NCBI GenBank assembly: GCA_018654845.1
Contig: JABIKU010000035.1
Location: forward strand, 62,001-126,000
Source: Methanobacteriota archaeon
GTDB lineage: Archaea; Thermoplasmatota; Poseidoniia; Poseidoniales; Thalassarchaeaceae
Reading direction: 5' to 3'
DNA length: 64,000 bases
Positions 1 to 64,000 of this stretch are shown piece after piece. Each line of letters begins with the position of its first letter. The stretch's first letter is position 1. Made by a program: the position numbers and the translations under genes. A model generated the notes under the pieces. The model was not told the origin of the DNA, did no database searches, and saw only the letters and a list, made by a program, of their open reading frames with translations.

Positions 1-182
1 AACGCTGAAAAATTATCTCTGAAATCACATGCTTGAGTAGTACAACCTGGAGTACTGTCCTTAGGGTAAAAATAGAGAATTACCTTTTGCCCATCTGCCA
101 ATATTTCTGCGAGATTTATTGTTGTACCATCAGTTAATTCAGCCTCAAAATTTGGTGCTATCTCACCCACTTCCAATGTCAT
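1..182 (-). CDS. bcp: Peroxiredoxin, Bcp/PrxQ type (3' part outside window)
   Basis: Thiol peroxidase that reduces hydroperoxides using thioredoxin or glutaredoxin. Reading the minus strand from ATG at 182 gives about 60 residues in one open frame that runs off the left edge. The motif PKDSTPGCTTQACDFRDN contains the peroxidatic Cys (GCT) and, five residues on, the resolving Cys typical of the Bcp/PrxQ subgroup. A GGAGG sequence lies 8 nt before the start codon. The gene is divergent from the small membrane protein at 274. The family call is firm; the C-terminal half cannot be seen. Confidence 0.85.
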   Translation of the reverse strand, partial: MTLEVGEIAPNFEAELTDGTTINLAEILADGQKVILYFYPKDSTPGCTTQACDFRDNFSA

Positions 183-273
183 CCAATCTTCCTCCACATT
201 CCCTCGAGTGGCTGAAGCATGAAGAATGCTCTCACCACTAGCATTCAAGAAAGATGAGTAGTCGCTTGGGAAT

Positions 274-558
274 ATGAGTAAGTTTGGTACCTTTGGTGGA
301 GCAATTATTCTAATCGTAGGAATTTTGGCATTTATTGGATTTTTAGCAACTGGAGCATTTGTAGATTACATCGATGGAGAATTGGAAGAAAATTGTGATA
401 GTACATCTGGACAAATCGGCCAAATCACAGGTATTGATGAAGGCCAGTGTCAAGATGGTCGAAACACAAGAGAGATGGTAATAAGCCTACAAACTCCGTT
501 ATTGATTTTCGGTGGATTGATGTCTCTGAGTGGCGGCTTAATCATTTTCAAGAGTTAA
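274..558 (+). CDS. Small membrane protein, unknown function
   Basis: A 94-residue protein with two predicted membrane segments (about residues 8-30 and 74-92). Between them is an acidic, polar loop holding two cysteines (C41, C59). I do not recognise a family. The stop codon overlaps that of endonuclease III on the other strand by 4 nt, so the two genes converge. It is probably real because it fills the gap between two genes without conflict, starts with ATG and has sensible membrane topology. No function is proposed. Confidence 0.5.
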   Translation: MSKFGTFGGAIILIVGILAFIGFLATGAFVDYIDGELEENCDSTSGQIGQITGIDEGQCQDGRNTREMVISLQTPLLIFGGLMSLSGGLIIFKS

Positions 559-1199
559 TTTTTCTCTTCTCGAATTCTTTTCTTGCTCGCTGCCCATCCA
601 CAAATTGGGCATAATTCGAGATTATGATTACGTGCTGGGCAATATTCACGCCCAAAATATATGATTTGCAAATGTCTCCTATTCCAAGTTTCCATTGGGA
701 ATATCGTTTTCAAATCGTTTTCAGTTTTGACCACATTCTTTCCATTTGACAGCCCCCAACGATCTGCTAATCTATGGATATGTGTATCGACTGCGAATGC
801 AGGTACGCCAAATGCCTGTGACATTACTACGCTAGCAGTTTTATGTCCAACTCCTGCGAGCGATTCAAGAAAATTCCAATCTGGCCGGACATCACCTCCA
901 TCCTCTACAATTTGTTCGGCCATCTTTCGCAAATTCTTAGCTTTGGTTGGTGCGAGACCAATCTCGCGAATAATATTGCGAATCACTTCAACTTCAAGTT
1001 CTGCCATTTTCTCCGGAGTATTAGCTCTCGCAAACAACACCGGCGTAACCTCATTGACCTTTTTGTCCGTAGTCTGAGCCGAGAGCATTACTGCAACAAG
1101 TAAGGTGTAAGGGTCGGAGTGATCTAGTGGAATTAGCAACGTTGGATAGAGTTCATCGAGTTGCTGACCAATTTTGTCGGCCTTTTCAGCACGACGCAT
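555..1199 (-). CDS. nth: Endonuclease III-like DNA glycosylase/AP lyase
   Basis: Base-excision repair enzyme that removes oxidised pyrimidines and nicks the AP site. The 214 residues match the usual length. The helix-hairpin-helix with its catalytic Lys is seen in LAGVGHKTASVV (about residues 114-125), and the catalytic Asp in AVDTHIHRLADR. The C-terminal iron-sulfur loop is atypical: it reads C-x9-C-x2-C with no fourth Cys, while the standard loop is C-x6-C-x2-C-x5-C. A normal [4Fe-4S] cluster is therefore doubtful. The ATG overlaps the stop of the small membrane gene upstream (TAATG), suggesting translational coupling. PolX lies just upstream on the same strand. Confidence 0.9.
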   Translation of the reverse strand: MRRAEKADKIGQQLDELYPTLLIPLDHSDPYTLLVAVMLSAQTTDKKVNEVTPVLFARANTPEKMAELEVEVIRNIIREIGLAPTKAKNLRKMAEQIVEDGGDVRPDWNFLESLAGVGHKTASVVMSQAFGVPAFAVDTHIHRLADRWGLSNGKNVVKTENDLKTIFPMETWNRRHLQIIYFGREYCPARNHNLELCPICGWAASKKRIREEKN

Positions 1200-1405
1200 T
1201 ATTCAACACCCACATCATCCTTCAAACCGATAATGAATGCGATTGCAATCGTCGCAAAAGGTATACCATAACATGGACCATACATCCATGTTTCCCAATT
1301 TGTAGATTCGGCTTGTCCACCGAAAAGTAAGTACGAAACCAAGCCGAAAACAAGCGCAGGGAAAATCGCAACAGAACCAAAAACAACCGCGCGTAAGATT
1401 CCCAT
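1199..1405 (-). CDS. Small two-helix membrane protein, unknown function
   Basis: A 68-residue protein with two hydrophobic segments (about residues 5-28 and 44-62) separated by a short Trp-rich loop. The frame is open further upstream into polX, but the ATG at 1405 is preceded by GAGAGGAAG at good spacing and makes a natural membrane-protein start, so I use it. Its TAA overlaps the ATG of nth, and polX lies upstream on the same strand, so it probably sits in a polX-(this)-nth transcript. Family not recognised. Confidence 0.55.
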   Translation of the reverse strand: MGILRAVVFGSVAIFPALVFGLVSYLLFGGQAESTNWETWMYGPCYGIPFATIAIAFIIGLKDDVGVE

Positions 1406-1439
1406 ATCTCTTCCTCTCGTATATTCCAATTGAATTTTA

Positions 1440-3455
1440 TTAACGGCAGAACAGTTCTTCAATCTCGATTCCAGTCCGAGTATTGAGTACATCTTTGGCT
1501 TCAAGCCATCCTTTTCTGGCCATTTGGATACCAAACCAAACATCTTGAAGCCCATCAGTATCATGGGCGTCTGGATTAATACAAACTGGAACACCTTGAT
1601 CCCTTGCATACTTGCAAAGTCGCCAATCTAAGTCGAGCCGATAAGGCGACGCGTTAATTTCCACCGCTTTCAATTCACCATCTGAATTCAATTCTCCCAT
1701 CCTTCGTAATACAGCGTGCATATCTACAGGAAAACCTTCTCTGCCTTGTAAAATTCTACCAGTTGGATGGCCAAGTATCGTAAAGGTGGGGTTTTCTATG
1801 GCATTAATCAACGCTTCAGTATTCGTAATTTCATCGCGGTTGCGCCAACTTCCAAGAGCGTGAACACTTCCAACAACATGAGAGAGAGAACGACGAGTGT
1901 CGTCTGGATAATCGAGACGACCATCGGTCAAAATATCACATTCCGAACCATGAAATAATCTAAAATCGATGCCTTTATCAAGCCAATTTTCATTTAATGC
2001 AGAGATTTCTGCTGCCTGGTCAGGGATTCCTTCACGCGGGATTCCAATTTGTCGACCACCAATATTCAACACTTCAGAGTGGTCGGCAATACCAAGATAT
2101 TGCCAACCTAATGATTGAGCAGCAGTGGCCATTTCTTCCAAAGTATTGACACCGTCAGATGCGATTGTGTGATTATGGAATGCGCCTCGTAAATCACTTG
2201 GCTCAATTAGGTGAGGAAGGCCTTTTCCCCCAATTTGAGCTGCCTCAATTTCACCCATATCCTCGCGCATTTCCGGCGTCACCCAGTTCATCCCTAAATT
2301 TGTGTAAATTTCAGATTCATCAGAGCATAAAAGAGTGTGTTGAGCGGCTTCCATCCCTATCAATTCACCAGCTAATTTTTCGGGTATTAAGCCGAACTCG
2401 TTCAAACGAAGTCCTCTGTCTATAGCGGTTTGACGCATACGAATATTATGTTCTTTTGAACCGGTAAAATAAGCGAGAGTGAATGGAAAAGTTTCAGGTG
2501 AGACGATTCTTACTTGAGCATCAATAGTAGCATCACTACTCCTTTCTTTGAGCGTCTCAGCGAGTTGAACATCGACACTACCACTACCTGTTCCAGCAGC
2601 GAGCATATCTTGCTCGAGAATCAAACTGACCTTTGAATCTCCATATCCTTTGACTTCAGCAATACCTGGAAATGCAAGAATCGCTGCAATTACTTTTTCA
2701 TGATCTTCAGTATTTGCTGCCACTACGATATCGAGATCGCCTATCGTCTCCCTCCGACGACGAGCACTACCGGCCAACTCCGCTTTTATCACCCCAGGTA
2801 TTACTGAAATTCGTTCTTCAAGCGCTTGCCCAAATACTAATCCTACATCCATTCGGCTACGGCCTTGATATCGTCGTAGTAACTCGATTCCGGCGAGATA
2901 TTTTTCTTGGCTCTTCTCACCGAATCCTGTGAGAGGAGATACATGACCCATCTCACAAGCAATTTTCAACGATTCAACAGAATCAACACCTAATTCTTCA
3001 TGTAAAACACGTGCGCGTTTCGGACCTAATCCTGGTATTCCAACGATTTCAATTAATCCAGGGGGAACACGGTCGTATAGCTCAGCTAAACTACCCCAGG
3101 TACCTTCCATTACAGATTCAGTAATCAGGCTACCAATACCTTTTCCGATACCTTTTACTTCAGTAATTCGATTTTCTGAAACTACAGAAAAAAGATCCTC
3201 CTCCATAGAAGCCAAGGTTCGACTGCCATTTTGATATGCACGAACACGAAATCCATTTGCACCGGTTAATTCGAGAAGAACTCCAACTTGTTCTAGGACA
3301 TTAACGAGTTGAGTTTTGGTAACGAAAGGCGGGCCATTGGACCTCGCCTTTGGTAAACTCCAACCTGCGACCTTAACCACGATACGAGACGAGAGCCGCA
3401 GGTATTGAACTTCTCGATAGTCCTGTTCAATAATTTCACTCCCCAACCTAGACAA
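1440..3455 (-). CDS. polX: PolX-type DNA polymerase beta with C-terminal PHP phosphoesterase
   Basis: Family X repair polymerase with a PHP domain (3'-5' exonuclease or AP endonuclease activity in known PolX proteins). In order: N-terminal HhH/8-kDa region; an HhH near residues 137-155 (GIPGLGPKRARVL); nucleotidyltransferase motif GSARRRRETIGDLDIVV near 228-243 with the metal-binding DLD; PHP domain from about 425 with HNH, GIADHSE, GSVHA, GHPTG and a final NPDAH. All PHP metal ligands appear intact. The conserved family sequence starts near residue 45 (TKTQLVNVLEQVG). The 5' end is uncertain: TTG at 3455 opens the frame, GTG at 3380 is an alternative, and no ATG is available. Confidence 0.9.
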   Translation of the reverse strand: MSRLGSEIIEQDYREVQYLRLSSRIVVKVAGWSLPKARSNGPPFVTKTQLVNVLEQVGVLLELTGANGFRVRAYQNGSRTLASMEEDLFSVVSENRITEVKGIGKGIGSLITESVMEGTWGSLAELYDRVPPGLIEIVGIPGLGPKRARVLHEELGVDSVESLKIACEMGHVSPLTGFGEKSQEKYLAGIELLRRYQGRSRMDVGLVFGQALEERISVIPGVIKAELAGSARRRRETIGDLDIVVAANTEDHEKVIAAILAFPGIAEVKGYGDSKVSLILEQDMLAAGTGSGSVDVQLAETLKERSSDATIDAQVRIVSPETFPFTLAYFTGSKEHNIRMRQTAIDRGLRLNEFGLIPEKLAGELIGMEAAQHTLLCSDESEIYTNLGMNWVTPEMREDMGEIEAAQIGGKGLPHLIEPSDLRGAFHNHTIASDGVNTLEEMATAAQSLGWQYLGIADHSEVLNIGGRQIGIPREGIPDQAAEISALNENWLDKGIDFRLFHGSECDILTDGRLDYPDDTRRSLSHVVGSVHALGSWRNRDEITNTEALINAIENPTFTILGHPTGRILQGREGFPVDMHAVLRRMGELNSDGELKAVEINASPYRLDLDWRLCKYARDQGVPVCINPDAHDTDGLQDVWFGIQMARKGWLEAKDVLNTRTGIEIEELFCR

Positions 3456-3477
3456 ACAACAACCCTATCCGACCATC

Positions 3478-3852
3478 ATGGATATTGTCTCCTTTCTCGA
3501 AAGTGCTTCGGTTTCCTTATGTGGAATCGCTACACTTCTCTGGATGGCTATCGGTACCTTCGCCCGCAGTGAAGCGGGCGAGATATTCGCGCAGCGCCTA
3601 ATCGCAGCACTGTGCGTAGTTTCTGCAATCATGCTATTCACTCTCCACGGCCTTGGTGGTGAATTGTGGGGTTCAACAAATGTTGCAAGACCACTGGCAT
3701 TAATTGCAGTCATCGTCGCGATAAGTGGCATGTTAAATATCAAAGGAAAGGATGTGCAAGGAGAGGCTAATCCTCATCACATCATGAAATTAAGAGCAGA
3801 AGAGAGAGATGCAGATACTGAAATTCGTAAAGAAAATTATTCTGAAAAATAA
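3478..3852 (+). CDS. Membrane protein with three helices, unknown function
   Basis: A 124-residue protein with three hydrophobic segments (about 8-28, 40-60 and 68-88) followed by a charged cytoplasmic-type tail of about 35 residues rich in Glu, Lys and Arg. It starts with ATG. The family is not recognised. It is divergent from polX with only 22 nt between the longest frames, so its promoter must lie inside the proposed polX 5' end. This argues for a later polX start. It converges on the NifU-like gene, the two stops abutting. Confidence 0.55.
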   Translation: MDIVSFLESASVSLCGIATLLWMAIGTFARSEAGEIFAQRLIAALCVVSAIMLFTLHGLGGELWGSTNVARPLALIAVIVAISGMLNIKGKDVQGEANPHHIMKLRAEERDADTEIRKENYSEK

Positions 3853-4128
3853 TCAATCAGAATCGAGTTTGTCATCAATAAATGCTCGCATATAAGCTGG
3901 CAATTCACCATTCTGGAAAATTACGTCATTGACAGAATCTAGTTTCATCAAGGAATAATAAATCTGCATTGCGGTCATTGGTGTCGAGCTACAACCGGTG
4001 CAGCCCCCTTCGAGTGAAATAATGATTATTCCATCCGTTGTATCGACAACATTGACAATTCCATCGTGTGCATCAAGGATTGCCTGAACCGGTCCAACAG
4101 AATCTAATATTAATTGCTCGTCAACCAT
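3853..4128 (-). CDS. NifU C-terminal-domain (Nfu-type) iron-sulfur protein
   Basis: Nfu-type scaffold or carrier that holds an Fe-S cluster for transfer to client proteins. The 91 residues match a single NifU_C domain. The signature GGCTGCSS (about residues 41-48) supplies the CxxC pair, preceded by the usual VxxxDG...LEGGC strand. It lacks the NifU_N scaffold domain. The ATG at 4128 faces the divergent amidotransferase gene. Several Fe-S enzymes in this window (CoxS-like and HcrB-like subunits, Nth) are possible clients, which is inference. Confidence 0.8.
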   Translation of the reverse strand: MVDEQLILDSVGPVQAILDAHDGIVNVVDTTDGIIIISLEGGCTGCSSTPMTAMQIYYSLMKLDSVNDVIFQNGELPAYMRAFIDDKLDSD

Positions 4129-4196
4129 TCTAGGACTTCCCTGCAGTACTCCGTCAAAGACAAGGGGTAATGAACCTGAGGCTGTATGAGGTTGCT

Positions 4197-5090
4197 ATGG
4201 CTGGTTGTATTCGAGTGCTTCTTATTGATTTATTAGCAGAGCGTGCTACTTTTGGACATGGAGGAAATCAGGAAGTGGTTCGACCTCTTGCAGCAGCGGG
4301 CGAGGTTGAAGTTTTGCTTGTTACTCCTCAATACCAGTCTATTGAATCGGGCAATCAATCAGATGCGGGAGAAGTTAATTTAACCGAAGTGGATGTACCA
4401 GATTGGGATGATGATTATCCATTTTGGCAATCAACTGAGGTTGAACTAGAAGGCAGAATTGTAACTTTTAGACGAATTGTGATGCCAATGCATGAAGATC
4501 AAAAGAGAATGGGGGTATGGCTATCGAAAATCAATATTGATGCACTCGTCTGTTCGGGTTCACGTCGGAATGTCAGCATTTGGGAAGAATGGATGGGACC
4601 TGCTGGAACGCTAATGTGGAGTTCTGCCCAATCTGGGATTCCTACACTAGGAATTTGCTTCGGTCACCAATTACTCTGCCACAAATTAGGTGCGACAATT
4701 GAAAGAGCGGATTCACTTTCAAGTGGAATTTGGGAAATTGACTTGACAGAAAAAGGAGAATCAGATGAATTATTGACTAGCCATCGTTGCAATAATAATG
4801 CAATTGCAGGACTATTTTCTCACCAAGACCATGTGATTACAGTTCCAAAAAACTGCTCCTTGCTCTCGACGACATCACACAATAATGTCACGGCGGTCAG
4901 AGTCAACGATTCTTCGGATATCGCCCTGCCAGTATGGGGTATTCAATTTCATCCTGAAGCTGCGAAAGCGCGCATCGAACGCGCTTTCGAATGGGGACAC
5001 ATCACAGCAGAAGAACATTCATCATTAAAGGGTGAACATGATGGAGCAGGTATATTGACTTCATTCGCCTCAATAATTCTCAACCAATAA
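4197..5090 (+). CDS. Class I glutamine amidotransferase, GMP-synthase-subunit-like
   Basis: Hydrolyses glutamine to supply ammonia to a partner enzyme. The catalytic triad is visible: nucleophile Cys in LGICFGHQLL (about residue 155) and GIQFHPEA with His and Glu. SHQDHV in the middle is typical of the GuaA amidotransferase branch. There is no synthetase domain, so the substrate is unknown; peptide or polyamine gamma-glutamyl hydrolases also have this architecture. The start is placed at ATG 4197 (GAGG just upstream, conserved sequence follows at once). An in-frame ATG at 4170 would add nine residues. A hairpin follows the stop. Confidence 0.75.
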   Translation: MAGCIRVLLIDLLAERATFGHGGNQEVVRPLAAAGEVEVLLVTPQYQSIESGNQSDAGEVNLTEVDVPDWDDDYPFWQSTEVELEGRIVTFRRIVMPMHEDQKRMGVWLSKINIDALVCSGSRRNVSIWEEWMGPAGTLMWSSAQSGIPTLGICFGHQLLCHKLGATIERADSLSSGIWEIDLTEKGESDELLTSHRCNNNAIAGLFSHQDHVITVPKNCSLLSTTSHNNVTAVRVNDSSDIALPVWGIQFHPEAAKARIERAFEWGHITAEEHSSLKGEHDGAGILTSFASIILNQ

Positions 5091-5120
5091 CCTGATGTGA
5101 AAGTAATGGCAATTCTCCAC

Positions 5121-5135
5121 GCCCCATAGGGGCGG
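5121..5135 (+). terminator. Hairpin CGCCCC-ATA-GGGGCG downstream of the amidotransferase
   Basis: A perfect 6-bp stem with a 3-nt loop, CGCCCCATAGGGGCG, begins 31 nt after the amidotransferase stop codon and 61 nt before the pyrophosphatase start. No T-tract follows. Its core CCC-NTA-GGG recurs at 27351, 33610 and 54179, always just behind a stop codon. It could be a terminator, an mRNA-end stabiliser or a small repeat element. Confidence 0.4.
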
Positions 5136-5195
5136 GATGGTTGCATTCCGATTATAAGGGAGCCTTGGGTCGGCGGGACGACATAGGTGAATACC

Positions 5196-7244
5196 ATGAT
5201 GGAGAATATACCACTGATTGCAGCAGGAGCAGGCCTCTTCGGACTACTAATTGCAATGATTCTATACAAGAAAGTAAACAGCATTGAAATCGATAACCCA
5301 CGAGTTGCAGAAATCACACAAGAAATTCAAAACGGAGCAATGGCCTTCCTCTTCGCAGAGTACAAGGTCTTAGCAATTTTCGTAGTTGTTGTTGGTACTG
5401 TATTAGCATTACTCAATGACACAAATACAGCAATTGCATTCTTTGCAGGTGCTATCGCTTCAGTTCTAGCAGGATTCTCCGGAATGCGCTCTGCAACTTC
5501 CGCTAATGGAAGAACTGCAATGGCTGCAAAGAATGGTGGCCAATCTGCTGCATTAGAGGTTTCATACAATGGTGGCGCAGTCATGGGCCTTTCAGTAGGT
5601 GGACTTGGTCTTCTCGGTATTTCCTTGGTTGCATACTGGCTTGATGCTGCTAATGCAACAGCAGACCACCTTTCTGCTGCTGCAGGATTTGGTATGGGTG
5701 CTTCATCCATCGCTCTATTCGCTCGTGTTGGTGGTGGAATTTACACAAAGGCCGCTGACGTCGGTGCTGACCTAGTCGGTAAGGTCGAGGCTGGAATACC
5801 AGAAGACGACCCTCGTAATCCAGGCGTTATCGCAGATAACGTCGGAGACAATGTAGGTGATGTCGCTGGAATGGGTGCGGATATCTTCGAATCATTCGTT
5901 GGTTCTATCATCGCAGCAATGATTATTGCTTCAAGCTTTGATGAAACAGTAAAGGCAGATTACATTCTATTGCCTATTCTATTAGGTCTAATTGGTTATG
6001 TTGCATCTATCATCGGTGTGTTCTCAATGACTATTCTAAAGAATGGAAGCGATCCAGCAGCAGCACTTCGTAACACGACCTTCATCGCAGCAATTCTATT
6101 CGTTATCGGTGGATACTTATCTATCAAGCAAGGAATTATTGACGTCGAATATGGCGTAATGCATTCCGTTGTACTTGGAAGCGTTGTAGGTATTCTAATC
6201 GGATTGGTTACTGAATACTATACAGGAATTGAACCAGTCTTTGGAATTAAGACAAAGGCTATTTCACATATTGGCCAGATGTCTCAAACCGGACCAGCAA
6301 CAAATGCTATCGCAGGACTTTCCGTTGGAATGATGTCTACATTCATCCCTGTACTATTAATCGCAGCAGGCATCTATGGAGCAAATGAATTCGGAGGAGA
6401 AACATATGGATTATACTCTATTGCAATGGCTGCAATGGGTATGCTAGCAACAGTCGGTGTTACTATGACAGTAGATGCATACGGACCAGTTGCTGACAAT
6501 GCCGGTGGAATCGCAGAGATGTGTGCACTTGGTGATGATGTCCGTAAGATCACTGACGAACTTGATTCGATCGGAAATACTACCGCTGCAGTCGGAAAGG
6601 GATTCGCTATTGGTTCAGCAGCACTAACTGCTCTTGCATTATTTGCAGCATACACCACAGCGGTTGGAGATGTTGAATTATCTCTTACCAACCCAATGGT
6701 AGTTATCGGAATTCTAATCGGTGGCTCTCTACCATTCGTAGTAGCGGCAATGACCATGACCTCAGTCGGAAAGGCTGCTGGAGAAATGGTTGAAGAAATC
6801 CGCAGACAATTCCGTGAAATTGATGGATTACTAGAAGGTCGAGAAGGTGTTAAGCCTGATTCACAAAAGTGTGTTGATATTTCAACAAAGGCTGCTCTAC
6901 GTGAGATGGTTGGACCAGGTATTGTTGCAATAACTGCTCCAGTAATCGTTGGAGTTGTACTTGGTGCAGAAGCACTCGGTGGACTTCTTGCAGGTTCTCT
7001 TGTTACAGGTGTTTTGATGGCTCTATTCATGGCTAACGCTGGTGGTGCTTGGGATAACGCAAAGAAAGCGATTGAACAAGGACACATTGAAGGTGCACAG
7101 AAGGGAGATTCAGCTCACGATGCAGCGATTATCGGAGATACTATCGGTGACCCATTCAAGGATACCTCTGGACCATCTCTAAACATTTTAATCAAATTGA
7201 TGTCAATTGTCGCAGTAGTTCTTGCAGGTACAAATGTACTTTGA
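5196..7244 (+). CDS. hppA: Membrane-bound proton/sodium-pumping pyrophosphatase, K+-dependent type
   Basis: Integral membrane enzyme that hydrolyses pyrophosphate and pumps H+ or Na+ outward. It has about 16 predicted helices over 682 residues, normal for the family. The substrate-binding loop [19 protein letters not shown] and the later DNAGGIAEM and [15 protein letters not shown] motifs are intact. The determinant segment reads [10 protein letters not shown]. Ala and Gly there mark the K+-dependent class, where K+-independent enzymes carry Lys and Thr. H+ versus Na+ specificity cannot be decided by eye. ATG 5196 is used because TAGGTGA precedes it at ribosome-binding distance; GTG 5187 is an alternative. 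Confidence 0.97.
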
Positions 7245-7307
7245 ATTTGAATTAGTGTTCAAAATCATGAGCGTCAGCCTCTTGACTGTGTGGCGAGAGG
7301 GATAACC

Positions 7308-8270
7308 ATGCGGAATGCATACGTGCTAGGTATGGTCGCCCTATTGTTGGCAACAACATTGACCGGATGCGTAGGCATTACCGGAGGAAATGGTGGCAAT
7401 TCTGCAAACTCTTCTCTCAATGTGCCAATATGGGAACTAGGGGACAATTGGCTCTACACATTTTCAACCCCGGACTACAATGATGATATCGCTCGGCTTG
7501 TTGTTGCAACAGTCGACGAAGAAAATGGCACAGCCTATATGCTAGGGATTTCAAGTCTCACAGAAGCAAGACGACATGCCGTTTTGAATCATAATCCATT
7601 CCTAGGTAGAATGACTCATGGAAATTTGAGCGCCTACGAAAATGGCGAACCCCAACAAGTACTACAATTTCCTCTCAAGACAAACTCAGTATGGGAATTT
7701 ACACTTTTTTCTATTGAATGGAACACAGTAGTAGTTTCAGCAGATAGCGATTCCGCCTCAATCAGATCAACTTCAAGTGATGGCCAGAGTCTTGACTATG
7801 TCTATGACTCTGAAATCAAATTCTTTTCTTCGTTTGTCTGGACTGACGCAGCAGGAATTGAACAATTACGCATGATATATGCTGACCATGATATTGGTTA
7901 CTCTGGAGATGTTTATTTCGTCCGAGGTGGAGATATTTACACCAATACTTGGGATAATTCAGGACCAGATGCAGAAATTCGAGACTCGTTTTTCGTTAGC
8001 GGACATCCAAAAGATGGCGAATGGGATGAGATGATTTACTTCCTCGACGCATCTTGCGGTGGTGGTTCATCATCACTAACTCTGACTTTACGCGATCATT
8101 CCTCACTTTCGTTGCTCGAACGTGCGATGGGACCGGGTTCAGAAGAAATGGGCACGCTTGGTACAATTTCTTATCCTACACAGGAATATACACTCACACT
8201 TACATTCACAGGAACAACTCACCTACGACTAATGCTCGCTGGTGGTATTACCTATTCATGGACTCTGTGA
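7308..8270 (+). CDS. Secreted lipoprotein, unknown function
   Basis: A 320-residue protein starting MRNAYVLGMVALLLATTL and then the lipobox LTGC (Cys about residue 21), so it is probably lipid-anchored on the outer face of the membrane. A Gly/Asn/Ser linker follows, then a beta-rich domain (IWELGDNWLYTF onward) of the kind seen in many Marine Group II surface proteins. No catalytic motif is recognised. The start is placed at ATG 7308 behind GAGAGGGAT; a longer GTG start at 7290 would put charged residues before the signal peptide. The esterase gene follows after 9 nt, suggesting co-transcription. Confidence 0.6.
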   Translation: MRNAYVLGMVALLLATTLTGCVGITGGNGGNSANSSLNVPIWELGDNWLYTFSTPDYNDDIARLVVATVDEENGTAYMLGISSLTEARRHAVLNHNPFLGRMTHGNLSAYENGEPQQVLQFPLKTNSVWEFTLFSIEWNTVVVSADSDSASIRSTSSDGQSLDYVYDSEIKFFSSFVWTDAAGIEQLRMIYADHDIGYSGDVYFVRGGDIYTNTWDNSGPDAEIRDSFFVSGHPKDGEWDEMIYFLDASCGGGSSSLTLTLRDHSSLSLLERAMGPGSEEMGTLGTISYPTQEYTLTLTFTGTTHLRLMLAGGITYSWTL

Positions 8271-8279
8271 GGTGTTAGG

Positions 8280-8870
8280 ATGTCCGGCACCCTCGTAATG
8301 CTTCATGGCATGACAGGGACATCTGCAATGATGCAGCCGTTGGCTGACCAAATTGTTCCCAGTGGCTGGAAAACCCTCTGTCCGCAAGCTATAGTACCAC
8401 ATCCGACTAAGGGGGGATTTGCTTGGTGGATAGGAAGGAGAAATCCTATTGAGCCACTTGATGATGTCACTCAAAGTGAACTATTGATTTCGGTTGAGCG
8501 AGTAATTTCAGAGTTACCAGATGGCCCCTTGATTATCGGTGGATTTTCCCAAGGCGGTGCGGTCGCGTCTGCGATGTTAGAATTTGAAATTCAAGAGAGA
8601 ATTGTAGGTTTGGTTTTGCTCGGCACAAAATCGGGCAGACCGGATCAATTAGCTGAATCTTTGGTATATCTAAAGAAACGACCAATCGTTTGGATGCATG
8701 GCCGACGAGATCACCTGGTACCGCTGGAACAAGGGATTGAACATGCTGAAATTTTCGAAGTGGCAGAATGGCCGGTTACTCGCCTCGAACATGAAAAAGG
8801 TCACATGGTAAATCTGAATCAATTGGATGAATTGCAAATTGCCATCGAAAAAATAGCTAAAACGGGTTAA
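8280..8870 (+). CDS. Alpha/beta-hydrolase, carboxylesterase/phospholipase type
   Basis: Cytoplasmic serine hydrolase of the esterase/YpfH-like group, 196 residues. Visible features are the oxyanion-hole strand VMLHGMTG, the nucleophile elbow GGFSQGGAVA (Ser about residue 86), a late Asp in WMHGRRDHLVP and the terminal His in EHEKGHMV, giving a complete Ser-Asp-His triad. The substrate is unknown; short-chain esters or lysophospholipids are typical. No signal peptide is seen. It lies 9 nt after the lipoprotein gene and converges on the glutaredoxin gene. Confidence 0.8.
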   Translation: MSGTLVMLHGMTGTSAMMQPLADQIVPSGWKTLCPQAIVPHPTKGGFAWWIGRRNPIEPLDDVTQSELLISVERVISELPDGPLIIGGFSQGGAVASAMLEFEIQERIVGLVLLGTKSGRPDQLAESLVYLKKRPIVWMHGRRDHLVPLEQGIEHAEIFEVAEWPVTRLEHEKGHMVNLNQLDELQIAIEKIAKTG

Positions 8871-8871
8871 T

Positions 8872-9141
8872 TCATTTCAGATAACGTTGTAAATGATCTG
8901 AACCACCTACGAAAATCGGCGTATCTTCTCTCAGGTCAAAAATCACCGGAACAGTACGATGTCCGGTTTCATTGACAACAATCGATCTCCATTCTGGGTC
9001 GGTATCGAAATTGATTTCAGTGAAACTCATTCTTTGTCCTTTTAACTGCCCTTTTGCCATGCTGCAATAGGGGCAAAATGTTGATCTAAATACCAAAAAA
9101 TCCGTTTTAGTTTCATTGAGTAATTGATGCAGTTTCTCCAA
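8872..9141 (-). CDS. Glutaredoxin-like protein with CPYC active site
   Basis: Small thiol oxidoreductase. The active-site motif STFCPYCSMAK is followed by the cis-Pro segment RTVPVIFD and the GGSDHLQRYL glutathione-binding-type end. The start is placed at TTG 9141 (GGTGG just upstream), giving 89 residues, the normal glutaredoxin length. The frame is open to 9234 with an ATG at 9195, but that would overlap the upstream transporter more deeply. Even the short form overlaps the end of the subtilase-MFS gene by 29 nt, so translation may be coupled. Peroxiredoxin (1) and thioredoxin reductase (19799) are nearby redox partners in principle. Confidence 0.75.
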   Translation of the reverse strand: MEKLHQLLNETKTDFLVFRSTFCPYCSMAKGQLKGQRMSFTEINFDTDPEWRSIVVNETGHRTVPVIFDLREDTPIFVGGSDHLQRYLK

Positions 9142-12100
9142 AGTCTTCCACCTCCAAAATAGCGTCGAGGGTCGGCTCTTCTCCACCCTCGTCATCGTCG
9201 TCAAACCGACCTTCAAGAACCCTATCAGTCTCATCAGGGTCGATGAATAATAGAAGGAAGACGGTTGCTAAAGTCAGTGCCGCACCAATGTACAACGCAG
9301 TGATATAATCAAAGCGCTGAATCATCTCACCAGCGAACAAGTAAGCAACTACCGCCGAGAAATTAAACATCGACATATAGGCTGTAAATTGAGTTCCACC
9401 AGCCTTGCTGTATGTTAATCTCATCGAAACTGCAATAATACAAATCCAAGCAATGCCTGTGAATATTGCTCGAACGCAAAGATAAACCGTCATCACTAAT
9501 GTGTTAGTCCAATAGTCGGTGAGTAAGGCAAGGCCTGCATTTCCGAGAGCAAGCGAGGTAAATCCGAGCATTGCGATTTCACGAACCCCATATCTATCTC
9601 CAAGAATGCCACCTATTATTTGGCCGAACATTATGAAGAGAATTACAATACCTCCCATAATAGCGTTATATTTTGTTTGAGACCAACCCGCCTCGTTGAT
9701 GAAAATATCAATGACGATTGGGTCGGTGAAAACGTATAACTCAGATAATAAACAAAGGAAAATTAACAAGAATGAAGATCTAGTCGAAAATCCTTGAATA
9801 ATGTGATATGCAGTAGTAGACATTGTTTTCTTTGAAGATTTAGTTGTGAAGAAGAAAACATTTGGAACACGGCCAAGAGACAAACCAACCTTTTCTAGCA
9901 ACAGAATTATGACTGAAATCCCCATCAAAATTTTCCCTATGGAACTGAATGGCGAACCTATAGTTCCAAGAGACTCGCTTGCAGTTACAACCTTCATGAT
10001 GTTGAAAGCCCCCCCAATTAACAATGCAATAATTGCAATCCACAATAATAGTGCAGCTGGGTGAATTCGCTCTTCATAGAGATTTATTGCAACCCACTTA
10101 GCAGTTCTAAATCTTGAATCATTACTCTCTTCCCACACTAGTGATTCATCTTCTTCGGAATCATCTTCTTCATTCTGCCAATTGTTAATGGTGTGGTCAA
10201 CCTTGTCCCATGGGAATAATCGGTCACCATCTTTTTCTCGCAAAAATAACGGCATCATCATGATTAATAATAAAAGTGGAAGTTGAACCATTATCGCAGA
10301 TTTAATACCAAAAGGAACTACTAGCATCCCGAGGATTGCTCCTCCAAAGATAATTCCACCTCGCTTGGCGGCAAACATGAAACCATTAGCTTTTGCAACT
10401 TCATCTGGTTGTAAAATATCAACGGCTAATGCATCCACACTCACATCCTGAAGTGAAGAGAATAGATTATGGATAAACAATAATATTGTCACCAGTGCAA
10501 TGGATTCATTGAGATTTGGAACGAAAAGGAGGGTCGCGAGGGAGATGACCATTCCAGATTGTGCAAAAAGAATCCATGGTCTTCTAATTCCATAAGCAGG
10601 GAATCTTATGACATCAATCACTGGACCCCAGATGAATTTGAATGTCCATGGTAGTGCAATTGTTGCGAAGAGAATTGCGATTTCATCGGGAGTAGTTCCG
10701 TTATCGACCAAGTATGCTACAAAGGCGACATAAGTGAATCCTGATGGCAATCCTTGAGCGACATATAGAATACAGAGCGAGATAAATCTGCGTACTTTAT
10801 TTTCTGCTAATGAATTACCAGCTTTCCATGTTGTTTTCAATTCTGAAACAGAATTCTTGAGTTCTGAAGGATGCAGTGCACGTATTCCAAGTCCTTTTTC
10901 ATCATCTGAATTATTTGAGTGAGGAGACCTAATCTTGTCAATCCATCTTTCATTAATCGAGATATAGGTCAATAAACCGAGAACTATTAAGAATGGGAAA
11001 AAGAAAATATATGAGCCAATAGAGGTCAAATCTCCGCTTTGACCTAAACCTGAACTCACAGCATCGACAAGGATTACCCTTCGGGCATCAACCGGCGAAA
11101 TGCTATCTTCGGAAACTACTATTCGTGCATAAATGGTGGTATTTCCAGACTGTTGATGAGGGTCTAATTTGACTCTCCATGTTGACCAATCTCCGGATTT
11201 AGATAAATCAGCTGCACCCTTCCATTCCCCGCCGCCAACACGCACCTCGACGAGTCCTGAACCTGGAATCACTCCGGAAGCTATTCCCGAAATGTACGAT
11301 TCGTTACCAATTTCATCCATCGTTTCAATGTCCATACTGATATTGAGTGAACGATCGATACTTCCTGCTGCTTCGACAAATGCGAGTGGGTCGGCCTGAC
11401 CATAACCGAATTCATTGTCAGGTCGGCTCTCAAGCAAACTGCAATCATTCAAACCGGGATCACCGCCGATTGAAATATCCCTTTCAATCGAATGTACAGA
11501 GACAATTTCTTTGAAATCAGCATGGGTCAAATCAGGGTTTGCCTCGACCATTAAAGCCGCAATACCTGCCATCAGAGGAGTTGCCATACTGGTTCCGGAT
11601 TTACTTGTATAACCATCTTGAGTTGCAGCATCTGGAGCCATAATGTTAGAGCCAATTGTAGAAACATCTGGCTTGACTCGACCGTCCGAAGTGTATCCTC
11701 GACTCGAGTAAATCGCTAATTCAAGATTTTTATCCAGTGAAGCAACAGTTACAGGAAGTTGAGCATCGCCTGGGCTATCGATCGTATTACAACCAGCGAA
11801 AGTTACGCCACCAAATTCATTTCCGGCAGACAAAGTGGTGATAATTCCAGAATCAGCAACCGCATCCATCTGGCGACTCCAAGCGCTAGAGCCGTCATTG
11901 TCGAAATGAACCTCAAATTGTTGCTCACCAAGCGAAGAAGTGAGAATATCAATCTCTAGGCGATCTTTATTGTCAATTGCCCATTGTGCACCTTCGATGA
12001 TATCTTCGATATCTCCTTCACAACATGCGAGAATATTGATTATCCAAGCACCGGGGGCAGCACCAATGTATCGAGAACCATCCGCTGCAGTCTGCCCACC

Positions 12101-12907
12101 ACCAGTTCCAGCTGCAATTCCAGAAACATGAGAACCGTGTGTACCTGAATCAAACGAATCTTCTGCCGGCTGTTCAGAATGAGTATATACAGCATCATAG
12201 AATGCTTTGACCTTAGGGTCACAATCTGCTGGAATTGGCCCAGGATTAGGATCTAAAGGATCTGGTGGATCGTCAATACAAGTGAACGGATCATCATCCA
12301 TATCGTTCAGACCTTCGTGATCTCCACGCACACCTGTATCTAGTACGGCGATTGTCACTCCTGTTCCAATATAGCCGAAATCCGCCCAAACAGAATCAAC
12401 GCCCATATTTGGGATAGCCTCATTCATGTGAGTTTCAGCGAGGCCGAGATCTTCTATCATCACCACTCCCATTAGTGAAAGTATTCCATTTTCACTATGA
12501 ATTATTTCAAGCGGAACTGTAACTGATAATGTGTCAAGGTACATTGGTCGTGAAGTTATTATCGCACCTAAGTCCTCAAGTGCTCTCACATCGGCATTAC
12601 TCGGATGGTGGTCATAATCTACGAATACTCTGGCAAATCCAGGATCGGCTTTTCTCCACCAATCGAGTTGAAATTCTTCAGGTTGGTCGAGTATCCATTC
12701 AAGTCGGTCATCGAGTGAATCACCATCTTTGTCTCTAGACCAATCTAGCCACCAATTTGCGTGAATTTCGAGTTCGTGACTCTGAACCCATCTCCCATCC
12801 GCATCGTAGCCACCCCGCTCATCATTGGGGATTATTGTCGAGGTTGCGATGGGTAACAAAAACAATAGAATAATCGTTGAAGCAAACAGAGTCCGACGTC
12901 CTACCAT
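9113..12907 (-). CDS. Subtilisin-like protease fused to an AmpG-like MFS transporter
   Basis: A 1264-residue protein with two complete modules. Residues 1-25 are a signal peptide. A subtilase (S8) domain follows with Asp in AVLDTGV (about 188), His in GTHGSHVSG (about 257), Asn in SAGNEF and Ser in SGTSMATP (about 438). After a beta-rich domain comes one membrane helix (about 632-648) and a charged linker. Then, from about 704 to 1230, come around 12 helices with AmpG/acetyl-CoA-transporter features (QGLPSGFTY, WGPVIDV, QDVSVDALAVDIL). No in-frame Met occurs between about residues 531 and 784, so the transporter half has no start of its own. Topology is coherent: protease outside, linker inside, transporter N-terminus inside. 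The tail is acidic. Confidence 0.9.
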   Translation of the reverse strand: MVGRRTLFASTIILLFLLPIATSTIIPNDERGGYDADGRWVQSHELEIHANWWLDWSRDKDGDSLDDRLEWILDQPEEFQLDWWRKADPGFARVFVDYDHHPSNADVRALEDLGAIITSRPMYLDTLSVTVPLEIIHSENGILSLMGVVMIEDLGLAETHMNEAIPNMGVDSVWADFGYIGTGVTIAVLDTGVRGDHEGLNDMDDDPFTCIDDPPDPLDPNPGPIPADCDPKVKAFYDAVYTHSEQPAEDSFDSGTHGSHVSGIAAGTGGGQTAADGSRYIGAAPGAWIINILACCEGDIEDIIEGAQWAIDNKDRLEIDILTSSLGEQQFEVHFDNDGSSAWSRQMDAVADSGIITTLSAGNEFGGVTFAGCNTIDSPGDAQLPVTVASLDKNLELAIYSSRGYTSDGRVKPDVSTIGSNIMAPDAATQDGYTSKSGTSMATPLMAGIAALMVEANPDLTHADFKEIVSVHSIERDISIGGDPGLNDCSLLESRPDNEFGYGQADPLAFVEAAGSIDRSLNISMDIETMDEIGNESYISGIASGVIPGSGLVEVRVGGGEWKGAADLSKSGDWSTWRVKLDPHQQSGNTTIYARIVVSEDSISPVDARRVILVDAVSSGLGQSGDLTSIGSYIFFFPFLIVLGLLTYISINERWIDKIRSPHSNNSDDEKGLGIRALHPSELKNSVSELKTTWKAGNSLAENKVRRFISLCILYVAQGLPSGFTYVAFVAYLVDNGTTPDEIAILFATIALPWTFKFIWGPVIDVIRFPAYGIRRPWILFAQSGMVISLATLLFVPNLNESIALVTILLFIHNLFSSLQDVSVDALAVDILQPDEVAKANGFMFAAKRGGIIFGGAILGMLVVPFGIKSAIMVQLPLLLLIMMMPLFLREKDGDRLFPWDKVDHTINNWQNEEDDSEEDESLVWEESNDSRFRTAKWVAINLYEERIHPAALLLWIAIIALLIGGAFNIMKVVTASESLGTIGSPFSSIGKILMGISVIILLLEKVGLSLGRVPNVFFFTTKSSKKTMSTTAYHIIQGFSTRSSFLLIFLCLLSELYVFTDPIVIDIFINEAGWSQTKYNAIMGGIVILFIMFGQIIGGILGDRYGVREIAMLGFTSLALGNAGLALLTDYWTNTLVMTVYLCVRAIFTGIAWICIIAVSMRLTYSKAGGTQFTAYMSMFNFSAVVAYLFAGEMIQRFDYITALYIGAALTLATVFLLLFIDPDETDRVLEGRFDDDDEGGEEPTLDAILEVEDFGETASITQ

Positions 12908-12958
12908 AGGTAGGACGGAATGACTATGTGGTTTGAGGCTTTGTTCTATTCATTCGAT

Positions 12959-13822
12959 TCAAAGGACTTGAACACCGTTTTCTTCAAAGTCCCATTCAAG
13001 GATTTCCCAACCGGCAGAATTCGTTGCATCACGGACTGATTTCATACCAATTGGAGAACATAATAGCGCAGCTATTCCACCCGCTCCTGCCCCCAATGCT
13101 TTCCATCCCATTACGGATCTTTCAGCCAGTAATGGCTCTATTACTTCTCTAAAAGGATCATGGATTTCTGAATTAATCAAATCAACTCCTCGGCAAGTTT
13201 CAATCAATGATTCAACAACTAGATGGCGCTGATCTCTTTGAATGCCATCTACCATTTTTCTAGATGCTAATCTGATAATTTGTAAGCCCTCAAGAACCTC
13301 TGAATCACCTTTATCATATCGACTCCAAACTCCTTCCTGAATCGTGCCAGAATTATGTTTGATTCCACTATCGACTAATATCAGATGCTTACGTAAGAAA
13401 TTTTTTGAAGAATTCATTACCTCAAATGGCATTATTTCCACCTTATCACGAATGAAAATAAATCGGTTAAATCCACCAAAAGCTGCAGCCCATTGATCTT
13501 GCCTACCACACCGATTACCTTCTGAAATCTCTAATTGGTAGGCATTTTCAGCAATTTTCTCTAAATCATCTACGCCGTCACCGAGCATAATAGCTGATTT
13601 ACAAACATTCACAGAACCACTGGTGCCTAAGCCAGATCCAAATGGCACATCAGAGGAAATTTCAATCTCTGAATCAACTGATTCTTTCACCGCACGAATA
13701 TAGCGATTGATAGTGAAATTAACGACTTCACCACCAATATCAAAAGTATAGGGTGCAAGATCGGTCCAACCACCTGCAAGATCAACCCTTACCGGGGCAA
13801 TTACCTCTATACGCCCCACCAT
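12959..13822 (-). CDS. GHMP-family sugar kinase, heptose/fucose kinase-like
   Basis: ATP-dependent sugar kinase of the HddA (D-glycero-D-manno-heptose 7-phosphate kinase)/fucokinase branch, 287 residues. The start of the domain (APVRVDLAGGWTDLAPY) is diagnostic of this branch. The GHMP ATP loop is GSGLGTSGSVNV and the C-terminal motif is KALGAGAGGIAALL. The start is placed at ATG 13822; the frame stays open upstream into the divergent ribB gene but without family similarity. Its product would feed nucleotide-sugar synthesis for surface glycans. The exact sugar is unknown and no partner isomerase or nucleotidyltransferase is adjacent. Confidence 0.75.
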   Translation of the reverse strand: MVGRIEVIAPVRVDLAGGWTDLAPYTFDIGGEVVNFTINRYIRAVKESVDSEIEISSDVPFGSGLGTSGSVNVCKSAIMLGDGVDDLEKIAENAYQLEISEGNRCGRQDQWAAAFGGFNRFIFIRDKVEIMPFEVMNSSKNFLRKHLILVDSGIKHNSGTIQEGVWSRYDKGDSEVLEGLQIIRLASRKMVDGIQRDQRHLVVESLIETCRGVDLINSEIHDPFREVIEPLLAERSVMGWKALGAGAGGIAALLCSPIGMKSVRDATNSAGWEILEWDFEENGVQVL

Positions 13823-13931
13823 GAAAATAACCGAATTGCCCAACTCATGAGAATGATTCGGTCTGCAATTCAACAATAGTTTGAGTTGATTAGATAGAAA
13901 ATAAGGTGTATAAGCACCTAGTCCGAGAGCC

Positions 13932-14645
13932 ATGGCAGACACGGTGGAAGATGCGATTGCCGCTTTCTCAGCGGGTAAACCAGTGATGGTTTTCGACTCT
14001 GATTTCCGTGAGAGAGAAACAGATCTTCTGTGGCCCGCTACCGCTGCAACACCTGCTGTCATGCGCCGTCTTCGCCAAGATTGTGGAGGCCTACTTTTTC
14101 TAGCAATTGGTGATGAAATTGGCCAAATGTTCGATTTGCCCTGGTTACAAGATCTTCATACAAACTCTGATTTAGTCAGTGAAAATCCAGTCCTAGCACA
14201 CCTTGTAACAAACGATCTGCAATACGATTCACGCTCCGCCTTCACACTATCAATTAATCACCGTGACACCTACACAGGAATCACAGACAGAGATCGCTCT
14301 CTAACTACCAGTAGATTTGGAGAATTAGCTGGAGAATTATTGTCTCAAGGAATCTCTGGAGCTGCTGCATTTGAAGCTCTAGGCGCCGAGTTCCGTACTC
14401 CCGGCCACATTCCAGTATGCAGAGAATCTCCTGGTGGCCTATCTTCGCGACAGGGGCACACTGAACTTGCAGTCACAATTGCCAGATTGGCCGGTCAAAT
14501 TCCAGCAACTATGGGTGCAGAGATGTTAGAATTGGATGGTGATGGAGCACTTTCTGTCGCTGATGCTCGTGCCTATGCAAAGAAGCATAATATCCCAATG
14601 ATTACAGGTGCTGATTTGTTGGCAGCACTTGGTTTAGAAGAATAA
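13932..14645 (+). CDS. ribB: 3,4-dihydroxy-2-butanone 4-phosphate synthase
   Basis: Converts ribulose 5-phosphate to the four-carbon riboflavin precursor and formate. The 237 residues contain the acidic metal/substrate loop FDSDFRERETDL, the TGITDRDRSLT segment and the HTELAVTIARLAG motif near the end, all typical of a monofunctional RibB without a GTP cyclohydrolase II domain. It is the first gene of a same-strand flavin cluster (18 nt to ribL, 2 nt to ribE, 4-nt overlap with ribH). A GTGTATAAG sequence near 13902-13910 is a candidate TATA element. Confidence 0.93.
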   Translation: MADTVEDAIAAFSAGKPVMVFDSDFRERETDLLWPATAATPAVMRRLRQDCGGLLFLAIGDEIGQMFDLPWLQDLHTNSDLVSENPVLAHLVTNDLQYDSRSAFTLSINHRDTYTGITDRDRSLTTSRFGELAGELLSQGISGAAAFEALGAEFRTPGHIPVCRESPGGLSSRQGHTELAVTIARLAGQIPATMGAEMLELDGDGALSVADARAYAKKHNIPMITGADLLAALGLEE

Positions 14646-14662
14646 TATTTGAAGGTGAAAAA

Positions 14663-15121
14663 ATGGTTCGGGTAATGGCTGTCGGGGTTTTTGATCTACT
14701 TCACGCTGGCCATTTACACTATGTCGAACAGGCAAAATCGCTTGGAGATGAGTTGGTTGTCGTCATAGCTCACGATGACACAGTTCGCAAAAGAAAACAT
14801 GAACCAATAACGAATCAAAACTTGCGTTGCCGTATGGTTGCTGGGCTAAAACCGGTTGACTCCGCCATTGTAGGCAATTCACCAGATGTGCCAATTTTTG
14901 AAATTCTAAAACAAGTACAGCCCGACATTATCGCTCTCGGTTATGATCAGAAACATTCTATGGATGCGATAAGAACTGGTTTGGATGCAAATGGTTACGA
15001 CGATATCAAAGTAGTTCGTGTCGAAGGACTTTCTGATGATCTAGATGGTACTCGTAAAATCATTTCAAAAATTCTCGATATATGGTCAGGAGAGACCGGT
15101 GGTCCTTACGAGGAGGATTGA
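14663..15121 (+). CDS. ribL: Archaeal FAD synthase (cytidylyltransferase-like)
   Basis: Transfers AMP from ATP to FMN to make FAD. The 152 residues carry the nucleotidyltransferase signature GVFDLLHAGHLHY at the N-terminus and the archaeal RibL pattern LKPVDSAIVG...PDIIALGYDQ. Glycerol-3-phosphate cytidylyltransferases share the fold, but GYDQ and the position inside a riboflavin cluster favour RibL. Spacing to the following riboflavin synthase is 2 nt. No riboflavin kinase is seen in the window, so FMN formation must be encoded elsewhere. Confidence 0.85.
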   Translation: MVRVMAVGVFDLLHAGHLHYVEQAKSLGDELVVVIAHDDTVRKRKHEPITNQNLRCRMVAGLKPVDSAIVGNSPDVPIFEILKQVQPDIIALGYDQKHSMDAIRTGLDANGYDDIKVVRVEGLSDDLDGTRKIISKILDIWSGETGGPYEED

Positions 15122-15123
15122 AA

Positions 15124-15726
15124 ATGTACACTGGAATTGTAGCTGGAATTTGCCAGATTGTGGCGATTGAAGACGGTGAAGAGATTCGTAGTTTTACCAT
15201 CGATCTCAGCGGGTTTGATGAAGGTCTCCAAATCGGAGCGAGCGTCGCTTTGGATGGCGTTTGTATGACTGTGGTATCTCTCGATGGTACGAAAATTCGA
15301 TTTGATGCTATTCCTGAAACTCTCAAGCGAACGACACTTGGCGATTTAAACGTGGATGACTGGGTAAATGTTGAGCGATCTCTAAAATTAGGTGATGAAT
15401 TAGGTGGTCACATTCTTTCAGGCCATGTGATGTTGACTGTGCAAGTTCTTGAAAAATCAGAACGTGGCGAAGGAATCGATCTTCTGATTGAGAATCTAGA
15501 TGAAGTTCGGCCATACATTTTGGAAAAGGGCTTCATCGGAATTGATGGAATGTCTCTGACCGTTGGTGAGGTTACCGAAAATAGCTTTGAATTGCACATT
15601 ATTCCTGAAACATTGAGAGTCACTACCATAGGACGGAAAGAGATCGGACACCGCGTGAACCTTGAGATTGACTCTCGCACACAAGCCGTTGTTGATACCA
15701 TTCGACAAATGGGGGTTGAACAATGA
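15124..15726 (+). CDS. ribE: Riboflavin synthase alpha chain (bacterial type)
   Basis: Dismutates two 6,7-dimethyl-8-ribityllumazine molecules to riboflavin. The start MYTGIVAGI, two lumazine-binding repeats (about 1-90 and 95-190), GGHILSGHV and GIDGMSLTVG identify the bacterial/eukaryotic trimeric enzyme rather than the archaeal RibC family. The length of 200 residues is standard. The frame stays open upstream to 15082, but the ATG at 15124 sits directly after the ribL stop and behind GAGGA. Transfer from bacteria is the likely origin, an inference from family knowledge. Confidence 0.92.
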   Translation: MYTGIVAGICQIVAIEDGEEIRSFTIDLSGFDEGLQIGASVALDGVCMTVVSLDGTKIRFDAIPETLKRTTLGDLNVDDWVNVERSLKLGDELGGHILSGHVMLTVQVLEKSERGEGIDLLIENLDEVRPYILEKGFIGIDGMSLTVGEVTENSFELHIIPETLRVTTIGRKEIGHRVNLEIDSRTQAVVDTIRQMGVEQ

Positions 15727-16118
15727 AAATAGCTGCAGTTTGTGGTTCGTTTCATAAAGATAAAATTACCCGAATGCTTGAATTCGCAAAGGATGAGGCT
15801 GAAACATTAAATTGTGAAATTAGCGAAATAATCTGGGTACCCGGTTCGATGGAAGTTCCTCTCGCACTCGAACGCATTTTACCACGCGATGATATCGATG
15901 CTGCCATCGCTCTGGGAATTATCGAGCGCGGTCAAACTCAACACGGATTAGTGATGGGGCAATCGGTGACTAAGGCAATTATTGACTTGCAAATCAAACA
16001 TAACAAGCCAATCGGGCTTGGAATAATCGGTCCTGGAGCAGAGCCAGAGCACATCGAGCCACGCCTCGAATCACATGCAAGAGCATCCGTGAGTGCAGTC
16101 ACAAAAATGTTTGAGTAA
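15723..16118 (+). CDS. ribH: 6,7-dimethyl-8-ribityllumazine synthase
   Basis: Condenses the RibB product with the ribitylaminouracil to form lumazine. The 131 residues contain WVPGSMEVPLALE, the catalytic-loop region ALGIIERGQTQH and GLGIIGPG, the normal landmarks of the family. The ATG overlaps the ribE stop (ATGA), so it is translationally coupled and closes the flavin operon. The stop is directly adjacent to the stop of the convergent methyltransferase pseudogene. Confidence 0.93.
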   Translation: MKIAAVCGSFHKDKITRMLEFAKDEAETLNCEISEIIWVPGSMEVPLALERILPRDDIDAAIALGIIERGQTQHGLVMGQSVTKAIIDLQIKHNKPIGLGIIGPGAEPEHIEPRLESHARASVSAVTKMFE

Positions 16119-16979
16119 TCAAACTCGAGTTGCCTTCAAAGTGAATGATAAAGGGAAATTCACCAGATCTTCTTTAAGCCGCCAGAAATTTGGTCTAGAA
16201 GTTTCAAACATTTCTGGCCATGGAGCCCAAGCAAGTTCATCTCTTTCATTTAGAGATTCAATCATGAATCCATTGTTAATCAATGAGTTAAGGAGAGTAT
16301 CGTATCTGTATTCCCAAGAATGGCAAGTACGTTCAATATCAGCCTCTGGTGATGCATAACTTCCCTCACCAACCTCAGAAACAGGATTCTCATTGAACAA
16401 ATCATACTTCAAACCTAAACGAGCCTTCTCAGTTCCTTCTTCGATATCTAATGCATTGAGCATAGGGGTACTTTCCTCAAGATACAGAACACCTCCTGGT
16501 TTGATCAATGCAGAACAGACTTTGGCCCACTCATCCAGATCGGGTAACCAGCATAGTGCTCCACGCCCTGTTTATAGTATGTCGAATTGTTCGCCGTCCA
16601 ATGACTCAACTGCGTCACTGATTGTACTAACTACAAATTTTGCATCAATAATATTGAGAATTTTAGCAAATCTTTCTGCTTCAGAAATAGCATTGGGAGA
16701 GAAATCTAAACCAGTTACCTTAGCACCTTCTCGAGCCCAAGACAATGTGTCTGTGCCAATATGACATTGCAAATGAAGAAGAGATTTCCCTTCGACGGAA
16801 CCTATCTCTTCTAATTCCCATGGTGCGAGTTTTGATTCGCCGGCAAGCCATTGTTCGATTCTATAGAACTCAGAGCCAGTACCCTGTGCGTGTAATTGAG
16901 CCAATGAATCCCAAGACTCGAGGTTTTGACGAATTGCTTCATCATTAGATTCAGGAATGGGTGCTGGACGCCAACTCAT
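16119..16979 (-). pseudogene. SAM-dependent methyltransferase gene with in-frame TAA
   Basis: Class I methyltransferase of about 287 codons, split by one TAA at 16572-16574. The first part (ATG 16979) holds motif I, LLHLQCHIGTDTLSWAR, then GLDFSPNAI and EQFDIL. After the TAA the same frame continues as TGRGALCWLPDLDEWAKV and LIKPGGVLYLEES and runs intact to a TGA. Relatives usually read FDxxYTGxGAxxWLPD, so the TAA sits exactly at the Tyr codon (TAT/TAC to TAA). Apart from this the reading frame is undamaged. That points to a very recent mutation, a strain variant or a sequence error. It converges on ribH. Confidence 0.8.
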
Positions 16980-17040
16980 GTCTCCCGCACGTGGTACAGT
17001 TTGTAGCAAATTCGGTCAATGATTAAAGAAAAAAACTGGG

Positions 17041-19680
17041 CTAATTACCGTTCTCAGCTTTTAGAACTGCTTGACGAACTAACATTGCCGTGTCGGGTGT
17101 AACAGAAATTGATGTTATTCCACACTCTACGAGGAAGGGAGGGAATTCTTCTGGGTGATCGGACGGTGCTTGACCGCATATTCCGATTTCCAATCCTTTT
17201 TTCTTAAATTTTTCAACTGCAGTCTTAATCATCGACTTAACAGCAGGTGAGCGAGCATCAACTGCGTGTTGATACCCTTCCAAATCATCGCGTGAGACCG
17301 CATAAATTGTCTGCACTAAATCATTGGTTCCGATTGAGCCGCCAGATAATTCCATCTTGTCAATGAACGAATCAGCATCTATTACATTAGAAGGTAATTC
17401 GACCATAACGAATAATGGAACTCCATCTGAAGGGCCAATTTTCCATTCATTTAGTAATTCTTTAACCGCTTCTCCCTCTTCAGGTGAACGACAAAATGGA
17501 ATCATCAATTGTAAATTTTCAAGTTTGAAATCATGAAACACCGAAGCCATTGCTTTGCATTCCATCTCAAATGCAGGCTTGAATTTGGGGTCGAGATATC
17601 TCGATGCACCCCTCCAAGCAATCATCGGGTTTTCTTCAACTGGTTCAAAAATTCGTCCGCCTAATAAATCTCGATATTCATTTGATTTTAAATCAGATAA
17701 CCGGACTAAAACTGGACGTGGATGGAATGCCGCACAAATCAATCCAACTCCTTCTCTCAATTTGTCGATGAATAATCCGGTCGGGTCATCATAAGACCAA
17801 CATCGACGATCGATTTCATCGACAATCTTTCTAACAAATTGTTCTCCTTCAGATTCAAGATTTCGACTATAATGTTCTATTGAAGGGGCAATATTCCCTG
17901 TTTCAACAAATTCATTCAATGCGTCTCGATGAATGAAAGCCAAAGGATGGATACCCACTTCGCCCGCTAATACGAATTCAATTCTAGCTAAACCAACACC
18001 TTGAACAGGTAACATTGAATCCGCTAAAGATTTAGTTGGAAATCCAACATTTAGTTTGATTTTTGTTTTCAAAACAGTTGAAGTATCAATTTCATAATTT
18101 GTTATTTCAAATGGATGAATTCCATCGAAGACATATCCAGTATCACCTTCAGCACAAGATCCAGTGACTTCAATTCCATTTTCGAGATTCATTGCATTAA
18201 GGCAACCCACGATAGCTGGAATCCCAAATTCACGAGCTATAATTGCAGCATGAGATGTCCTCCCACCCTTTCTTGTGACGATTAACGATGCTTCTTTCAT
18301 CATCGGCTCCCAATCAGGAGTCGTCATCTCTGTAACCAATACATCACCAGTTTCGAAAACTCTCTCATCCCAAGACATTTCTTCCAATGATACGCCAACA
18401 GAAGTTCTCTTTGCAATTTCACGTCGCCTCTCTAATACTTCTTCATAGGAATGATAAATTCTGGACCGGCCAGTTCCAATTCTTTTTCCTACTGCCTGGC
18501 CAGTCGCCAAAACTGATTTTTTCAGTAAGCGGCGGAAAAGTTTTGGTTCCATTTCATATCTCGTTATTGCTTGATTACTGATTTTTGCGTGAACGGTTTC
18601 AGGTCGTGCTTGAAGGATGTATAATTTTCCATCAATTCCATCTTTTGCCCATTCAATATCCATAGATAGTTCATAGTGTTCTTCAATTCGAAGAGCCATC
18701 TCTGCTAATGCATTACATTCCTTCGAATTGAGTGACCAAGCCCTTCTCTCAATGAATGGAACATCGATGATAGTTGTGTTCCTTACACCATCACTAGCGT
18801 ATATCATTCTCTGTTCCTTACCTCCCAAATGACGGTGAACAACAGCAAATGCACCTCTGTTAATTCCCTCTTTCCAAACAGTGAATGTATCTGGTGACAC
18901 AGTTCCTTGAACTACGAGTTCACCTAAACCATATGACGAAGCGATATGAATAACACCATCGTGTCCAGAATCTGGGTCGATGGTGAACATTACTCCTGAA
19001 CAAGCTAAATCTGATCGGACCATTTTCATGGTCACGACAGCCAATGGACTTTCTAGTGGATTCATACCTCTATCCAACTGATAGCAAATCGCCCGCTCTG
19101 TAAACTGGGATGCGATGCATCTTCGCCAATGAAGAATAACTGAGGATTCTCCATGTATATTTAGAAATGATTCATACTGACCTGCGAAAGAAGCATCGAT
19201 GGAATCCTCTGATGTTGCTGAAGATCTGACTGCAACATCAACTCCTTTACCATATTCAGTACATAATTGAAGATAGGCTGCAGCAATAGCTTCTGAAATT
19301 ACTTCAGGGATGGGTGTAACCTGGACTAACTCACGAGCCAAAGTCGCACGGCCATGCATCTCTAGATGTTTGGATGGATTTGCACCATCTAAACAACAAG
19401 CGACCGCATCGGCTAGAGAGTTTGATTTGATGGCGCAATCTCTAATTTTTTCTAACCCTTCAATCTCAACAACTTGATCCCAAGTTCCAGAAGGAACTTG
19501 ACAGTTAAAAAACTCCCAATAAGCGGCAACAGATACTGTAAATCCATTTGGAACAATCACACCTAATCCACTCAAATTTTGGTACATTTCACCAAGAGAA
19601 GCACCCTTACCTCCAACACGAAGAATATCATTCATTCCGGTTTCATCAAACCATAAAATAAGTGGATCGGACATTAACAT
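17041..19680 (-). CDS. ppsA: Phosphoenolpyruvate synthase (pyruvate, water dikinase)
   Basis: Makes PEP from pyruvate and ATP for gluconeogenesis. The 879 residues show the N-terminal ATP-grasp part (GGKGASLGEM; DVAVRSSATSEDS near 150), the phospho-His swivel domain (GGRTSHAAIIAREFGIPAIVG spans the catalytic His near 474; the usual TCH is TSH here) and the C-terminal PEP/pyruvate barrel ending with catalytic Cys in IGICGQAPSDHPE (about 833). ATG 19680 follows AGGAG at 4 nt; a second ATG two codons later is possible. The divergent trxB starts 118 nt away, leaving room for back-to-back promoters. Confidence 0.95.
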   Translation of the reverse strand: MLMSDPLILWFDETGMNDILRVGGKGASLGEMYQNLSGLGVIVPNGFTVSVAAYWEFFNCQVPSGTWDQVVEIEGLEKIRDCAIKSNSLADAVACCLDGANPSKHLEMHGRATLARELVQVTPIPEVISEAIAAAYLQLCTEYGKGVDVAVRSSATSEDSIDASFAGQYESFLNIHGESSVILHWRRCIASQFTERAICYQLDRGMNPLESPLAVVTMKMVRSDLACSGVMFTIDPDSGHDGVIHIASSYGLGELVVQGTVSPDTFTVWKEGINRGAFAVVHRHLGGKEQRMIYASDGVRNTTIIDVPFIERRAWSLNSKECNALAEMALRIEEHYELSMDIEWAKDGIDGKLYILQARPETVHAKISNQAITRYEMEPKLFRRLLKKSVLATGQAVGKRIGTGRSRIYHSYEEVLERRREIAKRTSVGVSLEEMSWDERVFETGDVLVTEMTTPDWEPMMKEASLIVTRKGGRTSHAAIIAREFGIPAIVGCLNAMNLENGIEVTGSCAEGDTGYVFDGIHPFEITNYEIDTSTVLKTKIKLNVGFPTKSLADSMLPVQGVGLARIEFVLAGEVGIHPLAFIHRDALNEFVETGNIAPSIEHYSRNLESEGEQFVRKIVDEIDRRCWSYDDPTGLFIDKLREGVGLICAAFHPRPVLVRLSDLKSNEYRDLLGGRIFEPVEENPMIAWRGASRYLDPKFKPAFEMECKAMASVFHDFKLENLQLMIPFCRSPEEGEAVKELLNEWKIGPSDGVPLFVMVELPSNVIDADSFIDKMELSGGSIGTNDLVQTIYAVSRDDLEGYQHAVDARSPAVKSMIKTAVEKFKKKGLEIGICGQAPSDHPEEFPPFLVECGITSISVTPDTAMLVRQAVLKAENGN

Positions 19681-19798
19681 ATTCTCCTATCGGCTCAATC
19701 GCCTCAAACATGATGGGGAGTCGGCGACAAATATACATTAGTGTAGAAAGGAAAGTGTAGCAAGTTTGCTAACCCTTGAATCGTAGTATTCAAGAAGG

Positions 19799-20749
19799 AT
19801 GCTCTCTGTTCGGTCAACTGTGAGTGAAGAAATCCAAGAAATCATCATCATCGGTTCCGGACCAGCTGGATATACAGCCGGACTATACGCTGCCAGAGCG
19901 ATGTTAGAGCCCTTGATGTTCGGTGGATATATGTCCGGTGGCCAATTAATGCTCACCAGTGATATAGAAAATTTTCCCGGTTACCCAGAAGGCATCGGTG
20001 GCCCTGAAATGATGGTTCAATTGAGAGAACAAGCAGAAAGGTTCGGTCTCACCGTTGAAGACAAAAACGTCGAGCGAGTTGATTTTTCGGAACGTCCTTT
20101 CAAAATATACGTTGAAGGTGAGGAATTCTTAGCAAAATCAGTCATCATCAGCACAGGTGCAGAGGCAATATGGCTAGGGGCCGAAGGAGAAGAAGCGCAG
20201 AAAGGCAGAGGGATTTCGGTTTGTGCAACATGTGATGGTGCATTTTTCAGAAACGAGGAAGTTATGGTAATTGGCGGAGGAGATTCGGCGATGGAGGAAG
20301 CGACTTTCTTGACTAGATTTGCTGACAAAGTGACTATTATCAATCGAAGAGATGTATTCCGTGCATCGAAAGTCATGTATGACCGTGCAAATGCAAATCC
20401 AAAAATTGAAATTATTCCTCACCGCCAAGTAACGAGATGGCTTTCAGACGAAAAAGGCTTAACTGGAGCGATTTTAGAAGATCCAAGAGATGGTTCTGAA
20501 ACAGAAATAACAGTTACCGGAGCATTCATCGCAATAGGACATAAACCGATTACTGCATTCTTAGATGACCAAATCGATACCGATGAAGAAGGCTATATTT
20601 TGCATTCAGAACATACGATGACCAATGTCCCAGGCGTTTTTGCAGCTGGCGATGTTGTCGATACCCGATACCGCCAAGCGGTTACTGCTGCTGGCATGGG
20701 ATGCCAAGCAGCAATGGATGCTGAAAAGTGGTTAGAAGAACATAATTGA
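19799..20749 (+). CDS. trxB: Thioredoxin-disulfide reductase
   Basis: FAD enzyme that reduces thioredoxin with NADPH. N-terminal FAD motif GSGPAGYTAGLYAAR, redox pair CATCDG (C141 and C144), NADPH motif GGGDSAMEEATFL followed by NRRDVFRAS whose Arg pair indicates NADPH preference, and the C-terminal FAD motif PGVFAAGDV. The 316 residues are standard. The next gene (E1-like/rhodanese) begins 21 nt downstream on the same strand, so the two may be co-transcribed. That link would make sense for sulfur transfer, though this is inference. Confidence 0.95.
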   Translation: MLSVRSTVSEEIQEIIIIGSGPAGYTAGLYAARAMLEPLMFGGYMSGGQLMLTSDIENFPGYPEGIGGPEMMVQLREQAERFGLTVEDKNVERVDFSERPFKIYVEGEEFLAKSVIISTGAEAIWLGAEGEEAQKGRGISVCATCDGAFFRNEEVMVIGGGDSAMEEATFLTRFADKVTIINRRDVFRASKVMYDRANANPKIEIIPHRQVTRWLSDEKGLTGAILEDPRDGSETEITVTGAFIAIGHKPITAFLDDQIDTDEEGYILHSEHTMTNVPGVFAAGDVVDTRYRQAVTAAGMGCQAAMDAEKWLEEHN

Positions 20750-20770
20750 GAAAATACATCCGAAGTAGCC

Positions 20771-21961
20771 ATGAGGGAGATGGTTCCTCGTAGAACCATG
20801 TCGGCCAAGTTATCGGATGCAGAGAGAGATCGTTATATGCGACATCTAATGCTTCCTCAAGTTGGTGAAAAAGGTCAAATTCGTCTGAAGGAATCATCGA
20901 TTCTTGTAGTTGGGGCAGGAGGATTAGGTTCTCCGGTTCTACTTTATCTTGCATCAGCAGGAATTGGCTGTATCGGTATCATCGATGATGACGTTGTCGA
21001 AATTTCTAACCTACAGCGTCAGATTATTCATTCATCCTTATCGATTGGAGATCCTAAAGTAGATTCAGTATCAAATCGACTCAAAGAACTGAATCCAGAA
21101 ATCATTATTGAAACCTATGATTGTAGATTGAATGTAGACAATGCTCTAGAAATTATCTCAAAATTTGACTTAGTCGTCGATGGAACTGATAATTTTGCAA
21201 CAAGGTACACAATTAGCGATACTTGTGAGATATTGGATAAACCTTGGATTTTTGGCTCAATTCATAGATTTGATGGGCAAGTATCGGTATTCAACCATAG
21301 AGGTGGACCAAATTATCGAGATTTATTTCCTCAAGCACCGCCACCAGAATTCGCTCCAAATTGTGCTGAAGCTGGAGTTCTCGGTGTATTACCAGGATTG
21401 GTGGGGTCAATTCAAGCAAATGAAGCACTGAAAATTATTCTTGATATCGGCGAACCATTATCTGGGAAATTATTGACTATCGACGCACTTTCAATGCAAA
21501 TCCGATCCTTATCGTTTTTTAAAGACCAAAAACGTCAAAAAATAACTGAATTATCTGAAGAAGCAATATCATGCGCAGTAACAGGTAATCAAGATGGAAA
21601 GGGCTCTGCAAATTTTGAATATCGATACGAAGATATTTTGCCAACTGAATTCAAGTCTCGAACATCAGCAGGGTGGAAACCATTCTTTCTAGATGTTCGA
21701 ACAGAAATTGAAGAAAATATCGTTTCATTACCAAATACTTCGATTAGAATCCCTATCGAAAAAATACCTAGCAATTTAGAATTATTTCCTCGAGACCGTG
21801 ACATCGTAGTTTACTGTAAATTAGGTGAAAGATCAATTAGCGTGGTCCAATTCCTAGAGAAATCAGGATTGAATGGTGAGAATCTCTATAATTTGGTTGG
21901 TGGCGTTCATTTATGGTCTGATACCGTAGATTCTAGTATTACAAAATATGGAAGTTACTAA
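20771..21961 (+). CDS. E1-like adenylyltransferase with C-terminal rhodanese domain (MoeB/MoeZ/UbaA-like)
   Basis: Activates the C-terminal Gly-Gly of ubiquitin-like sulfur carriers (MoaD, SAMP or Urm1 type) for molybdopterin synthesis and tRNA thiolation. The ThiF/MoeB domain shows VVGAGGLGSP (about 46-55), SNLQRQ with the Arg finger and DGTDNFATR. The rhodanese domain ends with active-site loop VVYCKLGERS (Cys about 348), so sulfur transfer is plausible. The two CxxC zinc pairs of classical MoeB are absent; only NCAEAG and SCAV remain. ATG 20771 is used, with 20798 as an alternative start. It would support the molybdenum enzyme at 33.7-38 kb. Confidence 0.85.
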   Translation: MREMVPRRTMSAKLSDAERDRYMRHLMLPQVGEKGQIRLKESSILVVGAGGLGSPVLLYLASAGIGCIGIIDDDVVEISNLQRQIIHSSLSIGDPKVDSVSNRLKELNPEIIIETYDCRLNVDNALEIISKFDLVVDGTDNFATRYTISDTCEILDKPWIFGSIHRFDGQVSVFNHRGGPNYRDLFPQAPPPEFAPNCAEAGVLGVLPGLVGSIQANEALKIILDIGEPLSGKLLTIDALSMQIRSLSFFKDQKRQKITELSEEAISCAVTGNQDGKGSANFEYRYEDILPTEFKSRTSAGWKPFFLDVRTEIEENIVSLPNTSIRIPIEKIPSNLELFPRDRDIVVYCKLGERSISVVQFLEKSGLNGENLYNLVGGVHLWSDTVDSSITKYGSY

Positions 21962-22171
21962 AACACTCATTATATACGAGATAAGTGGTGTTATTAGAGT
22001 CAGTCACCTTTTTTTAAATGGTGTAAATATAGTAATATCATCTGATAAAATATATAATTAATAAATTGTGGTAATTAATATAGTAATTCGCTATAGTCAA
22101 ATGATTATTTATGGTGTAACTCTCAAATTTGGTTAATTTTCGGCACGGACTACCACATTAACCTCAAAAAT
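21962..22171 (+). promoter_or_regulatory. AT-rich intergenic region before the E1 fusion gene
   Basis: 210 bases with no coding frame and much higher A+T than the flanks, including several TATA-like stretches (for example TATAATTAATAAATT near 22051). It separates two same-strand genes and so probably holds the promoter of the E1 fusion. No clear repeat, iteron set or hairpin is seen, so I do not call it an origin. Confidence 0.35.
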
Positions 22172-25108
22172 ATGGTGAAAATAAATAAGAATAGCCGATT
22201 ACTAGTAGTAGTAAAGCGCATCCGGAATATCATGAGCATTGCAAGGCAAGGAATTTGGCAGTGCTCAACCTGCGCTAATCATCAGGTTTGGAAAACACGT
22301 AATACTGACACACAGAGTATCGATAGAGAATGCTCAAAATGCTCGAAAAGAGTGCGGGTCACTCTCGACAGGTCAAAAACGGGACAAGGCCGAAAACGAA
22401 TGGTAAAAATTTGGGAAAGAGATATTTCTATCGATTTGTCGCAAGTTGAATTTGAAGTTGAACGGCGAAACAAAAAAAAGAATGGAGGGTCAAATTCATT
22501 ACTGGAAAAAAATGATGAAGAAAGGCCCACTGATCAAATAGATTTGCCTCCAATTTGGGGTGCTGGTTGGCAGCCTTCAAAACCATTGAACTTCTCTCAA
22601 AAATTAATTTCATCAGAAGCAAAAAAAGAATTATTAAGATTTATTGCAGAGAGGCATGACGGTTACCTCGAAATTATTTCGAAAATTTGGGAGGAACTAA
22701 TGCCCCCTCATTCATTTGATGGCGAATCATTCCATTCATTCTCCATCGAGATTAATTTAGCTATTAATAATGGCATCAAAGAATTGCTCTTAACTCCAGA
22801 ATTTGCAGAATTATCAGATTCTGAAATAATCCCACGACGTAAGGGAGATCTGTACTTAGAACGCAGGACTATTCGCCTATTGCGTGATATTTCACTTTGC
22901 ATGAGAAGGATGGCTTACACCACTGCCATCACACTAGAAGATAGGATTCAATGGCAGAGATGGATGACAAGAACCAGAGCATTAGACGGACACCTCAAAG
23001 ATCTCTTCATCAATGGAGTCGATACCCCAGATGGATCTAACTTTGGAGGAAAAGGATTCAGGTCCACTTGGCAAGAAGGAGTCGTTGCTTGTGCCACCTC
23101 AATGACTAGAGCCATTGATTTATCGAAGGATGAACGCCATCTTTCCGATGTTATTGCACCAATGATTAGAGATGTTGGATTGGCGATGGCATTCGGCCAA
23201 ACACCCCTAGAAATTTTTGCTGCCCAAACCGGAAAATCAGGTTCTTACATGAATGGAGGCCACCGTGACGCTGGCGGAAGAGATTTACATATCGGTAATT
23301 GGGAAAAAGCAATTCTCCCACCGACTGCCCCTCTGCCAATTGCTAGCGCGACAGCAACTGGGGTTGCGCTAGCAGCGTCTCGAATGAACATCAAACGGTT
23401 CCATCTCGCGCCCGTAGGAGAAGGATGCAGCAGCAATGGCGAATTTTGGGAAGCAATGAACCTTGCAGGGGCGCGAGGATTACCTATTGCTTACATGATT
23501 CAAAATAATCAAATCGCCCTTGATACTTTTATTACTGGACAATCCGGAGCTGAAAATTTTGGAGATAAAGGATATGCTATGGGTATACCATCATGGACTA
23601 TTGACGGTTCAGATCCGGCACAATTTCATGCATCGACTGCAACCGCAAGAGAATATGCTTTGGATGGTGGTGGCGCCACTTTAATCCATGTTGAAACGAT
23701 GCGTGGATGTGGCCATGCCCACCATCACGACGATCTCTATTTAGGATCAAATTCTGGAACACCCCCCGGTTATGTTAATCGCGATTTGTTAACATATTGG
23801 GCTGCTAAAGACCCTCTTCCAAACCATCGCGAGTTGTGCCTTCAACTCGGCTCAAATGAAATTGAATTGTCTTCGATTGAAACCCAGGAACAGGCATTGG
23901 TTGATGCTGCAAGAGTTACTATGGAAAAAATGCCTTGGCCAGAGGGTTCATCCGTAGTAAAAGGTATTACTTCGAGCCATAATGCAGCGACCCATACCGA
24001 GCAATTTCATAGAATGGATACAAATTCTCAAGTTGATGAATCACCTTTGAAACCGGGCGAATGTGCAGTTGAATTCTCAACTGCGCCTAATGCGTCAACA
24101 TTTAGTCGGGCGATACAGAATGCAATGGTCAGGCTGGCTGAAAAATATTCTGACAATATCGTTTTTATGGGAGAAGATATGGAAATTGCTGGTGCCTTTG
24201 GAATGAACATTCCTCTGAAGGCAAAAGGTCATTCAATAAAATTGCTAGACATGCCTTTATCAGAATCAATAATCATCAATTCTGCGACCGGGGCAGCTCT
24301 AGGTGGCATGCGGCCAATCGCTGAAATTCAATTTGGTGGATTTGCCGCATTGGCAATGAATGCCTTGGTTAACAATGCAGCTCAACTGCGTTGGCGATGG
24401 GGTGCAGATGTACCTCTAACCATCAGAATACCATTGGGTGGAAAAACACGAAGTGGCCCATTTCATGCTAATATGATTGAATCTTGGTTCATTAATGACC
24501 CTGGATTGACCATATTGTTCCCGAGCACACCTCAAGATGCGTACGATTTGTTAATCGAAGCCCATTCACTTGATGATCCGGTAATTTTCCTAGAACACCT
24601 AGGCCTTTACGGGCTTCGTGGCAGCAAGACGGGGTGGGGGGATTCAATCAACCAAATAATCGATGAAGAATCGGTCCAAAACCAACTCGCTGCAGGAAAG
24701 TCGTCAATAGGAAAGGCGAGAGTCATACGTGGCGGAAATGATGTGACAATCGTAACGTGGGGAGCGATGGTTCACGTCGCTCTGAAAGTTGCAGAAGAGA
24801 TGTCTGCCAATAATATTGAAGTTGAAATTGTCGATTTACGAACTATCTTGCCTTTTGATGCCCTTACCTGTATCAAATCCGTGAAGAGAACCAATCGATT
24901 AATCGTATTACAAGAGTCTCAATACACCGGAGGACTCGGCCATACAGTGAGTAGCCGAATTCTTGAAGAAACATTTTGGGAATTAGAATCGCCACCTGTT
25001 GTAATCGGTGCTCTCGACACCCCGGTACCATTCGCACCAATGTTAGAAGACCATACAATTCCTTCAAAAGAACTAGTTATTCGACACATCAAAAGAATGT
25101 TTGTGTGA
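22172..25108 (+). CDS. 2-oxoacid dehydrogenase E1, alpha and beta fused, with N-terminal zinc ribbon
   Basis: Thiamine-diphosphate decarboxylase that starts oxidative decarboxylation of pyruvate or branched-chain 2-oxoacids. Residues 31-57 form CSTC-x19-CSKC, a putative zinc ribbon, then a basic linker. The alpha part (about 130-620) has the ThDP motif GEGCSSNGEFWEAMN near 416 with paired NN and phospho-loop-like HRDAGGRD. The beta part (about 630-978) has GEDMEIAGAFG, RIPLGG, VTWGAMVH and LQESQYTGGLG. E2, E3 and lipoylation genes are not adjacent. ATG 22172 is used; ATG 22232 (MSIARQG) would also keep the ribbon. Substrate unknown. Confidence 0.88.
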   Translation: MVKINKNSRLLVVVKRIRNIMSIARQGIWQCSTCANHQVWKTRNTDTQSIDRECSKCSKRVRVTLDRSKTGQGRKRMVKIWERDISIDLSQVEFEVERRNKKKNGGSNSLLEKNDEERPTDQIDLPPIWGAGWQPSKPLNFSQKLISSEAKKELLRFIAERHDGYLEIISKIWEELMPPHSFDGESFHSFSIEINLAINNGIKELLLTPEFAELSDSEIIPRRKGDLYLERRTIRLLRDISLCMRRMAYTTAITLEDRIQWQRWMTRTRALDGHLKDLFINGVDTPDGSNFGGKGFRSTWQEGVVACATSMTRAIDLSKDERHLSDVIAPMIRDVGLAMAFGQTPLEIFAAQTGKSGSYMNGGHRDAGGRDLHIGNWEKAILPPTAPLPIASATATGVALAASRMNIKRFHLAPVGEGCSSNGEFWEAMNLAGARGLPIAYMIQNNQIALDTFITGQSGAENFGDKGYAMGIPSWTIDGSDPAQFHASTATAREYALDGGGATLIHVETMRGCGHAHHHDDLYLGSNSGTPPGYVNRDLLTYWAAKDPLPNHRELCLQLGSNEIELSSIETQEQALVDAARVTMEKMPWPEGSSVVKGITSSHNAATHTEQFHRMDTNSQVDESPLKPGECAVEFSTAPNASTFSRAIQNAMVRLAEKYSDNIVFMGEDMEIAGAFGMNIPLKAKGHSIKLLDMPLSESIIINSATGAALGGMRPIAEIQFGGFAALAMNALVNNAAQLRWRWGADVPLTIRIPLGGKTRSGPFHANMIESWFINDPGLTILFPSTPQDAYDLLIEAHSLDDPVIFLEHLGLYGLRGSKTGWGDSINQIIDEESVQNQLAAGKSSIGKARVIRGGNDVTIVTWGAMVHVALKVAEEMSANNIEVEIVDLRTILPFDALTCIKSVKRTNRLIVLQESQYTGGLGHTVSSRILEETFWELESPPVVIGALDTPVPFAPMLEDHTIPSKELVIRHIKRMFV

Positions 25109-25166
25109 ATTATTGGTATGAGAAAGGTCATGAGTAAAATAGCAACGGCAGAAATCAATAGGTGAT

Positions 25167-26135
25167 ATGATGTTTACAGAATCTCTTGAATCTCTTCCAG
25201 ATTCTATTTTGATAATCATCGGCTTCACCTTTTTAATCGCTGGCGGTGAAGGAGTGGTTCAAGGAGCGGTCACATTCGCTAAACGGTTGAATGTCCCCCC
25301 CCTCCTAATCGGATTCACTATAGTTGCAATTGGCACATCTCTCCCAGAGCTCGCTGTAGCTTTACAGGCAGTAAGTAGTGGCCAACAAGAGTTGGTGGAC
25401 CTAGCAGTCGGAGGAATTTTAGGTTCAAATGTAGCTAACATCATGCTCGTTCTTGGGACCGCAGCTCTACTAGGGGCTTGCAAAGATCCAGGTGTTGGAA
25501 TTCGTAAAGATGCAATTGCAGTAATTGTCGCTACAATCATCTTGCTCCTAACCGTCTTCATCGGGGAAATATACCAAATAGTTGGAATTGGAATGGTGAT
25601 TGGACTGGTTGGCTATTACACCTTTTCATACAAAAAATCCATGGCTGCTGGAACAGATGTTGAACTTGAAGACACTTGGATTCCAGACAACTTATTCTTT
25701 TCTTTAGCAGTGTTAATAATGGCCGGAGCAACGATTTTTCTTGGATCAGACCTACTGATAAGCGGGGCGACTGGAATGGCTACTTCGATGGGAATACAAC
25801 AATCCATAATTGGCCTTTCAGTAATCGCCCTGGGCACTTCGTTACCCGAGTTGACCGTGACCATTATCGCTGCTGTGCGAGGTCAAGAAGGAGTCGCAAT
25901 TGGAAATGTTTTGGGCTCAAATGTAATCAACATCTTAGGGGTTCTTGGCATTGCTTCAACCTATGCTGGTGGTATTATCGTCGCACCAGAATTCTTTGTC
26001 AGAGATATCTGGGTCGTGGTCTTAACCTCTGGTTTTGTTGCAGCAATGCTGCTTGATGAAAGGCATATCGGAAGACGAGTTGGTGCAAGTATGATTACAG
26101 GATATTTGGTCTATATGTGGTATCTCTTCGCTTGA
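25167..26135 (+). CDS. Calcium/sodium antiporter, CaCA family (YrbG-like)
   Basis: Integral membrane cation exchanger, 322 residues with about 10 helices in two inverted halves. Each half has an alpha-repeat with the diagnostic ion-site motif: AIGTSLPELAVAL in the first and ALGTSLPELTVTI in the second, each followed by GGxLGSNVANI or GNVLGSNVINI. It probably exports Ca2+ in exchange for Na+ or H+. TAGGTGAT precedes the ATG; a second ATG follows at once. It is 58 nt after the E1 fusion gene on the same strand. Confidence 0.9.
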   Translation: MMFTESLESLPDSILIIIGFTFLIAGGEGVVQGAVTFAKRLNVPPLLIGFTIVAIGTSLPELAVALQAVSSGQQELVDLAVGGILGSNVANIMLVLGTAALLGACKDPGVGIRKDAIAVIVATIILLLTVFIGEIYQIVGIGMVIGLVGYYTFSYKKSMAAGTDVELEDTWIPDNLFFSLAVLIMAGATIFLGSDLLISGATGMATSMGIQQSIIGLSVIALGTSLPELTVTIIAAVRGQEGVAIGNVLGSNVINILGVLGIASTYAGGIIVAPEFFVRDIWVVVLTSGFVAAMLLDERHIGRRVGASMITGYLVYMWYLFA

Positions 26136-26189
26136 AATTTTTCATGTATTTGGGCTAATGCTCATAATCTGGATGCCTGTCGTAAGAAC

Positions 26190-27338
26190 ATGGTCAACTT
26201 TCAATTGTCTGAAGAACAAGAGATGTTGCGAGAACTCGCCAATGAATTTTCACGAGATATTGTTCGACCAAATGCGGAACATTGGGATTCCAAAGGAAAG
26301 TTTCCCATGGAAGCAATCGAGGAAGCTCATTCCCTAGGTCTGATGAATCTTCACATCCCAGAAGCCTATGGTGGAATGGGCATGAGCACACTCGACGAAG
26401 TTCTTGTCATGGAAGAATTTGCATGGGGAGACCCAGGGTTTTCCACCGCGTCATATACGAATGGATTGACCTCAGCGCCGATTATCACCGGCGCTACTGA
26501 GGATCAGAAGACAGAATATCTCGGTCGATTAACTGCCGCTCCAAAAATAGCATCTTATTGTGTCACCGAACCGGCTGCTGGTAGCGATGTTCAGGCAATT
26601 GAAACAACTGCGGTTCGAGAAGGTGATCACTATGTTTTGAACGGCGAAAAAATGTTCATTTCAGGAGCCGGTCATGCTGATTGGTTCTTCGTTTTGGCAT
26701 TTACTGATAAATCCGCAGGATACAAGGGGATGAGTGGATTTATCGTCGAATCTTGCTGGGAAGGAGTTGAGTTAGGTAAGAAAGAATCGAATATGGGTCA
26801 ACGAGCTTCAGATACTCGTGGTGTTCGATTCAACAATGTCCATGTACCAATCGAGAATTTAGTCGGAGAAAAAGAGGGAGATGGTTGGTTCAACGCGATG
26901 AAAGCCTTCGATCTTTCACGACCTAATGTTGCTGCGACTGCGGTAGGAACCTCTAGAGCAGCATACGAATATTCACTTCAATATGCAGATCAACGAAAAT
27001 CATTTGGCAAGAAATTGCACCAACATCAAGCAATTCAATTCATGCTCGCTGATATGAAGACAAAAATTGAAGCAGCGAGAGCATTGACTTGGAAAACCGC
27101 TTGGGAAGCGGATAATGGAATCCGAAATACTCAAAGTGCAGCTCATGCGAAGCGATTTGCTGCCGATTCCTCAATGGAAATCACCACCGATGCCGTGCAA
27201 ATATTCGGAGGATATGGATACTCAGAAGAATATCCCGTCGCTCGACTAATGCGAGGTGCTAAAGTATTGCAAATCTATGAAGGCTCTAGCCAAATCCAGA
27301 GAATGATTATCGGTAGAGAAATGTTGAGAGACCTTTGA
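26190..27338 (+). CDS. Acyl-CoA dehydrogenase
   Basis: FAD enzyme that oxidises an acyl-CoA to the 2-enoyl-CoA in fatty-acid or branched-chain amino-acid breakdown. The 382 residues are standard. Visible are the N-terminal helical domain, the CVTEPAAGSDVQ flavin/substrate loop, the RKSFGKKLHQHQAIQFMLADM helix, QIFGGYGYSEEYPVARLMRGAKV and the late Glu in YEGSSQIQRM, the usual catalytic base position. A branched-chain E1 two genes upstream would produce suitable substrates, but this link is inference. A CCC-NTA-GGG hairpin follows the stop by 12 nt. Confidence 0.93.
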   Translation: MVNFQLSEEQEMLRELANEFSRDIVRPNAEHWDSKGKFPMEAIEEAHSLGLMNLHIPEAYGGMGMSTLDEVLVMEEFAWGDPGFSTASYTNGLTSAPIITGATEDQKTEYLGRLTAAPKIASYCVTEPAAGSDVQAIETTAVREGDHYVLNGEKMFISGAGHADWFFVLAFTDKSAGYKGMSGFIVESCWEGVELGKKESNMGQRASDTRGVRFNNVHVPIENLVGEKEGDGWFNAMKAFDLSRPNVAATAVGTSRAAYEYSLQYADQRKSFGKKLHQHQAIQFMLADMKTKIEAARALTWKTAWEADNGIRNTQSAAHAKRFAADSSMEITTDAVQIFGGYGYSEEYPVARLMRGAKVLQIYEGSSQIQRMIIGREMLRDL

Positions 27339-27350
27339 ATTTTCATTTTT

Positions 27351-27365
27351 CAGCCCTTAGGGCTG
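27351..27365 (+). terminator. Hairpin CAGCCC-TTA-GGGCTG after acyl-CoA dehydrogenase
   Basis: Perfect 6-bp stem with a TTA loop, CAGCCCTTAGGGCTG, starting 12 nt after the stop codon. The next gene on the same strand starts at 27422. A T-rich run (TTTTCATTTTT) lies before it rather than after. It shares the CCC-NTA-GGG core with three other hairpins in the window. Confidence 0.4.
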
Positions 27366-27421
27366 GACTCAAACGACCGTTTCATTGAAAGTAGGCCTAC
27401 CTCGCCGATAATTCGTTAATC

Positions 27422-29434
27422 ATGGGTCAATCGAAAGAATTCATCTCGCGACTCGCAACTATTTCCATCCTCGGAATAATGCTATTTCCTATGATTGCTG
27501 TTGCAATCCCAATATCTAATGGAGATTCATTCGAACAATTTGCGATTGATGATTCTAATTGGTGGGAATCAAATACCATGGATTATGATGGTGATTATAT
27601 TCATGATGCAATTTGGCTGGCTCCATCTGCTTCACACTATGATTATCTCGATGAAAATGGAAAAATTAGTGTCATCGTCGATTTCGACCACACACCTACC
27701 TTAGCAGACCAATTAATGCTTGAAACACAATTCGAATTCGAAACACAATTCAGATACTGGTTAATAGATAGTATCGCTGGACGGATTGAAATCACTAAAA
27801 TTACCGAACTCATCAAATTGTCCGAAGTTGTTTTCATCGAACTAGATGGACGCCTAGAAATCGCCATGAACGATGTTAAACCTGCTCATGGCGTTGACTT
27901 AGTTTGGGCGGATACCGGCTATACAGGAGCCGGATCCGCAGTTGCCATCATCGATACAGGAATCGATGGCAATCACAGTGGCCTTGATGACCTCGATGAT
28001 GATAATTCAACAAATGACACGAAAGTAATCGGGTTTTATGACGCAGTAAATAGCCCAGAATTAACCAACGGAACAGAGGTTCAGGCCTATGATGATCAAG
28101 GACACGGAACGCATTGTGCAGGCATTACTGCAGGAACTGGTGCTCCAACCTACGAATATATCGGCGTCGCACCACAAGCTAATCTCGTTGGCGCAAAGGT
28201 TCTCGATGCAGGAGGTTCTGGATCTTATGCTACTGTCATGGCAGGAATGCAATGGACTGTTGATATGCGCCACGTGTTCAATATTCGAGCGGCAAGTATG
28301 AGCCTAGGCGGCCCGGGACTAAGCGAGTGGACTTCATCCGAAGAAGAGAGTGTTAACAGGATGGCAAATGAAATGATGCGGGCAGGTATTGCACTATTCA
28401 TCGCTGCAGGTAATTCGGCGGTCAGCGCTCAAATTGGGACTCCTGGCAGCGCTGAAGATGTCATTACAGTTGGTGCTCTCGATAAAGACACAGGAATTGC
28501 TGTTTATTCGAGCCAAGGACCGACAGAAGAAGGGAGAATAAAGCCAAACATCGCTTTTGTTGGCTCAAGTGTTATGGCACCTGATTTCAATACCGGAACA
28601 GGTTACACTGCGAAATCAGGAACCAGTATGGCAACCCCTGGCGCAGCCGGAGTTGCAGCATTAATGTATCAAGCTAATCCTGATTTGTCACCATTTGATG
28701 TTCGGAACATTATGCAGGAAACAGCGACATACCGTCGCTGTGAGTACATGTTGAAAAACGAGCCATGCGCTGAAGATTTAATCCCAAAAAATCGCCAAAA
28801 TAATGTCTATGGCCACGGACATGTCAACGCTCAGCCATCGGTCGAAGAAGCAGCAAACAAAGTATACGAACTATCGATGTCACTCAACATCACTCTTCAA
28901 AGTGAATTTGGAGATGACAATCGAGTTCATGTCGAAGGAGGAGGGGCTGTTAATTTTCATGTCGAAGGAGGTGCAATGGTAGTCCAATGGCGAACATGGG
29001 ACATGAGAGATAATTGGATGAACTTAGAGGATTTTACCCCTGGTGAAGAATACTTTGAGGTGAGCCATGCACTCTTCATCGACCGATTACAATATTTGCC
29101 AAACAATACGATTGAAGGGAACCAAGTGTTGTTAGTCAGGGCGATTAAGGCTGACCAAGCATCAACGAATGTCGTAGTAAAAATTCACATTATGAGTGAT
29201 GAAGGTTTGACTGAATCATCTAACACTTCGATGAAAAATGCATTAATTATTGGCGTGAAATTACTAATCGCTATCATCATACTCTGCGGAGTTGGTCTAA
29301 TTGGATTTAAGATATCAGAATCGGGATATTTCGAATTTGAAGATGAATTTGAAGATTATGAATTTAAAACAGAAGATGATGAAGTCGTCGAATCACTGAT
29401 GGCTGATACTGACCCCGCAATAGATGATGATTGA
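27422..29434 (+). CDS. Membrane-anchored subtilisin-like serine protease
   Basis: Exported S8 peptidase of 670 residues. Residues 1-29 are a signal peptide. A propeptide-like domain follows, then the catalytic Asp in IIDTGIDGNHSG (about 178), His in GHGTHCAGITAG (about 229), Asn in AAGNSA and Ser in SGTSMATPGAAG (about 401). A C-terminal beta-rich domain precedes one membrane helix (about 607-629) and an acidic cytoplasmic tail. The catalytic half is a clear relative of the protease half of the fusion at 9113, including the shared NWWxDxxxDxxxD N-terminal region, but without a transporter. Likely role: degrading extracellular protein for food. Confidence 0.93.
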   Translation: MGQSKEFISRLATISILGIMLFPMIAVAIPISNGDSFEQFAIDDSNWWESNTMDYDGDYIHDAIWLAPSASHYDYLDENGKISVIVDFDHTPTLADQLMLETQFEFETQFRYWLIDSIAGRIEITKITELIKLSEVVFIELDGRLEIAMNDVKPAHGVDLVWADTGYTGAGSAVAIIDTGIDGNHSGLDDLDDDNSTNDTKVIGFYDAVNSPELTNGTEVQAYDDQGHGTHCAGITAGTGAPTYEYIGVAPQANLVGAKVLDAGGSGSYATVMAGMQWTVDMRHVFNIRAASMSLGGPGLSEWTSSEEESVNRMANEMMRAGIALFIAAGNSAVSAQIGTPGSAEDVITVGALDKDTGIAVYSSQGPTEEGRIKPNIAFVGSSVMAPDFNTGTGYTAKSGTSMATPGAAGVAALMYQANPDLSPFDVRNIMQETATYRRCEYMLKNEPCAEDLIPKNRQNNVYGHGHVNAQPSVEEAANKVYELSMSLNITLQSEFGDDNRVHVEGGGAVNFHVEGGAMVVQWRTWDMRDNWMNLEDFTPGEEYFEVSHALFIDRLQYLPNNTIEGNQVLLVRAIKADQASTNVVVKIHIMSDEGLTESSNTSMKNALIIGVKLLIAIIILCGVGLIGFKISESGYFEFEDEFEDYEFKTEDDEVVESLMADTDPAIDDD

Positions 29435-29975
29435 CCACGCCATCATCTTAGCTGCCGGTGCAAGTTCCCGATTAGGTCAACCAAAAGCGCTGGTTAAATT
29501 ACATGGTAAGACATTGATTGAAATTGTTGATTCTAGATTGAGAAACATGGGGCTCAATGTTTTGGTCGTCACCAGAAGTGAACTAAATGACAAAATTGCA
29601 AGTTTATTGGTGAATTCAAAAATTATTATCAATCCTAATCCAGATGCTGGACGAACTGGTTCGATTCAATGTGGCCTACTTGAATTTCAAGGTAAGCCCA
29701 TTATTTTAGTTCCAATCGATCGCCCGGGTTTCTCAACATCCACATTAAAATTACTCATTAATTCAAAGACAACTTCATGCCCCACTTCAAATGGCATCGG
29801 CGGCCACCCGGTCGCAATTTCAGTTAAAGATGCAAAAAGAATACTTGAGGCACCTCCTAACACACCACTTAGGGAAATTATTACTCCAGAACGTCTCAAA
29901 GTAAACGACATGAATTTGCACCTAAATATTGACACAATCGATGATCTTGAAAATCTAAAATTATCATTAATATGA
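29424..29975 (+). CDS. MobA-like nucleotidyltransferase (MocA-type molybdenum cofactor cytidylyl/guanylyltransferase)
   Basis: Likely adds a nucleotide to molybdopterin for a molybdenum hydroxylase. The 183 residues start with AIILAAGASSRLGQPKAL, the nucleotide-binding loop of the MobA/MocA family, followed by GRTGSIQCGL, VPIDRPGFS and NGIGGHPVAIS. The family also includes other sugar and cofactor nucleotidyltransferases. The XdhC-like gene at 31446 and the hydroxylase at 33683 support MocA, which uses CTP in CoxL-type enzymes. It overlaps the end of the protease gene by 11 nt. Confidence 0.75.
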   Translation: MMIDHAIILAAGASSRLGQPKALVKLHGKTLIEIVDSRLRNMGLNVLVVTRSELNDKIASLLVNSKIIINPNPDAGRTGSIQCGLLEFQGKPIILVPIDRPGFSTSTLKLLINSKTTSCPTSNGIGGHPVAISVKDAKRILEAPPNTPLREIITPERLKVNDMNLHLNIDTIDDLENLKLSLI

Positions 29976-30006
29976 AAACTAGGTGGTTATTGATGAGGTG
30001 TAAAGT

Positions 30007-30028
30007 AAAGTTAGCCGTGGCTAACTTT
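30007..30028 (+). promoter_or_regulatory. Palindromic operator candidate for the DtxR-family regulator
   Basis: Two perfect 10-bp inverted arms, AAAGTTAGCC and GGCTAACTTT, are separated only by GT. The site lies 35 nt upstream of the ZIP transporter start and overlaps a TATA-like CTTTTAAT. The TTAGCC/GGCTAA half-sites resemble binding sites of DtxR/IdeR repressors, and a DtxR-family gene follows the ZIP gene directly. Repression of metal uptake by this protein at this site is inferred. Confidence 0.6.
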
Positions 30029-30062
30029 TAATGCAGAATACTTACGCCGATTCAATTGTAGC

Positions 30063-30881
30063 ATGGATTATTTCGAGTTATTTGTGAGTTTAGATCCTAT
30101 TCAACAGGCATTTATTGCGGGCATTTTCACATGGCTATTAACCGCTGCAGGGGCAGCCTTAGTTCTCTTCTTCAAAGAAATAGATAGAAAAGTACTCGAC
30201 GGAATGCTTGGTTTTGCTGCAGGTGTAATGATTGCTGCTAGCTTTTGGTCACTACTTTCACCTGCCCTAGAACTTTCAGAAGGAAAAAATCTACCCGTAT
30301 GGTTTCCAGCTTTAGTTGGATTCTTACTAGGAGGATTTTGCATGAGGGGAATCGATATGTTTCTGCCACACCTTCATCCAGGAGCACCTCCCGAAGAAAC
30401 AGAAGGTGTGAAAACAACTTGGCATCGAAGTATGTTACTGGTTTCTGCAATAACCCTTCACAACATACCAGAAGGTTTGGCTATTGGTGTGGCATTCGGA
30501 GCTGCGGGAACAGGACTCAGTGGTGCAACATTAGGTGGTGCCATCGCATTATCAATTGGGATTGGAATTCAAAATTTCCCAGAAGGAGCTGCTGTATCTC
30601 TTCCCCTTCGTCGTGAAGGCCTCTCTAGAAGAGCAAGTTTTCTGTGGGGACAGGTATCTGCAATTGTCGAGCCAGTAGCCGCAGTATTGGGCGCAGCATT
30701 GGTCATAGCAGCTGGACCAATTCTTCCATATTCCCTCGCCTTTGCAGCAGGTGCAATGATTTTCGTCGTAGTAGAGGAACTCGTCCCTGAAGCCCATCGT
30801 GGAGGAAATGGCGACATTGCAACAATGGGAGTCATGTTGGGTTTTGCTGTAATGATGGTTCTCGATGTTGCTTTTGGATGA
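30063..30881 (+). CDS. ZIP-family metal transporter (ZupT-like)
   Basis: Imports divalent metal (Zn, Fe or Mn). The 272 residues form about eight helices. The two metal-site helices are clear: HNIPEGLAIGVAFGA and its repeat-like partner QNFPEGAAVSLPLRREG, with VVEELVPEAHRGG near the end. The ZupT/GufA subgroup is suggested by length and by HNIPEG. A palindromic operator candidate precedes it and a DtxR-family repressor gene converges on it 49 nt after its stop, an arrangement that favours regulation by intracellular metal. Confidence 0.9.
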   Translation: MDYFELFVSLDPIQQAFIAGIFTWLLTAAGAALVLFFKEIDRKVLDGMLGFAAGVMIAASFWSLLSPALELSEGKNLPVWFPALVGFLLGGFCMRGIDMFLPHLHPGAPPEETEGVKTTWHRSMLLVSAITLHNIPEGLAIGVAFGAAGTGLSGATLGGAIALSIGIGIQNFPEGAAVSLPLRREGLSRRASFLWGQVSAIVEPVAAVLGAALVIAAGPILPYSLAFAAGAMIFVVVEELVPEAHRGGNGDIATMGVMLGFAVMMVLDVAFG

Positions 30882-30930
30882 GAATTGACCCGTAATTTTA
30901 CAAATTTGAATATCGGATATCCCTGCTTGA

Positions 30931-31407
30931 TTAACTCAGTTTGAATTTGTCCCACCAATCAGGATTAGAACTAATGAAATCAGCCAAATCTGACAGTATC
31001 TCGACCGTATCAGGATGAAGATGGTGTTCGATTCCTTCGGTATCGGCGTGAATGATTTCCTCATCGATTCCAAGATGCTTCAAAAAATCAGAAATAACGC
31101 TATGACGATGTCTCAGCATAGTTGCCAACGACAAACCCCCATCAGTGAGTGTGACCTCTCTGCTGTATCGCTCGTATACGACTAATCCTGCAAGATCGAG
31201 CCTTTGCAACATTTTTGAAACAGTGGGCTTACTCACATGCAAATGTTCTGCAACTTCTCCTGGGCTTGCTTGCCCATATTCATTAATCAATTCATGAATT
31301 AATTCGATGTAATCTTCAATTCGTACAGATTCTCGACGAGCGGCATCTCCGCTTGTCGGATCGTGAGCGCGTTTTAGCGAATCTAGGCGGCGCTCCTCCT
31401 TAACCAT
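30931..31407 (-). CDS. DtxR/MntR-family metal-dependent transcriptional regulator
   Basis: Metal-sensing repressor, 158 residues. The N-terminal winged helix reads IEDYIELIHELINEYGQ and then the recognition helix HVSKPTVSKMLQRLD. The dimerisation and metal-binding region has RHRHSVISDFL and GIEHHLHPDTVEIL, with the His/Glu/Asp ligands typical of MntR/IdeR. No SH3-like C-terminal domain is present. The start is placed at ATG 31407; the frame extends upstream to 31455 but would overlap the divergent XdhC start. Likely targets are the ZIP gene and perhaps the shared 38-nt divergent promoter with xdhC. Confidence 0.88.
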   Translation of the reverse strand: MVKEERRLDSLKRAHDPTSGDAARRESVRIEDYIELIHELINEYGQASPGEVAEHLHVSKPTVSKMLQRLDLAGLVVYERYSREVTLTDGGLSLATMLRHRHSVISDFLKHLGIDEEIIHADTEGIEHHLHPDTVEILSDLADFISSNPDWWDKFKLS

Positions 31408-31445
31408 GAATAAAGGGTATGATAAATTCCACTTGAGGTTTTTCA

Positions 31446-32363
31446 ATGGCATCATGCGGTGGAATTAACAAAGAAATTGCAGAATCTACGAGCAACAAAC
31501 AGAAGTTCTGCCAGCACTCCGATTCATTCGTGACACGCGCCGTGCTCGCTTGGGCGATCGAAAGATTGGATGCTGGCGAGCGGGTCGCAATCGCTTCTGT
31601 AATCAAAGCCAATGGTAGTGTCCCAGGCAAGCCGGGTGCGCGATTAGCAATAGGAAACAGAGGATCTATTTTTGGCACAGTAGGGGGAGCAGGTTTGGAA
31701 CTGCAAGTAGAAAAAAAACTCAATGAAATGCTTGAAATTCCATCAAAAAAACTGCGTAAACAGGGTGGATGCATTGAAACGTTTCAACTATACAAAGATG
31801 CGAAGGGAGAAAAAGCGACACCGCTCGACAGTCTTTGTGGCGGTAGGCTTACCGTCGCTTTTGAGGTGATTGAGCCGGTGCCACATATCTTGATTGCAGG
31901 TGGAGGTCATGTCGGCCGAAGTATTGCAATGTCTGCCGATTTGCTCGGATGGACACATTCAGTTTTTGATATACGAGAAGAATTCTCAAATACTGATAGA
32001 TATCCTTATGCAATAGATAATTTTTCATCTCAAGTAAACGAATTCTTGGATAATGAATCTAAAGAATCCCTACTACGATTTTCAGATATCCTTCTCCTAG
32101 GACACGATTGGTTGGTTGATCAAGAATTGCTTCTAGGACTTCTAAAAATTCGAGGAGATTCAATCCGGCCAAGAATCGGAGCCATCGGATCAAAATCAAA
32201 ATGGAATGCTTTTCTTAAAGCAGCCATTGGAGACGGGATTAATGAGAAGTCTCTGGAAAATGTCAGGTGTCCGATTGGATTGAACATCGGCGCAGATAGT
32301 CCAGAAGAAATTGCTATCTCTGTCTGTGCTGAAATCCTCGCACTAGAACGTGGAGTGGAATAA
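31446..32363 (+). CDS. XdhC/CoxI-family molybdenum hydroxylase maturation factor
   Basis: Chaperone-like protein that binds molybdenum cofactor, takes part in its sulfuration and inserts it into xanthine dehydrogenase/CoxL-type enzymes. The 305 residues have the XdhC N-terminal domain (VIKANGSVPGKPGARLAI, GTVGGAGLE) and the C-terminal Rossmann domain (HILIAGGGHVGRSIAM), ending PIGLNIGADSPEEIAISV as the family does. It lies 2.2 kb upstream of the hydroxylase genes. It is divergent from the DtxR-like gene with 38 nt between starts, so one promoter region serves both. Confidence 0.88.
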   Translation: MASCGGINKEIAESTSNKQKFCQHSDSFVTRAVLAWAIERLDAGERVAIASVIKANGSVPGKPGARLAIGNRGSIFGTVGGAGLELQVEKKLNEMLEIPSKKLRKQGGCIETFQLYKDAKGEKATPLDSLCGGRLTVAFEVIEPVPHILIAGGGHVGRSIAMSADLLGWTHSVFDIREEFSNTDRYPYAIDNFSSQVNEFLDNESKESLLRFSDILLLGHDWLVDQELLLGLLKIRGDSIRPRIGAIGSKSKWNAFLKAAIGDGINEKSLENVRCPIGLNIGADSPEEIAISVCAEILALERGVE

Positions 32364-32364
32364 C

Positions 32365-32751
32365 TTACGCTTCGAGTAATTTATCCTCATCGATTTCTGG
32401 AGAAGGCAACTTTACCGATTCATCCACTACTGTTGGTTGGCGTTCCAAACTCGGGATAAATGTTGTAATAGAAATCCAAAATATGATGATTGTTAGCAAT
32501 AAATACAGGCTAGAGCGGATGAAACGCCAGATGTCGTCTTCAAATAATAGCAATGAAAAATTACTAAAAATTGCTCCGAACACAAATGAAATTACTACGA
32601 AAATTGAACCAATAATGGCCAATCCGACACGGATTGGCATTTTCTTGAATGACCCAAAAAAGAATATTACCATCCTCTTTAGATATTTTTTGAAAAATGC
32701 AATCGTACCAACGATTAACTTTCTTTGAAGAAAAGTTTCCAATATCGGCAT
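32365..32751 (-). CDS. Small membrane protein with two helices, unknown function
   Basis: A 128-residue protein with a basic N-terminal part, two hydrophobic helices (about 42-66 and 78-97) and an acidic C-terminal tail. Family not recognised. It converges on the XdhC-like gene with a 1-nt gap and is divergent from the HTH_10 regulator, with about 210 nt of AT-rich DNA between their starts. Whether it belongs to the molybdenum island functionally is unknown. Confidence 0.5.
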   Translation of the reverse strand: MPILETFLQRKLIVGTIAFFKKYLKRMVIFFFGSFKKMPIRVGLAIIGSIFVVISFVFGAIFSNFSLLLFEDDIWRFIRSSLYLLLTIIIFWISITTFIPSLERQPTVVDESVKLPSPEIDEDKLLEA

Positions 32752-32962
32752 CCAATTCCTCTAACCCTCGCGTCGGACTCTACAAAATTAAGATGACTGA
32801 AGCCTCTATCAAGAAGTGGCGAAATGAAAACCTTACTTTACGGCCTCAGACCATGTTATGATTGTGACAATAATAATTTTCTCATCGCAACTGTGTGAAT
32901 TAAATATTATAGAATTATTATTCTACGACGGATTCAATAACTATACCATACTCCAAAGACCA

Positions 32963-33613
32963 ATGCGTAAGGTTCTCCTTAGTTGGAAGATATCTTCTCT
33001 CGATGGGGCTAAAGAGCTACACAAGATTATGGAAATTTGTGAGCGCATTGAAGTCCTTGGGCACCTTTCAATGTCTAATGAAGGTGTGACTCAACTGGTT
33101 GAAATAAAATTAAAAGAAGGGAAAACAATCGAACATTTTTCAAATCTAGAACACTTTGAAATCATTGAACAACTCGAAGACAATGATGATGGGATTCTAG
33201 TTTCAATGCTCTGTACACACCCACTGGCACAAACCGCTATTGAGTTATCGAATATTCACATTCATCCACCCTATGGAATTGATGCAGAAAGTGGAATGGA
33301 ACTGAGAATTACTGGATTATCTAACTCAGTTCGGCGATTTGTTGCATTAATTCGAATTGCATTACCGCCGGATTCAATCTCTATTCAATCGAAAAAAGGG
33401 GATAAACAAGTCAATGGTTGGAAAGAGGTTTTGACAAATAGACAACGAGAGGTTTTAGCACATGCAATTCGGCGAGGATTCTATAATTTAGATCGGGAAA
33501 TTACTCTCAAAGAACTTGCAATAGAAATGGAAATGGCTCGCAGCACATATGGTGAGCACATCAGAAGAGCTGAATCAGAAATAATGAAAAAAATCCTTGA
33601 TGAACTTAGATGA
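32963..33613 (+). CDS. HTH_10 (bacterioopsin-activator type) transcriptional regulator
   Basis: Archaeal regulator, 216 residues. The C-terminal region LTNRQREVLAHAIRRGFYN...TLKELAIEMEMARSTYGEHIRRAE is the HTH_10 domain of Bat-like proteins. The N-terminal 150 residues form a sensor-like domain I cannot assign. The start is placed at ATG 32963 because the sequence before it is hydrophobic filler without family similarity, though the frame is open to 32858. It lies 69 nt upstream of the molybdenum hydroxylase on the same strand and may control it. A strong hairpin overlaps its stop codon. Confidence 0.8.
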   Translation: MRKVLLSWKISSLDGAKELHKIMEICERIEVLGHLSMSNEGVTQLVEIKLKEGKTIEHFSNLEHFEIIEQLEDNDDGILVSMLCTHPLAQTAIELSNIHIHPPYGIDAESGMELRITGLSNSVRRFVALIRIALPPDSISIQSKKGDKQVNGWKEVLTNRQREVLAHAIRRGFYNLDREITLKELAIEMEMARSTYGEHIRRAESEIMKKILDELR

Positions 33614-33628
33614 GCCCCTAGGGCTCAT
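33610..33628 (+). terminator. Hairpin ATGAGCCC-CTA-GGGCTCAT overlapping the regulator stop codon
   Basis: Perfect 8-bp stem with CTA loop, ATGAGCCCCTAGGGCTCAT. The regulator's TGA stop (33611-33613) is within the first arm. The CoxS-like gene starts 55 nt later. It may end or attenuate transcription between regulator and enzyme genes. The CCC-NTA-GGG core matches three other hairpins. Confidence 0.45.
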
Positions 33629-33682
33629 TCAGAGCATCTTCAAGAGAATGCTCAAAGAGTAGGTCGGCTTGGTGAGGTTAGC

Positions 33683-34249
33683 ATGACTGTCGTAAGACTA
33701 CCAATGTTACCGGGTGCGGAGAAGGCTCCTTGGGCAGCATCTGTGAATGGTAAGGATCATTTGATACCAATCGAAAGTAACGCGATTCTACTCGATGTTT
33801 TACGAGATCAAGTTGGGACTCTTGGAGTAAAACGAGGATGTGATCTCGGAACCTGTGGATGCTGTGCTGTACTTATCGATGGCCAGCCACGACTATCCTG
33901 TTTGACTTTGGCACGCGAGGCTGAAAAATCAGAAATAACCACGGTCGAAGGACTCTCTGATGGCCATCATCTTCACCCGATTCAGAAAACTTTCGCCGAA
34001 TATGGTGGAAGTCAATGCGGCTTCTGCACCCCAGGATTTTTAGTGGTGATTTCAGCTTTGCTTGAAGAAAATTCCCAACCTAGTGATGCTGAAATAAAAA
34101 CTGCTATCGAAGGGAATCTTTGCCGTTGCACCGGTTACCAACAAATTGTAGATTCGGTGCGAGCGGCATCTGAAATTCTTGTCGCAGGAAAGGTAATCCA
34201 GGATTCAACAGACCCAAAGAGTGACCCACATCCAGGATTCGGAGAGTGA
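33683..34249 (+). CDS. Molybdenum hydroxylase, 2Fe-2S subunit (CoxS/HcrC-like)
   Basis: Electron-transfer subunit of a xanthine-oxidase-family enzyme, 188 residues. The N-terminal plant-ferredoxin-type cluster is bound by KRGCDLGTCGCCAVLIDG and a later SC. The second cluster domain has GGSQCGFCTPGFLV and EGNLCRCTGYQ. Both [2Fe-2S] sets are complete. The extra 20 N-terminal residues and a C-terminal tail of about 20 residues are slightly longer than usual. It is first in a tight operon, four nt before the large subunit. Confidence 0.93.
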   Translation: MTVVRLPMLPGAEKAPWAASVNGKDHLIPIESNAILLDVLRDQVGTLGVKRGCDLGTCGCCAVLIDGQPRLSCLTLAREAEKSEITTVEGLSDGHHLHPIQKTFAEYGGSQCGFCTPGFLVVISALLEENSQPSDAEIKTAIEGNLCRCTGYQQIVDSVRAASEILVAGKVIQDSTDPKSDPHPGFGE

Positions 34250-34253
34250 ATTG

Positions 34254-37028
34254 ATGGCTGAAAAGAAAGACATGGTTGGATATCGGCAGCAGCCGGGAAA
34301 ACTACCATTTTCTCGACCGGGCTCTGGTGGAAAAAAATCCTTTAGCGAGCCGCGTGATGAATCGATGATCCCAGCCAGCCAAGGCGGAGAAAAAGAACAG
34401 CCTTGGGGTTCACATCGCCATGACGAATTACTTTCTGGAAGAGTGATAGGTAAACCAACTTCACTCATAGATAGTAAATGGAAAGTTACCGGTCAAGCTC
34501 ACTATGGTGATGATATTCGATTACCTGGAGAATTGATTGGTAAAATTGTTCGCTCACCGCACCATTATGCGAAGGTTCTCTCAATCGATGCTACAAAAGC
34601 ACTCGAATTACCAGGTGTTGTAGCAATCTCAACAGGGGCAGATGCAAGCCAGAAATTTGGCGTCTTACCGGTTACAAAAGACGAGCATGCAATGGCTGTA
34701 GAAACGGTCAGGCATGTTGGAGACATAGTCGCTTGTGTAGCTGCAGAAAACGAAGTTACTGCTCTCGAAGCTATTCGATTAATCGATGTGGAATACGAAG
34801 TTCTCGAGTCGATTCACGATATGAAAGATGGATTGAATGATTCCGAAAAACCAATTCACGACCGTGGAAAATATCACATTGGTGAAGCAAATATTCAGAA
34901 ACGTGTCTTTCAAGAATTTGGTGATGTGAATGGCATCCAAGACAATGCGATTGCTAGCCATAAATCAAATTGGTATTTTGGTGGAGTTAATCACGCAGCG
35001 ACAGAACCTCACGCCGCAGTAGCTCATTGGGATCCTTCGGGTAGACTAACCCTCTACACACCTCAACAAGTCCCGCACTATGTCCACCGTGCTTTGGCAG
35101 ATGTGCTGGAAATTCCGATGCATCAAATCAATGTCCACCGAACTTTTGTTGGTGGTGGATTCGGTGGAAAATCTGACCCGTTTCCACACGAAATGTGCGC
35201 TGCAATTTTAGCAAGAAAATCGGGTCGTCCAGTTCGAATTACTTTCGACCGCGAAGAAGTGTATTGGCTGAATAGGGGTCGACATCCCTCACACATAGAA
35301 ATGAATCTTCATGCAGATTCTGAAGGAAGGCTTTGTGGGATTGAAACCGATGCACTAATCGACGGTGGAGCCTTCGCTTCTTTCGGTCATGTTACAACTT
35401 ATTACAATGGAGTATTACACACCGCACCATACGAAATTGGTGCATTTCACTATACCGGAGCGAGAGTTTGGACAAATAAACCAGCCAGTGGTGCAATGAG
35501 AGGGCATGGTGCAGTAAATTCACGATGTGCAGTGGAGGTAGGAATCGATGATTTATCTGAACAATTATCGGTAGATCCAATTACATTCAGGTTAGCTAAT
35601 CTATTACCACCACACTCTGCCACTATCACTGGATTCAGAGTGACGAGTATCGGTATGCGAGAATGTTTAGAGCGTGTAAAAGAAGCGAGTGGGTGGGATG
35701 AAAAATTCCGACAAATGCCACTCGGAAAAGGTATCGGAATCGGCTGTGGATTTTTCATATCAGGTTCGGGGCTCCCTATTCACTGGGATCCGAATAAATT
35801 CCCTCACGCAACTGTTCATCTGAAAATAGATATGGATGGTGGCGTAACTGTTCATACTGGAGCCGCAGATATAGGACAGGGATCAGATACCGTCGTCGCC
35901 CAATCTGTCGCCGAAGTTCTCGGTCTGCCATTGGATATGATTCGTGTACGTTCTCGAGATACGGATACATCGCCAGTCGATCTCGGCTCGTACTCTTCGC
36001 GAGTAACTTTCATGAATGCTAATGCCGCGATTTCTGCGGCGATGAAAATCCGCCAAGAATTAATCGATGCAACTGTAATAATCACTGATGCGCCAGCAAA
36101 AAAATTGGTTATTGGCGACCGACGAATTTTCAGAAAAGATGACCCGGCAGTCGGAGTTTCATATCTAGAAGCTCTACACAAAGCCCAGGAAGAAAAAGGG
36201 GCACTCGTCGCTTCTGGTGCTTATCGCACCCCCCCAATGGGACGGGCACATAAAGGAGCAGCAGCGGGATTAGCGCCCGCGTATTCATTTTCAGCCTATG
36301 TAGCAGAAGTGGAAGTAGACCCAGAAACAGGACAAACCAAAGTCCAAGAGGTATGGGCAGCTCATGATTGTGGAAAGGCATTGAATCCACTCTCCGTAAA
36401 GGGGCAGATCATCGGATCTTGTCACATGGGAATGGGGCAAGTACTCTCCGAAGAAATGCGATATGGAAGAAATGGACATTTGATGAATCCAGACCTCCTC
36501 GATTACAAAATCCCTAGCATTCATGAAATGCCAAATGTAACTCCAATCATTGTTGAATCAAACGATCCAGAGGGTCCATTCGGAGCAAAGGAGGCAGGGG
36601 AAGGACCACTTTTACCAATCCTACCTGCTGTCTGCAACGCTGTTTACGATGCCATTGGGATTCGTACACATAATCTACCGATAACACCTGATAAAATGTT
36701 CAAAGCGATTGAAAAGAAATGCAAATTACTCAGCATCGATGACCCGCTGGATTTGACGAGTCCGAGCCTTGAGTATTCAGAATTGCAATCAACACTCGAG
36801 GCTCGAGCAAAGAACCACGCACAACGAGATATCGACAGGAGATTGAATGAAAATATCGAAGCCTATCACAATGGCGCTCTATTTGGAAAGGATCCGACTA
36901 TTCCACCGGATGAAGTTGATGAAAATTGGACTGTTTCCGTTTTACCTTCCAAAGAATATCTTTCCAATCCTCGTCTAGCTGGAAAGGCTTGGCTCCACAC
37001 CGAAAGGCGACATAGGGGTGATGACTGA
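34254..37028 (+). CDS. Molybdenum hydroxylase large subunit (HcrA/CoxL-like)
   Basis: Catalytic molybdopterin subunit, 924 residues. An unusual polar N-terminal extension (about 80 residues) precedes the aldehyde oxidase/xanthine dehydrogenase domain. Cofactor motifs GGGFGGKSDPF, the AMRGHGAVNSR loop (where CO dehydrogenases have AYXCSFR), GAADIGQGSDTV and the active-site Glu in GAKEAGEGP (about 777) are present. The loop rules out form I CO dehydrogenase. Together with the extra-cluster medium subunit this points to the 4-hydroxybenzoyl-CoA reductase-like branch; the real substrate is unknown. ATG 34254 is used, and the stop overlaps the next start (TGATG). Confidence 0.9.
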   Translation: MAEKKDMVGYRQQPGKLPFSRPGSGGKKSFSEPRDESMIPASQGGEKEQPWGSHRHDELLSGRVIGKPTSLIDSKWKVTGQAHYGDDIRLPGELIGKIVRSPHHYAKVLSIDATKALELPGVVAISTGADASQKFGVLPVTKDEHAMAVETVRHVGDIVACVAAENEVTALEAIRLIDVEYEVLESIHDMKDGLNDSEKPIHDRGKYHIGEANIQKRVFQEFGDVNGIQDNAIASHKSNWYFGGVNHAATEPHAAVAHWDPSGRLTLYTPQQVPHYVHRALADVLEIPMHQINVHRTFVGGGFGGKSDPFPHEMCAAILARKSGRPVRITFDREEVYWLNRGRHPSHIEMNLHADSEGRLCGIETDALIDGGAFASFGHVTTYYNGVLHTAPYEIGAFHYTGARVWTNKPASGAMRGHGAVNSRCAVEVGIDDLSEQLSVDPITFRLANLLPPHSATITGFRVTSIGMRECLERVKEASGWDEKFRQMPLGKGIGIGCGFFISGSGLPIHWDPNKFPHATVHLKIDMDGGVTVHTGAADIGQGSDTVVAQSVAEVLGLPLDMIRVRSRDTDTSPVDLGSYSSRVTFMNANAAISAAMKIRQELIDATVIITDAPAKKLVIGDRRIFRKDDPAVGVSYLEALHKAQEEKGALVASGAYRTPPMGRAHKGAAAGLAPAYSFSAYVAEVEVDPETGQTKVQEVWAAHDCGKALNPLSVKGQIIGSCHMGMGQVLSEEMRYGRNGHLMNPDLLDYKIPSIHEMPNVTPIIVESNDPEGPFGAKEAGEGPLLPILPAVCNAVYDAIGIRTHNLPITPDKMFKAIEKKCKLLSIDDPLDLTSPSLEYSELQSTLEARAKNHAQRDIDRRLNENIEAYHNGALFGKDPTIPPDEVDENWTVSVLPSKEYLSNPRLAGKAWLHTERRHRGDD

Positions 37029-38017
37029 TGCGTATGCCTCCGTTTACTCTACACTCGCCGGCATCTTTGGACGAGGCACTTGAAATTGCATCAAAGTTAC
37101 AGGACGCAAAAAAAGAATTTGATTGGGTCGCCGGCGGAACTGACCTACTGCCCAACTACAAATGGCATTTGAATTCCAAGAAAAATGTCATTTCATTGGC
37201 TAATGTTACAGAATTATTCGAATTGAAAGCAACACATATTGGAGCGATGGTCAAACTTCACGAGTTAGTAGAATCGGAAGTGGTTCATCCAGTTCTGGCG
37301 AAGGCAGCGAGCATGATTGCGAGCGTCTTGATCAGACGCTCTGGAACTGTTGGTGGAAATATTTGCCTAGACACTCGATGTTATTGGTTCAACCAAAGTG
37401 AAGATTGGCGCGAATCGATTGATTGGTGCCATAAATGTGATTGCGGCACAGAAGCGGATTGCCGAGTTATTCCTAATCAAAACACACTTTGTGTCGCAAC
37501 CTACCAAGCAGACCTTGCACCGGTTTTGATGTGTCTAGACGCAACGATACATCTCGCGTCATCAACAGGAACTCGGTCAATGCAATTGACTGACTTTTTC
37601 GAGCTCGACGGTATGACTCGCAATAAATTGAGACCTGGTGAGCTCGTGACCCACCTCACCATTCCAAAAGATTCTGCGCAATGGGAAGGCGATTACCAAA
37701 AATTGCGCCAACGCGAATCTTGGGATTTCCCTGAAGCAGGAGTGGCAGTCATGTGGAAGATGAATGGAAAAAATTCTCCTAATGATCTCAGAGTTGCTAC
37801 AACAGGTCTAGAATCCATTCCCGGTTTCCATCAATCTCAAGCCCAATATGCCCTGGAGGATTGGAATGGAAAAGAAAGCATAAAGTCACTTGCAGAATCC
37901 ATTAGAAAAGCAGTGAAGCCGGTTCAAAACACTTGGTACACGCCTTCATACAGAAGGAAGATGGCCCGAGTATTGACAAAAAGAGCCTGTGCAGGACTAT
38001 TGGAGGATTCTAAATGA
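37028..38017 (+). CDS. Molybdenum hydroxylase FAD subunit with extra Fe-S loop (HcrB-like)
   Basis: FAD-binding subunit of 329 residues. VAGGTDLLPNYK and SGTVGGNICLDTRC are FAD-site motifs. An inserted loop holds C118-x15-C134-x10-C145-x9-C155 (plus C113, C137 and C139). This closely follows the four-Cys loop that binds an additional [4Fe-4S] cluster in the beta subunit of 4-hydroxybenzoyl-CoA reductase; ordinary CoxM/XdhB subunits lack it. This suggests an enzyme related to dehydroxylating reductases, though such loops also occur in uncharacterised relatives. Overlaps: TGATG upstream, ATGA downstream. Confidence 0.88.
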   Translation: MRMPPFTLHSPASLDEALEIASKLQDAKKEFDWVAGGTDLLPNYKWHLNSKKNVISLANVTELFELKATHIGAMVKLHELVESEVVHPVLAKAASMIASVLIRRSGTVGGNICLDTRCYWFNQSEDWRESIDWCHKCDCGTEADCRVIPNQNTLCVATYQADLAPVLMCLDATIHLASSTGTRSMQLTDFFELDGMTRNKLRPGELVTHLTIPKDSAQWEGDYQKLRQRESWDFPEAGVAVMWKMNGKNSPNDLRVATTGLESIPGFHQSQAQYALEDWNGKESIKSLAESIRKAVKPVQNTWYTPSYRRKMARVLTKRACAGLLEDSK

Positions 38018-38964
38018 CAAAAAAATATCAATCAATTATTCTGATTTTTGTACTATTTTCGTCATTATCGGCCGGATTAACTCAAGCCCAACCAGAATTA
38101 GGAAATTGGGAGCTAGGAATCGAATACCCTGAAGACGACTCAAATAATTCCTTTATCATTAGCAAAACAGGTCAAGTCAGTATCAGTTTTTTCGTCGACA
38201 ATTCACAATTCGTTGACATTGAAGTCGAATTCGAATACGAAATACCATTCGAAGGAGAAAGTTCAGGTCCTGAAAGTGAAATAATTAGTTCAGGCGAAAA
38301 TAAATCATTCACTTTAGTGGTTTCAAATATCAATGTTTTCGAATATGCGGCTGAGTCAAAAGATATTTTGAAAATAACTGCAAATTTAGTTTCAAGGGCA
38401 GGGATTGCTGTTATTATTCCAGAAAATCAAGAAAAATCTGCCGACCTCAAGATACCAACAATTTACTCACTTGAGGCCGACATACTCGACCCCATCGGCC
38501 CAATGAATGCAGGCACTGATATGATTCTCAGAGTTAATGTAGTGAATGTCGGAAATGTCAAAGATCGAGTCGGCGACCTTGAAATTAGTGATAATTGTCC
38601 ACTCTTGACTCTAGATAATGGCCTAGATTCCTTGATGACCACAGAAATAAATCTTGGAGGAACTGCTATGGCAGACCTGAAAATAACCGCTTCTGAAAGC
38701 CATCCTGAAAAAAAATGTAGAATCGAAATTGCAGTATATTCCAATGGGGCGATGAATGCAGGAAGTTCAGAAATTTCTGAAGATGACACTACGGTTACGG
38801 TAGAACCGCCACTATCCAACCCTAGTACTGACCCTGATGAACCAGAAGATCCTGAGAACCCGATTGAAGTGGTAAGTTCAAATCTACCTGCACCCGGATT
38901 ATTTATTGTAACAATTGGAATTTTTGGGGCATTAATCGCAACAAAGAAGAAAACGATTGAGTGA
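38014..38964 (+). CDS. Exported surface protein with PGF-CTERM-like tail, co-translated with hydroxylase genes
   Basis: A 316-residue secreted protein: signal peptide (about 1-25), two beta-sandwich-like domains (the second, from about 155, resembles CARDB-type adhesion domains), a Pro/Asp/Glu-rich stalk, then LPAPGLFIVTIGIFGALIA and a basic end. The last part resembles an archaeosortase sorting signal or a simple C-terminal anchor. The ATG overlaps the FAD-subunit stop (ATGA), so it is translated with the hydroxylase even though that enzyme is cytoplasmic. Function unknown; the linkage is unusual. Confidence 0.7.
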   Translation: MTKKYQSIILIFVLFSSLSAGLTQAQPELGNWELGIEYPEDDSNNSFIISKTGQVSISFFVDNSQFVDIEVEFEYEIPFEGESSGPESEIISSGENKSFTLVVSNINVFEYAAESKDILKITANLVSRAGIAVIIPENQEKSADLKIPTIYSLEADILDPIGPMNAGTDMILRVNVVNVGNVKDRVGDLEISDNCPLLTLDNGLDSLMTTEINLGGTAMADLKITASESHPEKKCRIEIAVYSNGAMNAGSSEISEDDTTVTVEPPLSNPSTDPDEPEDPENPIEVVSSNLPAPGLFIVTIGIFGALIATKKKTIE

Positions 38965-39133
38965 TTTTCCCTTTTTCAATTTAGAATTCAAATAGTGTAT
39001 TTTTTTGACTGAATCGAAACAAATCGTATGAAAACGCCGAACTTTCATCAGCAACCTATAACTGCACATCATTACTGGCACGGCCACTGTAAGTGTTGTC
39101 TCAGTTCAATAACAGTAATGAGTTTGAATAACG

Positions 39134-40744
39134 ATGTCTGAAGAAAATAATTCTGAAAGCGAGTTTACCTCGTATGTGGTATGGTCCATCGCGATCACTA
39201 CCGCCCTTCTTCTTCTGCTTCCAATGATCTTCGTTGTTGGCAAAGAAACCGCTTATTCTGCCTACTATGAAGGAGGTGATTCTAAAGATTCTCAACTCGC
39301 TCAACTAACGGATATGCGGGCCTCACTCGATGATAATGAAGGATATTTTATTGCAAATACAATGTCTACACCTATGCTGGTAAATGACTGGAAAGATCCT
39401 CATCGAACCCTCTTGGTAATTATCGCACCAGAAAAACCGATTGATGAAACCGAAGCTGATGCTATTTACGATTTTGTTACAAAAAAAGGTGGAAAGGTCA
39501 TTCTCGCTGCTGATGGAACAAATGCAAATAGATTGGCATCGAAATTTGGTATTACCTACTTCGATGCCCCATTAAATGATGAAAATCAATTCTGGTTAGA
39601 ATATGATGATCAAGGCCCATTGCCATATCCTTCTTGGCAAAATGTTTGGAGCGTCGCTACAATCGAGACCGATGTTAATGGTATGGAACCTGGTGCATCT
39701 CGTAAAGGGTGTTCAGATTTTCAAATCGCAAACGATGACCCTCGGGCCTGCCGTATGCCAGTTATGTTCCGCTCACCAACCGGCATTCGATATGAACCAA
39801 CTTTGGAAGATAATCGACTAGATGAAGACCCGAATAAGCGAGATGTTAGCGTCCTAGCAACTGCCTCATCATCAGCATTTATCGATATGGTCGGAGATGG
39901 AGATTCAAGTAATCCACTAAACCCAGCACCAGGTGACCTTTCTCTAATGGTTAGATTCGATTACCCGAATATCGAGGCATTTGACCGAGTTCGCAGTAAA
40001 CAGCGAGGAATCGTCGGCGGAGATATGGCTGAAATAATGGTAACTGGATCTATCGTGTTCGTCTCAGATGAAGAGGCGTTTTCAAATCGACTTTGGAATC
40101 TTGATGTAGCCCGGCAAACAGGTATGCGTGAATCTTGCGAAGGAGTTGTAGGCAGCTGCTGGATGAATGAGATTCATGACAATAACGATTGGAAGGGTAA
40201 TGATGCTTATTTCCAGATGTTAATCCACTCGATGATGGAATTCGATAATCTAGAATTATCAAGTTCAGTCCGCCAAAATTCAAATAATTTCCAAGTCGTA
40301 TTCGATGAGAGTCGTCATGTTACCGGAATTATCTCCGCACCATTTGTTGAAGCGATGGGAACTGTTGTTCTCCTAACATCGAATACCTTCCTGAAGTGGC
40401 TCGTAGTGTTGAATGTCGGATTACTACTGCTCGTCGCAATGATGGTCATACCTGAGAAAGAAAATTGGCGCCATGTGTTCGATTTAACTAGATTCAATCA
40501 ACGGCCGAATAAACTCGACCCGAGTTCATACCGGCTGCGTGTTCAGCAATCTCTTTTCACAAAAGTTCGTGTCCATCATGACCTAACAAGAGATCAGATG
40601 GCCTCGAAACCTCCTGCAGAAATTCAATCGATGATAGGAGATCCCAGACTCGTCGAATTGGCATATAGCCAATCCCGTACATACTCACCCCAAGAACTGC
40701 GACAACTTATGTTGGCCATTCGTAAATGGGGTAAGAGCAATTAA
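39134..40744 (+). CDS. DUF4350-type membrane protein of the MoxR operon
   Basis: A 536-residue protein with an N-terminal helix (about 15-35), a large outward domain resembling DUF4350/GldG (VIIAPEKPIDETEADAIYDFV, GGKVILAADGTNAN, SGAxxF-type end) and a C-terminal helix (about 405-440) followed by a cytoplasmic region of about 95 residues. Such proteins recur beside MoxR ATPases and DUF58 proteins in archaea and bacteria, where they are thought to help fold or activate envelope proteins. The MoxR gene starts 18 nt later. Substrate unknown. Confidence 0.72.
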   Translation: MSEENNSESEFTSYVVWSIAITTALLLLLPMIFVVGKETAYSAYYEGGDSKDSQLAQLTDMRASLDDNEGYFIANTMSTPMLVNDWKDPHRTLLVIIAPEKPIDETEADAIYDFVTKKGGKVILAADGTNANRLASKFGITYFDAPLNDENQFWLEYDDQGPLPYPSWQNVWSVATIETDVNGMEPGASRKGCSDFQIANDDPRACRMPVMFRSPTGIRYEPTLEDNRLDEDPNKRDVSVLATASSSAFIDMVGDGDSSNPLNPAPGDLSLMVRFDYPNIEAFDRVRSKQRGIVGGDMAEIMVTGSIVFVSDEEAFSNRLWNLDVARQTGMRESCEGVVGSCWMNEIHDNNDWKGNDAYFQMLIHSMMEFDNLELSSSVRQNSNNFQVVFDESRHVTGIISAPFVEAMGTVVLLTSNTFLKWLVVLNVGLLLLVAMMVIPEKENWRHVFDLTRFNQRPNKLDPSSYRLRVQQSLFTKVRVHHDLTRDQMASKPPAEIQSMIGDPRLVELAYSQSRTYSPQELRQLMLAIRKWGKSN

Positions 40745-40762
40745 AAATTGGAGAGAAATAAT

Positions 40763-41818
40763 ATGAATGCAACACCACCAGCAGATAAACCAGCAGCCCC
40801 GCCAACAGACGCGGTCGCTCAGGGTTATGCAAAGAAGGCAGAAGCCGCACGTGGAACAAAGAAAATGACTGACAGACTGATTGCTGTCGGCGCAATCGGA
40901 GAAGCGATTAGTGTTGAAGTTCAGAAAGTCATTATTGGAAAGGCACACGTTATCGACAATGTTCTTGTCGATATTTTGGCTAATGGAAACCTTCTGTTCG
41001 AGGATTATCCCGGATTGGCAAAAACTCTGATGACCAACACCTTCGCTGACGCGCTTGGATGTGATTTCAAGCGTGTTCAGTTCACCCCGGATTTGCTTCC
41101 AGCAGATATTACCGGAACGAACATTTACGATGCGAAGAAAGGAGAATTTACCTTTAAACCTGGTCCAATCTTCTGTAACTTACTTCTTTCTGACGAGATT
41201 AATCGTGCGCCTCCAAAGACGCAAGCTGCTCTTCTAGAAGCGATGCAAGAGAAGCAGGTTACCGTTGGTATCGTAACTCACAAACTACCTGCTCCATTCT
41301 TGACGATGGCTACACAAAATCCTGTAGAGCAAGAAGGAACCTATCCTCTGCCTGAAGCTCAACTAGACCGTTTCATGTTCAAGATGTCCGTCGGTTATCC
41401 AGATCGTGCTGATGAAGATGAGATTCTAGCTCGACGTATTATTCGTAAGAAAGATGAGGTTGATGTTGAAACGATTACCGACCCCGCTCGTGTCGTAGCT
41501 ATGCAACAATCAATCGAAGATGTCTATGTCGACCCTGCTGTACGAATGTATATGGTTGAGATCGTATCAAGAACTCGTGAAGACCCACGAGTCTTAGTCG
41601 GTGCATCACCTCGTGGTTCACAAGCTCTGTTGAAGACAAGCCGTGCTGCTGCTGCAATGCACGGTCGCGACTTCGTCACACCAGATGACGTGAAATCAGT
41701 TGCAATCCTTGCGGTTGCTCACAGATTAATCCTCAAACCGGAACACCAAATTAAGGGACTTGAGAATGACCAGATTATCACCGACATCCTAAGGCAAGTG
41801 CCTGTACCAACAGTTTGA
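40763..41818 (+). CDS. moxR: MoxR-family AAA+ ATPase
   Basis: Chaperone-like ATPase, 351 residues. After a Pro/Ala-rich head come the AAA+ core elements: modified Walker A in GNLLFEDYPGLAKTLM, LLPADITGTNIYD, Walker B LLSDEINRAPPKTQAALLEAMQE, sensor 1 ATQNP, and sensor 2 region ASPRGSQALLKTSRAAA. The P-loop reads EDYPGLAKT where the family usually has EGVPGxGKT; Lys-Thr are kept. It works with the downstream DUF58 protein, which contains the vWA-like fold. ATG 40763 lies behind GGAGAG; TTG 40748 is an alternative. A hairpin overlaps the stop codon. Confidence 0.93.
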   Translation: MNATPPADKPAAPPTDAVAQGYAKKAEAARGTKKMTDRLIAVGAIGEAISVEVQKVIIGKAHVIDNVLVDILANGNLLFEDYPGLAKTLMTNTFADALGCDFKRVQFTPDLLPADITGTNIYDAKKGEFTFKPGPIFCNLLLSDEINRAPPKTQAALLEAMQEKQVTVGIVTHKLPAPFLTMATQNPVEQEGTYPLPEAQLDRFMFKMSVGYPDRADEDEILARRIIRKKDEVDVETITDPARVVAMQQSIEDVYVDPAVRMYMVEIVSRTREDPRVLVGASPRGSQALLKTSRAAAAMHGRDFVTPDDVKSVAILAVAHRLILKPEHQIKGLENDQIITDILRQVPVPTV

Positions 41819-41831
41819 GAAAATTCTCAAA
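41814..41831 (+). terminator. AT-rich hairpin TTTGAGAA-AA-TTCTCAAA over the moxR stop
   Basis: Perfect 8-bp inverted repeat with a 2-nt centre, TTTGAGAAAATTCTCAAA, containing the moxR TGA stop (41816-41818). The DUF58 gene starts 26 nt later with its own AGGAGG, so this is more likely an mRNA-processing or stability element than a full terminator. Confidence 0.35.
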
Positions 41832-41857
41832 TCAATTGAAAAAGGAGGTTTTTGGAA

Positions 41858-43177
41858 ATGGCATGGAGTAGGAAATCAGCGATGTTTGCATCGCTGGCTG
41901 TAGCACTTTACTTGTTGGGGCTGGTTTTGCGAAACCAGCAACTCGTCACAGTTGCTGTAGTCTTACTCTCCTTCCTTACTTGGGCGGCTTTTCGTACAGC
42001 CCATGCGGATGTATCTTCTTCAGGAAGACGAATCGATGATGCCGCTGATACGTCAGGCATCGCACTACAAAACCTAGTCGCGTTACGAAAATTATCTTCC
42101 GCACGCGTCTTCGAAGACGGTGAAGTAGATGTGTCCTTACGAATTCAGAACCGTTCAAATCTCTCCAAGGTTCTGGAAGTTCGCGACCGCGTCCCTGAAG
42201 TTATGCGTATCAAGAAAGGAGCGAATTATGTCCTGATGGAATTAGGGCCACAAAGAGAAACTGAAATCGCGTATACGATTGAAGCTCCCCTTCGTGGTTT
42301 CTACACAATCGGGCCAGTTTGCATTCGCATCCAAGACACATTTGGATTATTCCATAATGAAAGAGAGATTCATCTCTATGATGATTTTCTAGTATTCCCA
42401 AAAATGGAAGATATCAAAGATGCTCTAATTAAGAGTCGCGTACCAAAAATCTTCACCGGGGCAGTAAATATTCGTAATCCAGGAGATGGATCAAATTTTT
42501 ACAACCTTCGCGAGTATGTCGAAGGAGATTCAATGAGAAAAGTCAACTGGAATGCTACTGCTCGATCGGGTGGAAAAATGATGGTAAATGAGTACGAAAG
42601 AGATGCGGTAAGTGATATTATTCTAATCATAGATAGTCGCTCAGTATCTGAAACTGGACCAGTCAGTAGAAACTCCTTAGTCTACAGTACTCGTGCTGCA
42701 GCATCTCTCGCACAATATTTCCTCTCCCGTCGAGATTCAGTAGGATTGGTTGTCTATAGCGACGAAATCGTATCAGTTGACAGAGACACAGGAAAGAAAC
42801 AATTGTATGTTCTTCTGACGAAATTGGCTGGAGCGATGGCAAAAGGAAATACTCCTCTTCGAGTTGTTACGAACCGAATCATGCCACATATCAATCGTGG
42901 AAGTCCGATTATCATACTCTCTCCATTAGAAGATGACCCCACAATCATCGATGCAGTTCGAGATTTCCGCGCTCGAAATTTCGACGTCACTGTACTATCT
43001 CCGAGCAGCCTAGAATTCGAATTCGATGCTCGAAGATTAGATCGGACAGGATATGAATTACTCAAGACTGAACGTGATATTCTCATCAGTGAATTAAGAG
43101 GTCTTGGCGCATTCGTCATGGATTGGGAGCCTGATATGTTACTAGATACTGCATTGTCTGGCGCAAGAGGATTTTAG
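41858..43177 (+). CDS. DUF58 protein (vWA-like partner of MoxR)
   Basis: A 439-residue membrane protein: two N-terminal helices (about 8-45), a beta-sandwich region (EDGEVDVSLRIQNRS), then the DUF58 signature NIRNPGDGSNFYNLREYVEGDSMRKVNWNATAR split over about 208-240. A vWA-like metal-site fold with IILIIDSRSVS follows. It is the usual partner of MoxR ATPases. ATG 41858 lies 9 nt behind AGGAGG; TTG 41852 is an alternative. The next gene starts 11 nt after the stop. Confidence 0.9.
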   Translation: MAWSRKSAMFASLAVALYLLGLVLRNQQLVTVAVVLLSFLTWAAFRTAHADVSSSGRRIDDAADTSGIALQNLVALRKLSSARVFEDGEVDVSLRIQNRSNLSKVLEVRDRVPEVMRIKKGANYVLMELGPQRETEIAYTIEAPLRGFYTIGPVCIRIQDTFGLFHNEREIHLYDDFLVFPKMEDIKDALIKSRVPKIFTGAVNIRNPGDGSNFYNLREYVEGDSMRKVNWNATARSGGKMMVNEYERDAVSDIILIIDSRSVSETGPVSRNSLVYSTRAAASLAQYFLSRRDSVGLVVYSDEIVSVDRDTGKKQLYVLLTKLAGAMAKGNTPLRVVTNRIMPHINRGSPIIILSPLEDDPTIIDAVRDFRARNFDVTVLSPSSLEFEFDARRLDRTGYELLKTERDILISELRGLGAFVMDWEPDMLLDTALSGARGF

Positions 43178-43188
43178 GAGGTGAATAG

Positions 43189-44112
43189 ATGGCAGACGAA
43201 TCAAAAAAGACCAAGTCGACTACATCCCACCTATACGATGGTAAAACAGTGAGATCATCGGCACCAAGTCGGAAAAAAGCAGCTGGCAGGATGAAAGGCA
43301 ATACTGAAATTCCTAAAGATGCGATACCAGAAGTCCACGTACCATCCGTAATTGAATCATTCTTCGGTGGGCCAATTGTCTCTAAAACAAAATTCCTTCC
43401 GCCCGACAATATGGTCACATCTCTTCAAATGGGTGCTGCTATAGTTCTAGTTGTTCTCAGTGCGATTACATTCATGGTCACGCCTGTTTCGGGAACCGCA
43501 TGGTTCTGGATAACAAATTATTTCGGATTGGCATTTGTCGGTGGGCTAATTCACCTAGTACTAATCGCGATTGGATTAATTGGTGGAATCTATGGAATTT
43601 ACCAAAGGGATCAGCGAGCAATAATAGTTTCTTATGTTATTATGATTATCGTAACTCTTAGATTCGCAGGAAGTAAAGTTGAGTTTGGTGTCGATTTACT
43701 TCCAGATAATGAAATCGCTCAAAAATTATTGTTAATTCTCTATGCCCTTTCACTAGTCATGTACATTGAACTTACAAGTGGAATTATTCGATTCTCAATG
43801 CTCGACACTTCGATACGAACTGGAGAAGTCTATGTGATGAATGTCACAAAGATCACATCACGCTACCACAAAGCACTCGCAATTACCCCTACTATTGCAG
43901 GATTCGTCGCACTGATTACTCTTCTAATCAATTTCATTGTACCATTCATGGTAGGTATTTTTGATTCTGAGGCCGCCGAAAGATTGAGGGAAAGTGTCGA
44001 ATTAACTTCCGTATATGGCGTTGCACTCGGTACCGCAGTTGTTTTCTTGATAATTGCTGCAGCATTCGGAGCAAATATCCCAAAGCGGGTCGCTCAAATG
44101 CGTGAAAAATGA
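43189..44112 (+). CDS. Multi-helix membrane protein at the end of the MoxR operon
   Basis: A 307-residue protein: a basic cytoplasmic head of about 75 residues, then about six or seven helices from residue 80 to 300. No family is recognised. It lies 11 nt after the DUF58 gene behind AGGAGGTGA and is presumably made with the MoxR system, possibly as its membrane platform or client. It converges on chorismate synthase with a 9-nt gap. Confidence 0.65.
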   Translation: MADESKKTKSTTSHLYDGKTVRSSAPSRKKAAGRMKGNTEIPKDAIPEVHVPSVIESFFGGPIVSKTKFLPPDNMVTSLQMGAAIVLVVLSAITFMVTPVSGTAWFWITNYFGLAFVGGLIHLVLIAIGLIGGIYGIYQRDQRAIIVSYVIMIIVTLRFAGSKVEFGVDLLPDNEIAQKLLLILYALSLVMYIELTSGIIRFSMLDTSIRTGEVYVMNVTKITSRYHKALAITPTIAGFVALITLLINFIVPFMVGIFDSEAAERLRESVELTSVYGVALGTAVVFLIIAAAFGANIPKRVAQMREK

Positions 44113-44121
44113 TCGAAAATT

Positions 44122-45216
44122 CTATTCAATAAATCCGCCCATTAGACCTAGGTCTGCGATTACCAACAATCCTATTGCCTCTACGACAGGTACTGCTCTC
44201 GGGCCAAGAACCGGATCATGCCTTCCACCTACCTTCAGTATGCGCTGTTCACCACTGGGTAGGTGAAGTGTGGTTTGTTCTTTAGAGAAACTGCTTGGTG
44301 GCTTGAAATGCACACGAACTCGGATAGGGGCTGAAGTTGAACGTCCCCCAAGTGAGCCATCCGCGTCGCCCGATGCCGCATTGACTAATGTTGGGCCATC
44401 GCTTCCTTGAATCCAAGGATCATTATTCTCCGAGCCTTTCATGCGAGAAGTCTCAACACCATGAGAGAATTCTACAGCGCGAGCACCAGGTATTGCCATC
44501 ATTCCACGAGCTAGTGCGGGTTCTATACCATCGAACCAAGGCTCACCAACTCCGATTGGCAGGCCTTCAATTAGCAACTCAACAGATGAACCAATAGAGT
44601 CTTGAGATATTCGAATACTTTCAATCATTTCGAGCATTTCATCAATTGATTCTCGATCTCTACAATTCAGACGTATCATTCCTTCATCGGTCAAATCTGA
44701 ATTTCTATCTAATTCTATCAGAGGCCTAGCTGAAACATCTCCAACACTCGAAAGGTGAGCAGTACATGTCCAGCCAACTGAATTGAGGAGAGATATTGCT
44801 TGGCTACCAGCGGCAACAATTCCGAAAGTCAATCGAGCAGATTGAGAACCTCCACCACGAAGGTCACTAACACCCTCCGAACGAATATGTTCGACCATAT
44901 CGGCATGACCTGGCCGAGGTTGGTTGGGTAAGAATGAGTAATCTTTTGAACGTACATCGGTGTTTTTTGTCAACAATAAGATTGGCCAGCCTGTAGCGAG
45001 CCCTTCATGAATTCCTGACATGATTTCACAATCATCGAGTTCGGTTCTTGTCGATAGACCTTTTTTTCCAGGTCTACGACGAGAAATAAAATCTGCTAAA
45101 ATCTCTGAATCAATTGGAGTACCTGCTGGCATTCCCTCAAGAAGAGCACCAACGCATTTTCCATGGCTTTCACCAAATAAGGTCACTCGAAAATGCTCAC
45201 CGATACCCATGCCCAT
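44122..45216 (-). CDS. aroC: Chorismate synthase
   Basis: Last step of the shikimate pathway: converts EPSP to chorismate using reduced FMN. The 364 residues start GEHFRVTLFGESHGKCVGAL (family signature with the first catalytic His) and contain SRRRPGKKGLSTRTELD, RPGHADM and the second signature GGGSQSARLTFG with the Arg/Ser FMN site. The C-terminal signature GGRHDPVLGPRAVPV is intact. The ATG overlaps the stop of the shikimate kinase gene (TGATG); it is last of a four-gene operon. The flavin operon in the window would supply FMN. Confidence 0.96.
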   Translation of the reverse strand: MGMGIGEHFRVTLFGESHGKCVGALLEGMPAGTPIDSEILADFISRRRPGKKGLSTRTELDDCEIMSGIHEGLATGWPILLLTKNTDVRSKDYSFLPNQPRPGHADMVEHIRSEGVSDLRGGGSQSARLTFGIVAAGSQAISLLNSVGWTCTAHLSSVGDVSARPLIELDRNSDLTDEGMIRLNCRDRESIDEMLEMIESIRISQDSIGSSVELLIEGLPIGVGEPWFDGIEPALARGMMAIPGARAVEFSHGVETSRMKGSENNDPWIQGSDGPTLVNAASGDADGSLGGRSTSAPIRVRVHFKPPSSFSKEQTTLHLPSGEQRILKVGGRHDPVLGPRAVPVVEAIGLLVIADLGLMGGFIE

Positions 45217-46064
45217 CAGATTACCTCTTCAATTTCTTCTGTAGAAAAAATAGTGGATAATACAGTATATCCAGTTTCCAATAGATGGCTTTCTAGAGTT
45301 GTTGCATCTTCTTCAAATGCTATTACAGCAATCGCTGGACCTGACCCACTAATTCCTGCTGAAATTGCACCTGAAGCTATTGCTGAATTACAAATTCTCA
45401 AGGCTTCATCATCGCCGATAGCAGCCGCAACCGCCATGCCATTCGTACTCATAGATGTGAAAATCGAGCCGCTTGCTAATGTACTCAAGGCTCGTTCAAA
45501 CAATAATGATTGTTCGGAAAATTTATCGAAAAATATTTCTTTTCTATCACCACGTAAAATGATTAGAACCGTATGGCCTTCTTCAACCTGGCCGGTTAGT
45601 AACACTGATTCAGAAGCGGATTGAGTAGGAACAGTCAGTTTCCAACCGGGTGAAATAGATGCCCAACAATCATCCATTGAGCCACTGATGGTGCATCCTG
45701 AATGACGTTGAGCCGCTACCGCGAGATCAACAATTTCAGAATCGCTGAGACCTGCCAATGTCGCTTCATTGAGAGCACGCAAGGCAGCACAGGCTAGGGC
45801 AGAACTAGATTTCAATCCCTGACCGATAGGAACCGAGCTGGACACCTTCCAACCGATTGATGGAGGTAGAGGTAGGCCAGAGTTTTTCCAAACAATCACA
45901 ACTGATTCCAATAATGAGTGCTTGTCTAATTCTACTGGAATTGGTGTTGATGTCAATTCAACAATAGTTTCTAGACCAATTCCAGTAGAGCACCCTTGAC
46001 CTAAGCCAACTGCATGTATAATCGAAATTCCACCGGTTGCACGGCCTGTGCCAAGGATTGTCAT
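45216..46064 (-). CDS. aroK: Shikimate kinase, archaeal GHMP type
   Basis: Phosphorylates shikimate with ATP. This is the archaeal GHMP-superfamily enzyme, unrelated to bacterial AroK. In the 282 residues the N-terminal AVGLGQGCSTGIGL, the ATP loop VPIGQGLKSSSALACAALRA (about 90) and the C-terminal GISGSGPAIAVIA are visible. Its start overlaps the dehydroquinate synthase stop (ATGA) and its stop overlaps the aroC start, so the operon is translationally coupled throughout. Confidence 0.93.
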   Translation of the reverse strand: MTILGTGRATGGISIIHAVGLGQGCSTGIGLETIVELTSTPIPVELDKHSLLESVVIVWKNSGLPLPPSIGWKVSSSVPIGQGLKSSSALACAALRALNEATLAGLSDSEIVDLAVAAQRHSGCTISGSMDDCWASISPGWKLTVPTQSASESVLLTGQVEEGHTVLIILRGDRKEIFFDKFSEQSLLFERALSTLASGSIFTSMSTNGMAVAAAIGDDEALRICNSAIASGAISAGISGSGPAIAVIAFEEDATTLESHLLETGYTVLSTIFSTEEIEEVI

Positions 46065-47020
46065 TTCTCGTTCATCTCCCCTGCTAGAGCAATTCCAACA
46101 TGACGCATTTGTGAATCAATGCGAATCAAAATTTCATCGCCAATCGAAATATCAGTTATCGACACCACACTTCCATCAGGTTGAACCAGGCGGACTGTTT
46201 CCGCTTGTTGTAAAATCACTTGGCCCCTCGTTGATTCAGTTTCAAATCTCAATATTAGGAAGGGTCTTCGCTCAATCTTCAACCGACCAATAAATGCGCT
46301 CCGTCGCTGTCCGGTTGAGGAAATAATAGCCACCTCATCTCCTGAATCCAACTCACTGAGATACTTAGTCGAATCATCAGCCATCAAACAATAGGCATGA
46401 ACAGCTCCTGCTCCTATTCGAAATGGCCGAGTAGGAACAAATTCAGTTGGAATCGTTTCTCCATGAATGAGAGCCATTGCAGTAGCAGAAGATCCTACGA
46501 CCATTCCTTCACTAATCGATAATCGTTCTATCAAATCAACACAAACGCGTTCACCAACTCCTCCAGAATCTATTGCAGTAATCTTTGCTGGAACTAAATC
46601 AATCGTGGATGTATTTTCCAATGGTACCTCTGATTTTTCTTCGACAAGATTGGTTGCCTCTGCCCATAACTCATCATTGTCTAGAGGCATTACCAATCCG
46701 TCTACACCGTGTTCGAGAGCAAAAGCAGCCCCACCTAAATCGACGACTTCAGATATTGCAGCCGCGATTCTTGTACCACTACCGGCTGCTGCTGCAACTA
46801 AATTTTCAAGTGGAATCATTGTCCAATCGGAACATCGGACTAGAATCCAAGCCACGGAGCCTATCAATGAGCGAGCTTCATCTTGACCATGGTAGTCATC
46901 TAGTTCAATTACGGCAACGTCAGGTGCTGAACCAGACCAAATCCTAGAGAAATTATAGCTTGAAAAATCATCGATGCTAATATCAGAATCACTACTAGCA
47001 GCATCGACCCAAAGTTCCAA
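46061..47020 (-). CDS. 3-dehydroquinate synthase II (archaeal)
   Basis: NAD-dependent enzyme that turns the ADH-synthase product into 3-dehydroquinate, replacing bacterial AroB in many archaea. The 319 residues are slightly shorter than many family members. GGVGERVCVDLIERLS and GMVVGSSATAMALIHGET lie in the middle, and FRIGAGAVHAYCLM and GRLKIERRPFLILRFE towards the end, as in the COG1465 family. The start codon is TTG at 47020 with GGGTGAT upstream; no ATG fits. It lies 4 nt after the ADH synthase gene. Confidence 0.92.
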   Translation of the reverse strand: MELWVDAASSDSDISIDDFSSYNFSRIWSGSAPDVAVIELDDYHGQDEARSLIGSVAWILVRCSDWTMIPLENLVAAAAGSGTRIAAAISEVVDLGGAAFALEHGVDGLVMPLDNDELWAEATNLVEEKSEVPLENTSTIDLVPAKITAIDSGGVGERVCVDLIERLSISEGMVVGSSATAMALIHGETIPTEFVPTRPFRIGAGAVHAYCLMADDSTKYLSELDSGDEVAIISSTGQRRSAFIGRLKIERRPFLILRFETESTRGQVILQQAETVRLVQPDGSVVSITDISIGDEILIRIDSQMRHVGIALAGEMNEK

Positions 47021-47024
47021 TTAA

Positions 47025-47822
47025 TCACCCGTCTAATAATTTTGCAGCATCAACGGCATTTGCACCGTCGTGTATTATTGCGCTCAAAGCACGAACATGA
47101 TTACCGGGCAAGTCAGCACCGAATACCTGACGCCCCATACAAACACCAGCACCACCGGCAGCCATTGCCTGCTCGACGATGCTAAGCAAATCAGTGAAAG
47201 AAGTGTTGCGGGGTCCACCAGAAATTAACACTGGAATTGGAACTGCTTGACAAACTTCAGCAAATGAATCAGCCCCATCAGTCCAAGGTACTTTGACGAC
47301 ATCACAACCCAATTCCCAAGCAACTCTTGCAGCGTGAGCAACCCCATTTGTTGAATCATTTTCATCAATTATTAGATTAGGCCCACGAGGATAAACCATC
47401 CCAAGTGTGGGAAGTCCGAGTGGAAGTGCTTCACCGGTTAACATGCCCATATCTTCAATCATTTCAGGTTCATATACATCGCCTAGATTAACCTGAGCAG
47501 AAACACCGCCCGCGCCACGCATCAAGCATTCATCAGCTGTGGCGACACGAACTTTCGATTGATCTCGTGAACCACCATGAGCGGTAGAAACAGAAACATG
47601 GCAGACGAAATTGCTCCAACCCGTCCGTTCGACATGATGACTCAATACTCCCTTCTGGAGAACGATTGCATCAGCACCGGCTTGAATACAAGAATCAACT
47701 ATAGAATCCATATTTTCCAAACCCGGTTCTGGATAGCCTGAAATTCCATGATCCATTGGAATCCAAACACCTTTTCCACCAGGAAGAATGCGCTCCAACC
47801 GCTCTACCAATGTCTCCGCCAT
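47025..47822 (-). CDS. 2-amino-3,7-dideoxy-D-threo-hept-6-ulosonate synthase (ADH synthase)
   Basis: First step of the archaeal route to dehydroquinate, a class I aldolase acting on aspartate semialdehyde and a C6 sugar phosphate derivative. The 265 residues show MDHGISGYPEPGLEN, the Schiff-base Lys region GCDVVKVPWT (about 180) and VLISGGPRNTSF, with GGAGVCMGRQVF at the phosphate site. The aldolase family also includes class I FBP aldolases, but operon context with dehydroquinate synthase II decides the role. ATG 47822 is used; a longer frame to 47903 lacks similarity. TATATTT near 47866 is a candidate promoter. Confidence 0.92.
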   Translation of the reverse strand: MAETLVERLERILPGGKGVWIPMDHGISGYPEPGLENMDSIVDSCIQAGADAIVLQKGVLSHHVERTGWSNFVCHVSVSTAHGGSRDQSKVRVATADECLMRGAGGVSAQVNLGDVYEPEMIEDMGMLTGEALPLGLPTLGMVYPRGPNLIIDENDSTNGVAHAARVAWELGCDVVKVPWTDGADSFAEVCQAVPIPVLISGGPRNTSFTDLLSIVEQAMAAGGAGVCMGRQVFGADLPGNHVRALSAIIHDGANAVDAAKLLDG

Positions 47823-47881
47823 AGTGCTGCGCCTACATTTCTTCATTTGAAAGGTATTACTTTGAAATATAGTCAAATTTT

Positions 47882-47899
47882 CACTTCCTTTAGGAAGTG
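47882..47899 (-). terminator. Hairpin CACTTCCT-TT-AGGAAGTG between xthA and the shikimate operon
   Basis: Perfect 8-bp inverted repeat, CACTTCCTTTAGGAAGTG, 56 nt after the exonuclease III stop and about 60 nt before the ADH synthase start, directly upstream of a TATA-like TATATTT (minus strand). It could terminate xthA or act as an operator for the aromatic amino-acid operon. Confidence 0.35.
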
Positions 47900-47954
47900 T
47901 CAATGATATGTTGACCGAATAATAGTGGAATATTGCTGAATGGAATCGATTTCT

Positions 47955-48734
47955 TCATAGATTGAAATCGACTATTAGCGGCGCATGATCTGAAATGGTC
48001 AGACCACCTTCTCGCATAACTTCTGCTGAATTGAAAGATGCTAGAGCAGCGTCGTTTGCAAGTACGTAATCGATGCGCCATCCGCGATTTAGCGCTCGTG
48101 CCTGACCACGATTCGACCACCATGTGTAGGGTCCTTTTTGGTCGCCAAATTGGATTCGATGAAGGTCGTGCCAGCCGCTTTCGAGGAAGCGGCTGAACCA
48201 TTCACGCTCATGTGCAAGAAATCCTGATGTCTTACGATTTCCAGAAGGATTCCAAATGTCATTTTCTGTATGAGCGATGTTGAGATCACCAACTAAAATT
48301 GCAGGTTCATCGGAATTGAGAAATTGTTGCGCCCAGAGCAATAAATCCTCTAACCACTGGTCTTTGTAGGCTTGACGAGCAGGACCAGATCCGCCGTTTG
48401 GAAGATAGATATTGATACAATCGAGTGGCCCACATTTTGTATGTAGAACCCTACCTTCGGAATCGTTGGGATCGAGTCTCGTTCCAATCCCTTTTCCTTG
48501 TTCTACTAGTCCGACTCGAGACCAAGTTGCAACACCAGAATAACCTTTTTTTTCAGCAGGATGCCAGATACATTCTTGCTCTGCTGGTAACGACCAATCT
48601 TTGGGCAATTGTTCAGGCAAAGCCCGGACTTCTTGCAATAACCAGATGTCAGCATCGATTCGCTCAATGAAGTCATCAAGCCCCTTACGGATCGCCGCCC
48701 TGATTCCATTAAGATTCCAAGTCACGATGCGCAT
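47955..48734 (-). CDS. xthA: Exodeoxyribonuclease III / AP endonuclease
   Basis: Cuts DNA at abasic sites and trims 3' ends. The 259 residues begin MRIVTWNLNGIRAA. Further motifs are LLQEVRA with the metal-binding Glu, INIYLPNGG, the catalytic pair LVGDLNIAHTENDI, RGWRIDYVLAN and the terminal SDHAPLIVDF with Asp-His. All catalytic residues are present. ATG 48734 is used; the frame extends to 48776 without similarity. It would act downstream of the Nth glycosylase at the left of the window. Confidence 0.96.
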   Translation of the reverse strand: MRIVTWNLNGIRAAIRKGLDDFIERIDADIWLLQEVRALPEQLPKDWSLPAEQECIWHPAEKKGYSGVATWSRVGLVEQGKGIGTRLDPNDSEGRVLHTKCGPLDCINIYLPNGGSGPARQAYKDQWLEDLLLWAQQFLNSDEPAILVGDLNIAHTENDIWNPSGNRKTSGFLAHEREWFSRFLESGWHDLHRIQFGDQKGPYTWWSNRGQARALNRGWRIDYVLANDAALASFNSAEVMREGGLTISDHAPLIVDFNL

Positions 48735-48786
48735 AGAATAACTAAATATTCCGTAACATCGAACGTCCTTGAACAATTGGGATGAA

Positions 48787-51231
48787 TTAGTTAGAAAATT
48801 CTTTGACTTTCTCTACCAAATCCATACGTTTGATTCGATAAGTGCCGATAGGTGTTAGCAATAAAGAAATCACCAAAACAATAGCAGTCAATCCCAATGA
48901 AATGCCTAAATCTGCCTGAATTTCGAAATAGAATGACCATTGAACCATCTTCGACATCAACCATTTCGTACCAATAATTGAGAAAATGGTGCCGAGTACT
49001 CCTCCAATCAGCCCGATAGCAAAATGTTCGCCTAACATCATTCGACTCAAGCGGCTGATTGGCGCACCGAGCACACGAAGTGTAGCCAACTCAGAATCGC
49101 GTTCGGACAAATTCATGATCAGCGTGTTGAACAAGACGACGAATGCAACGATAATTCCAAGAAATTGAATAGCGACGAAGAATCCTTGTTGCTTCTCCAT
49201 CAAATCTGTGAAAGTATTGAGAAGGTCTTGCTTTTGGACGATACCGACTGATACTTCACCCAATCCTTCGCTTGAAACTCCTTCGGGAATCTTTAGGAGA
49301 ACAGAAGTTGCTTCAAATCCAACAATTTCTGCAAGATCAGAGCGATGGAAATAGACGGTACGGGAAATCTCTCCCTCAGTAATCCCGACAATTTTGATTT
49401 CAACGTCTTGCGAACCGAAAGAAATTGTTTGTACATCACCAACACCCCAGCCAAGGAAGTGTGCTATTCCATTATCGATGAGAACTTGTTTTGTTGATTC
49501 ACCTGCAGTGGGATGATTCCCTTCGGCTAAATTTAAGATTTGCATTGCATCATTTCCTGAAGTTGCAAATTCATCCAATCCAATGGTCATTAATTGACGG
49601 GAATCTCCCTCTGGGTTTGCAGGATAAAGAAGATATAATTCGAAATCCGCACCGGTAGATTCGGCCCAATCGATTACTCCTTCTTCTGTACCGGGGAAAA
49701 TGAAAGCTTGTGAATCCCAGTTCTGATTATCTTCGATGCCTTTTACCATCATTTGCTCCATCGACTCCATCATGAAGAGCATCGAGCCGAGAATTAGCAT
49801 CGATAAGCCGACTGCGAAGAAAGTGAAAGCAAGGCGGATTGGCTTTCGAGTGCTTGAACGAATAGTCAACCCAACAGTTGTTGGAAGACGCGCGGTCAAT
49901 TTCTGAATCGCGCGCGAGGCTAATCGAACCTCATTATGGCCACGGAATACGACTAATGGATCGAGATTTGCTGCCTGCCAAGCTGGACGAATGCCGGAAA
50001 ACATCACGATGGTCATAGTAATCAAGATGATTTGAGCAATAGAAGAATAGGGTACGGAGCCATTGATTACTGGAATTCCAATTAAATCTTCATACATGGC
50101 TTGCATCCCAGGGGCTCCGAGTGTTAATCCAAGAATTACGCCAAATAATGAACCAATCAAACCGATTCCAATTGGCGCAATAATGTAACCCGGCATTATT
50201 GCTAAGCGAGGAATACCAAGAGTACGTAGAACTGCAATTTCTTTTGCCTGTGATTGAATGAGTCTTTGTAGACTAAGGAAGATAGTGATTCCAGCAACAA
50301 TTACCAGCATCCCAGTAATAACAGGATAGGATTTCATTGCCCCCTCAGCATCAGCACGAAGGAATTCCACTGAACTGACTCCCGACCTATCATAGACAAT
50401 CGCAGTGGAGTTAACACTCTCAATTGAAGAGCGAATGCTGATTATTAATTCGGCCAATTCTACTCCCTCAACTTCATCGGTCGAGAGCAGGTCATAATCT
50501 GGCGAACCAACCAGATCTATTAGTAGACGGTTTGCAGAACCGGATGAAAGATTTGCAAGCCTTTCTAGACCGGTGGATGAGAGATATCCGGTTGCAAATG
50601 TTCCGGCTTCTGCTGGTAGAATCGAGCCGGGAGTGGCAAAGTAGAGATGATTGGAGTGGAAGCCAATTCCAACGATAGTATAGTCCATTATTCCTTGACC
50701 TGCACCTATCGAAATCGTATCACCGATTGCTATTTCCATCTCATCTGCGATATGAGCATCGAGCACTATCTCATCATCGGCAACAGCGAGTCGACCTGAA
50801 CAGCAATCATCTTCGGGCATCCATACTCGATCGATATATCCCTCATCGATTCCATGCCAAATTGCAGGGATTAATTTGCTCTCTTCTTCATCTTCTTCAA
50901 TCAAGAGCATTCCATCGAGAATCAATCGCGCTTCGCATTCATTCAGTACCAATTCACTCTCTGGCCATTGAGTAGAAATATGCTCGCACCAAGAATCCGC
51001 TTGGTTCCCATTCCAAACCGCCCCAGGGTTTTCGACCCAAATGTCGGGGAGATTGATGCCATCCTCTGTGTCAGCATAAATTTCATCGTACATTGTTGAA
51101 GCAGTATGGGCATAATGACCGAAGGCGATTCCTGAGAACACACCGACCATGATAATCAATAATACTGCGACAAGACGTATTTTCGTTCGCCAAAGGCTTC
51201 TTGCGAGTCTTTTCGTCAATAGGACGTACAT
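48787..51231 (-). CDS. ABC transporter permease, FtsX/MacB family, two FtsX domains
   Basis: An 814-residue membrane protein with an N-terminal helix (about 20-42), a large outward MacB-type periplasmic-core-like domain (about 45-290), three helices with an FtsX domain (about 300-425), a further helix and second outward domain (about 470-680), and a last three-helix FtsX domain (about 690-805). This duplicated layout matches LolC/E-like or YknZ-like permeases that work mechanically rather than by a channel. GAGGTGA precedes the ATG, and the ATPase gene ends 9 nt upstream. Substrate unknown; lipoprotein, peptide or drug export is possible. Confidence 0.88.
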   Translation of the reverse strand: MYVLLTKRLARSLWRTKIRLVAVLLIIMVGVFSGIAFGHYAHTASTMYDEIYADTEDGINLPDIWVENPGAVWNGNQADSWCEHISTQWPESELVLNECEARLILDGMLLIEEDEEESKLIPAIWHGIDEGYIDRVWMPEDDCCSGRLAVADDEIVLDAHIADEMEIAIGDTISIGAGQGIMDYTIVGIGFHSNHLYFATPGSILPAEAGTFATGYLSSTGLERLANLSSGSANRLLIDLVGSPDYDLLSTDEVEGVELAELIISIRSSIESVNSTAIVYDRSGVSSVEFLRADAEGAMKSYPVITGMLVIVAGITIFLSLQRLIQSQAKEIAVLRTLGIPRLAIMPGYIIAPIGIGLIGSLFGVILGLTLGAPGMQAMYEDLIGIPVINGSVPYSSIAQIILITMTIVMFSGIRPAWQAANLDPLVVFRGHNEVRLASRAIQKLTARLPTTVGLTIRSSTRKPIRLAFTFFAVGLSMLILGSMLFMMESMEQMMVKGIEDNQNWDSQAFIFPGTEEGVIDWAESTGADFELYLLYPANPEGDSRQLMTIGLDEFATSGNDAMQILNLAEGNHPTAGESTKQVLIDNGIAHFLGWGVGDVQTISFGSQDVEIKIVGITEGEISRTVYFHRSDLAEIVGFEATSVLLKIPEGVSSEGLGEVSVGIVQKQDLLNTFTDLMEKQQGFFVAIQFLGIIVAFVVLFNTLIMNLSERDSELATLRVLGAPISRLSRMMLGEHFAIGLIGGVLGTIFSIIGTKWLMSKMVQWSFYFEIQADLGISLGLTAIVLVISLLLTPIGTYRIKRMDLVEKVKEFSN

Positions 51232-51240
51232 CGAATCACC

Positions 51241-51939
51241 TCACAAGTTTTCATCAGTGATAACACGACCACTATCGAGTCTTATGACTCGAGTTGCATA
51301 CTTGCTCAGTGACTCATCATGAGTAACCATTACCGTGGTAATATTCTCTGATTCACAAGCCTCACATAAGACTTCCATCACCATCGCCGATGTAGTTGAA
51401 TCTAGATTTCCAGTTAATTCGTCTCCAAGTAATAACTTCGGACTTTTTGCTAAACTTCGAGCAATCGCAACACGTTGTTGCTGCCCTCCACTTATCTCAG
51501 TAGGAAAGCGCTCAATTTCGTCATCGAGCCCGACTAATCGCAATAATTCACGGGCTCTCTTTTCATCACGACCTCCAGATAATTCCTGAATCAATAATAT
51601 GTTTTCGAGCACGGTCAAATCTTGTAGTAAATTGAAAAATTGGAATATATAACCGATATTTTCACGGCGAAATGTTGTCATTTCCTCAGTATTATTTTGT
51701 GGAACTTTCTCACCTTCAAAAGTGTAAGTTCCACTGGTTGGACTGTCCAAGGCTGCGATGCAATTCAGTAGTGTCGTCTTGCCTGAACCAGACGGGCCAA
51801 GAAGAATAATTCTCTCACCTTTGAGAATTTTGATATTAACTCCATCCAAGGCTTTAACGGTTCCAGAAACCATATCATAATGCCGTTTTAAGCCATTGAT
51901 TTCTAATAATTGGGCTGGCATGTGAACTTCTCGCAGCAT
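51241..51939 (-). CDS. ABC transporter ATPase, MacB/LolD type
   Basis: Energises the permease encoded next. The 232 residues have Walker A LLGPSGSGKTTLLN, Q-loop FQFFNLL, signature ISGGQQQRVAIARSLA, Walker B LLLGDELTGNLD and the switch His in VMVTHDESL. GNLDSTTS after Walker B is typical of the LolD/MacB group. ATG 51939 opens the frame directly after AGGAG (too close), so ATG 51921 (MPAQLLEING) may be the true start. A TATA-like sequence lies upstream. Confidence 0.94.
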   Translation of the reverse strand: MLREVHMPAQLLEINGLKRHYDMVSGTVKALDGVNIKILKGERIILLGPSGSGKTTLLNCIAALDSPTSGTYTFEGEKVPQNNTEEMTTFRRENIGYIFQFFNLLQDLTVLENILLIQELSGGRDEKRARELLRLVGLDDEIERFPTEISGGQQQRVAIARSLAKSPKLLLGDELTGNLDSTTSAMVMEVLCEACESENITTVMVTHDESLSKYATRVIRLDSGRVITDENL

Positions 51940-51980
51940 CTCCTAAGGATGGTTAGATTTCAAGTTCGTGGCTTGAAGAA

Positions 51981-51990
51981 TATAAAATAA
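51981..51990 (-). promoter_or_regulatory. TATA-box candidate for the ABC exporter operon
   Basis: On the minus strand the sequence reads TTATTTTATA, 42 nt before the first possible ATG of the ABC ATPase and 60 nt before the second. It is the only clear TATA-like stretch in this 66-nt gap. The gap separates the ABC operon from the upstream gene on the same strand. Confidence 0.4.
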
Positions 51991-52005
51991 TTATCCAATA
52001 CTGGG

Positions 52006-54138
52006 TTAGTTAACACTCGCTCTGGAAAAAAATGCAATTGATTCTCGAAATAATTCTTCTCGTCGAAGCCGTTTATTTCGACGGAGATGAAGAAAAGTAA
52101 AGACAAATGCCAAAAGAATTACGAATGGAATGAAAAATTCTGCATGGTATCGCTCCATGAATTCGATAATACTACGCGCAGTATACGCCCATGTGACCGA
52201 AGCAGCGGTTCCTCCGACCAAGCATGCAAAGAGAACTCGTCTAAACCTCATACGAGCAACTAATCCGAGCATTGCTCCGACCAAAACTCCACTCGCCATG
52301 AACGGAATCCAAACAAATACAATCAATCCCCAAAACCCGTACTTATCGATCCGGGATCGATTTTTATGGGCGACATATTCGACAGAAGATAGAATGTCGC
52401 CCATGAATGGGTTTTGCAATAATGCTCCAGTGATTCCACCCTGCCGAGCAACTAATGCCTGGCCAGCATATTCATCTGAACCTTGCTCAACACGACCAGC
52501 AATAGTTCGATCTGAAAGAGTCGCTTTTTCATTTCTAGCGCTGACTATCAGTTCACGGTCATCTATAATTTCTCCGAGATGGCGTAGCAAATAGCTCTTC
52601 AAATCCACCTCCATATCGATGAAAGATTTTGAAAAGCGGAAATAGGTGAAACGTTTTACTGGACGGTAAATCACCCTAACTAATATCGCATCTTCATCGA
52701 CAATAATCGCAGTCCCATAATCTACTAAATCATGCTTTTTGAACCAGCGAGACATGGAATCAATCGCTGCCTCTTCAAGCCTACCATTCGCCCTCAATCC
52801 AGCAAAAAAGGAAGAGTAATCCTCCGTTATTGGTAATCTATCTGAACCGATAATTGTTAAATCACTATCAAGAATTAATTCTCCTCTAAAATTATCATGG
52901 AAGCCATCAGTACAAACTGTTTTGATTTGCAGAGGGCGCATCTCGCCGAATATTGAAAATTCTTCAAGAATATCTTTAGTTATTCGACCACGAATATCAA
53001 TCGCAGCTCCAACTGTATTCGATGTCGTATGATATGGAATATAAACATCGATTGAAATCGCTCTTTCCTGCATTTTCAATTGATCGAATTGAATTAATAT
53101 TCTCAATTCCTTTTGAGTTTGTTTTAATATTCTTGTAATCAATCGATTAAACTGAGGTTCAGTTAACAAATCGCCTTTATCTCGATGATACATTCGATGC
53201 ATCAGTGGATATTGTACACAGAGGAAAAATATCGACATACCAAGTGAGATAAGTGCCATCCACCATGCTGGAATTCCAGCGCTTCCGCCAGTCAACATTG
53301 CAGTTTCTCTACCACCAATCCATTCGGCACCCATCAAAACCCAGCCCCAATTGCCGAGTCCTGCTACAGTCCAACACGATCGTGGTTCAGAATCATGAAT
53401 TTCTGCTTGTTTAGCCACTTCAGAACTCAAAGGCCCCCCACTCTTATGAGTTGAGACAACTACATTTACTTGTTTTGAAGCAACAATCGAAACATTATCT
53501 CTAATCTCGGCATAATCATCTTCATCCTCGACTATTAATTTATTTTCATCATCACTTTGAAAAATATTTGAGACCAATATATAATCTCCAGCAGAAATTG
53601 AATCACCTAACTTGAACGATGCACGGACATCTCCGATTCCACCTTTGAAGATGGTTGTTCCCGCAATTGTGGAGTTCTCAGAATGAATCATTGAAATTAG
53701 TAAAACTGCACCACGTGTCGGTTCAGCATTATGGGTTTGGATGAAAAGTTCGTCATGTGAAGTCCAGATATTAAACCATATTTCGCCTTCTCTATCGACA
53801 CACGCCCCACCAGTGTCAAGAGGAGTTTGAGATAGGCTTTCATCAATAAAAATCGAATCACCAGCCAATGCACCTGATGACATCACCATGACTCCCCCGA
53901 AGAAGATGATACCCGCGACAAGCCCAAAAATCAAAACTAAATCATCAAATGTTTTCGGAAATCGTTTATCTCCTCCGAGCCGCCTTTGACGTATTTTATC
54001 GAGCTCCTTATCGATGCTGTCTCGTTGAAGGTTATCACTGAAGGTTTGCAAATCATCGGTATCGATATCTCCGTCCTCATCGACATCGAGCGCATCATGA
54101 ATGCGTTGAGAAAGTCGCTCGGCCTCCGACATACTCAA
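52006..54138 (-). CDS. Large membrane protein with EF-hand-like head and Sm_multidrug_ex-like C-terminus
   Basis: A 710-residue protein of unknown function. Residues 17-30 read DVDEDGDIDTDDLQ, an EF-hand-like calcium loop. A helix follows (about 67-90), then an outward beta-rich domain with two Cys (about 95-270), a second helix (about 290-315), a long cytoplasmic-type domain (about 320-575) and a C-terminal region of about three helices. In the last region, KYGFWGLIVFVWIPFMASG resembles the small multidrug export family (PF06695). The combination is not one I know. It lies 67 nt upstream of the ABC exporter genes on the same strand. Confidence 0.6.
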   Translation of the reverse strand: MSMSEAERLSQRIHDALDVDEDGDIDTDDLQTFSDNLQRDSIDKELDKIRQRRLGGDKRFPKTFDDLVLIFGLVAGIIFFGGVMVMSSGALAGDSIFIDESLSQTPLDTGGACVDREGEIWFNIWTSHDELFIQTHNAEPTRGAVLLISMIHSENSTIAGTTIFKGGIGDVRASFKLGDSISAGDYILVSNIFQSDDENKLIVEDEDDYAEIRDNVSIVASKQVNVVVSTHKSGGPLSSEVAKQAEIHDSEPRSCWTVAGLGNWGWVLMGAEWIGGRETAMLTGGSAGIPAWWMALISLGMSIFFLCVQYPLMHRMYHRDKGDLLTEPQFNRLITRILKQTQKELRILIQFDQLKMQERAISIDVYIPYHTTSNTVGAAIDIRGRITKDILEEFSIFGEMRPLQIKTVCTDGFHDNFRGELILDSDLTIIGSDRLPITEDYSSFFAGLRANGRLEEAAIDSMSRWFKKHDLVDYGTAIIVDEDAILVRVIYRPVKRFTYFRFSKSFIDMEVDLKSYLLRHLGEIIDDRELIVSARNEKATLSDRTIAGRVEQGSDEYAGQALVARQGGITGALLQNPFMGDILSSVEYVAHKNRSRIDKYGFWGLIVFVWIPFMASGVLVGAMLGLVARMRFRRVLFACLVGGTAASVTWAYTARSIIEFMERYHAEFFIPFVILLAFVFTFLHLRRNKRLRREELFRESIAFFSRASVN

Positions 54139-54178
54139 CGCAGACCAGCGAGGGGTGATGAACTCAGCGGTGAATGTA

Positions 54179-54197
54179 CGAGTCCCATAGGGACTCG
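54179..54197 (-). terminator. Hairpin CGAGTCCC-ATA-GGGACTCG after the LDLa-like lipoprotein gene
   Basis: Perfect 8-bp stem with 3-nt loop, 12 nt after the stop of the gene ending at 54209 and 41 nt before the start of the next gene on the same (minus) strand. Same CCC-NTA-GGG core as the hairpins at 5121, 27351 and 33610. Confidence 0.45.
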
Positions 54198-54208
54198 CTC
54201 ACGATTAT

Positions 54209-56833
54209 TCAATCCTCGTTGCGAGATTCAACTCGAATGAGGACTGCACCGAGCATACCGATTACTGCTAGAAGTGCACCGAAGCCTGGCAGTGGTTCAA
54301 GGGTGACCGGGGATTGAGCCGAATACTCAGATGCCCATGTGTCATAGACTTCTGGTTCAGCATCGCCGTCGTAGTCGCCCCAATCTAGAGTTAATTCATC
54401 TCCAGGAGATACAAGACCATCTGCGTCGTGATCTGTGTAGGTCAGCATAACCCCATCGTCAGTTTCGCCTCCGGTTAGCGGAATGCTGAATTCAACTGTA
54501 CAATCGTTGAGGTTGGGCATTTCCTCTGCTCCAGTTTCTTCGTTGTAAATCGGGTCGCAGTCACTCAAGAAGTGCAACTCGAAGTCTGAGACGGGGGCGT
54601 TGAGGGTCTGGTTGTCAGCAACGAAAGCTGTGATGACTGGTAGAGGGGTCATTGGGTCATCGCCATCGTCATCGTCACCGCCTTCGTAGTACCACATCTC
54701 ATCAGAGCCGTCTGGGCAGTCGTCGAACCAGTCATTGACCCCTGAGAACGGAATTACAGTCCCATCCATGCAGGTGAATTCGGAGGTCTCTTCTCCTTGA
54801 CCTGGCTCGTCTGAGCCATCCTCGCAATTCTCCCATCCATCGTCGTAAGGGTCGTATTCATCAGCTGCAACAAGTTCTCCGTTGTCGCAAATGAATACCT
54901 CCATCATTTCAAGCATGACTCCGCTTCCGGTAGTAGAGTCGTATTGATAGAATGATAACTCGTCTCCATCGCCCAAATCCATGACAAGAACCCCTCCGTC
55001 GCCATCTACGATTTCTCCATCAGTAAACCAGCAAATATCCTCATCTGCATCATAGGAGCCTTCGTATTCCTCACACATTTCGCCATCTGGATCGTCATTA
55101 TCATCGGCCCAATCGCCCTCGGGGTAAAGTATGTGAGTGTCGTTTCGTACAAGCGCGTACACCATCGAACAGACATCGTTGTCGGCATCGTAGGAGCCAT
55201 CGTATTCCTCGCACATTTCGCCAGTGGAGTCACCGGTCATCTCTGACCAGCCTTCCTCTGATTCCCAAACTGTCATGCTATACGGGGCTGTAATCGCGGT
55301 ATCTCCGACCACGTAGTCGGTGTAGTACTCTGATGCCTCGCCGTCGCACTCGGTCATGTCGAGGTTGGTCCCATCCCACAACTCGGACGGGTTCTCGTCT
55401 CCGACTGCGCTAGATTCAACGAAGGGCGTGCAATCTAGAATATCGGCGAAGTTGGGCTCGCCGCCCTCTCCCTCTTCGTAAGTTGCCTCGTCAGATTCGT
55501 CATAGCAATCTGGGTATCCATCATTGACCCAGGCAAACTCAATCTCCTCGCCATTATCGCAAACGAAAACGACTTCATCGTCGCTACCATTATCCGGCTC
55601 ATCAGAACCATCGTAGCAATCTTCCCAGCCATTATCTACTTGAGAAATGTGGATAATCTCGCCACTATCGCAGACAAACTCATCCTCGCCCTCAATATCT
55701 AGGTGGACAGGAATCGAGTTACGTGGAAGTGTCTCATCGACCTCAATTACCACAGCATCATCCCACATTACGATGTATTCCATCGAGACAGTTGATGTGT
55801 CGTTAGCGCCGTGCGTTGAGTATGACATCAAATTCTTATTCCCGTCAAGGTTAACTGTGACTGTCGTATCCATGTCTTCTTCGACATAACTCATAGTCAT
55901 AACATGGGAATTAGAATCTGCTTCGTAGGTAATTGAGATGATAGCATCCTCTGGAATATCCATATCATCTCCGCCATCGACAGTTACTGGGACCCAACTT
56001 AGTCCTGCGTCTTCACAATCCTCTGGATTCATGATATCGTCTACTACCTCACTAGTCATACTGTTGTAACAAATCATCGTGAAAGTGGTGCCACAGCCGT
56101 CATCATCGTTATTCTCACAATAGTCTGCTGTGAAATTCTGACATTCTAGATTGTCAGGTCCGCCTGAACATTCTTGTGCACCACACGGGTTTGAGGGATT
56201 GTCCCAATCAAATGGACACTCGTCACTGATTCCGTCCCCATTAATGTCATCTTCGTCATCCATATCATCTGAATCGATCATTGAGTGCACTATTTCCATT
56301 ACATTGGGTGTTGAGTCCCTAACCAAGTATGCGCCGGAATCAGCGCCTCCTGCTTGCGCCGCCATCATTCCGCCGACTGAGAAGTGAATGTTCACAACCT
56401 CACCGACTTGAATGTGCGTGTAATCGATTACCATCATTGGAGCAGATGAAATCGAAGTTTGGACAAGAACGGCATCTCTGTCCATATCTACCAATACCCT
56501 TTCTATCATGGTCATATCCATATCCATTCCCATATCCTCATTATATCCACTCGTGGACATAGTCATCGAATATCCAGCTCTGGAGGATTGATTCAACATA
56601 TCCTCAATTCCCATGTCAGAATTGTCCATAGCGGACATGAAGACTTCCATGGACACTAAGTAGATACAGTCGCCAACAAGTTCGCTTGTGGCATTCTCCA
56701 GGTAGTTTTCGGCGTTCTCGTCCATGCATCCAAGGATGTCATCGACTATTTCCTCAACTGATTCATCAAGGCAACCTGCCAGGGGTGTGGAGATCAAAAT
56801 CATCATTGTCAATATAGCATATGCTCGTGTCAT
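54209..56833 (-). CDS. Acidic surface lipoprotein with LDL-receptor-A-like mini-repeats and PGF-CTERM-like tail
   Basis: An 874-residue exported protein. The signal peptide ends in lipobox LAGC, followed by CMDENAENYLENAT, a Marine Group II/Bacteroidetes-style surface motif. Four repeats of pattern F-x-C-x2-G...D/N-C-x-D-G/E-S-D-E lie at about 386-412, 423-449, 647-676 and 685-712. Their DCPDGSDE-type ends match the calcium box of LDL-receptor class A modules, but each has only two Cys instead of six. Two copies of GEMCEEYxGSYDADxDxC lie between. The C-terminus is PLPGFGALLAVIGMLGAVLI then basic residues, a PGF-CTERM-like sorting signal. Very acidic; probably binds Ca2+. ATG 56833 is used. 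Confidence 0.75.
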   Translation of the reverse strand: MTRAYAILTMMILISTPLAGCLDESVEEIVDDILGCMDENAENYLENATSELVGDCIYLVSMEVFMSAMDNSDMGIEDMLNQSSRAGYSMTMSTSGYNEDMGMDMDMTMIERVLVDMDRDAVLVQTSISSAPMMVIDYTHIQVGEVVNIHFSVGGMMAAQAGGADSGAYLVRDSTPNVMEIVHSMIDSDDMDDEDDINGDGISDECPFDWDNPSNPCGAQECSGGPDNLECQNFTADYCENNDDDGCGTTFTMICYNSMTSEVVDDIMNPEDCEDAGLSWVPVTVDGGDDMDIPEDAIISITYEADSNSHVMTMSYVEEDMDTTVTVNLDGNKNLMSYSTHGANDTSTVSMEYIVMWDDAVVIEVDETLPRNSIPVHLDIEGEDEFVCDSGEIIHISQVDNGWEDCYDGSDEPDNGSDDEVVFVCDNGEEIEFAWVNDGYPDCYDESDEATYEEGEGGEPNFADILDCTPFVESSAVGDENPSELWDGTNLDMTECDGEASEYYTDYVVGDTAITAPYSMTVWESEEGWSEMTGDSTGEMCEEYDGSYDADNDVCSMVYALVRNDTHILYPEGDWADDNDDPDGEMCEEYEGSYDADEDICWFTDGEIVDGDGGVLVMDLGDGDELSFYQYDSTTGSGVMLEMMEVFICDNGELVAADEYDPYDDGWENCEDGSDEPGQGEETSEFTCMDGTVIPFSGVNDWFDDCPDGSDEMWYYEGGDDDDGDDPMTPLPVITAFVADNQTLNAPVSDFELHFLSDCDPIYNEETGAEEMPNLNDCTVEFSIPLTGGETDDGVMLTYTDHDADGLVSPGDELTLDWGDYDGDAEPEVYDTWASEYSAQSPVTLEPLPGFGALLAVIGMLGAVLIRVESRNED

Positions 56834-56923
56834 TAAATTTTCTTCGCTCAAAATCACCTATATGAGTATATGGCCGGCATGGGTGATTATTTGACCTAAA
56901 GCACCATTATACAAAATTAATTA

Positions 56924-57008
56924 TGGTGCAGGGGACAGGATTTGAACCTGCGAAGCACTACGCACTGGGACCTAAACCCAGCCCCTTTGACCGCTCGGGA
57001 ACCCCTGC
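56924..57008 (-). tRNA. tRNA-Leu (anticodon UAG), CCA encoded
   Basis: The minus strand folds into a class II tRNA: acceptor GCAGGGG pairs with CCCCTGC, the anticodon stem CTGGG/CCCAG encloses loop TTTAGGT with anticodon TAG, there is a long variable arm (TGCGTAGTGCTTCGCA region) and the T arm is CAGGTTCAAATCCTG. The 3' CCA is encoded in the genome. It reads CUA leucine codons. It lies between the lipoprotein gene and gpsA. Confidence 0.95.
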
Positions 57009-57112
57009 TTGTGACCCGCCGAGCGCATTCAAGTCAAGAATGCAACGGCTGCCTCTTCCTCTCCCCAATCATCATAACCGGGAGAACTGGCGAAACACTC
57101 AGAGGAGTAGAG

Positions 57113-58123
57113 ATGGCTCGTATTGGAGTGCTCGGACTGGGCAATTGGGGAACTGCACTGGCTCGTGTTTGGTGTGAAGATGGACACAATGTTCTCGGAT
57201 GGACAATTGAGCAGGAAGTTTACGAATCTTTGATGACTGATAACATCAATAAAAAATATTTACCAAATTCAGTCATCCCTGAACTTCAGGTGACAATGCA
57301 AATTACAGACGTTACCGAAACTTGTGAAATCATCGTCCTTGCTGTACCAAGTGGTGTAATTCTATCAGTTGTTGATGAATTATTACCTCACCTTCGACCT
57401 TCACATGTACTACTCGATCTCGCTAAGGGACTCGCTCCATCCAAAGAAGGCGGTTCTGGAATGATTTCAGAGGCCATTCAACGGCGACTTTCCCTCGCTG
57501 GCAAGGCAAATCCAGTAGTCGTCATGACTGGTCCAACGATTGCACCTGAAGTTGCACGTGGAGTGATGACTACCGCATTGGTTGCATGTGAAGACCGCAG
57601 TGTTGCTGAGCGAATTGCTGACCGATTATCTACCGATTCGCTCATTTTGACTGCTGCCGATGACCCGGGAGGGGCAGAACTCTGGGGAGCGTACAAGAAT
57701 ACGGTTGCACTAGCTTGTGGATTGGTCGATGGATTGCATGGCAGCATTGGTGGAGACAATCTCAAGGCAGCATTGGTGCTTGCAGGTTTCAGTGAAGGAA
57801 TGAGATTGTTAGAAGCGATGGGAGCTGAACGAACTACTGCCTTTGGTCCAGCAGGAATTGGGGACCTTTACGTTACCGCAACCAGTCCACGCAGTAGAAA
57901 TCGAACCTTAGGGGAAAAATTAGGTTCTGGTCTAACTCTCGATGAAGCACTGGATGAGATGCATATGGTCGCAGAAGGAGTTCGAGCGACTCGAATGTTT
58001 GTCAATCGTGCGCCCACACTCAACATTGAAATTCCATTTCTTACCGCCCTATCAGGTTTGTTAAACGGCGAGATTGCCGTAGAGGAAGCAGTTAGAGCGA
58101 TGGTTGAATCCTACCAGAGTTGA
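57113..58123 (+). CDS. gpsA: NAD(P)+-dependent glycerol-3-phosphate dehydrogenase (bacterial type)
   Basis: Interconverts dihydroxyacetone phosphate and sn-glycerol 3-phosphate. The 336 residues start with Rossmann motif GVLGLGNWGTALA and include VLAVPSGV, LLDLAKGL, TGPTIAPEVARG, the catalytic Lys in GAYKNTVALACGLVDGL and the substrate motif GPAGIGDLYVTATSPRSRN. All catalytic residues are present. Archaea usually make the opposite stereoisomer with G1P dehydrogenase, so a GpsA here is notable and agrees with reports for Marine Group II. ATG 57113 follows GGAG; the longer frame passes through the tRNA and is false. Confidence 0.95.
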   Translation: MARIGVLGLGNWGTALARVWCEDGHNVLGWTIEQEVYESLMTDNINKKYLPNSVIPELQVTMQITDVTETCEIIVLAVPSGVILSVVDELLPHLRPSHVLLDLAKGLAPSKEGGSGMISEAIQRRLSLAGKANPVVVMTGPTIAPEVARGVMTTALVACEDRSVAERIADRLSTDSLILTAADDPGGAELWGAYKNTVALACGLVDGLHGSIGGDNLKAALVLAGFSEGMRLLEAMGAERTTAFGPAGIGDLYVTATSPRSRNRTLGEKLGSGLTLDEALDEMHMVAEGVRATRMFVNRAPTLNIEIPFLTALSGLLNGEIAVEEAVRAMVESYQS

Positions 58124-58186
58124 AAGAACACAGGAATGGCAAGCCAAGCATTGATTGGCTATGCAACAAGTCGGAGTCTGAGTTAA

Positions 58187-58414
58187 ATGGCTGCATCAGA
58201 CCTCTCTGAATTTGAATCGCGCCTCTTGAAGTGGATTTCCCAATCTGATTTTGAAGAGGTTGCTTGGTCAACTAAAAGAGCTGCTGAAGCATTCAAGGTC
58301 GAAGAAAAAGAGGTTTACGAAGCCCTTGCTGCACTGACTGGTAAAGTTAAGGATAATATTCACATCTACTACGAAGATGGTGCTATTAGAATCGTTGCAG
58401 ATGATACAGATTAA
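58187..58414 (+). CDS. Small winged-helix-like protein
   Basis: A 75-residue acidic protein. The pattern is helix (FESRLLKWISQ), helix (STKRAAEAFK), a helix (EEKEVYEALAALTG) and a beta hairpin (NIHIYYEDGAIRIVA), suggesting a minimal winged helix-turn-helix, perhaps a transcription or RNA-binding factor. No specific family is recognised. A hairpin (AGCCAA...TTGGCT, 58142-58160) lies in the gap after gpsA, so it may have a separate promoter. It converges on phnE. Confidence 0.55.
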   Translation: MAASDLSEFESRLLKWISQSDFEEVAWSTKRAAEAFKVEEKEVYEALAALTGKVKDNIHIYYEDGAIRIVADDTD

Positions 58415-58420
58415 TCAAAT

Positions 58421-59326
58421 TCAGTTTTTTCTTGAAAAAATTACTTCACGCCAGCGAGGTCGCTGAATTTGATCTTTGGAATCTATAAATTTACGACGAA
58501 CCCGTAATGAAACCTGATCTATAATCACGACGACAACATACATTACGATAATCAGAGCAAGAACTCGGTCGTAAAGTTGGAATGGTGAAAGATAATAATT
58601 TAGGTAATACCCAATTCCACCGGCTCCAACCAAACCTATTACAGAGCCATGCCTAACATTGTATTCGAACATGAATAACATTTGACTAATGAGTGCATTA
58701 CTCGCTTCAGGTATAGCGAAAAAACGAGCGATTTGCCAGCGTGGTAATCCCATCGCTCGAGCGACCTCCAGGGGTTCTCTACTAACACCTTCAAGAGCTT
58801 CATACTGTAATTTCCCAAGATAACCCACTGTGTACATAGTCATCGCAAGGACACCGGCGAATGGCCCCAATCCCACTAAAATGACGAATATTAATGCCCA
58901 AATTAATGAGGGAAGGACCCTTAATGCCGAAAGTATTTGTCTAGTAATTTGAGCAAGCCAAGGGGGAGAAAGATTGGTTGCTGCCATGGCAGCAAGTGGT
59001 AAGGAAATCACCATTCCAAAAATTGTCGATAAAAATGCGATTTCTAAGGTCTGAGTTATGCCAATAATCGCTGGGCTGCAAGCCCAATCGGCTTCGAATG
59101 TACATTGTGGTTTAGACCAAGCGGCACGATCTGTAATGACAGAAAAATCAGGAGGAAAGGCCTCGCCCATGAGAATTGTTAAATTTGTTGAAGCTCGGCT
59201 AAAATCTGCAAAATTTATTTCGAGGTGTCGAATTGTTAATATTACTAATAATATCAAATAGATACCTGAGCGAAGAATCGGTCTATTTTTCAGAAAATGA
59301 AAAAAATCTACGATTCGATTTGACAT
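58421..59326 (-). CDS. phnE: Phosphonate/phosphate ABC transporter permease
   Basis: Membrane channel of a PhnCDE-type importer, 301 residues with about six helices. The inner-membrane signature EALEGVSREPLEVARAMGLPRWQI (EAA loop, about 178-200) contacts the ATPase. The family-typical FEYNVRHGSVIGLVGAGGIGYYL is near 220. The start is placed at ATG 59326, which follows the phnC stop by two bases with GGAGA upstream; TTG 59332 is possible. Last of the phnD-phnC-phnE operon. Confidence 0.93.
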   Translation of the reverse strand: MSNRIVDFFHFLKNRPILRSGIYLILLVILTIRHLEINFADFSRASTNLTILMGEAFPPDFSVITDRAAWSKPQCTFEADWACSPAIIGITQTLEIAFLSTIFGMVISLPLAAMAATNLSPPWLAQITRQILSALRVLPSLIWALIFVILVGLGPFAGVLAMTMYTVGYLGKLQYEALEGVSREPLEVARAMGLPRWQIARFFAIPEASNALISQMLFMFEYNVRHGSVIGLVGAGGIGYYLNYYLSPFQLYDRVLALIIVMYVVVVIIDQVSLRVRRKFIDSKDQIQRPRWREVIFSRKN

Positions 59327-59328
59327 TA

Positions 59329-60060
59329 TCAACGGTCTCCTGCCTGAGGAAGAGAATGCTTCTCATTCAAATTATCAAATTCTATCAACGAATTTCCTCT
59401 CAATTGTAACAACCTATCACAAAATGTCCTAGCACGCAGAGGATTATGGTCGACAATGCAAATAGCAATATCTTTCTCCTTTGCTAGGCTTCGCAATAAT
59501 TCAATAATTTCCTTCGCTGTTTCCGCGTCTAATTCTCCTAGGCATTCATCGGCTAATATCAATCTAGGATTCTGAACCATAGCCCTCGCGATGGCAACTC
59601 TCCTCTGCTGGCCTCCAGACAAACGATTTACAGATTCGAAAACCTTGTCGCTTAATCCAACAGCCCTGATTGCATCTTTTGTTGCTTCTTGTATTTCCCT
59701 GCTCGGTAGAGAAAGAACCGTTTGCAAATATTTTGCTCCTGGCAAGGCCCCCATCAGAACATTATAGCCAACGGATTGATGTTGGATTAATCCTAATCTT
59801 TGGGGGATGAGGGCAATAGAACCGCGTTTTGCGTTCATTGTCAAATCACAACAGCATTCTACGCTACCAGAAAGTGGCGATAATAATCCAGCAGCAGTTC
59901 GAAGTAAGGTAGTTTTCCCAATTCCTGATCTACCGATCAAGCCTACAATTTCACCAGAATTAATAGTTAGATTAACATCTTTGAGGAGAGGGTTTTCTGT
60001 TTCAAAACCAATCGAGGCATTTGAGAAATGCAGTCGAAGTTGATCATTGCTCAAGCCCAT
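59329..60060 (-). CDS. phnC: Phosphonate/phosphate ABC transporter ATPase
   Basis: Powers the importer. The 243 residues include Walker A GLIGRSGIGKTTLLR, Q-loop LIPQRLGLI, signature NRLSGGQQRRVAIARAM, Walker B LILADECLGELD and the switch His in VDHNPLRA. The N-terminus is close to the PhnC consensus. The gap to phnD is 16 nt and the stop lies 2 nt before phnE. Substrate can be phosphonates, phosphite or phosphate; no phosphonate-degrading gene is in the window. Confidence 0.93.
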   Translation of the reverse strand: MGLSNDQLRLHFSNASIGFETENPLLKDVNLTINSGEIVGLIGRSGIGKTTLLRTAAGLLSPLSGSVECCCDLTMNAKRGSIALIPQRLGLIQHQSVGYNVLMGALPGAKYLQTVLSLPSREIQEATKDAIRAVGLSDKVFESVNRLSGGQQRRVAIARAMVQNPRLILADECLGELDAETAKEIIELLRSLAKEKDIAICIVDHNPLRARTFCDRLLQLRGNSLIEFDNLNEKHSLPQAGDR

Positions 60061-60076
60061 GTCTCCTTCATCATGT

Positions 60077-61051
60077 TCAACTATCGTACTTCTCAGCGAA
60101 AAAATTAGCGATTCCAGGGATTGTACCTATCGCATCGCTATACGAGCCAAGATGACCTTCGGTTGTCACTTCAGAAATCCCCGGAGTATTCAAAACACCT
60201 TCTAGAATCTCTGAACCACCTTCTGCAGAATTCAAAGCCAAGAATGCATCGGCAATAACATCCATTTTTTCTTGGCTCAAAATTTCCATATTAATCATCA
60301 TCGGATGGCTAGGAACTCGTCCAAATGCAGGTGAGAGCAATCTATATTCTGAGCGATCGAGACACCAATCATTACCTTCACAATGATCTTCAAACGAAGT
60401 TGATTTTGCGAATGCAACATCGCCCACACCTTCAGTCATACAACGGAATCCACCGCTGTATCCGTAATACAGATCGCCTTTTTCTGGAATTGTTGCAGTT
60501 CCGAAGTGGTTTTCAATAATTGTTCTAAGACTATCGATTTCACTACTTTCTTCTGATACATCTATCAATCCGTTATTGATCATATAACCCATCGGCATCA
60601 GCATTCCAGCAGATTTTAACCAACCGGTGTGACAAGAGTTTTTTCCTTCCAAATCCTCAAGTGATTGTATTGAAGAATTCTCCAAAACCCAAGCTTGTGC
60701 AATATAGAAAGTTGAACCATCGCTGTTTTGATTAGCGAGAATAACGTCTAAACCATGTTGCTTCCAAGCGATGAATGCAGCGCCTCCGTCTAGGAATGCG
60801 ATATCGGCGTGCCCAAATCGCAATGCTTCAATCGCTGCAATATCTGATGAAATCGGATAGAGTTCAACATTAAATCCAGATTCGGCAGCGATAAAATCTA
60901 CTAATAATTGAGGATTTGCAGACGCGTCATTATAATCATCTTGAGTCTTGTATGCAATCCGGATAACGTCCTCATCAGATTGTTTGAGACATCCAGAAAA
61001 CGCAGTTGCAATAATTATTAATGTTATCACAAAAGATAGAAATTTTGCCAT
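60077..61051 (-). CDS. phnD: Phosphonate/phosphate-binding lipoprotein
   Basis: Captures substrate outside the membrane for PhnCE. The 324 residues start with a signal peptide ending in lipobox FSGC (Cys near 20), so it is lipid-anchored. The PhnD-like domain begins IRIAYKTQDDYNDAS and includes ALRFGHADIAFLDGGAAFIA, GKNSCHTGWLKSAGML and DVAFAKSTSFEDHC. Four Cys in the mature part could form disulfides. ATG 61051 lies behind GAGAG; TTG 61060 is an alternative. A TATA-like element and a palindrome lie upstream. Confidence 0.92.
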   Translation of the reverse strand: MAKFLSFVITLIIIATAFSGCLKQSDEDVIRIAYKTQDDYNDASANPQLLVDFIAAESGFNVELYPISSDIAAIEALRFGHADIAFLDGGAAFIAWKQHGLDVILANQNSDGSTFYIAQAWVLENSSIQSLEDLEGKNSCHTGWLKSAGMLMPMGYMINNGLIDVSEESSEIDSLRTIIENHFGTATIPEKGDLYYGYSGGFRCMTEGVGDVAFAKSTSFEDHCEGNDWCLDRSEYRLLSPAFGRVPSHPMMINMEILSQEKMDVIADAFLALNSAEGGSEILEGVLNTPGISEVTTEGHLGSYSDAIGTIPGIANFFAEKYDS

Positions 61052-61104
61052 TTCTCTCAAACTCCCCCCAGTTATTATGGTGCCTTAATCGACTCTGGTA
61101 TTAG

Positions 61105-61134
61105 TATTATATATCAACTTTAGGTCACCCTAAA
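61105..61134 (-). promoter_or_regulatory. phnDCE promoter with palindromic operator candidate
   Basis: On the minus strand the TATA-like sequence TATATAATAC lies about 54 nt before the phnD ATG. Just upstream, at 61119-61134, is TTTAGGTCACCCTAAA on the plus strand: perfect 6-bp arms around TCAC. Its position at the factor-B recognition side of the TATA box is where an archaeal regulator could block or assist initiation. Divergent gene 61186 may share it. A phosphate-responsive role is inferred only. Confidence 0.5.
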
Positions 61135-61185
61135 CTTTATTCTTTGAGCGATAGAATCATCATTAAAGTTAGTTTGTAAAGGCAC

Positions 61186-63186
61186 ATGGCGGGGCGCATA
61201 TTCAATTGGGCAATGACTATATTTGTCGTTCTTGCATTATTATTGTCTACTATCTCTATCGATGAACATGAGAAGGAACTTCAGAAAAACGTGAAGAAAA
61301 TGGAACAATTAGGAGGTGGTGGAAGCCTTGAAGATCAATGTAGTTCCATAACATTCGAAGATCTTTTCGATTATTCTTCTGCCATATTTTATTTTGACAT
61401 TTCAGAAGATTGGGAGAGTGCAACAGTGACTGCAACCGCTTGGGTCAATGGGACTTCAACTGACGACCTCAGAACATCTCTAGATTCATTTCTAGAGGAT
61501 TTGTTCCCAAGTGGAGGCGATGGTTGGATTTCTACCGATGAAAGAGAGGCGGTTCGCGCAGTTGCATCGGAATGCATCGAGCATGCGTTAACTCGTATTG
61601 CATTCCGAGAAGGAGAGGCTCATCGGGGTGGGGTTGGAATCGATTGGAAAAATACTACATGGCAAAGTAACGGAGTTCAAATAGAAGAATGGAATTTAAT
61701 CCCTCCAAATCATGCTGAAAAGCGTGATTGCGAAACATTTGGTTCAAGTTCTGATTGTTTTGAGATTCCAGTGGCCCCTAATAATGACCGCGATTGTAAC
61801 ACTGCAATTGATGCTTCTTCTGGAATTGATGAGTGTCGCCTTGAGCTATGGATGAATGCAACATTAATGATTCCAGATGTCGAATCTGGTCAACAATATA
61901 CCCTTGCATTTAACGCATCAAATGTGACTCAAGCAGTCTACGAGTTCACATTCCCACCAACTACAGACCTTCGTATCGACATGTGGGAGGAATGTGAAGG
62001 GCGAGATGTTTCCTTTGAACCAGCAACTCATGCCGATGCTCCAATTAGAGGTACATGTTTAGGAGATGGTTCTTCATCTTACACAATAATAGAAAATGAC
62101 GATGGGAATTTAATTTACACACTAAGTCCAGTCCGACCACCAAGTATGTGGCCTAGTGGTGAAGATATTTTTGCTGATTTTACAATAACCCCTATCCCTA
62201 TTGATGAACCACCAATTTGGACAGATAAATCACCAGCAGATGGTTCATGGTTTACTTCTCCAAACGGTGGTGAAACACGGTGGGCATCTTGGGATTCAAT
62301 TTCGGAATGGTTCACAGATGATGGACCCGTGTCTCAACTCGATGTGGTTTGTATCGGTGAATCGACCTTGAATCTTCGACAATCAATGGATAATTCTTTG
62401 TGGGCTGAAATTCCTACCACAGATCTAGTCGAAGTGACCTGTGAGGCTGTCGACTCCGCGGGACAGAATAGTGGAAACCGTACTTGGCATCTGGGGGTTC
62501 CATTCACTATTTCTACAAACTCACAAGTAATGTCAAACCCACATGAAATAATTGTAACAAAAAATGTAGGTTGGCCGGCTTTGCAAATCGAAGTTGGTTT
62601 GACTCAGAATGGTGAAATCGGAGTTAGCGAGGCTACAACTTTGGATTCTGAATCCATCACAATCGCAGTAGCCTCGACAAATATGATTCCTGGCGGGGCA
62701 CAAGTGTGGGTAAGCGCATCGGGAGAAAATGTGTTTTCGATGGGCTACGTCTATGAATTGGGTATCTTCAAGGAAAGTTTACCGCCATTAATTTCTGTTT
62801 CAGAATCAGGTTGGGATGGATCGTTCTATCAAGCTCAAGGTCAATTCAGCGATCCGGATGGAGAAGCTGTTTCTTTCAGTCTAGCAATTGATGGAACTAC
62901 GGCAGGAAGCATCTCTATTTCAGGAAATTCATGGTCAACTCCACGGATTAATTTCGAATTATGGGAATCAGGTGAGCATAGTCTATTAATCACTGGCTGT
63001 GATGATTCCCAAAAGTGCAGTGAAGCCGTCATCGACATAAATAATTCTCACCTTTTTGAAGAAAAAATCATCGAACCAATCGAAAATAATCCAGACACAA
63101 GTACAGGCATATTACCTGCCGCTAGCTTGAGCTTGACATTATTATCCTTCACTATCGGTCTCATATACTCGACTCGTCGCGATTGA
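61186..63186 (+). CDS. Large exported surface protein, unknown function
   Basis: A 666-residue protein with an uncleaved or cleaved N-terminal helix (about 8-24), a coiled-coil-like segment, several Cys-containing beta-rich domains and a C-terminal helix (about 640-662) ending in RRD. WTDKSPADGSWFTSPNGGETRW and PPLISVSESGWDGSFYQAQG (near 560) recall Ig/Big-like surface modules, with DSAGQN and GCDDSQKC typical of adhesin repeats. No enzyme motif is seen. It is divergent from phnD and 3 nt upstream of the Gar1-like gene. Confidence 0.6.
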   Translation: MAGRIFNWAMTIFVVLALLLSTISIDEHEKELQKNVKKMEQLGGGGSLEDQCSSITFEDLFDYSSAIFYFDISEDWESATVTATAWVNGTSTDDLRTSLDSFLEDLFPSGGDGWISTDEREAVRAVASECIEHALTRIAFREGEAHRGGVGIDWKNTTWQSNGVQIEEWNLIPPNHAEKRDCETFGSSSDCFEIPVAPNNDRDCNTAIDASSGIDECRLELWMNATLMIPDVESGQQYTLAFNASNVTQAVYEFTFPPTTDLRIDMWEECEGRDVSFEPATHADAPIRGTCLGDGSSSYTIIENDDGNLIYTLSPVRPPSMWPSGEDIFADFTITPIPIDEPPIWTDKSPADGSWFTSPNGGETRWASWDSISEWFTDDGPVSQLDVVCIGESTLNLRQSMDNSLWAEIPTTDLVEVTCEAVDSAGQNSGNRTWHLGVPFTISTNSQVMSNPHEIIVTKNVGWPALQIEVGLTQNGEIGVSEATTLDSESITIAVASTNMIPGGAQVWVSASGENVFSMGYVYELGIFKESLPPLISVSESGWDGSFYQAQGQFSDPDGEAVSFSLAIDGTTAGSISISGNSWSTPRINFELWESGEHSLLITGCDDSQKCSEAVIDINNSHLFEEKIIEPIENNPDTSTGILPAASLSLTLLSFTIGLIYSTRRD

Positions 63187-63189
63187 GTT

Positions 63190-64000
63190 ATGAGTTTCAC
63201 CGGCAAAGTCGATCGACCTTCTCATGAAGGAGGGATTCTAGCCTCTTTCGAGGGTCGTGCACCTGGCCTTGGAACCGGTATTCGAATCGCCGGAGGGAAA
63301 TTCCTCGGTCGAGTAAATTCAGTCATTGGAGCGGTGGACGGAGCTTTTGTTCACATCTATCCGCTCGCGAAAGGAATTGAAGTAAACAATACTCTCGGCT
63401 CCCCCGTAGAAATAGCACCGCGTGACAGACGTCCACAAAACGATAGAGGAAACCGCAACTATGGCAGGGATAATCAATCGGGAGATCGCAGAGGTGGAAA
63501 TCAACGTAGAGACGATCGAAGAGGTAATTCTGGAGGCAATCGCTACGGAAACGACAATCGCGGTGGAGACCGCAGAGGTGGTGACAAAGGCAGGTCCAAT
63601 TATCGTGGTGGCTCAGAACAACGAGGAGGATATTCAGATCGAAGAGGCGGTTCTGGAGGCAATCGCTACGGAAACGACAATCGCGGTGGAGATCGCCGTG
63701 GTGGCAATAATGAAAATCCAAATATGAAGCCTGGAGACTGGCTTTGTCCAAAGTGTAAGAATCATAATTACGCTCGACGAGACAAATGTAACAGGTGTAG
63801 TGAATCAAAAGATGGAACGACACGTGGCAGTCGTCACACAAAGAAACGAGAGCGTCGACCCGACCGGCCGAAATACAAGAAATCCGATGAAAAAGGTAAC
63901 TCTAGCAGTGGCTCGAGCCGAGGCCCGAGATCTGGAGGTCGGTCTGGAGGTTACTCAGGTGGACGTGGCGGAAAATCCGGCGGAAAATCTGGCGGATATT
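63190..64000 (+). CDS. Gar1-like protein with RGG region and RanBP2-type zinc finger (3' end outside window)
   Basis: At least 270 residues, open at the right edge. Residues 1-78 resemble Gar1 of H/ACA RNPs (FLGRVNSVIGAVDGAFVHIYP). Residues about 79-177 are Arg/Gly/Asn/Asp-rich with many RRGG or RGG units. Residues about 178-205 contain GDWLCPKCKNHNYARRDKCNRC, fitting the RanBP2 zinc finger W-x-C-x2-C-x3-N-x6-C-x2-C. After that comes a basic Gly/Ser/Arg/Lys tail. The combination recalls eukaryotic FUS/EWS-type RNA-binding proteins. Expected role: RNA binding, perhaps rRNA modification or condensates. The start is ATG 63190, 3 nt after the previous stop. Confidence 0.8.
   Translation, partial: MSFTGKVDRPSHEGGILASFEGRAPGLGTGIRIAGGKFLGRVNSVIGAVDGAFVHIYPLAKGIEVNNTLGSPVEIAPRDRRPQNDRGNRNYGRDNQSGDRRGGNQRRDDRRGNSGGNRYGNDNRGGDRRGGDKGRSNYRGGSEQRGGYSDRRGGSGGNRYGNDNRGGDRRGGNNENPNMKPGDWLCPKCKNHNYARRDKCNRCSESKDGTTRGSRHTKKRERRPDRPKYKKSDEKGNSSSGSSRGPRSGGRSGGYSGGRGGKSGGKSGGY
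63529..63692 (+). repeat. 41-bp direct repeat inside the RGG region
   Basis: The same 41 bases occur at 63529-63569 and 63652-63692, both reading SGGNRYGNDNRGG in frame. The copies are exactly 123 nt (41 codons) apart and identical at the DNA level, which implies recent duplication or gene conversion in the low-complexity region. It is coding, not a CRISPR or mobile element. Confidence 0.85.

Follow-up and report, generated by a model that had tools for sequence, protein, structure and literature searches.

A Gar1 protein extended by an RGG region and RanBP2-type zinc fingers in the marine archaeal order Poseidoniales

Archaeal Gar1 helps to position the target uridine and to release the product by way of the Cbf5 thumb loop (PMC4551948), it is required in vivo for some rRNA pseudouridines (PMC6138745), and it is described in a review as having no glycine-arginine-rich (GAR) regions (PMC7991803). 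When yeast Gar1 is deprived of its RGG regions, the conformation and turnover of the particle are altered, and the RGG regions probably touch the substrate (PMC8096250). Among RNA-binding fingers of the RanBP2 type, finger 2 of ZRANB2 contacts GGU through D4, N14, an aromatic residue at position 17, R19, R20, and N24, with N14 and N24 reading the third base; replacement of R19 in some binding fingers leaves specificity unchanged, and the zebrafish ZRANB1-B finger, which does not bind RNA, has Lys at position 19 and Ser at position 20 (PMC6384913). We found no report, in the open-access literature that we searched, of an archaeal Gar1 fused to a RanBP2-type finger. Here, we describe such a protein in Candidatus Poseidoniales (Marine Group II), the order to which the named public records of its relatives belong (families Thalassarchaeaceae and Poseidoniaceae).

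The window, which is the whole 64,000-nucleotide stretch of DNA that was analyzed, ends before the gene does, and the reading frame that begins at 63190 is still open at the last base. The assembly contig supplies the 3′ end that the sequence-only reading had been without, extending the frame to a stop codon at window-equivalent position 64158. The whole gene is 969 bp long and encodes 322 aa, with 158 bases lying beyond the window (G000:C2:125190-126158; L007:2191-3159). Its layout is given in Table 1.

Table 1. Positions of the gar1 gene, its parts, and its upstream neighbor in window coordinates
Feature	Position	Strand	Basis
Upstream neighbor, 666 aa, hydrophobic N- and C-terminal segments	61186..63186	+	relatives in 90/93 gar1 loci
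gar1 gene (5′ 811 bases in window)	63190..64000	+	ORF listing, assembly contig
Gar1 beta-barrel domain, aa 1-83	63190..63438	+	family profiles, Pfam/NCBIfam, hhalign, AF2/Foldseek, dN/dS
Disordered Arg/Gly/Asn/Asp-rich (RGG) linker, aa 84-175	63439..63714	+	composition, AF2 pLDDT <50
RanBP2-type C4 zinc finger, aa 176-210	63715..63819	+	PF00641, PDB relatives, AF2, dN/dS
Zinc-finger core DWLCPKCKNHNYARRDKCNRC, aa 183-203	63736-63798	+	
Basic Gly/Ser/Arg-rich disordered C-terminal tail, aa 211-322	63820..64000, on to window-equivalent 64155	+	composition, AF2

The sequence-only reading had described a Gar1-like N-terminus followed by an RGG-rich region and a RanBP2-type finger, and it had named PF04410 and PF00641 as the Pfam families to look for. 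The second of these is matched by the window protein itself (aa 180-204; E = 1.7e-7, with 30.8 bits where the cut-off is 27), and the finger thus stands as described. PF04410, in contrast, is not reached by the window sequence alone in Pfam scans of the protein and of the genome, and the NCBIfam Gar1 model gives only E = 0.046. With the relatives included, PF04410 matches 16 of 18 aligned family members at E <= 1 (best 1.7e-5), and NCBIfam Gar1 models match up to 14 of the 18 (best 5.6e-8). When the family profile was compared with the PDB, the best matches were Pyrococcus Gar1 chains, with 2HVY at the top (E = 1.2e-4); a search with the same profile recovered the short Gar1 of other Thermoplasmatota, and profile-profile alignment with hhalign against ten of these short proteins gave E = 4.4e-13. 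The phylum-wide PF04410 search agrees, in that its matches in 15 Poseidoniales genomes coincide with matches of the N-terminal domain wherever both are listed.

The predicted structure leads to the same family. The AlphaFold (AF2) model of the barrel has a pLDDT of 91.9, and the top 11 Foldseek matches in the PDB are all Gar1, with TM scores up to 0.77 and a best E of 1.9e-3; the Gar1-like domain of Naf1 ranks below the Gar1 chains in that list. Identity between the barrel and P. furiosus Gar1 is about 24%. From these results, we conclude that the N-terminal domain is Gar1 by homology and fold, an assignment that is clear with the relatives in hand and weak from the single sequence. Chance likeness to Gar1 is ruled out by the profile, structure, and reciprocal searches.

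The finger is the only PF00641 match above the cut-off in the genome, and it fits the RanBP2 consensus W-x-C-x2-4-C-x3-N-x6-C-x2-C. Its closest PDB relatives are ZRANB2 (ZNF265), TAF15, RBM10, and FUS; a single Nup153 chain ranks among these, and RanBP2 itself comes far below. At positions 4, 14, 17, 19, 20, and 24, it carries D, N, Y, R, R, and N, such that every GGU-contact position is kept, with Tyr replacing the stacking Trp. The same positions are held across the order in 132 distinct fingers (numbered as in PMC6384913), where Asp4 is present in 132, Asn14 in 129, an aromatic residue at 17 in 132, Arg or Lys at 20 in 132, and Asn24 in 128; position 19 is variable (F, W, S, N, R, or K). 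Several Thalassarchaeaceae genera (L010, L011, L031, L035, L033, and similar) have fingers with a second knuckle of the form C-N-R-S/T-x-C, that is, Cys-x4-Cys and not Cys-x2-Cys. These fingers keep the four cysteines and often stand in tandem with normal ones.

On either side of the finger, the chain is low in complexity and predicted to be disordered. The linker (aa 82-173 in this count) is 29% G, 24% R, 15% N, and 12% D, and the C-terminal tail is 32% G, 25% S, and 18% R. In the AlphaFold model of the 270 in-window residues, pLDDT is below 50 at residues 84-175, 211-224, and 226-270, whereas the Gar1 domain and the finger reach about 80-95 (about 90 for the finger). Selection follows the same division, as estimated from one pair, the window gene and its nearest relative (L119), by a simple Nei-Gojobori count. 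The barrel (dN 0.017, dS 0.40, dN/dS about 0.04) and the finger region (dN 0.014, dS 0.49, dN/dS about 0.03) are under strong purifying selection, whereas the linker and tail are freer, with dN of 0.12-0.13 and dN/dS of about 0.23 and 0.17, respectively, while their composition is kept.

A separate canonical gar1 in the genome had been taken by the sequence-only reading as a sign that the Gar1 likeness was accidental; searching by PF04410 in the assembly, which is 86% complete, we found no second gar1. The genome also encodes Cbf5 (E=3.5e-89), Nop10, fibrillarin, and L7Ae-family proteins, the last assigned at the PF01248 level only. Neither Cbf5 nor fibrillarin of this genome has an RGG extension, and RGG is therefore not a general property of its rRNA-modification proteins.

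The gar1 start lies 3 bp past the stop codon of the 666-aa neighbor, which has no Pfam match and is a probable surface protein, membrane-anchored and extracellular. Surface protein, gar1, a TPR membrane protein (L007:3201-4265, in the block at 74 of 93 gar1 loci), and adenosylhomocysteinase (L007:4262-5527, on the opposite strand, at 48 of the 93) form a gene block that is conserved order-wide. With the probable surface protein and the TPR protein as its flanks, gar1 has no other rRNA-modification genes beside it. An ABC transporter set (permease, ATPase, and binding protein; 58421-61060, minus strand) adjoins the block, and many relatives likewise have transporter genes in the neighborhood of gar1.

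The architecture is not the oddity of a single genome that it might have seemed from one contig but a trait of the whole order. Of the 194 Poseidoniales genomes, most of them incomplete, 177 contain a Gar1 domain, nearly always in one copy, and 150 contain PF00641. Complete distinct Gar1 proteins from the order (n=95) range from 129 to 492 aa with a median of 291, and they carry from zero to four fingers, with one to four in 83 of them. At 29 of 30 loci selected for a finger, the finger and Gar1 lie in one ORF, and the exception sits at a contig edge; together with the recurrence of the architecture in both Poseidoniales families, this rules out contamination or a chance fusion. Candidate separate finger proteins in the order, where checked, were rejected: L214, which lies at the end of a contig, is gar1, and L066, which lies at the start of one, is a finger tail. 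Two records titled Rhodobacteraceae and Rhodobiaceae (L133, PARX01000028.1, and L180, CALDQY010000298.1) contain an archaeal gar1 and are mis-titled or contaminated bins.

Two genera, g4 and g8, keep the basic Gly/Arg tail with no finger, and the fingers are thus not indispensable. In the sister family of the same class, Gar1 is short, with open frames of about 75-89 aa, and PF00641 is absent among the matches listed. Because Gar1 is short in the sister family, the fusion most simply, and probably, dates to the base of the order, with later losses. Another Thermoplasmatota family (f11; L205, L207, and L209) has a longer Gar1 with a basic Arg/Pro/Gly-rich tail and no finger, which suggests that tails were gained more than once. 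Outside Poseidoniales, among the matches listed for the phylum, only one genome rises above the PF00641 cut-off (G197:C2:2900-2983, in a 465-aa ORF).

Compared with archaeal Gar1 (PF04410; the NCBIfam PRK13149 series; P. furiosus, PDB 2EY4/2HVY), the window protein is alike in its barrel (TM 0.77) and profile homology, in its single copy, and in the company of Cbf5, Nop10, and the L7Ae family in the genome. It differs in size, since archaeal Gar1 has roughly 75-105 aa and the protein here has 322, with a disordered RGG region and a zinc finger. Eukaryotic Gar1 (yeast and human) shares the plan of a Gar1 core with a glycine-arginine-rich extension, but there GAR lies on both sides of the core, whereas in Poseidoniales only a C-terminal tail is present, and a RanBP2-type finger is part of it. 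We know of no zinc finger in eukaryotic Gar1. A eukaryotic-type Gar1 is ruled out, as the window barrel starts within residues 1-4 and has only a C-terminal tail. The finger is like those of ZRANB2, FUS, EWS, TAF15, and RBM5/10 in sequence, in its four Cys, and in its GGU-contact residues, and the RGG surroundings are like those in FUS, EWS, and TAF15. The differences are that there is no RRM here, that the finger is attached to Gar1, and that many fingers of related genera have the Cys-x4-Cys second knuckle. Thus, the comparison with FUS, EWS, and TAF15 made in the sequence-only reading holds for the finger, as its PDB relatives indicate, but not for membership in the FET family, which is ruled out because the protein is built on a Gar1 core and shows no RRM in the Pfam scan. 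The Poseidoniales protein is a variant of Gar1, neither a FET protein nor a eukaryotic-type Gar1.

We consider it likely that this protein is the Gar1 of the H/ACA particle and that its tail keeps single-stranded RNA containing GGU close to the enzyme. The barrel would dock on Cbf5 and control the thumb loop, as its homologs do in other archaea, while the disordered RGG region would make weak, sequence-independent contacts with RNA. Each RanBP2-type finger, going by its conserved residues, may bind single-stranded GGU or GGG, and the tail would keep the rRNA substrate, or the guide RNA, near the catalytic core. By analogy with yeast Gar1, the Poseidoniales tail may work on turnover as the RGG regions do there, with the finger adding a preference for GGU/GGG. 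Points against this reading are the shortfall of the single window sequence against PF04410, the fingerless tails of g4 and g8, and a gene neighborhood that lacks other rRNA-modification genes.

The same tail could instead serve mainly in multivalent assembly, with RGG and fingers drawing pre-rRNA and H/ACA particles together in a condensate that resembles a nucleolus. The long low-complexity RGG segments and their predicted disorder are consistent with this, as are the multiple fingers that many species have in a single chain, the layout like that of FUS and TAF15, and the nucleolus-like body that has been proposed in Saccharolobus (PMC9932318). However, this explanation rests on composition, which by itself does not show phase separation, and in this genome neither Cbf5 nor fibrillarin carries such an extension; we regard the explanation as unlikely. 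Decidedly unlikely, in our judgment, is the broader proposal, in which Marine Group II either acquired a FUS-like RGG/zinc-finger module on Gar1 or evolved one on its own, and in which this module enriches H/ACA particles together with pre-rRNA in a nucleolus-like condensate, in convergence with eukaryotic GAR-tailed nucleolar proteins.

Two further explanations would move the protein away from RNA-guided modification or the finger away from RNA. The divergence of the barrel from P. furiosus Gar1 and a gene context unrelated to rRNA would suit a Gar1-derived RNA-binding protein that has departed from the H/ACA particle to act in a different RNA process, but the gene is the sole gar1 candidate in a genome that retains Cbf5 and Nop10, and the barrel is under strong constraint and rarely occurs in more than one copy per Poseidoniales genome, which makes such a departure highly improbable. 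That the finger binds protein, in the manner of Ran- or ubiquitin-type fingers, is the least credible of these explanations and a very slim prospect: the RanBP2/NZF fold does bind proteins too in eukaryotes, and Nup153 fingers are among the lower-scoring relatives, but the nearest relatives are RNA-binding fingers, the RNA-contact residues are kept, and the Arg or Lys at position 20 is invariant across the order, as against Ser in ZRANB1-B (PMC6384913).

The absence of GAR regions is what separates archaeal from eukaryotic Gar1 in the review cited above (PMC7991803), and the whole order Poseidoniales is an exception to it. Poseidoniales (Marine Group II), the most abundant archaea of the surface ocean, add GGU-type fingers beyond the RGG tail. 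Lineages with zero to four fingers provide a natural series for testing the effects of Gar1 tails on RNA-guided pseudouridylation, and the same series bears on the question of the RGG domains in yeast and on the evolution of nucleolar-style tails outside eukaryotes.
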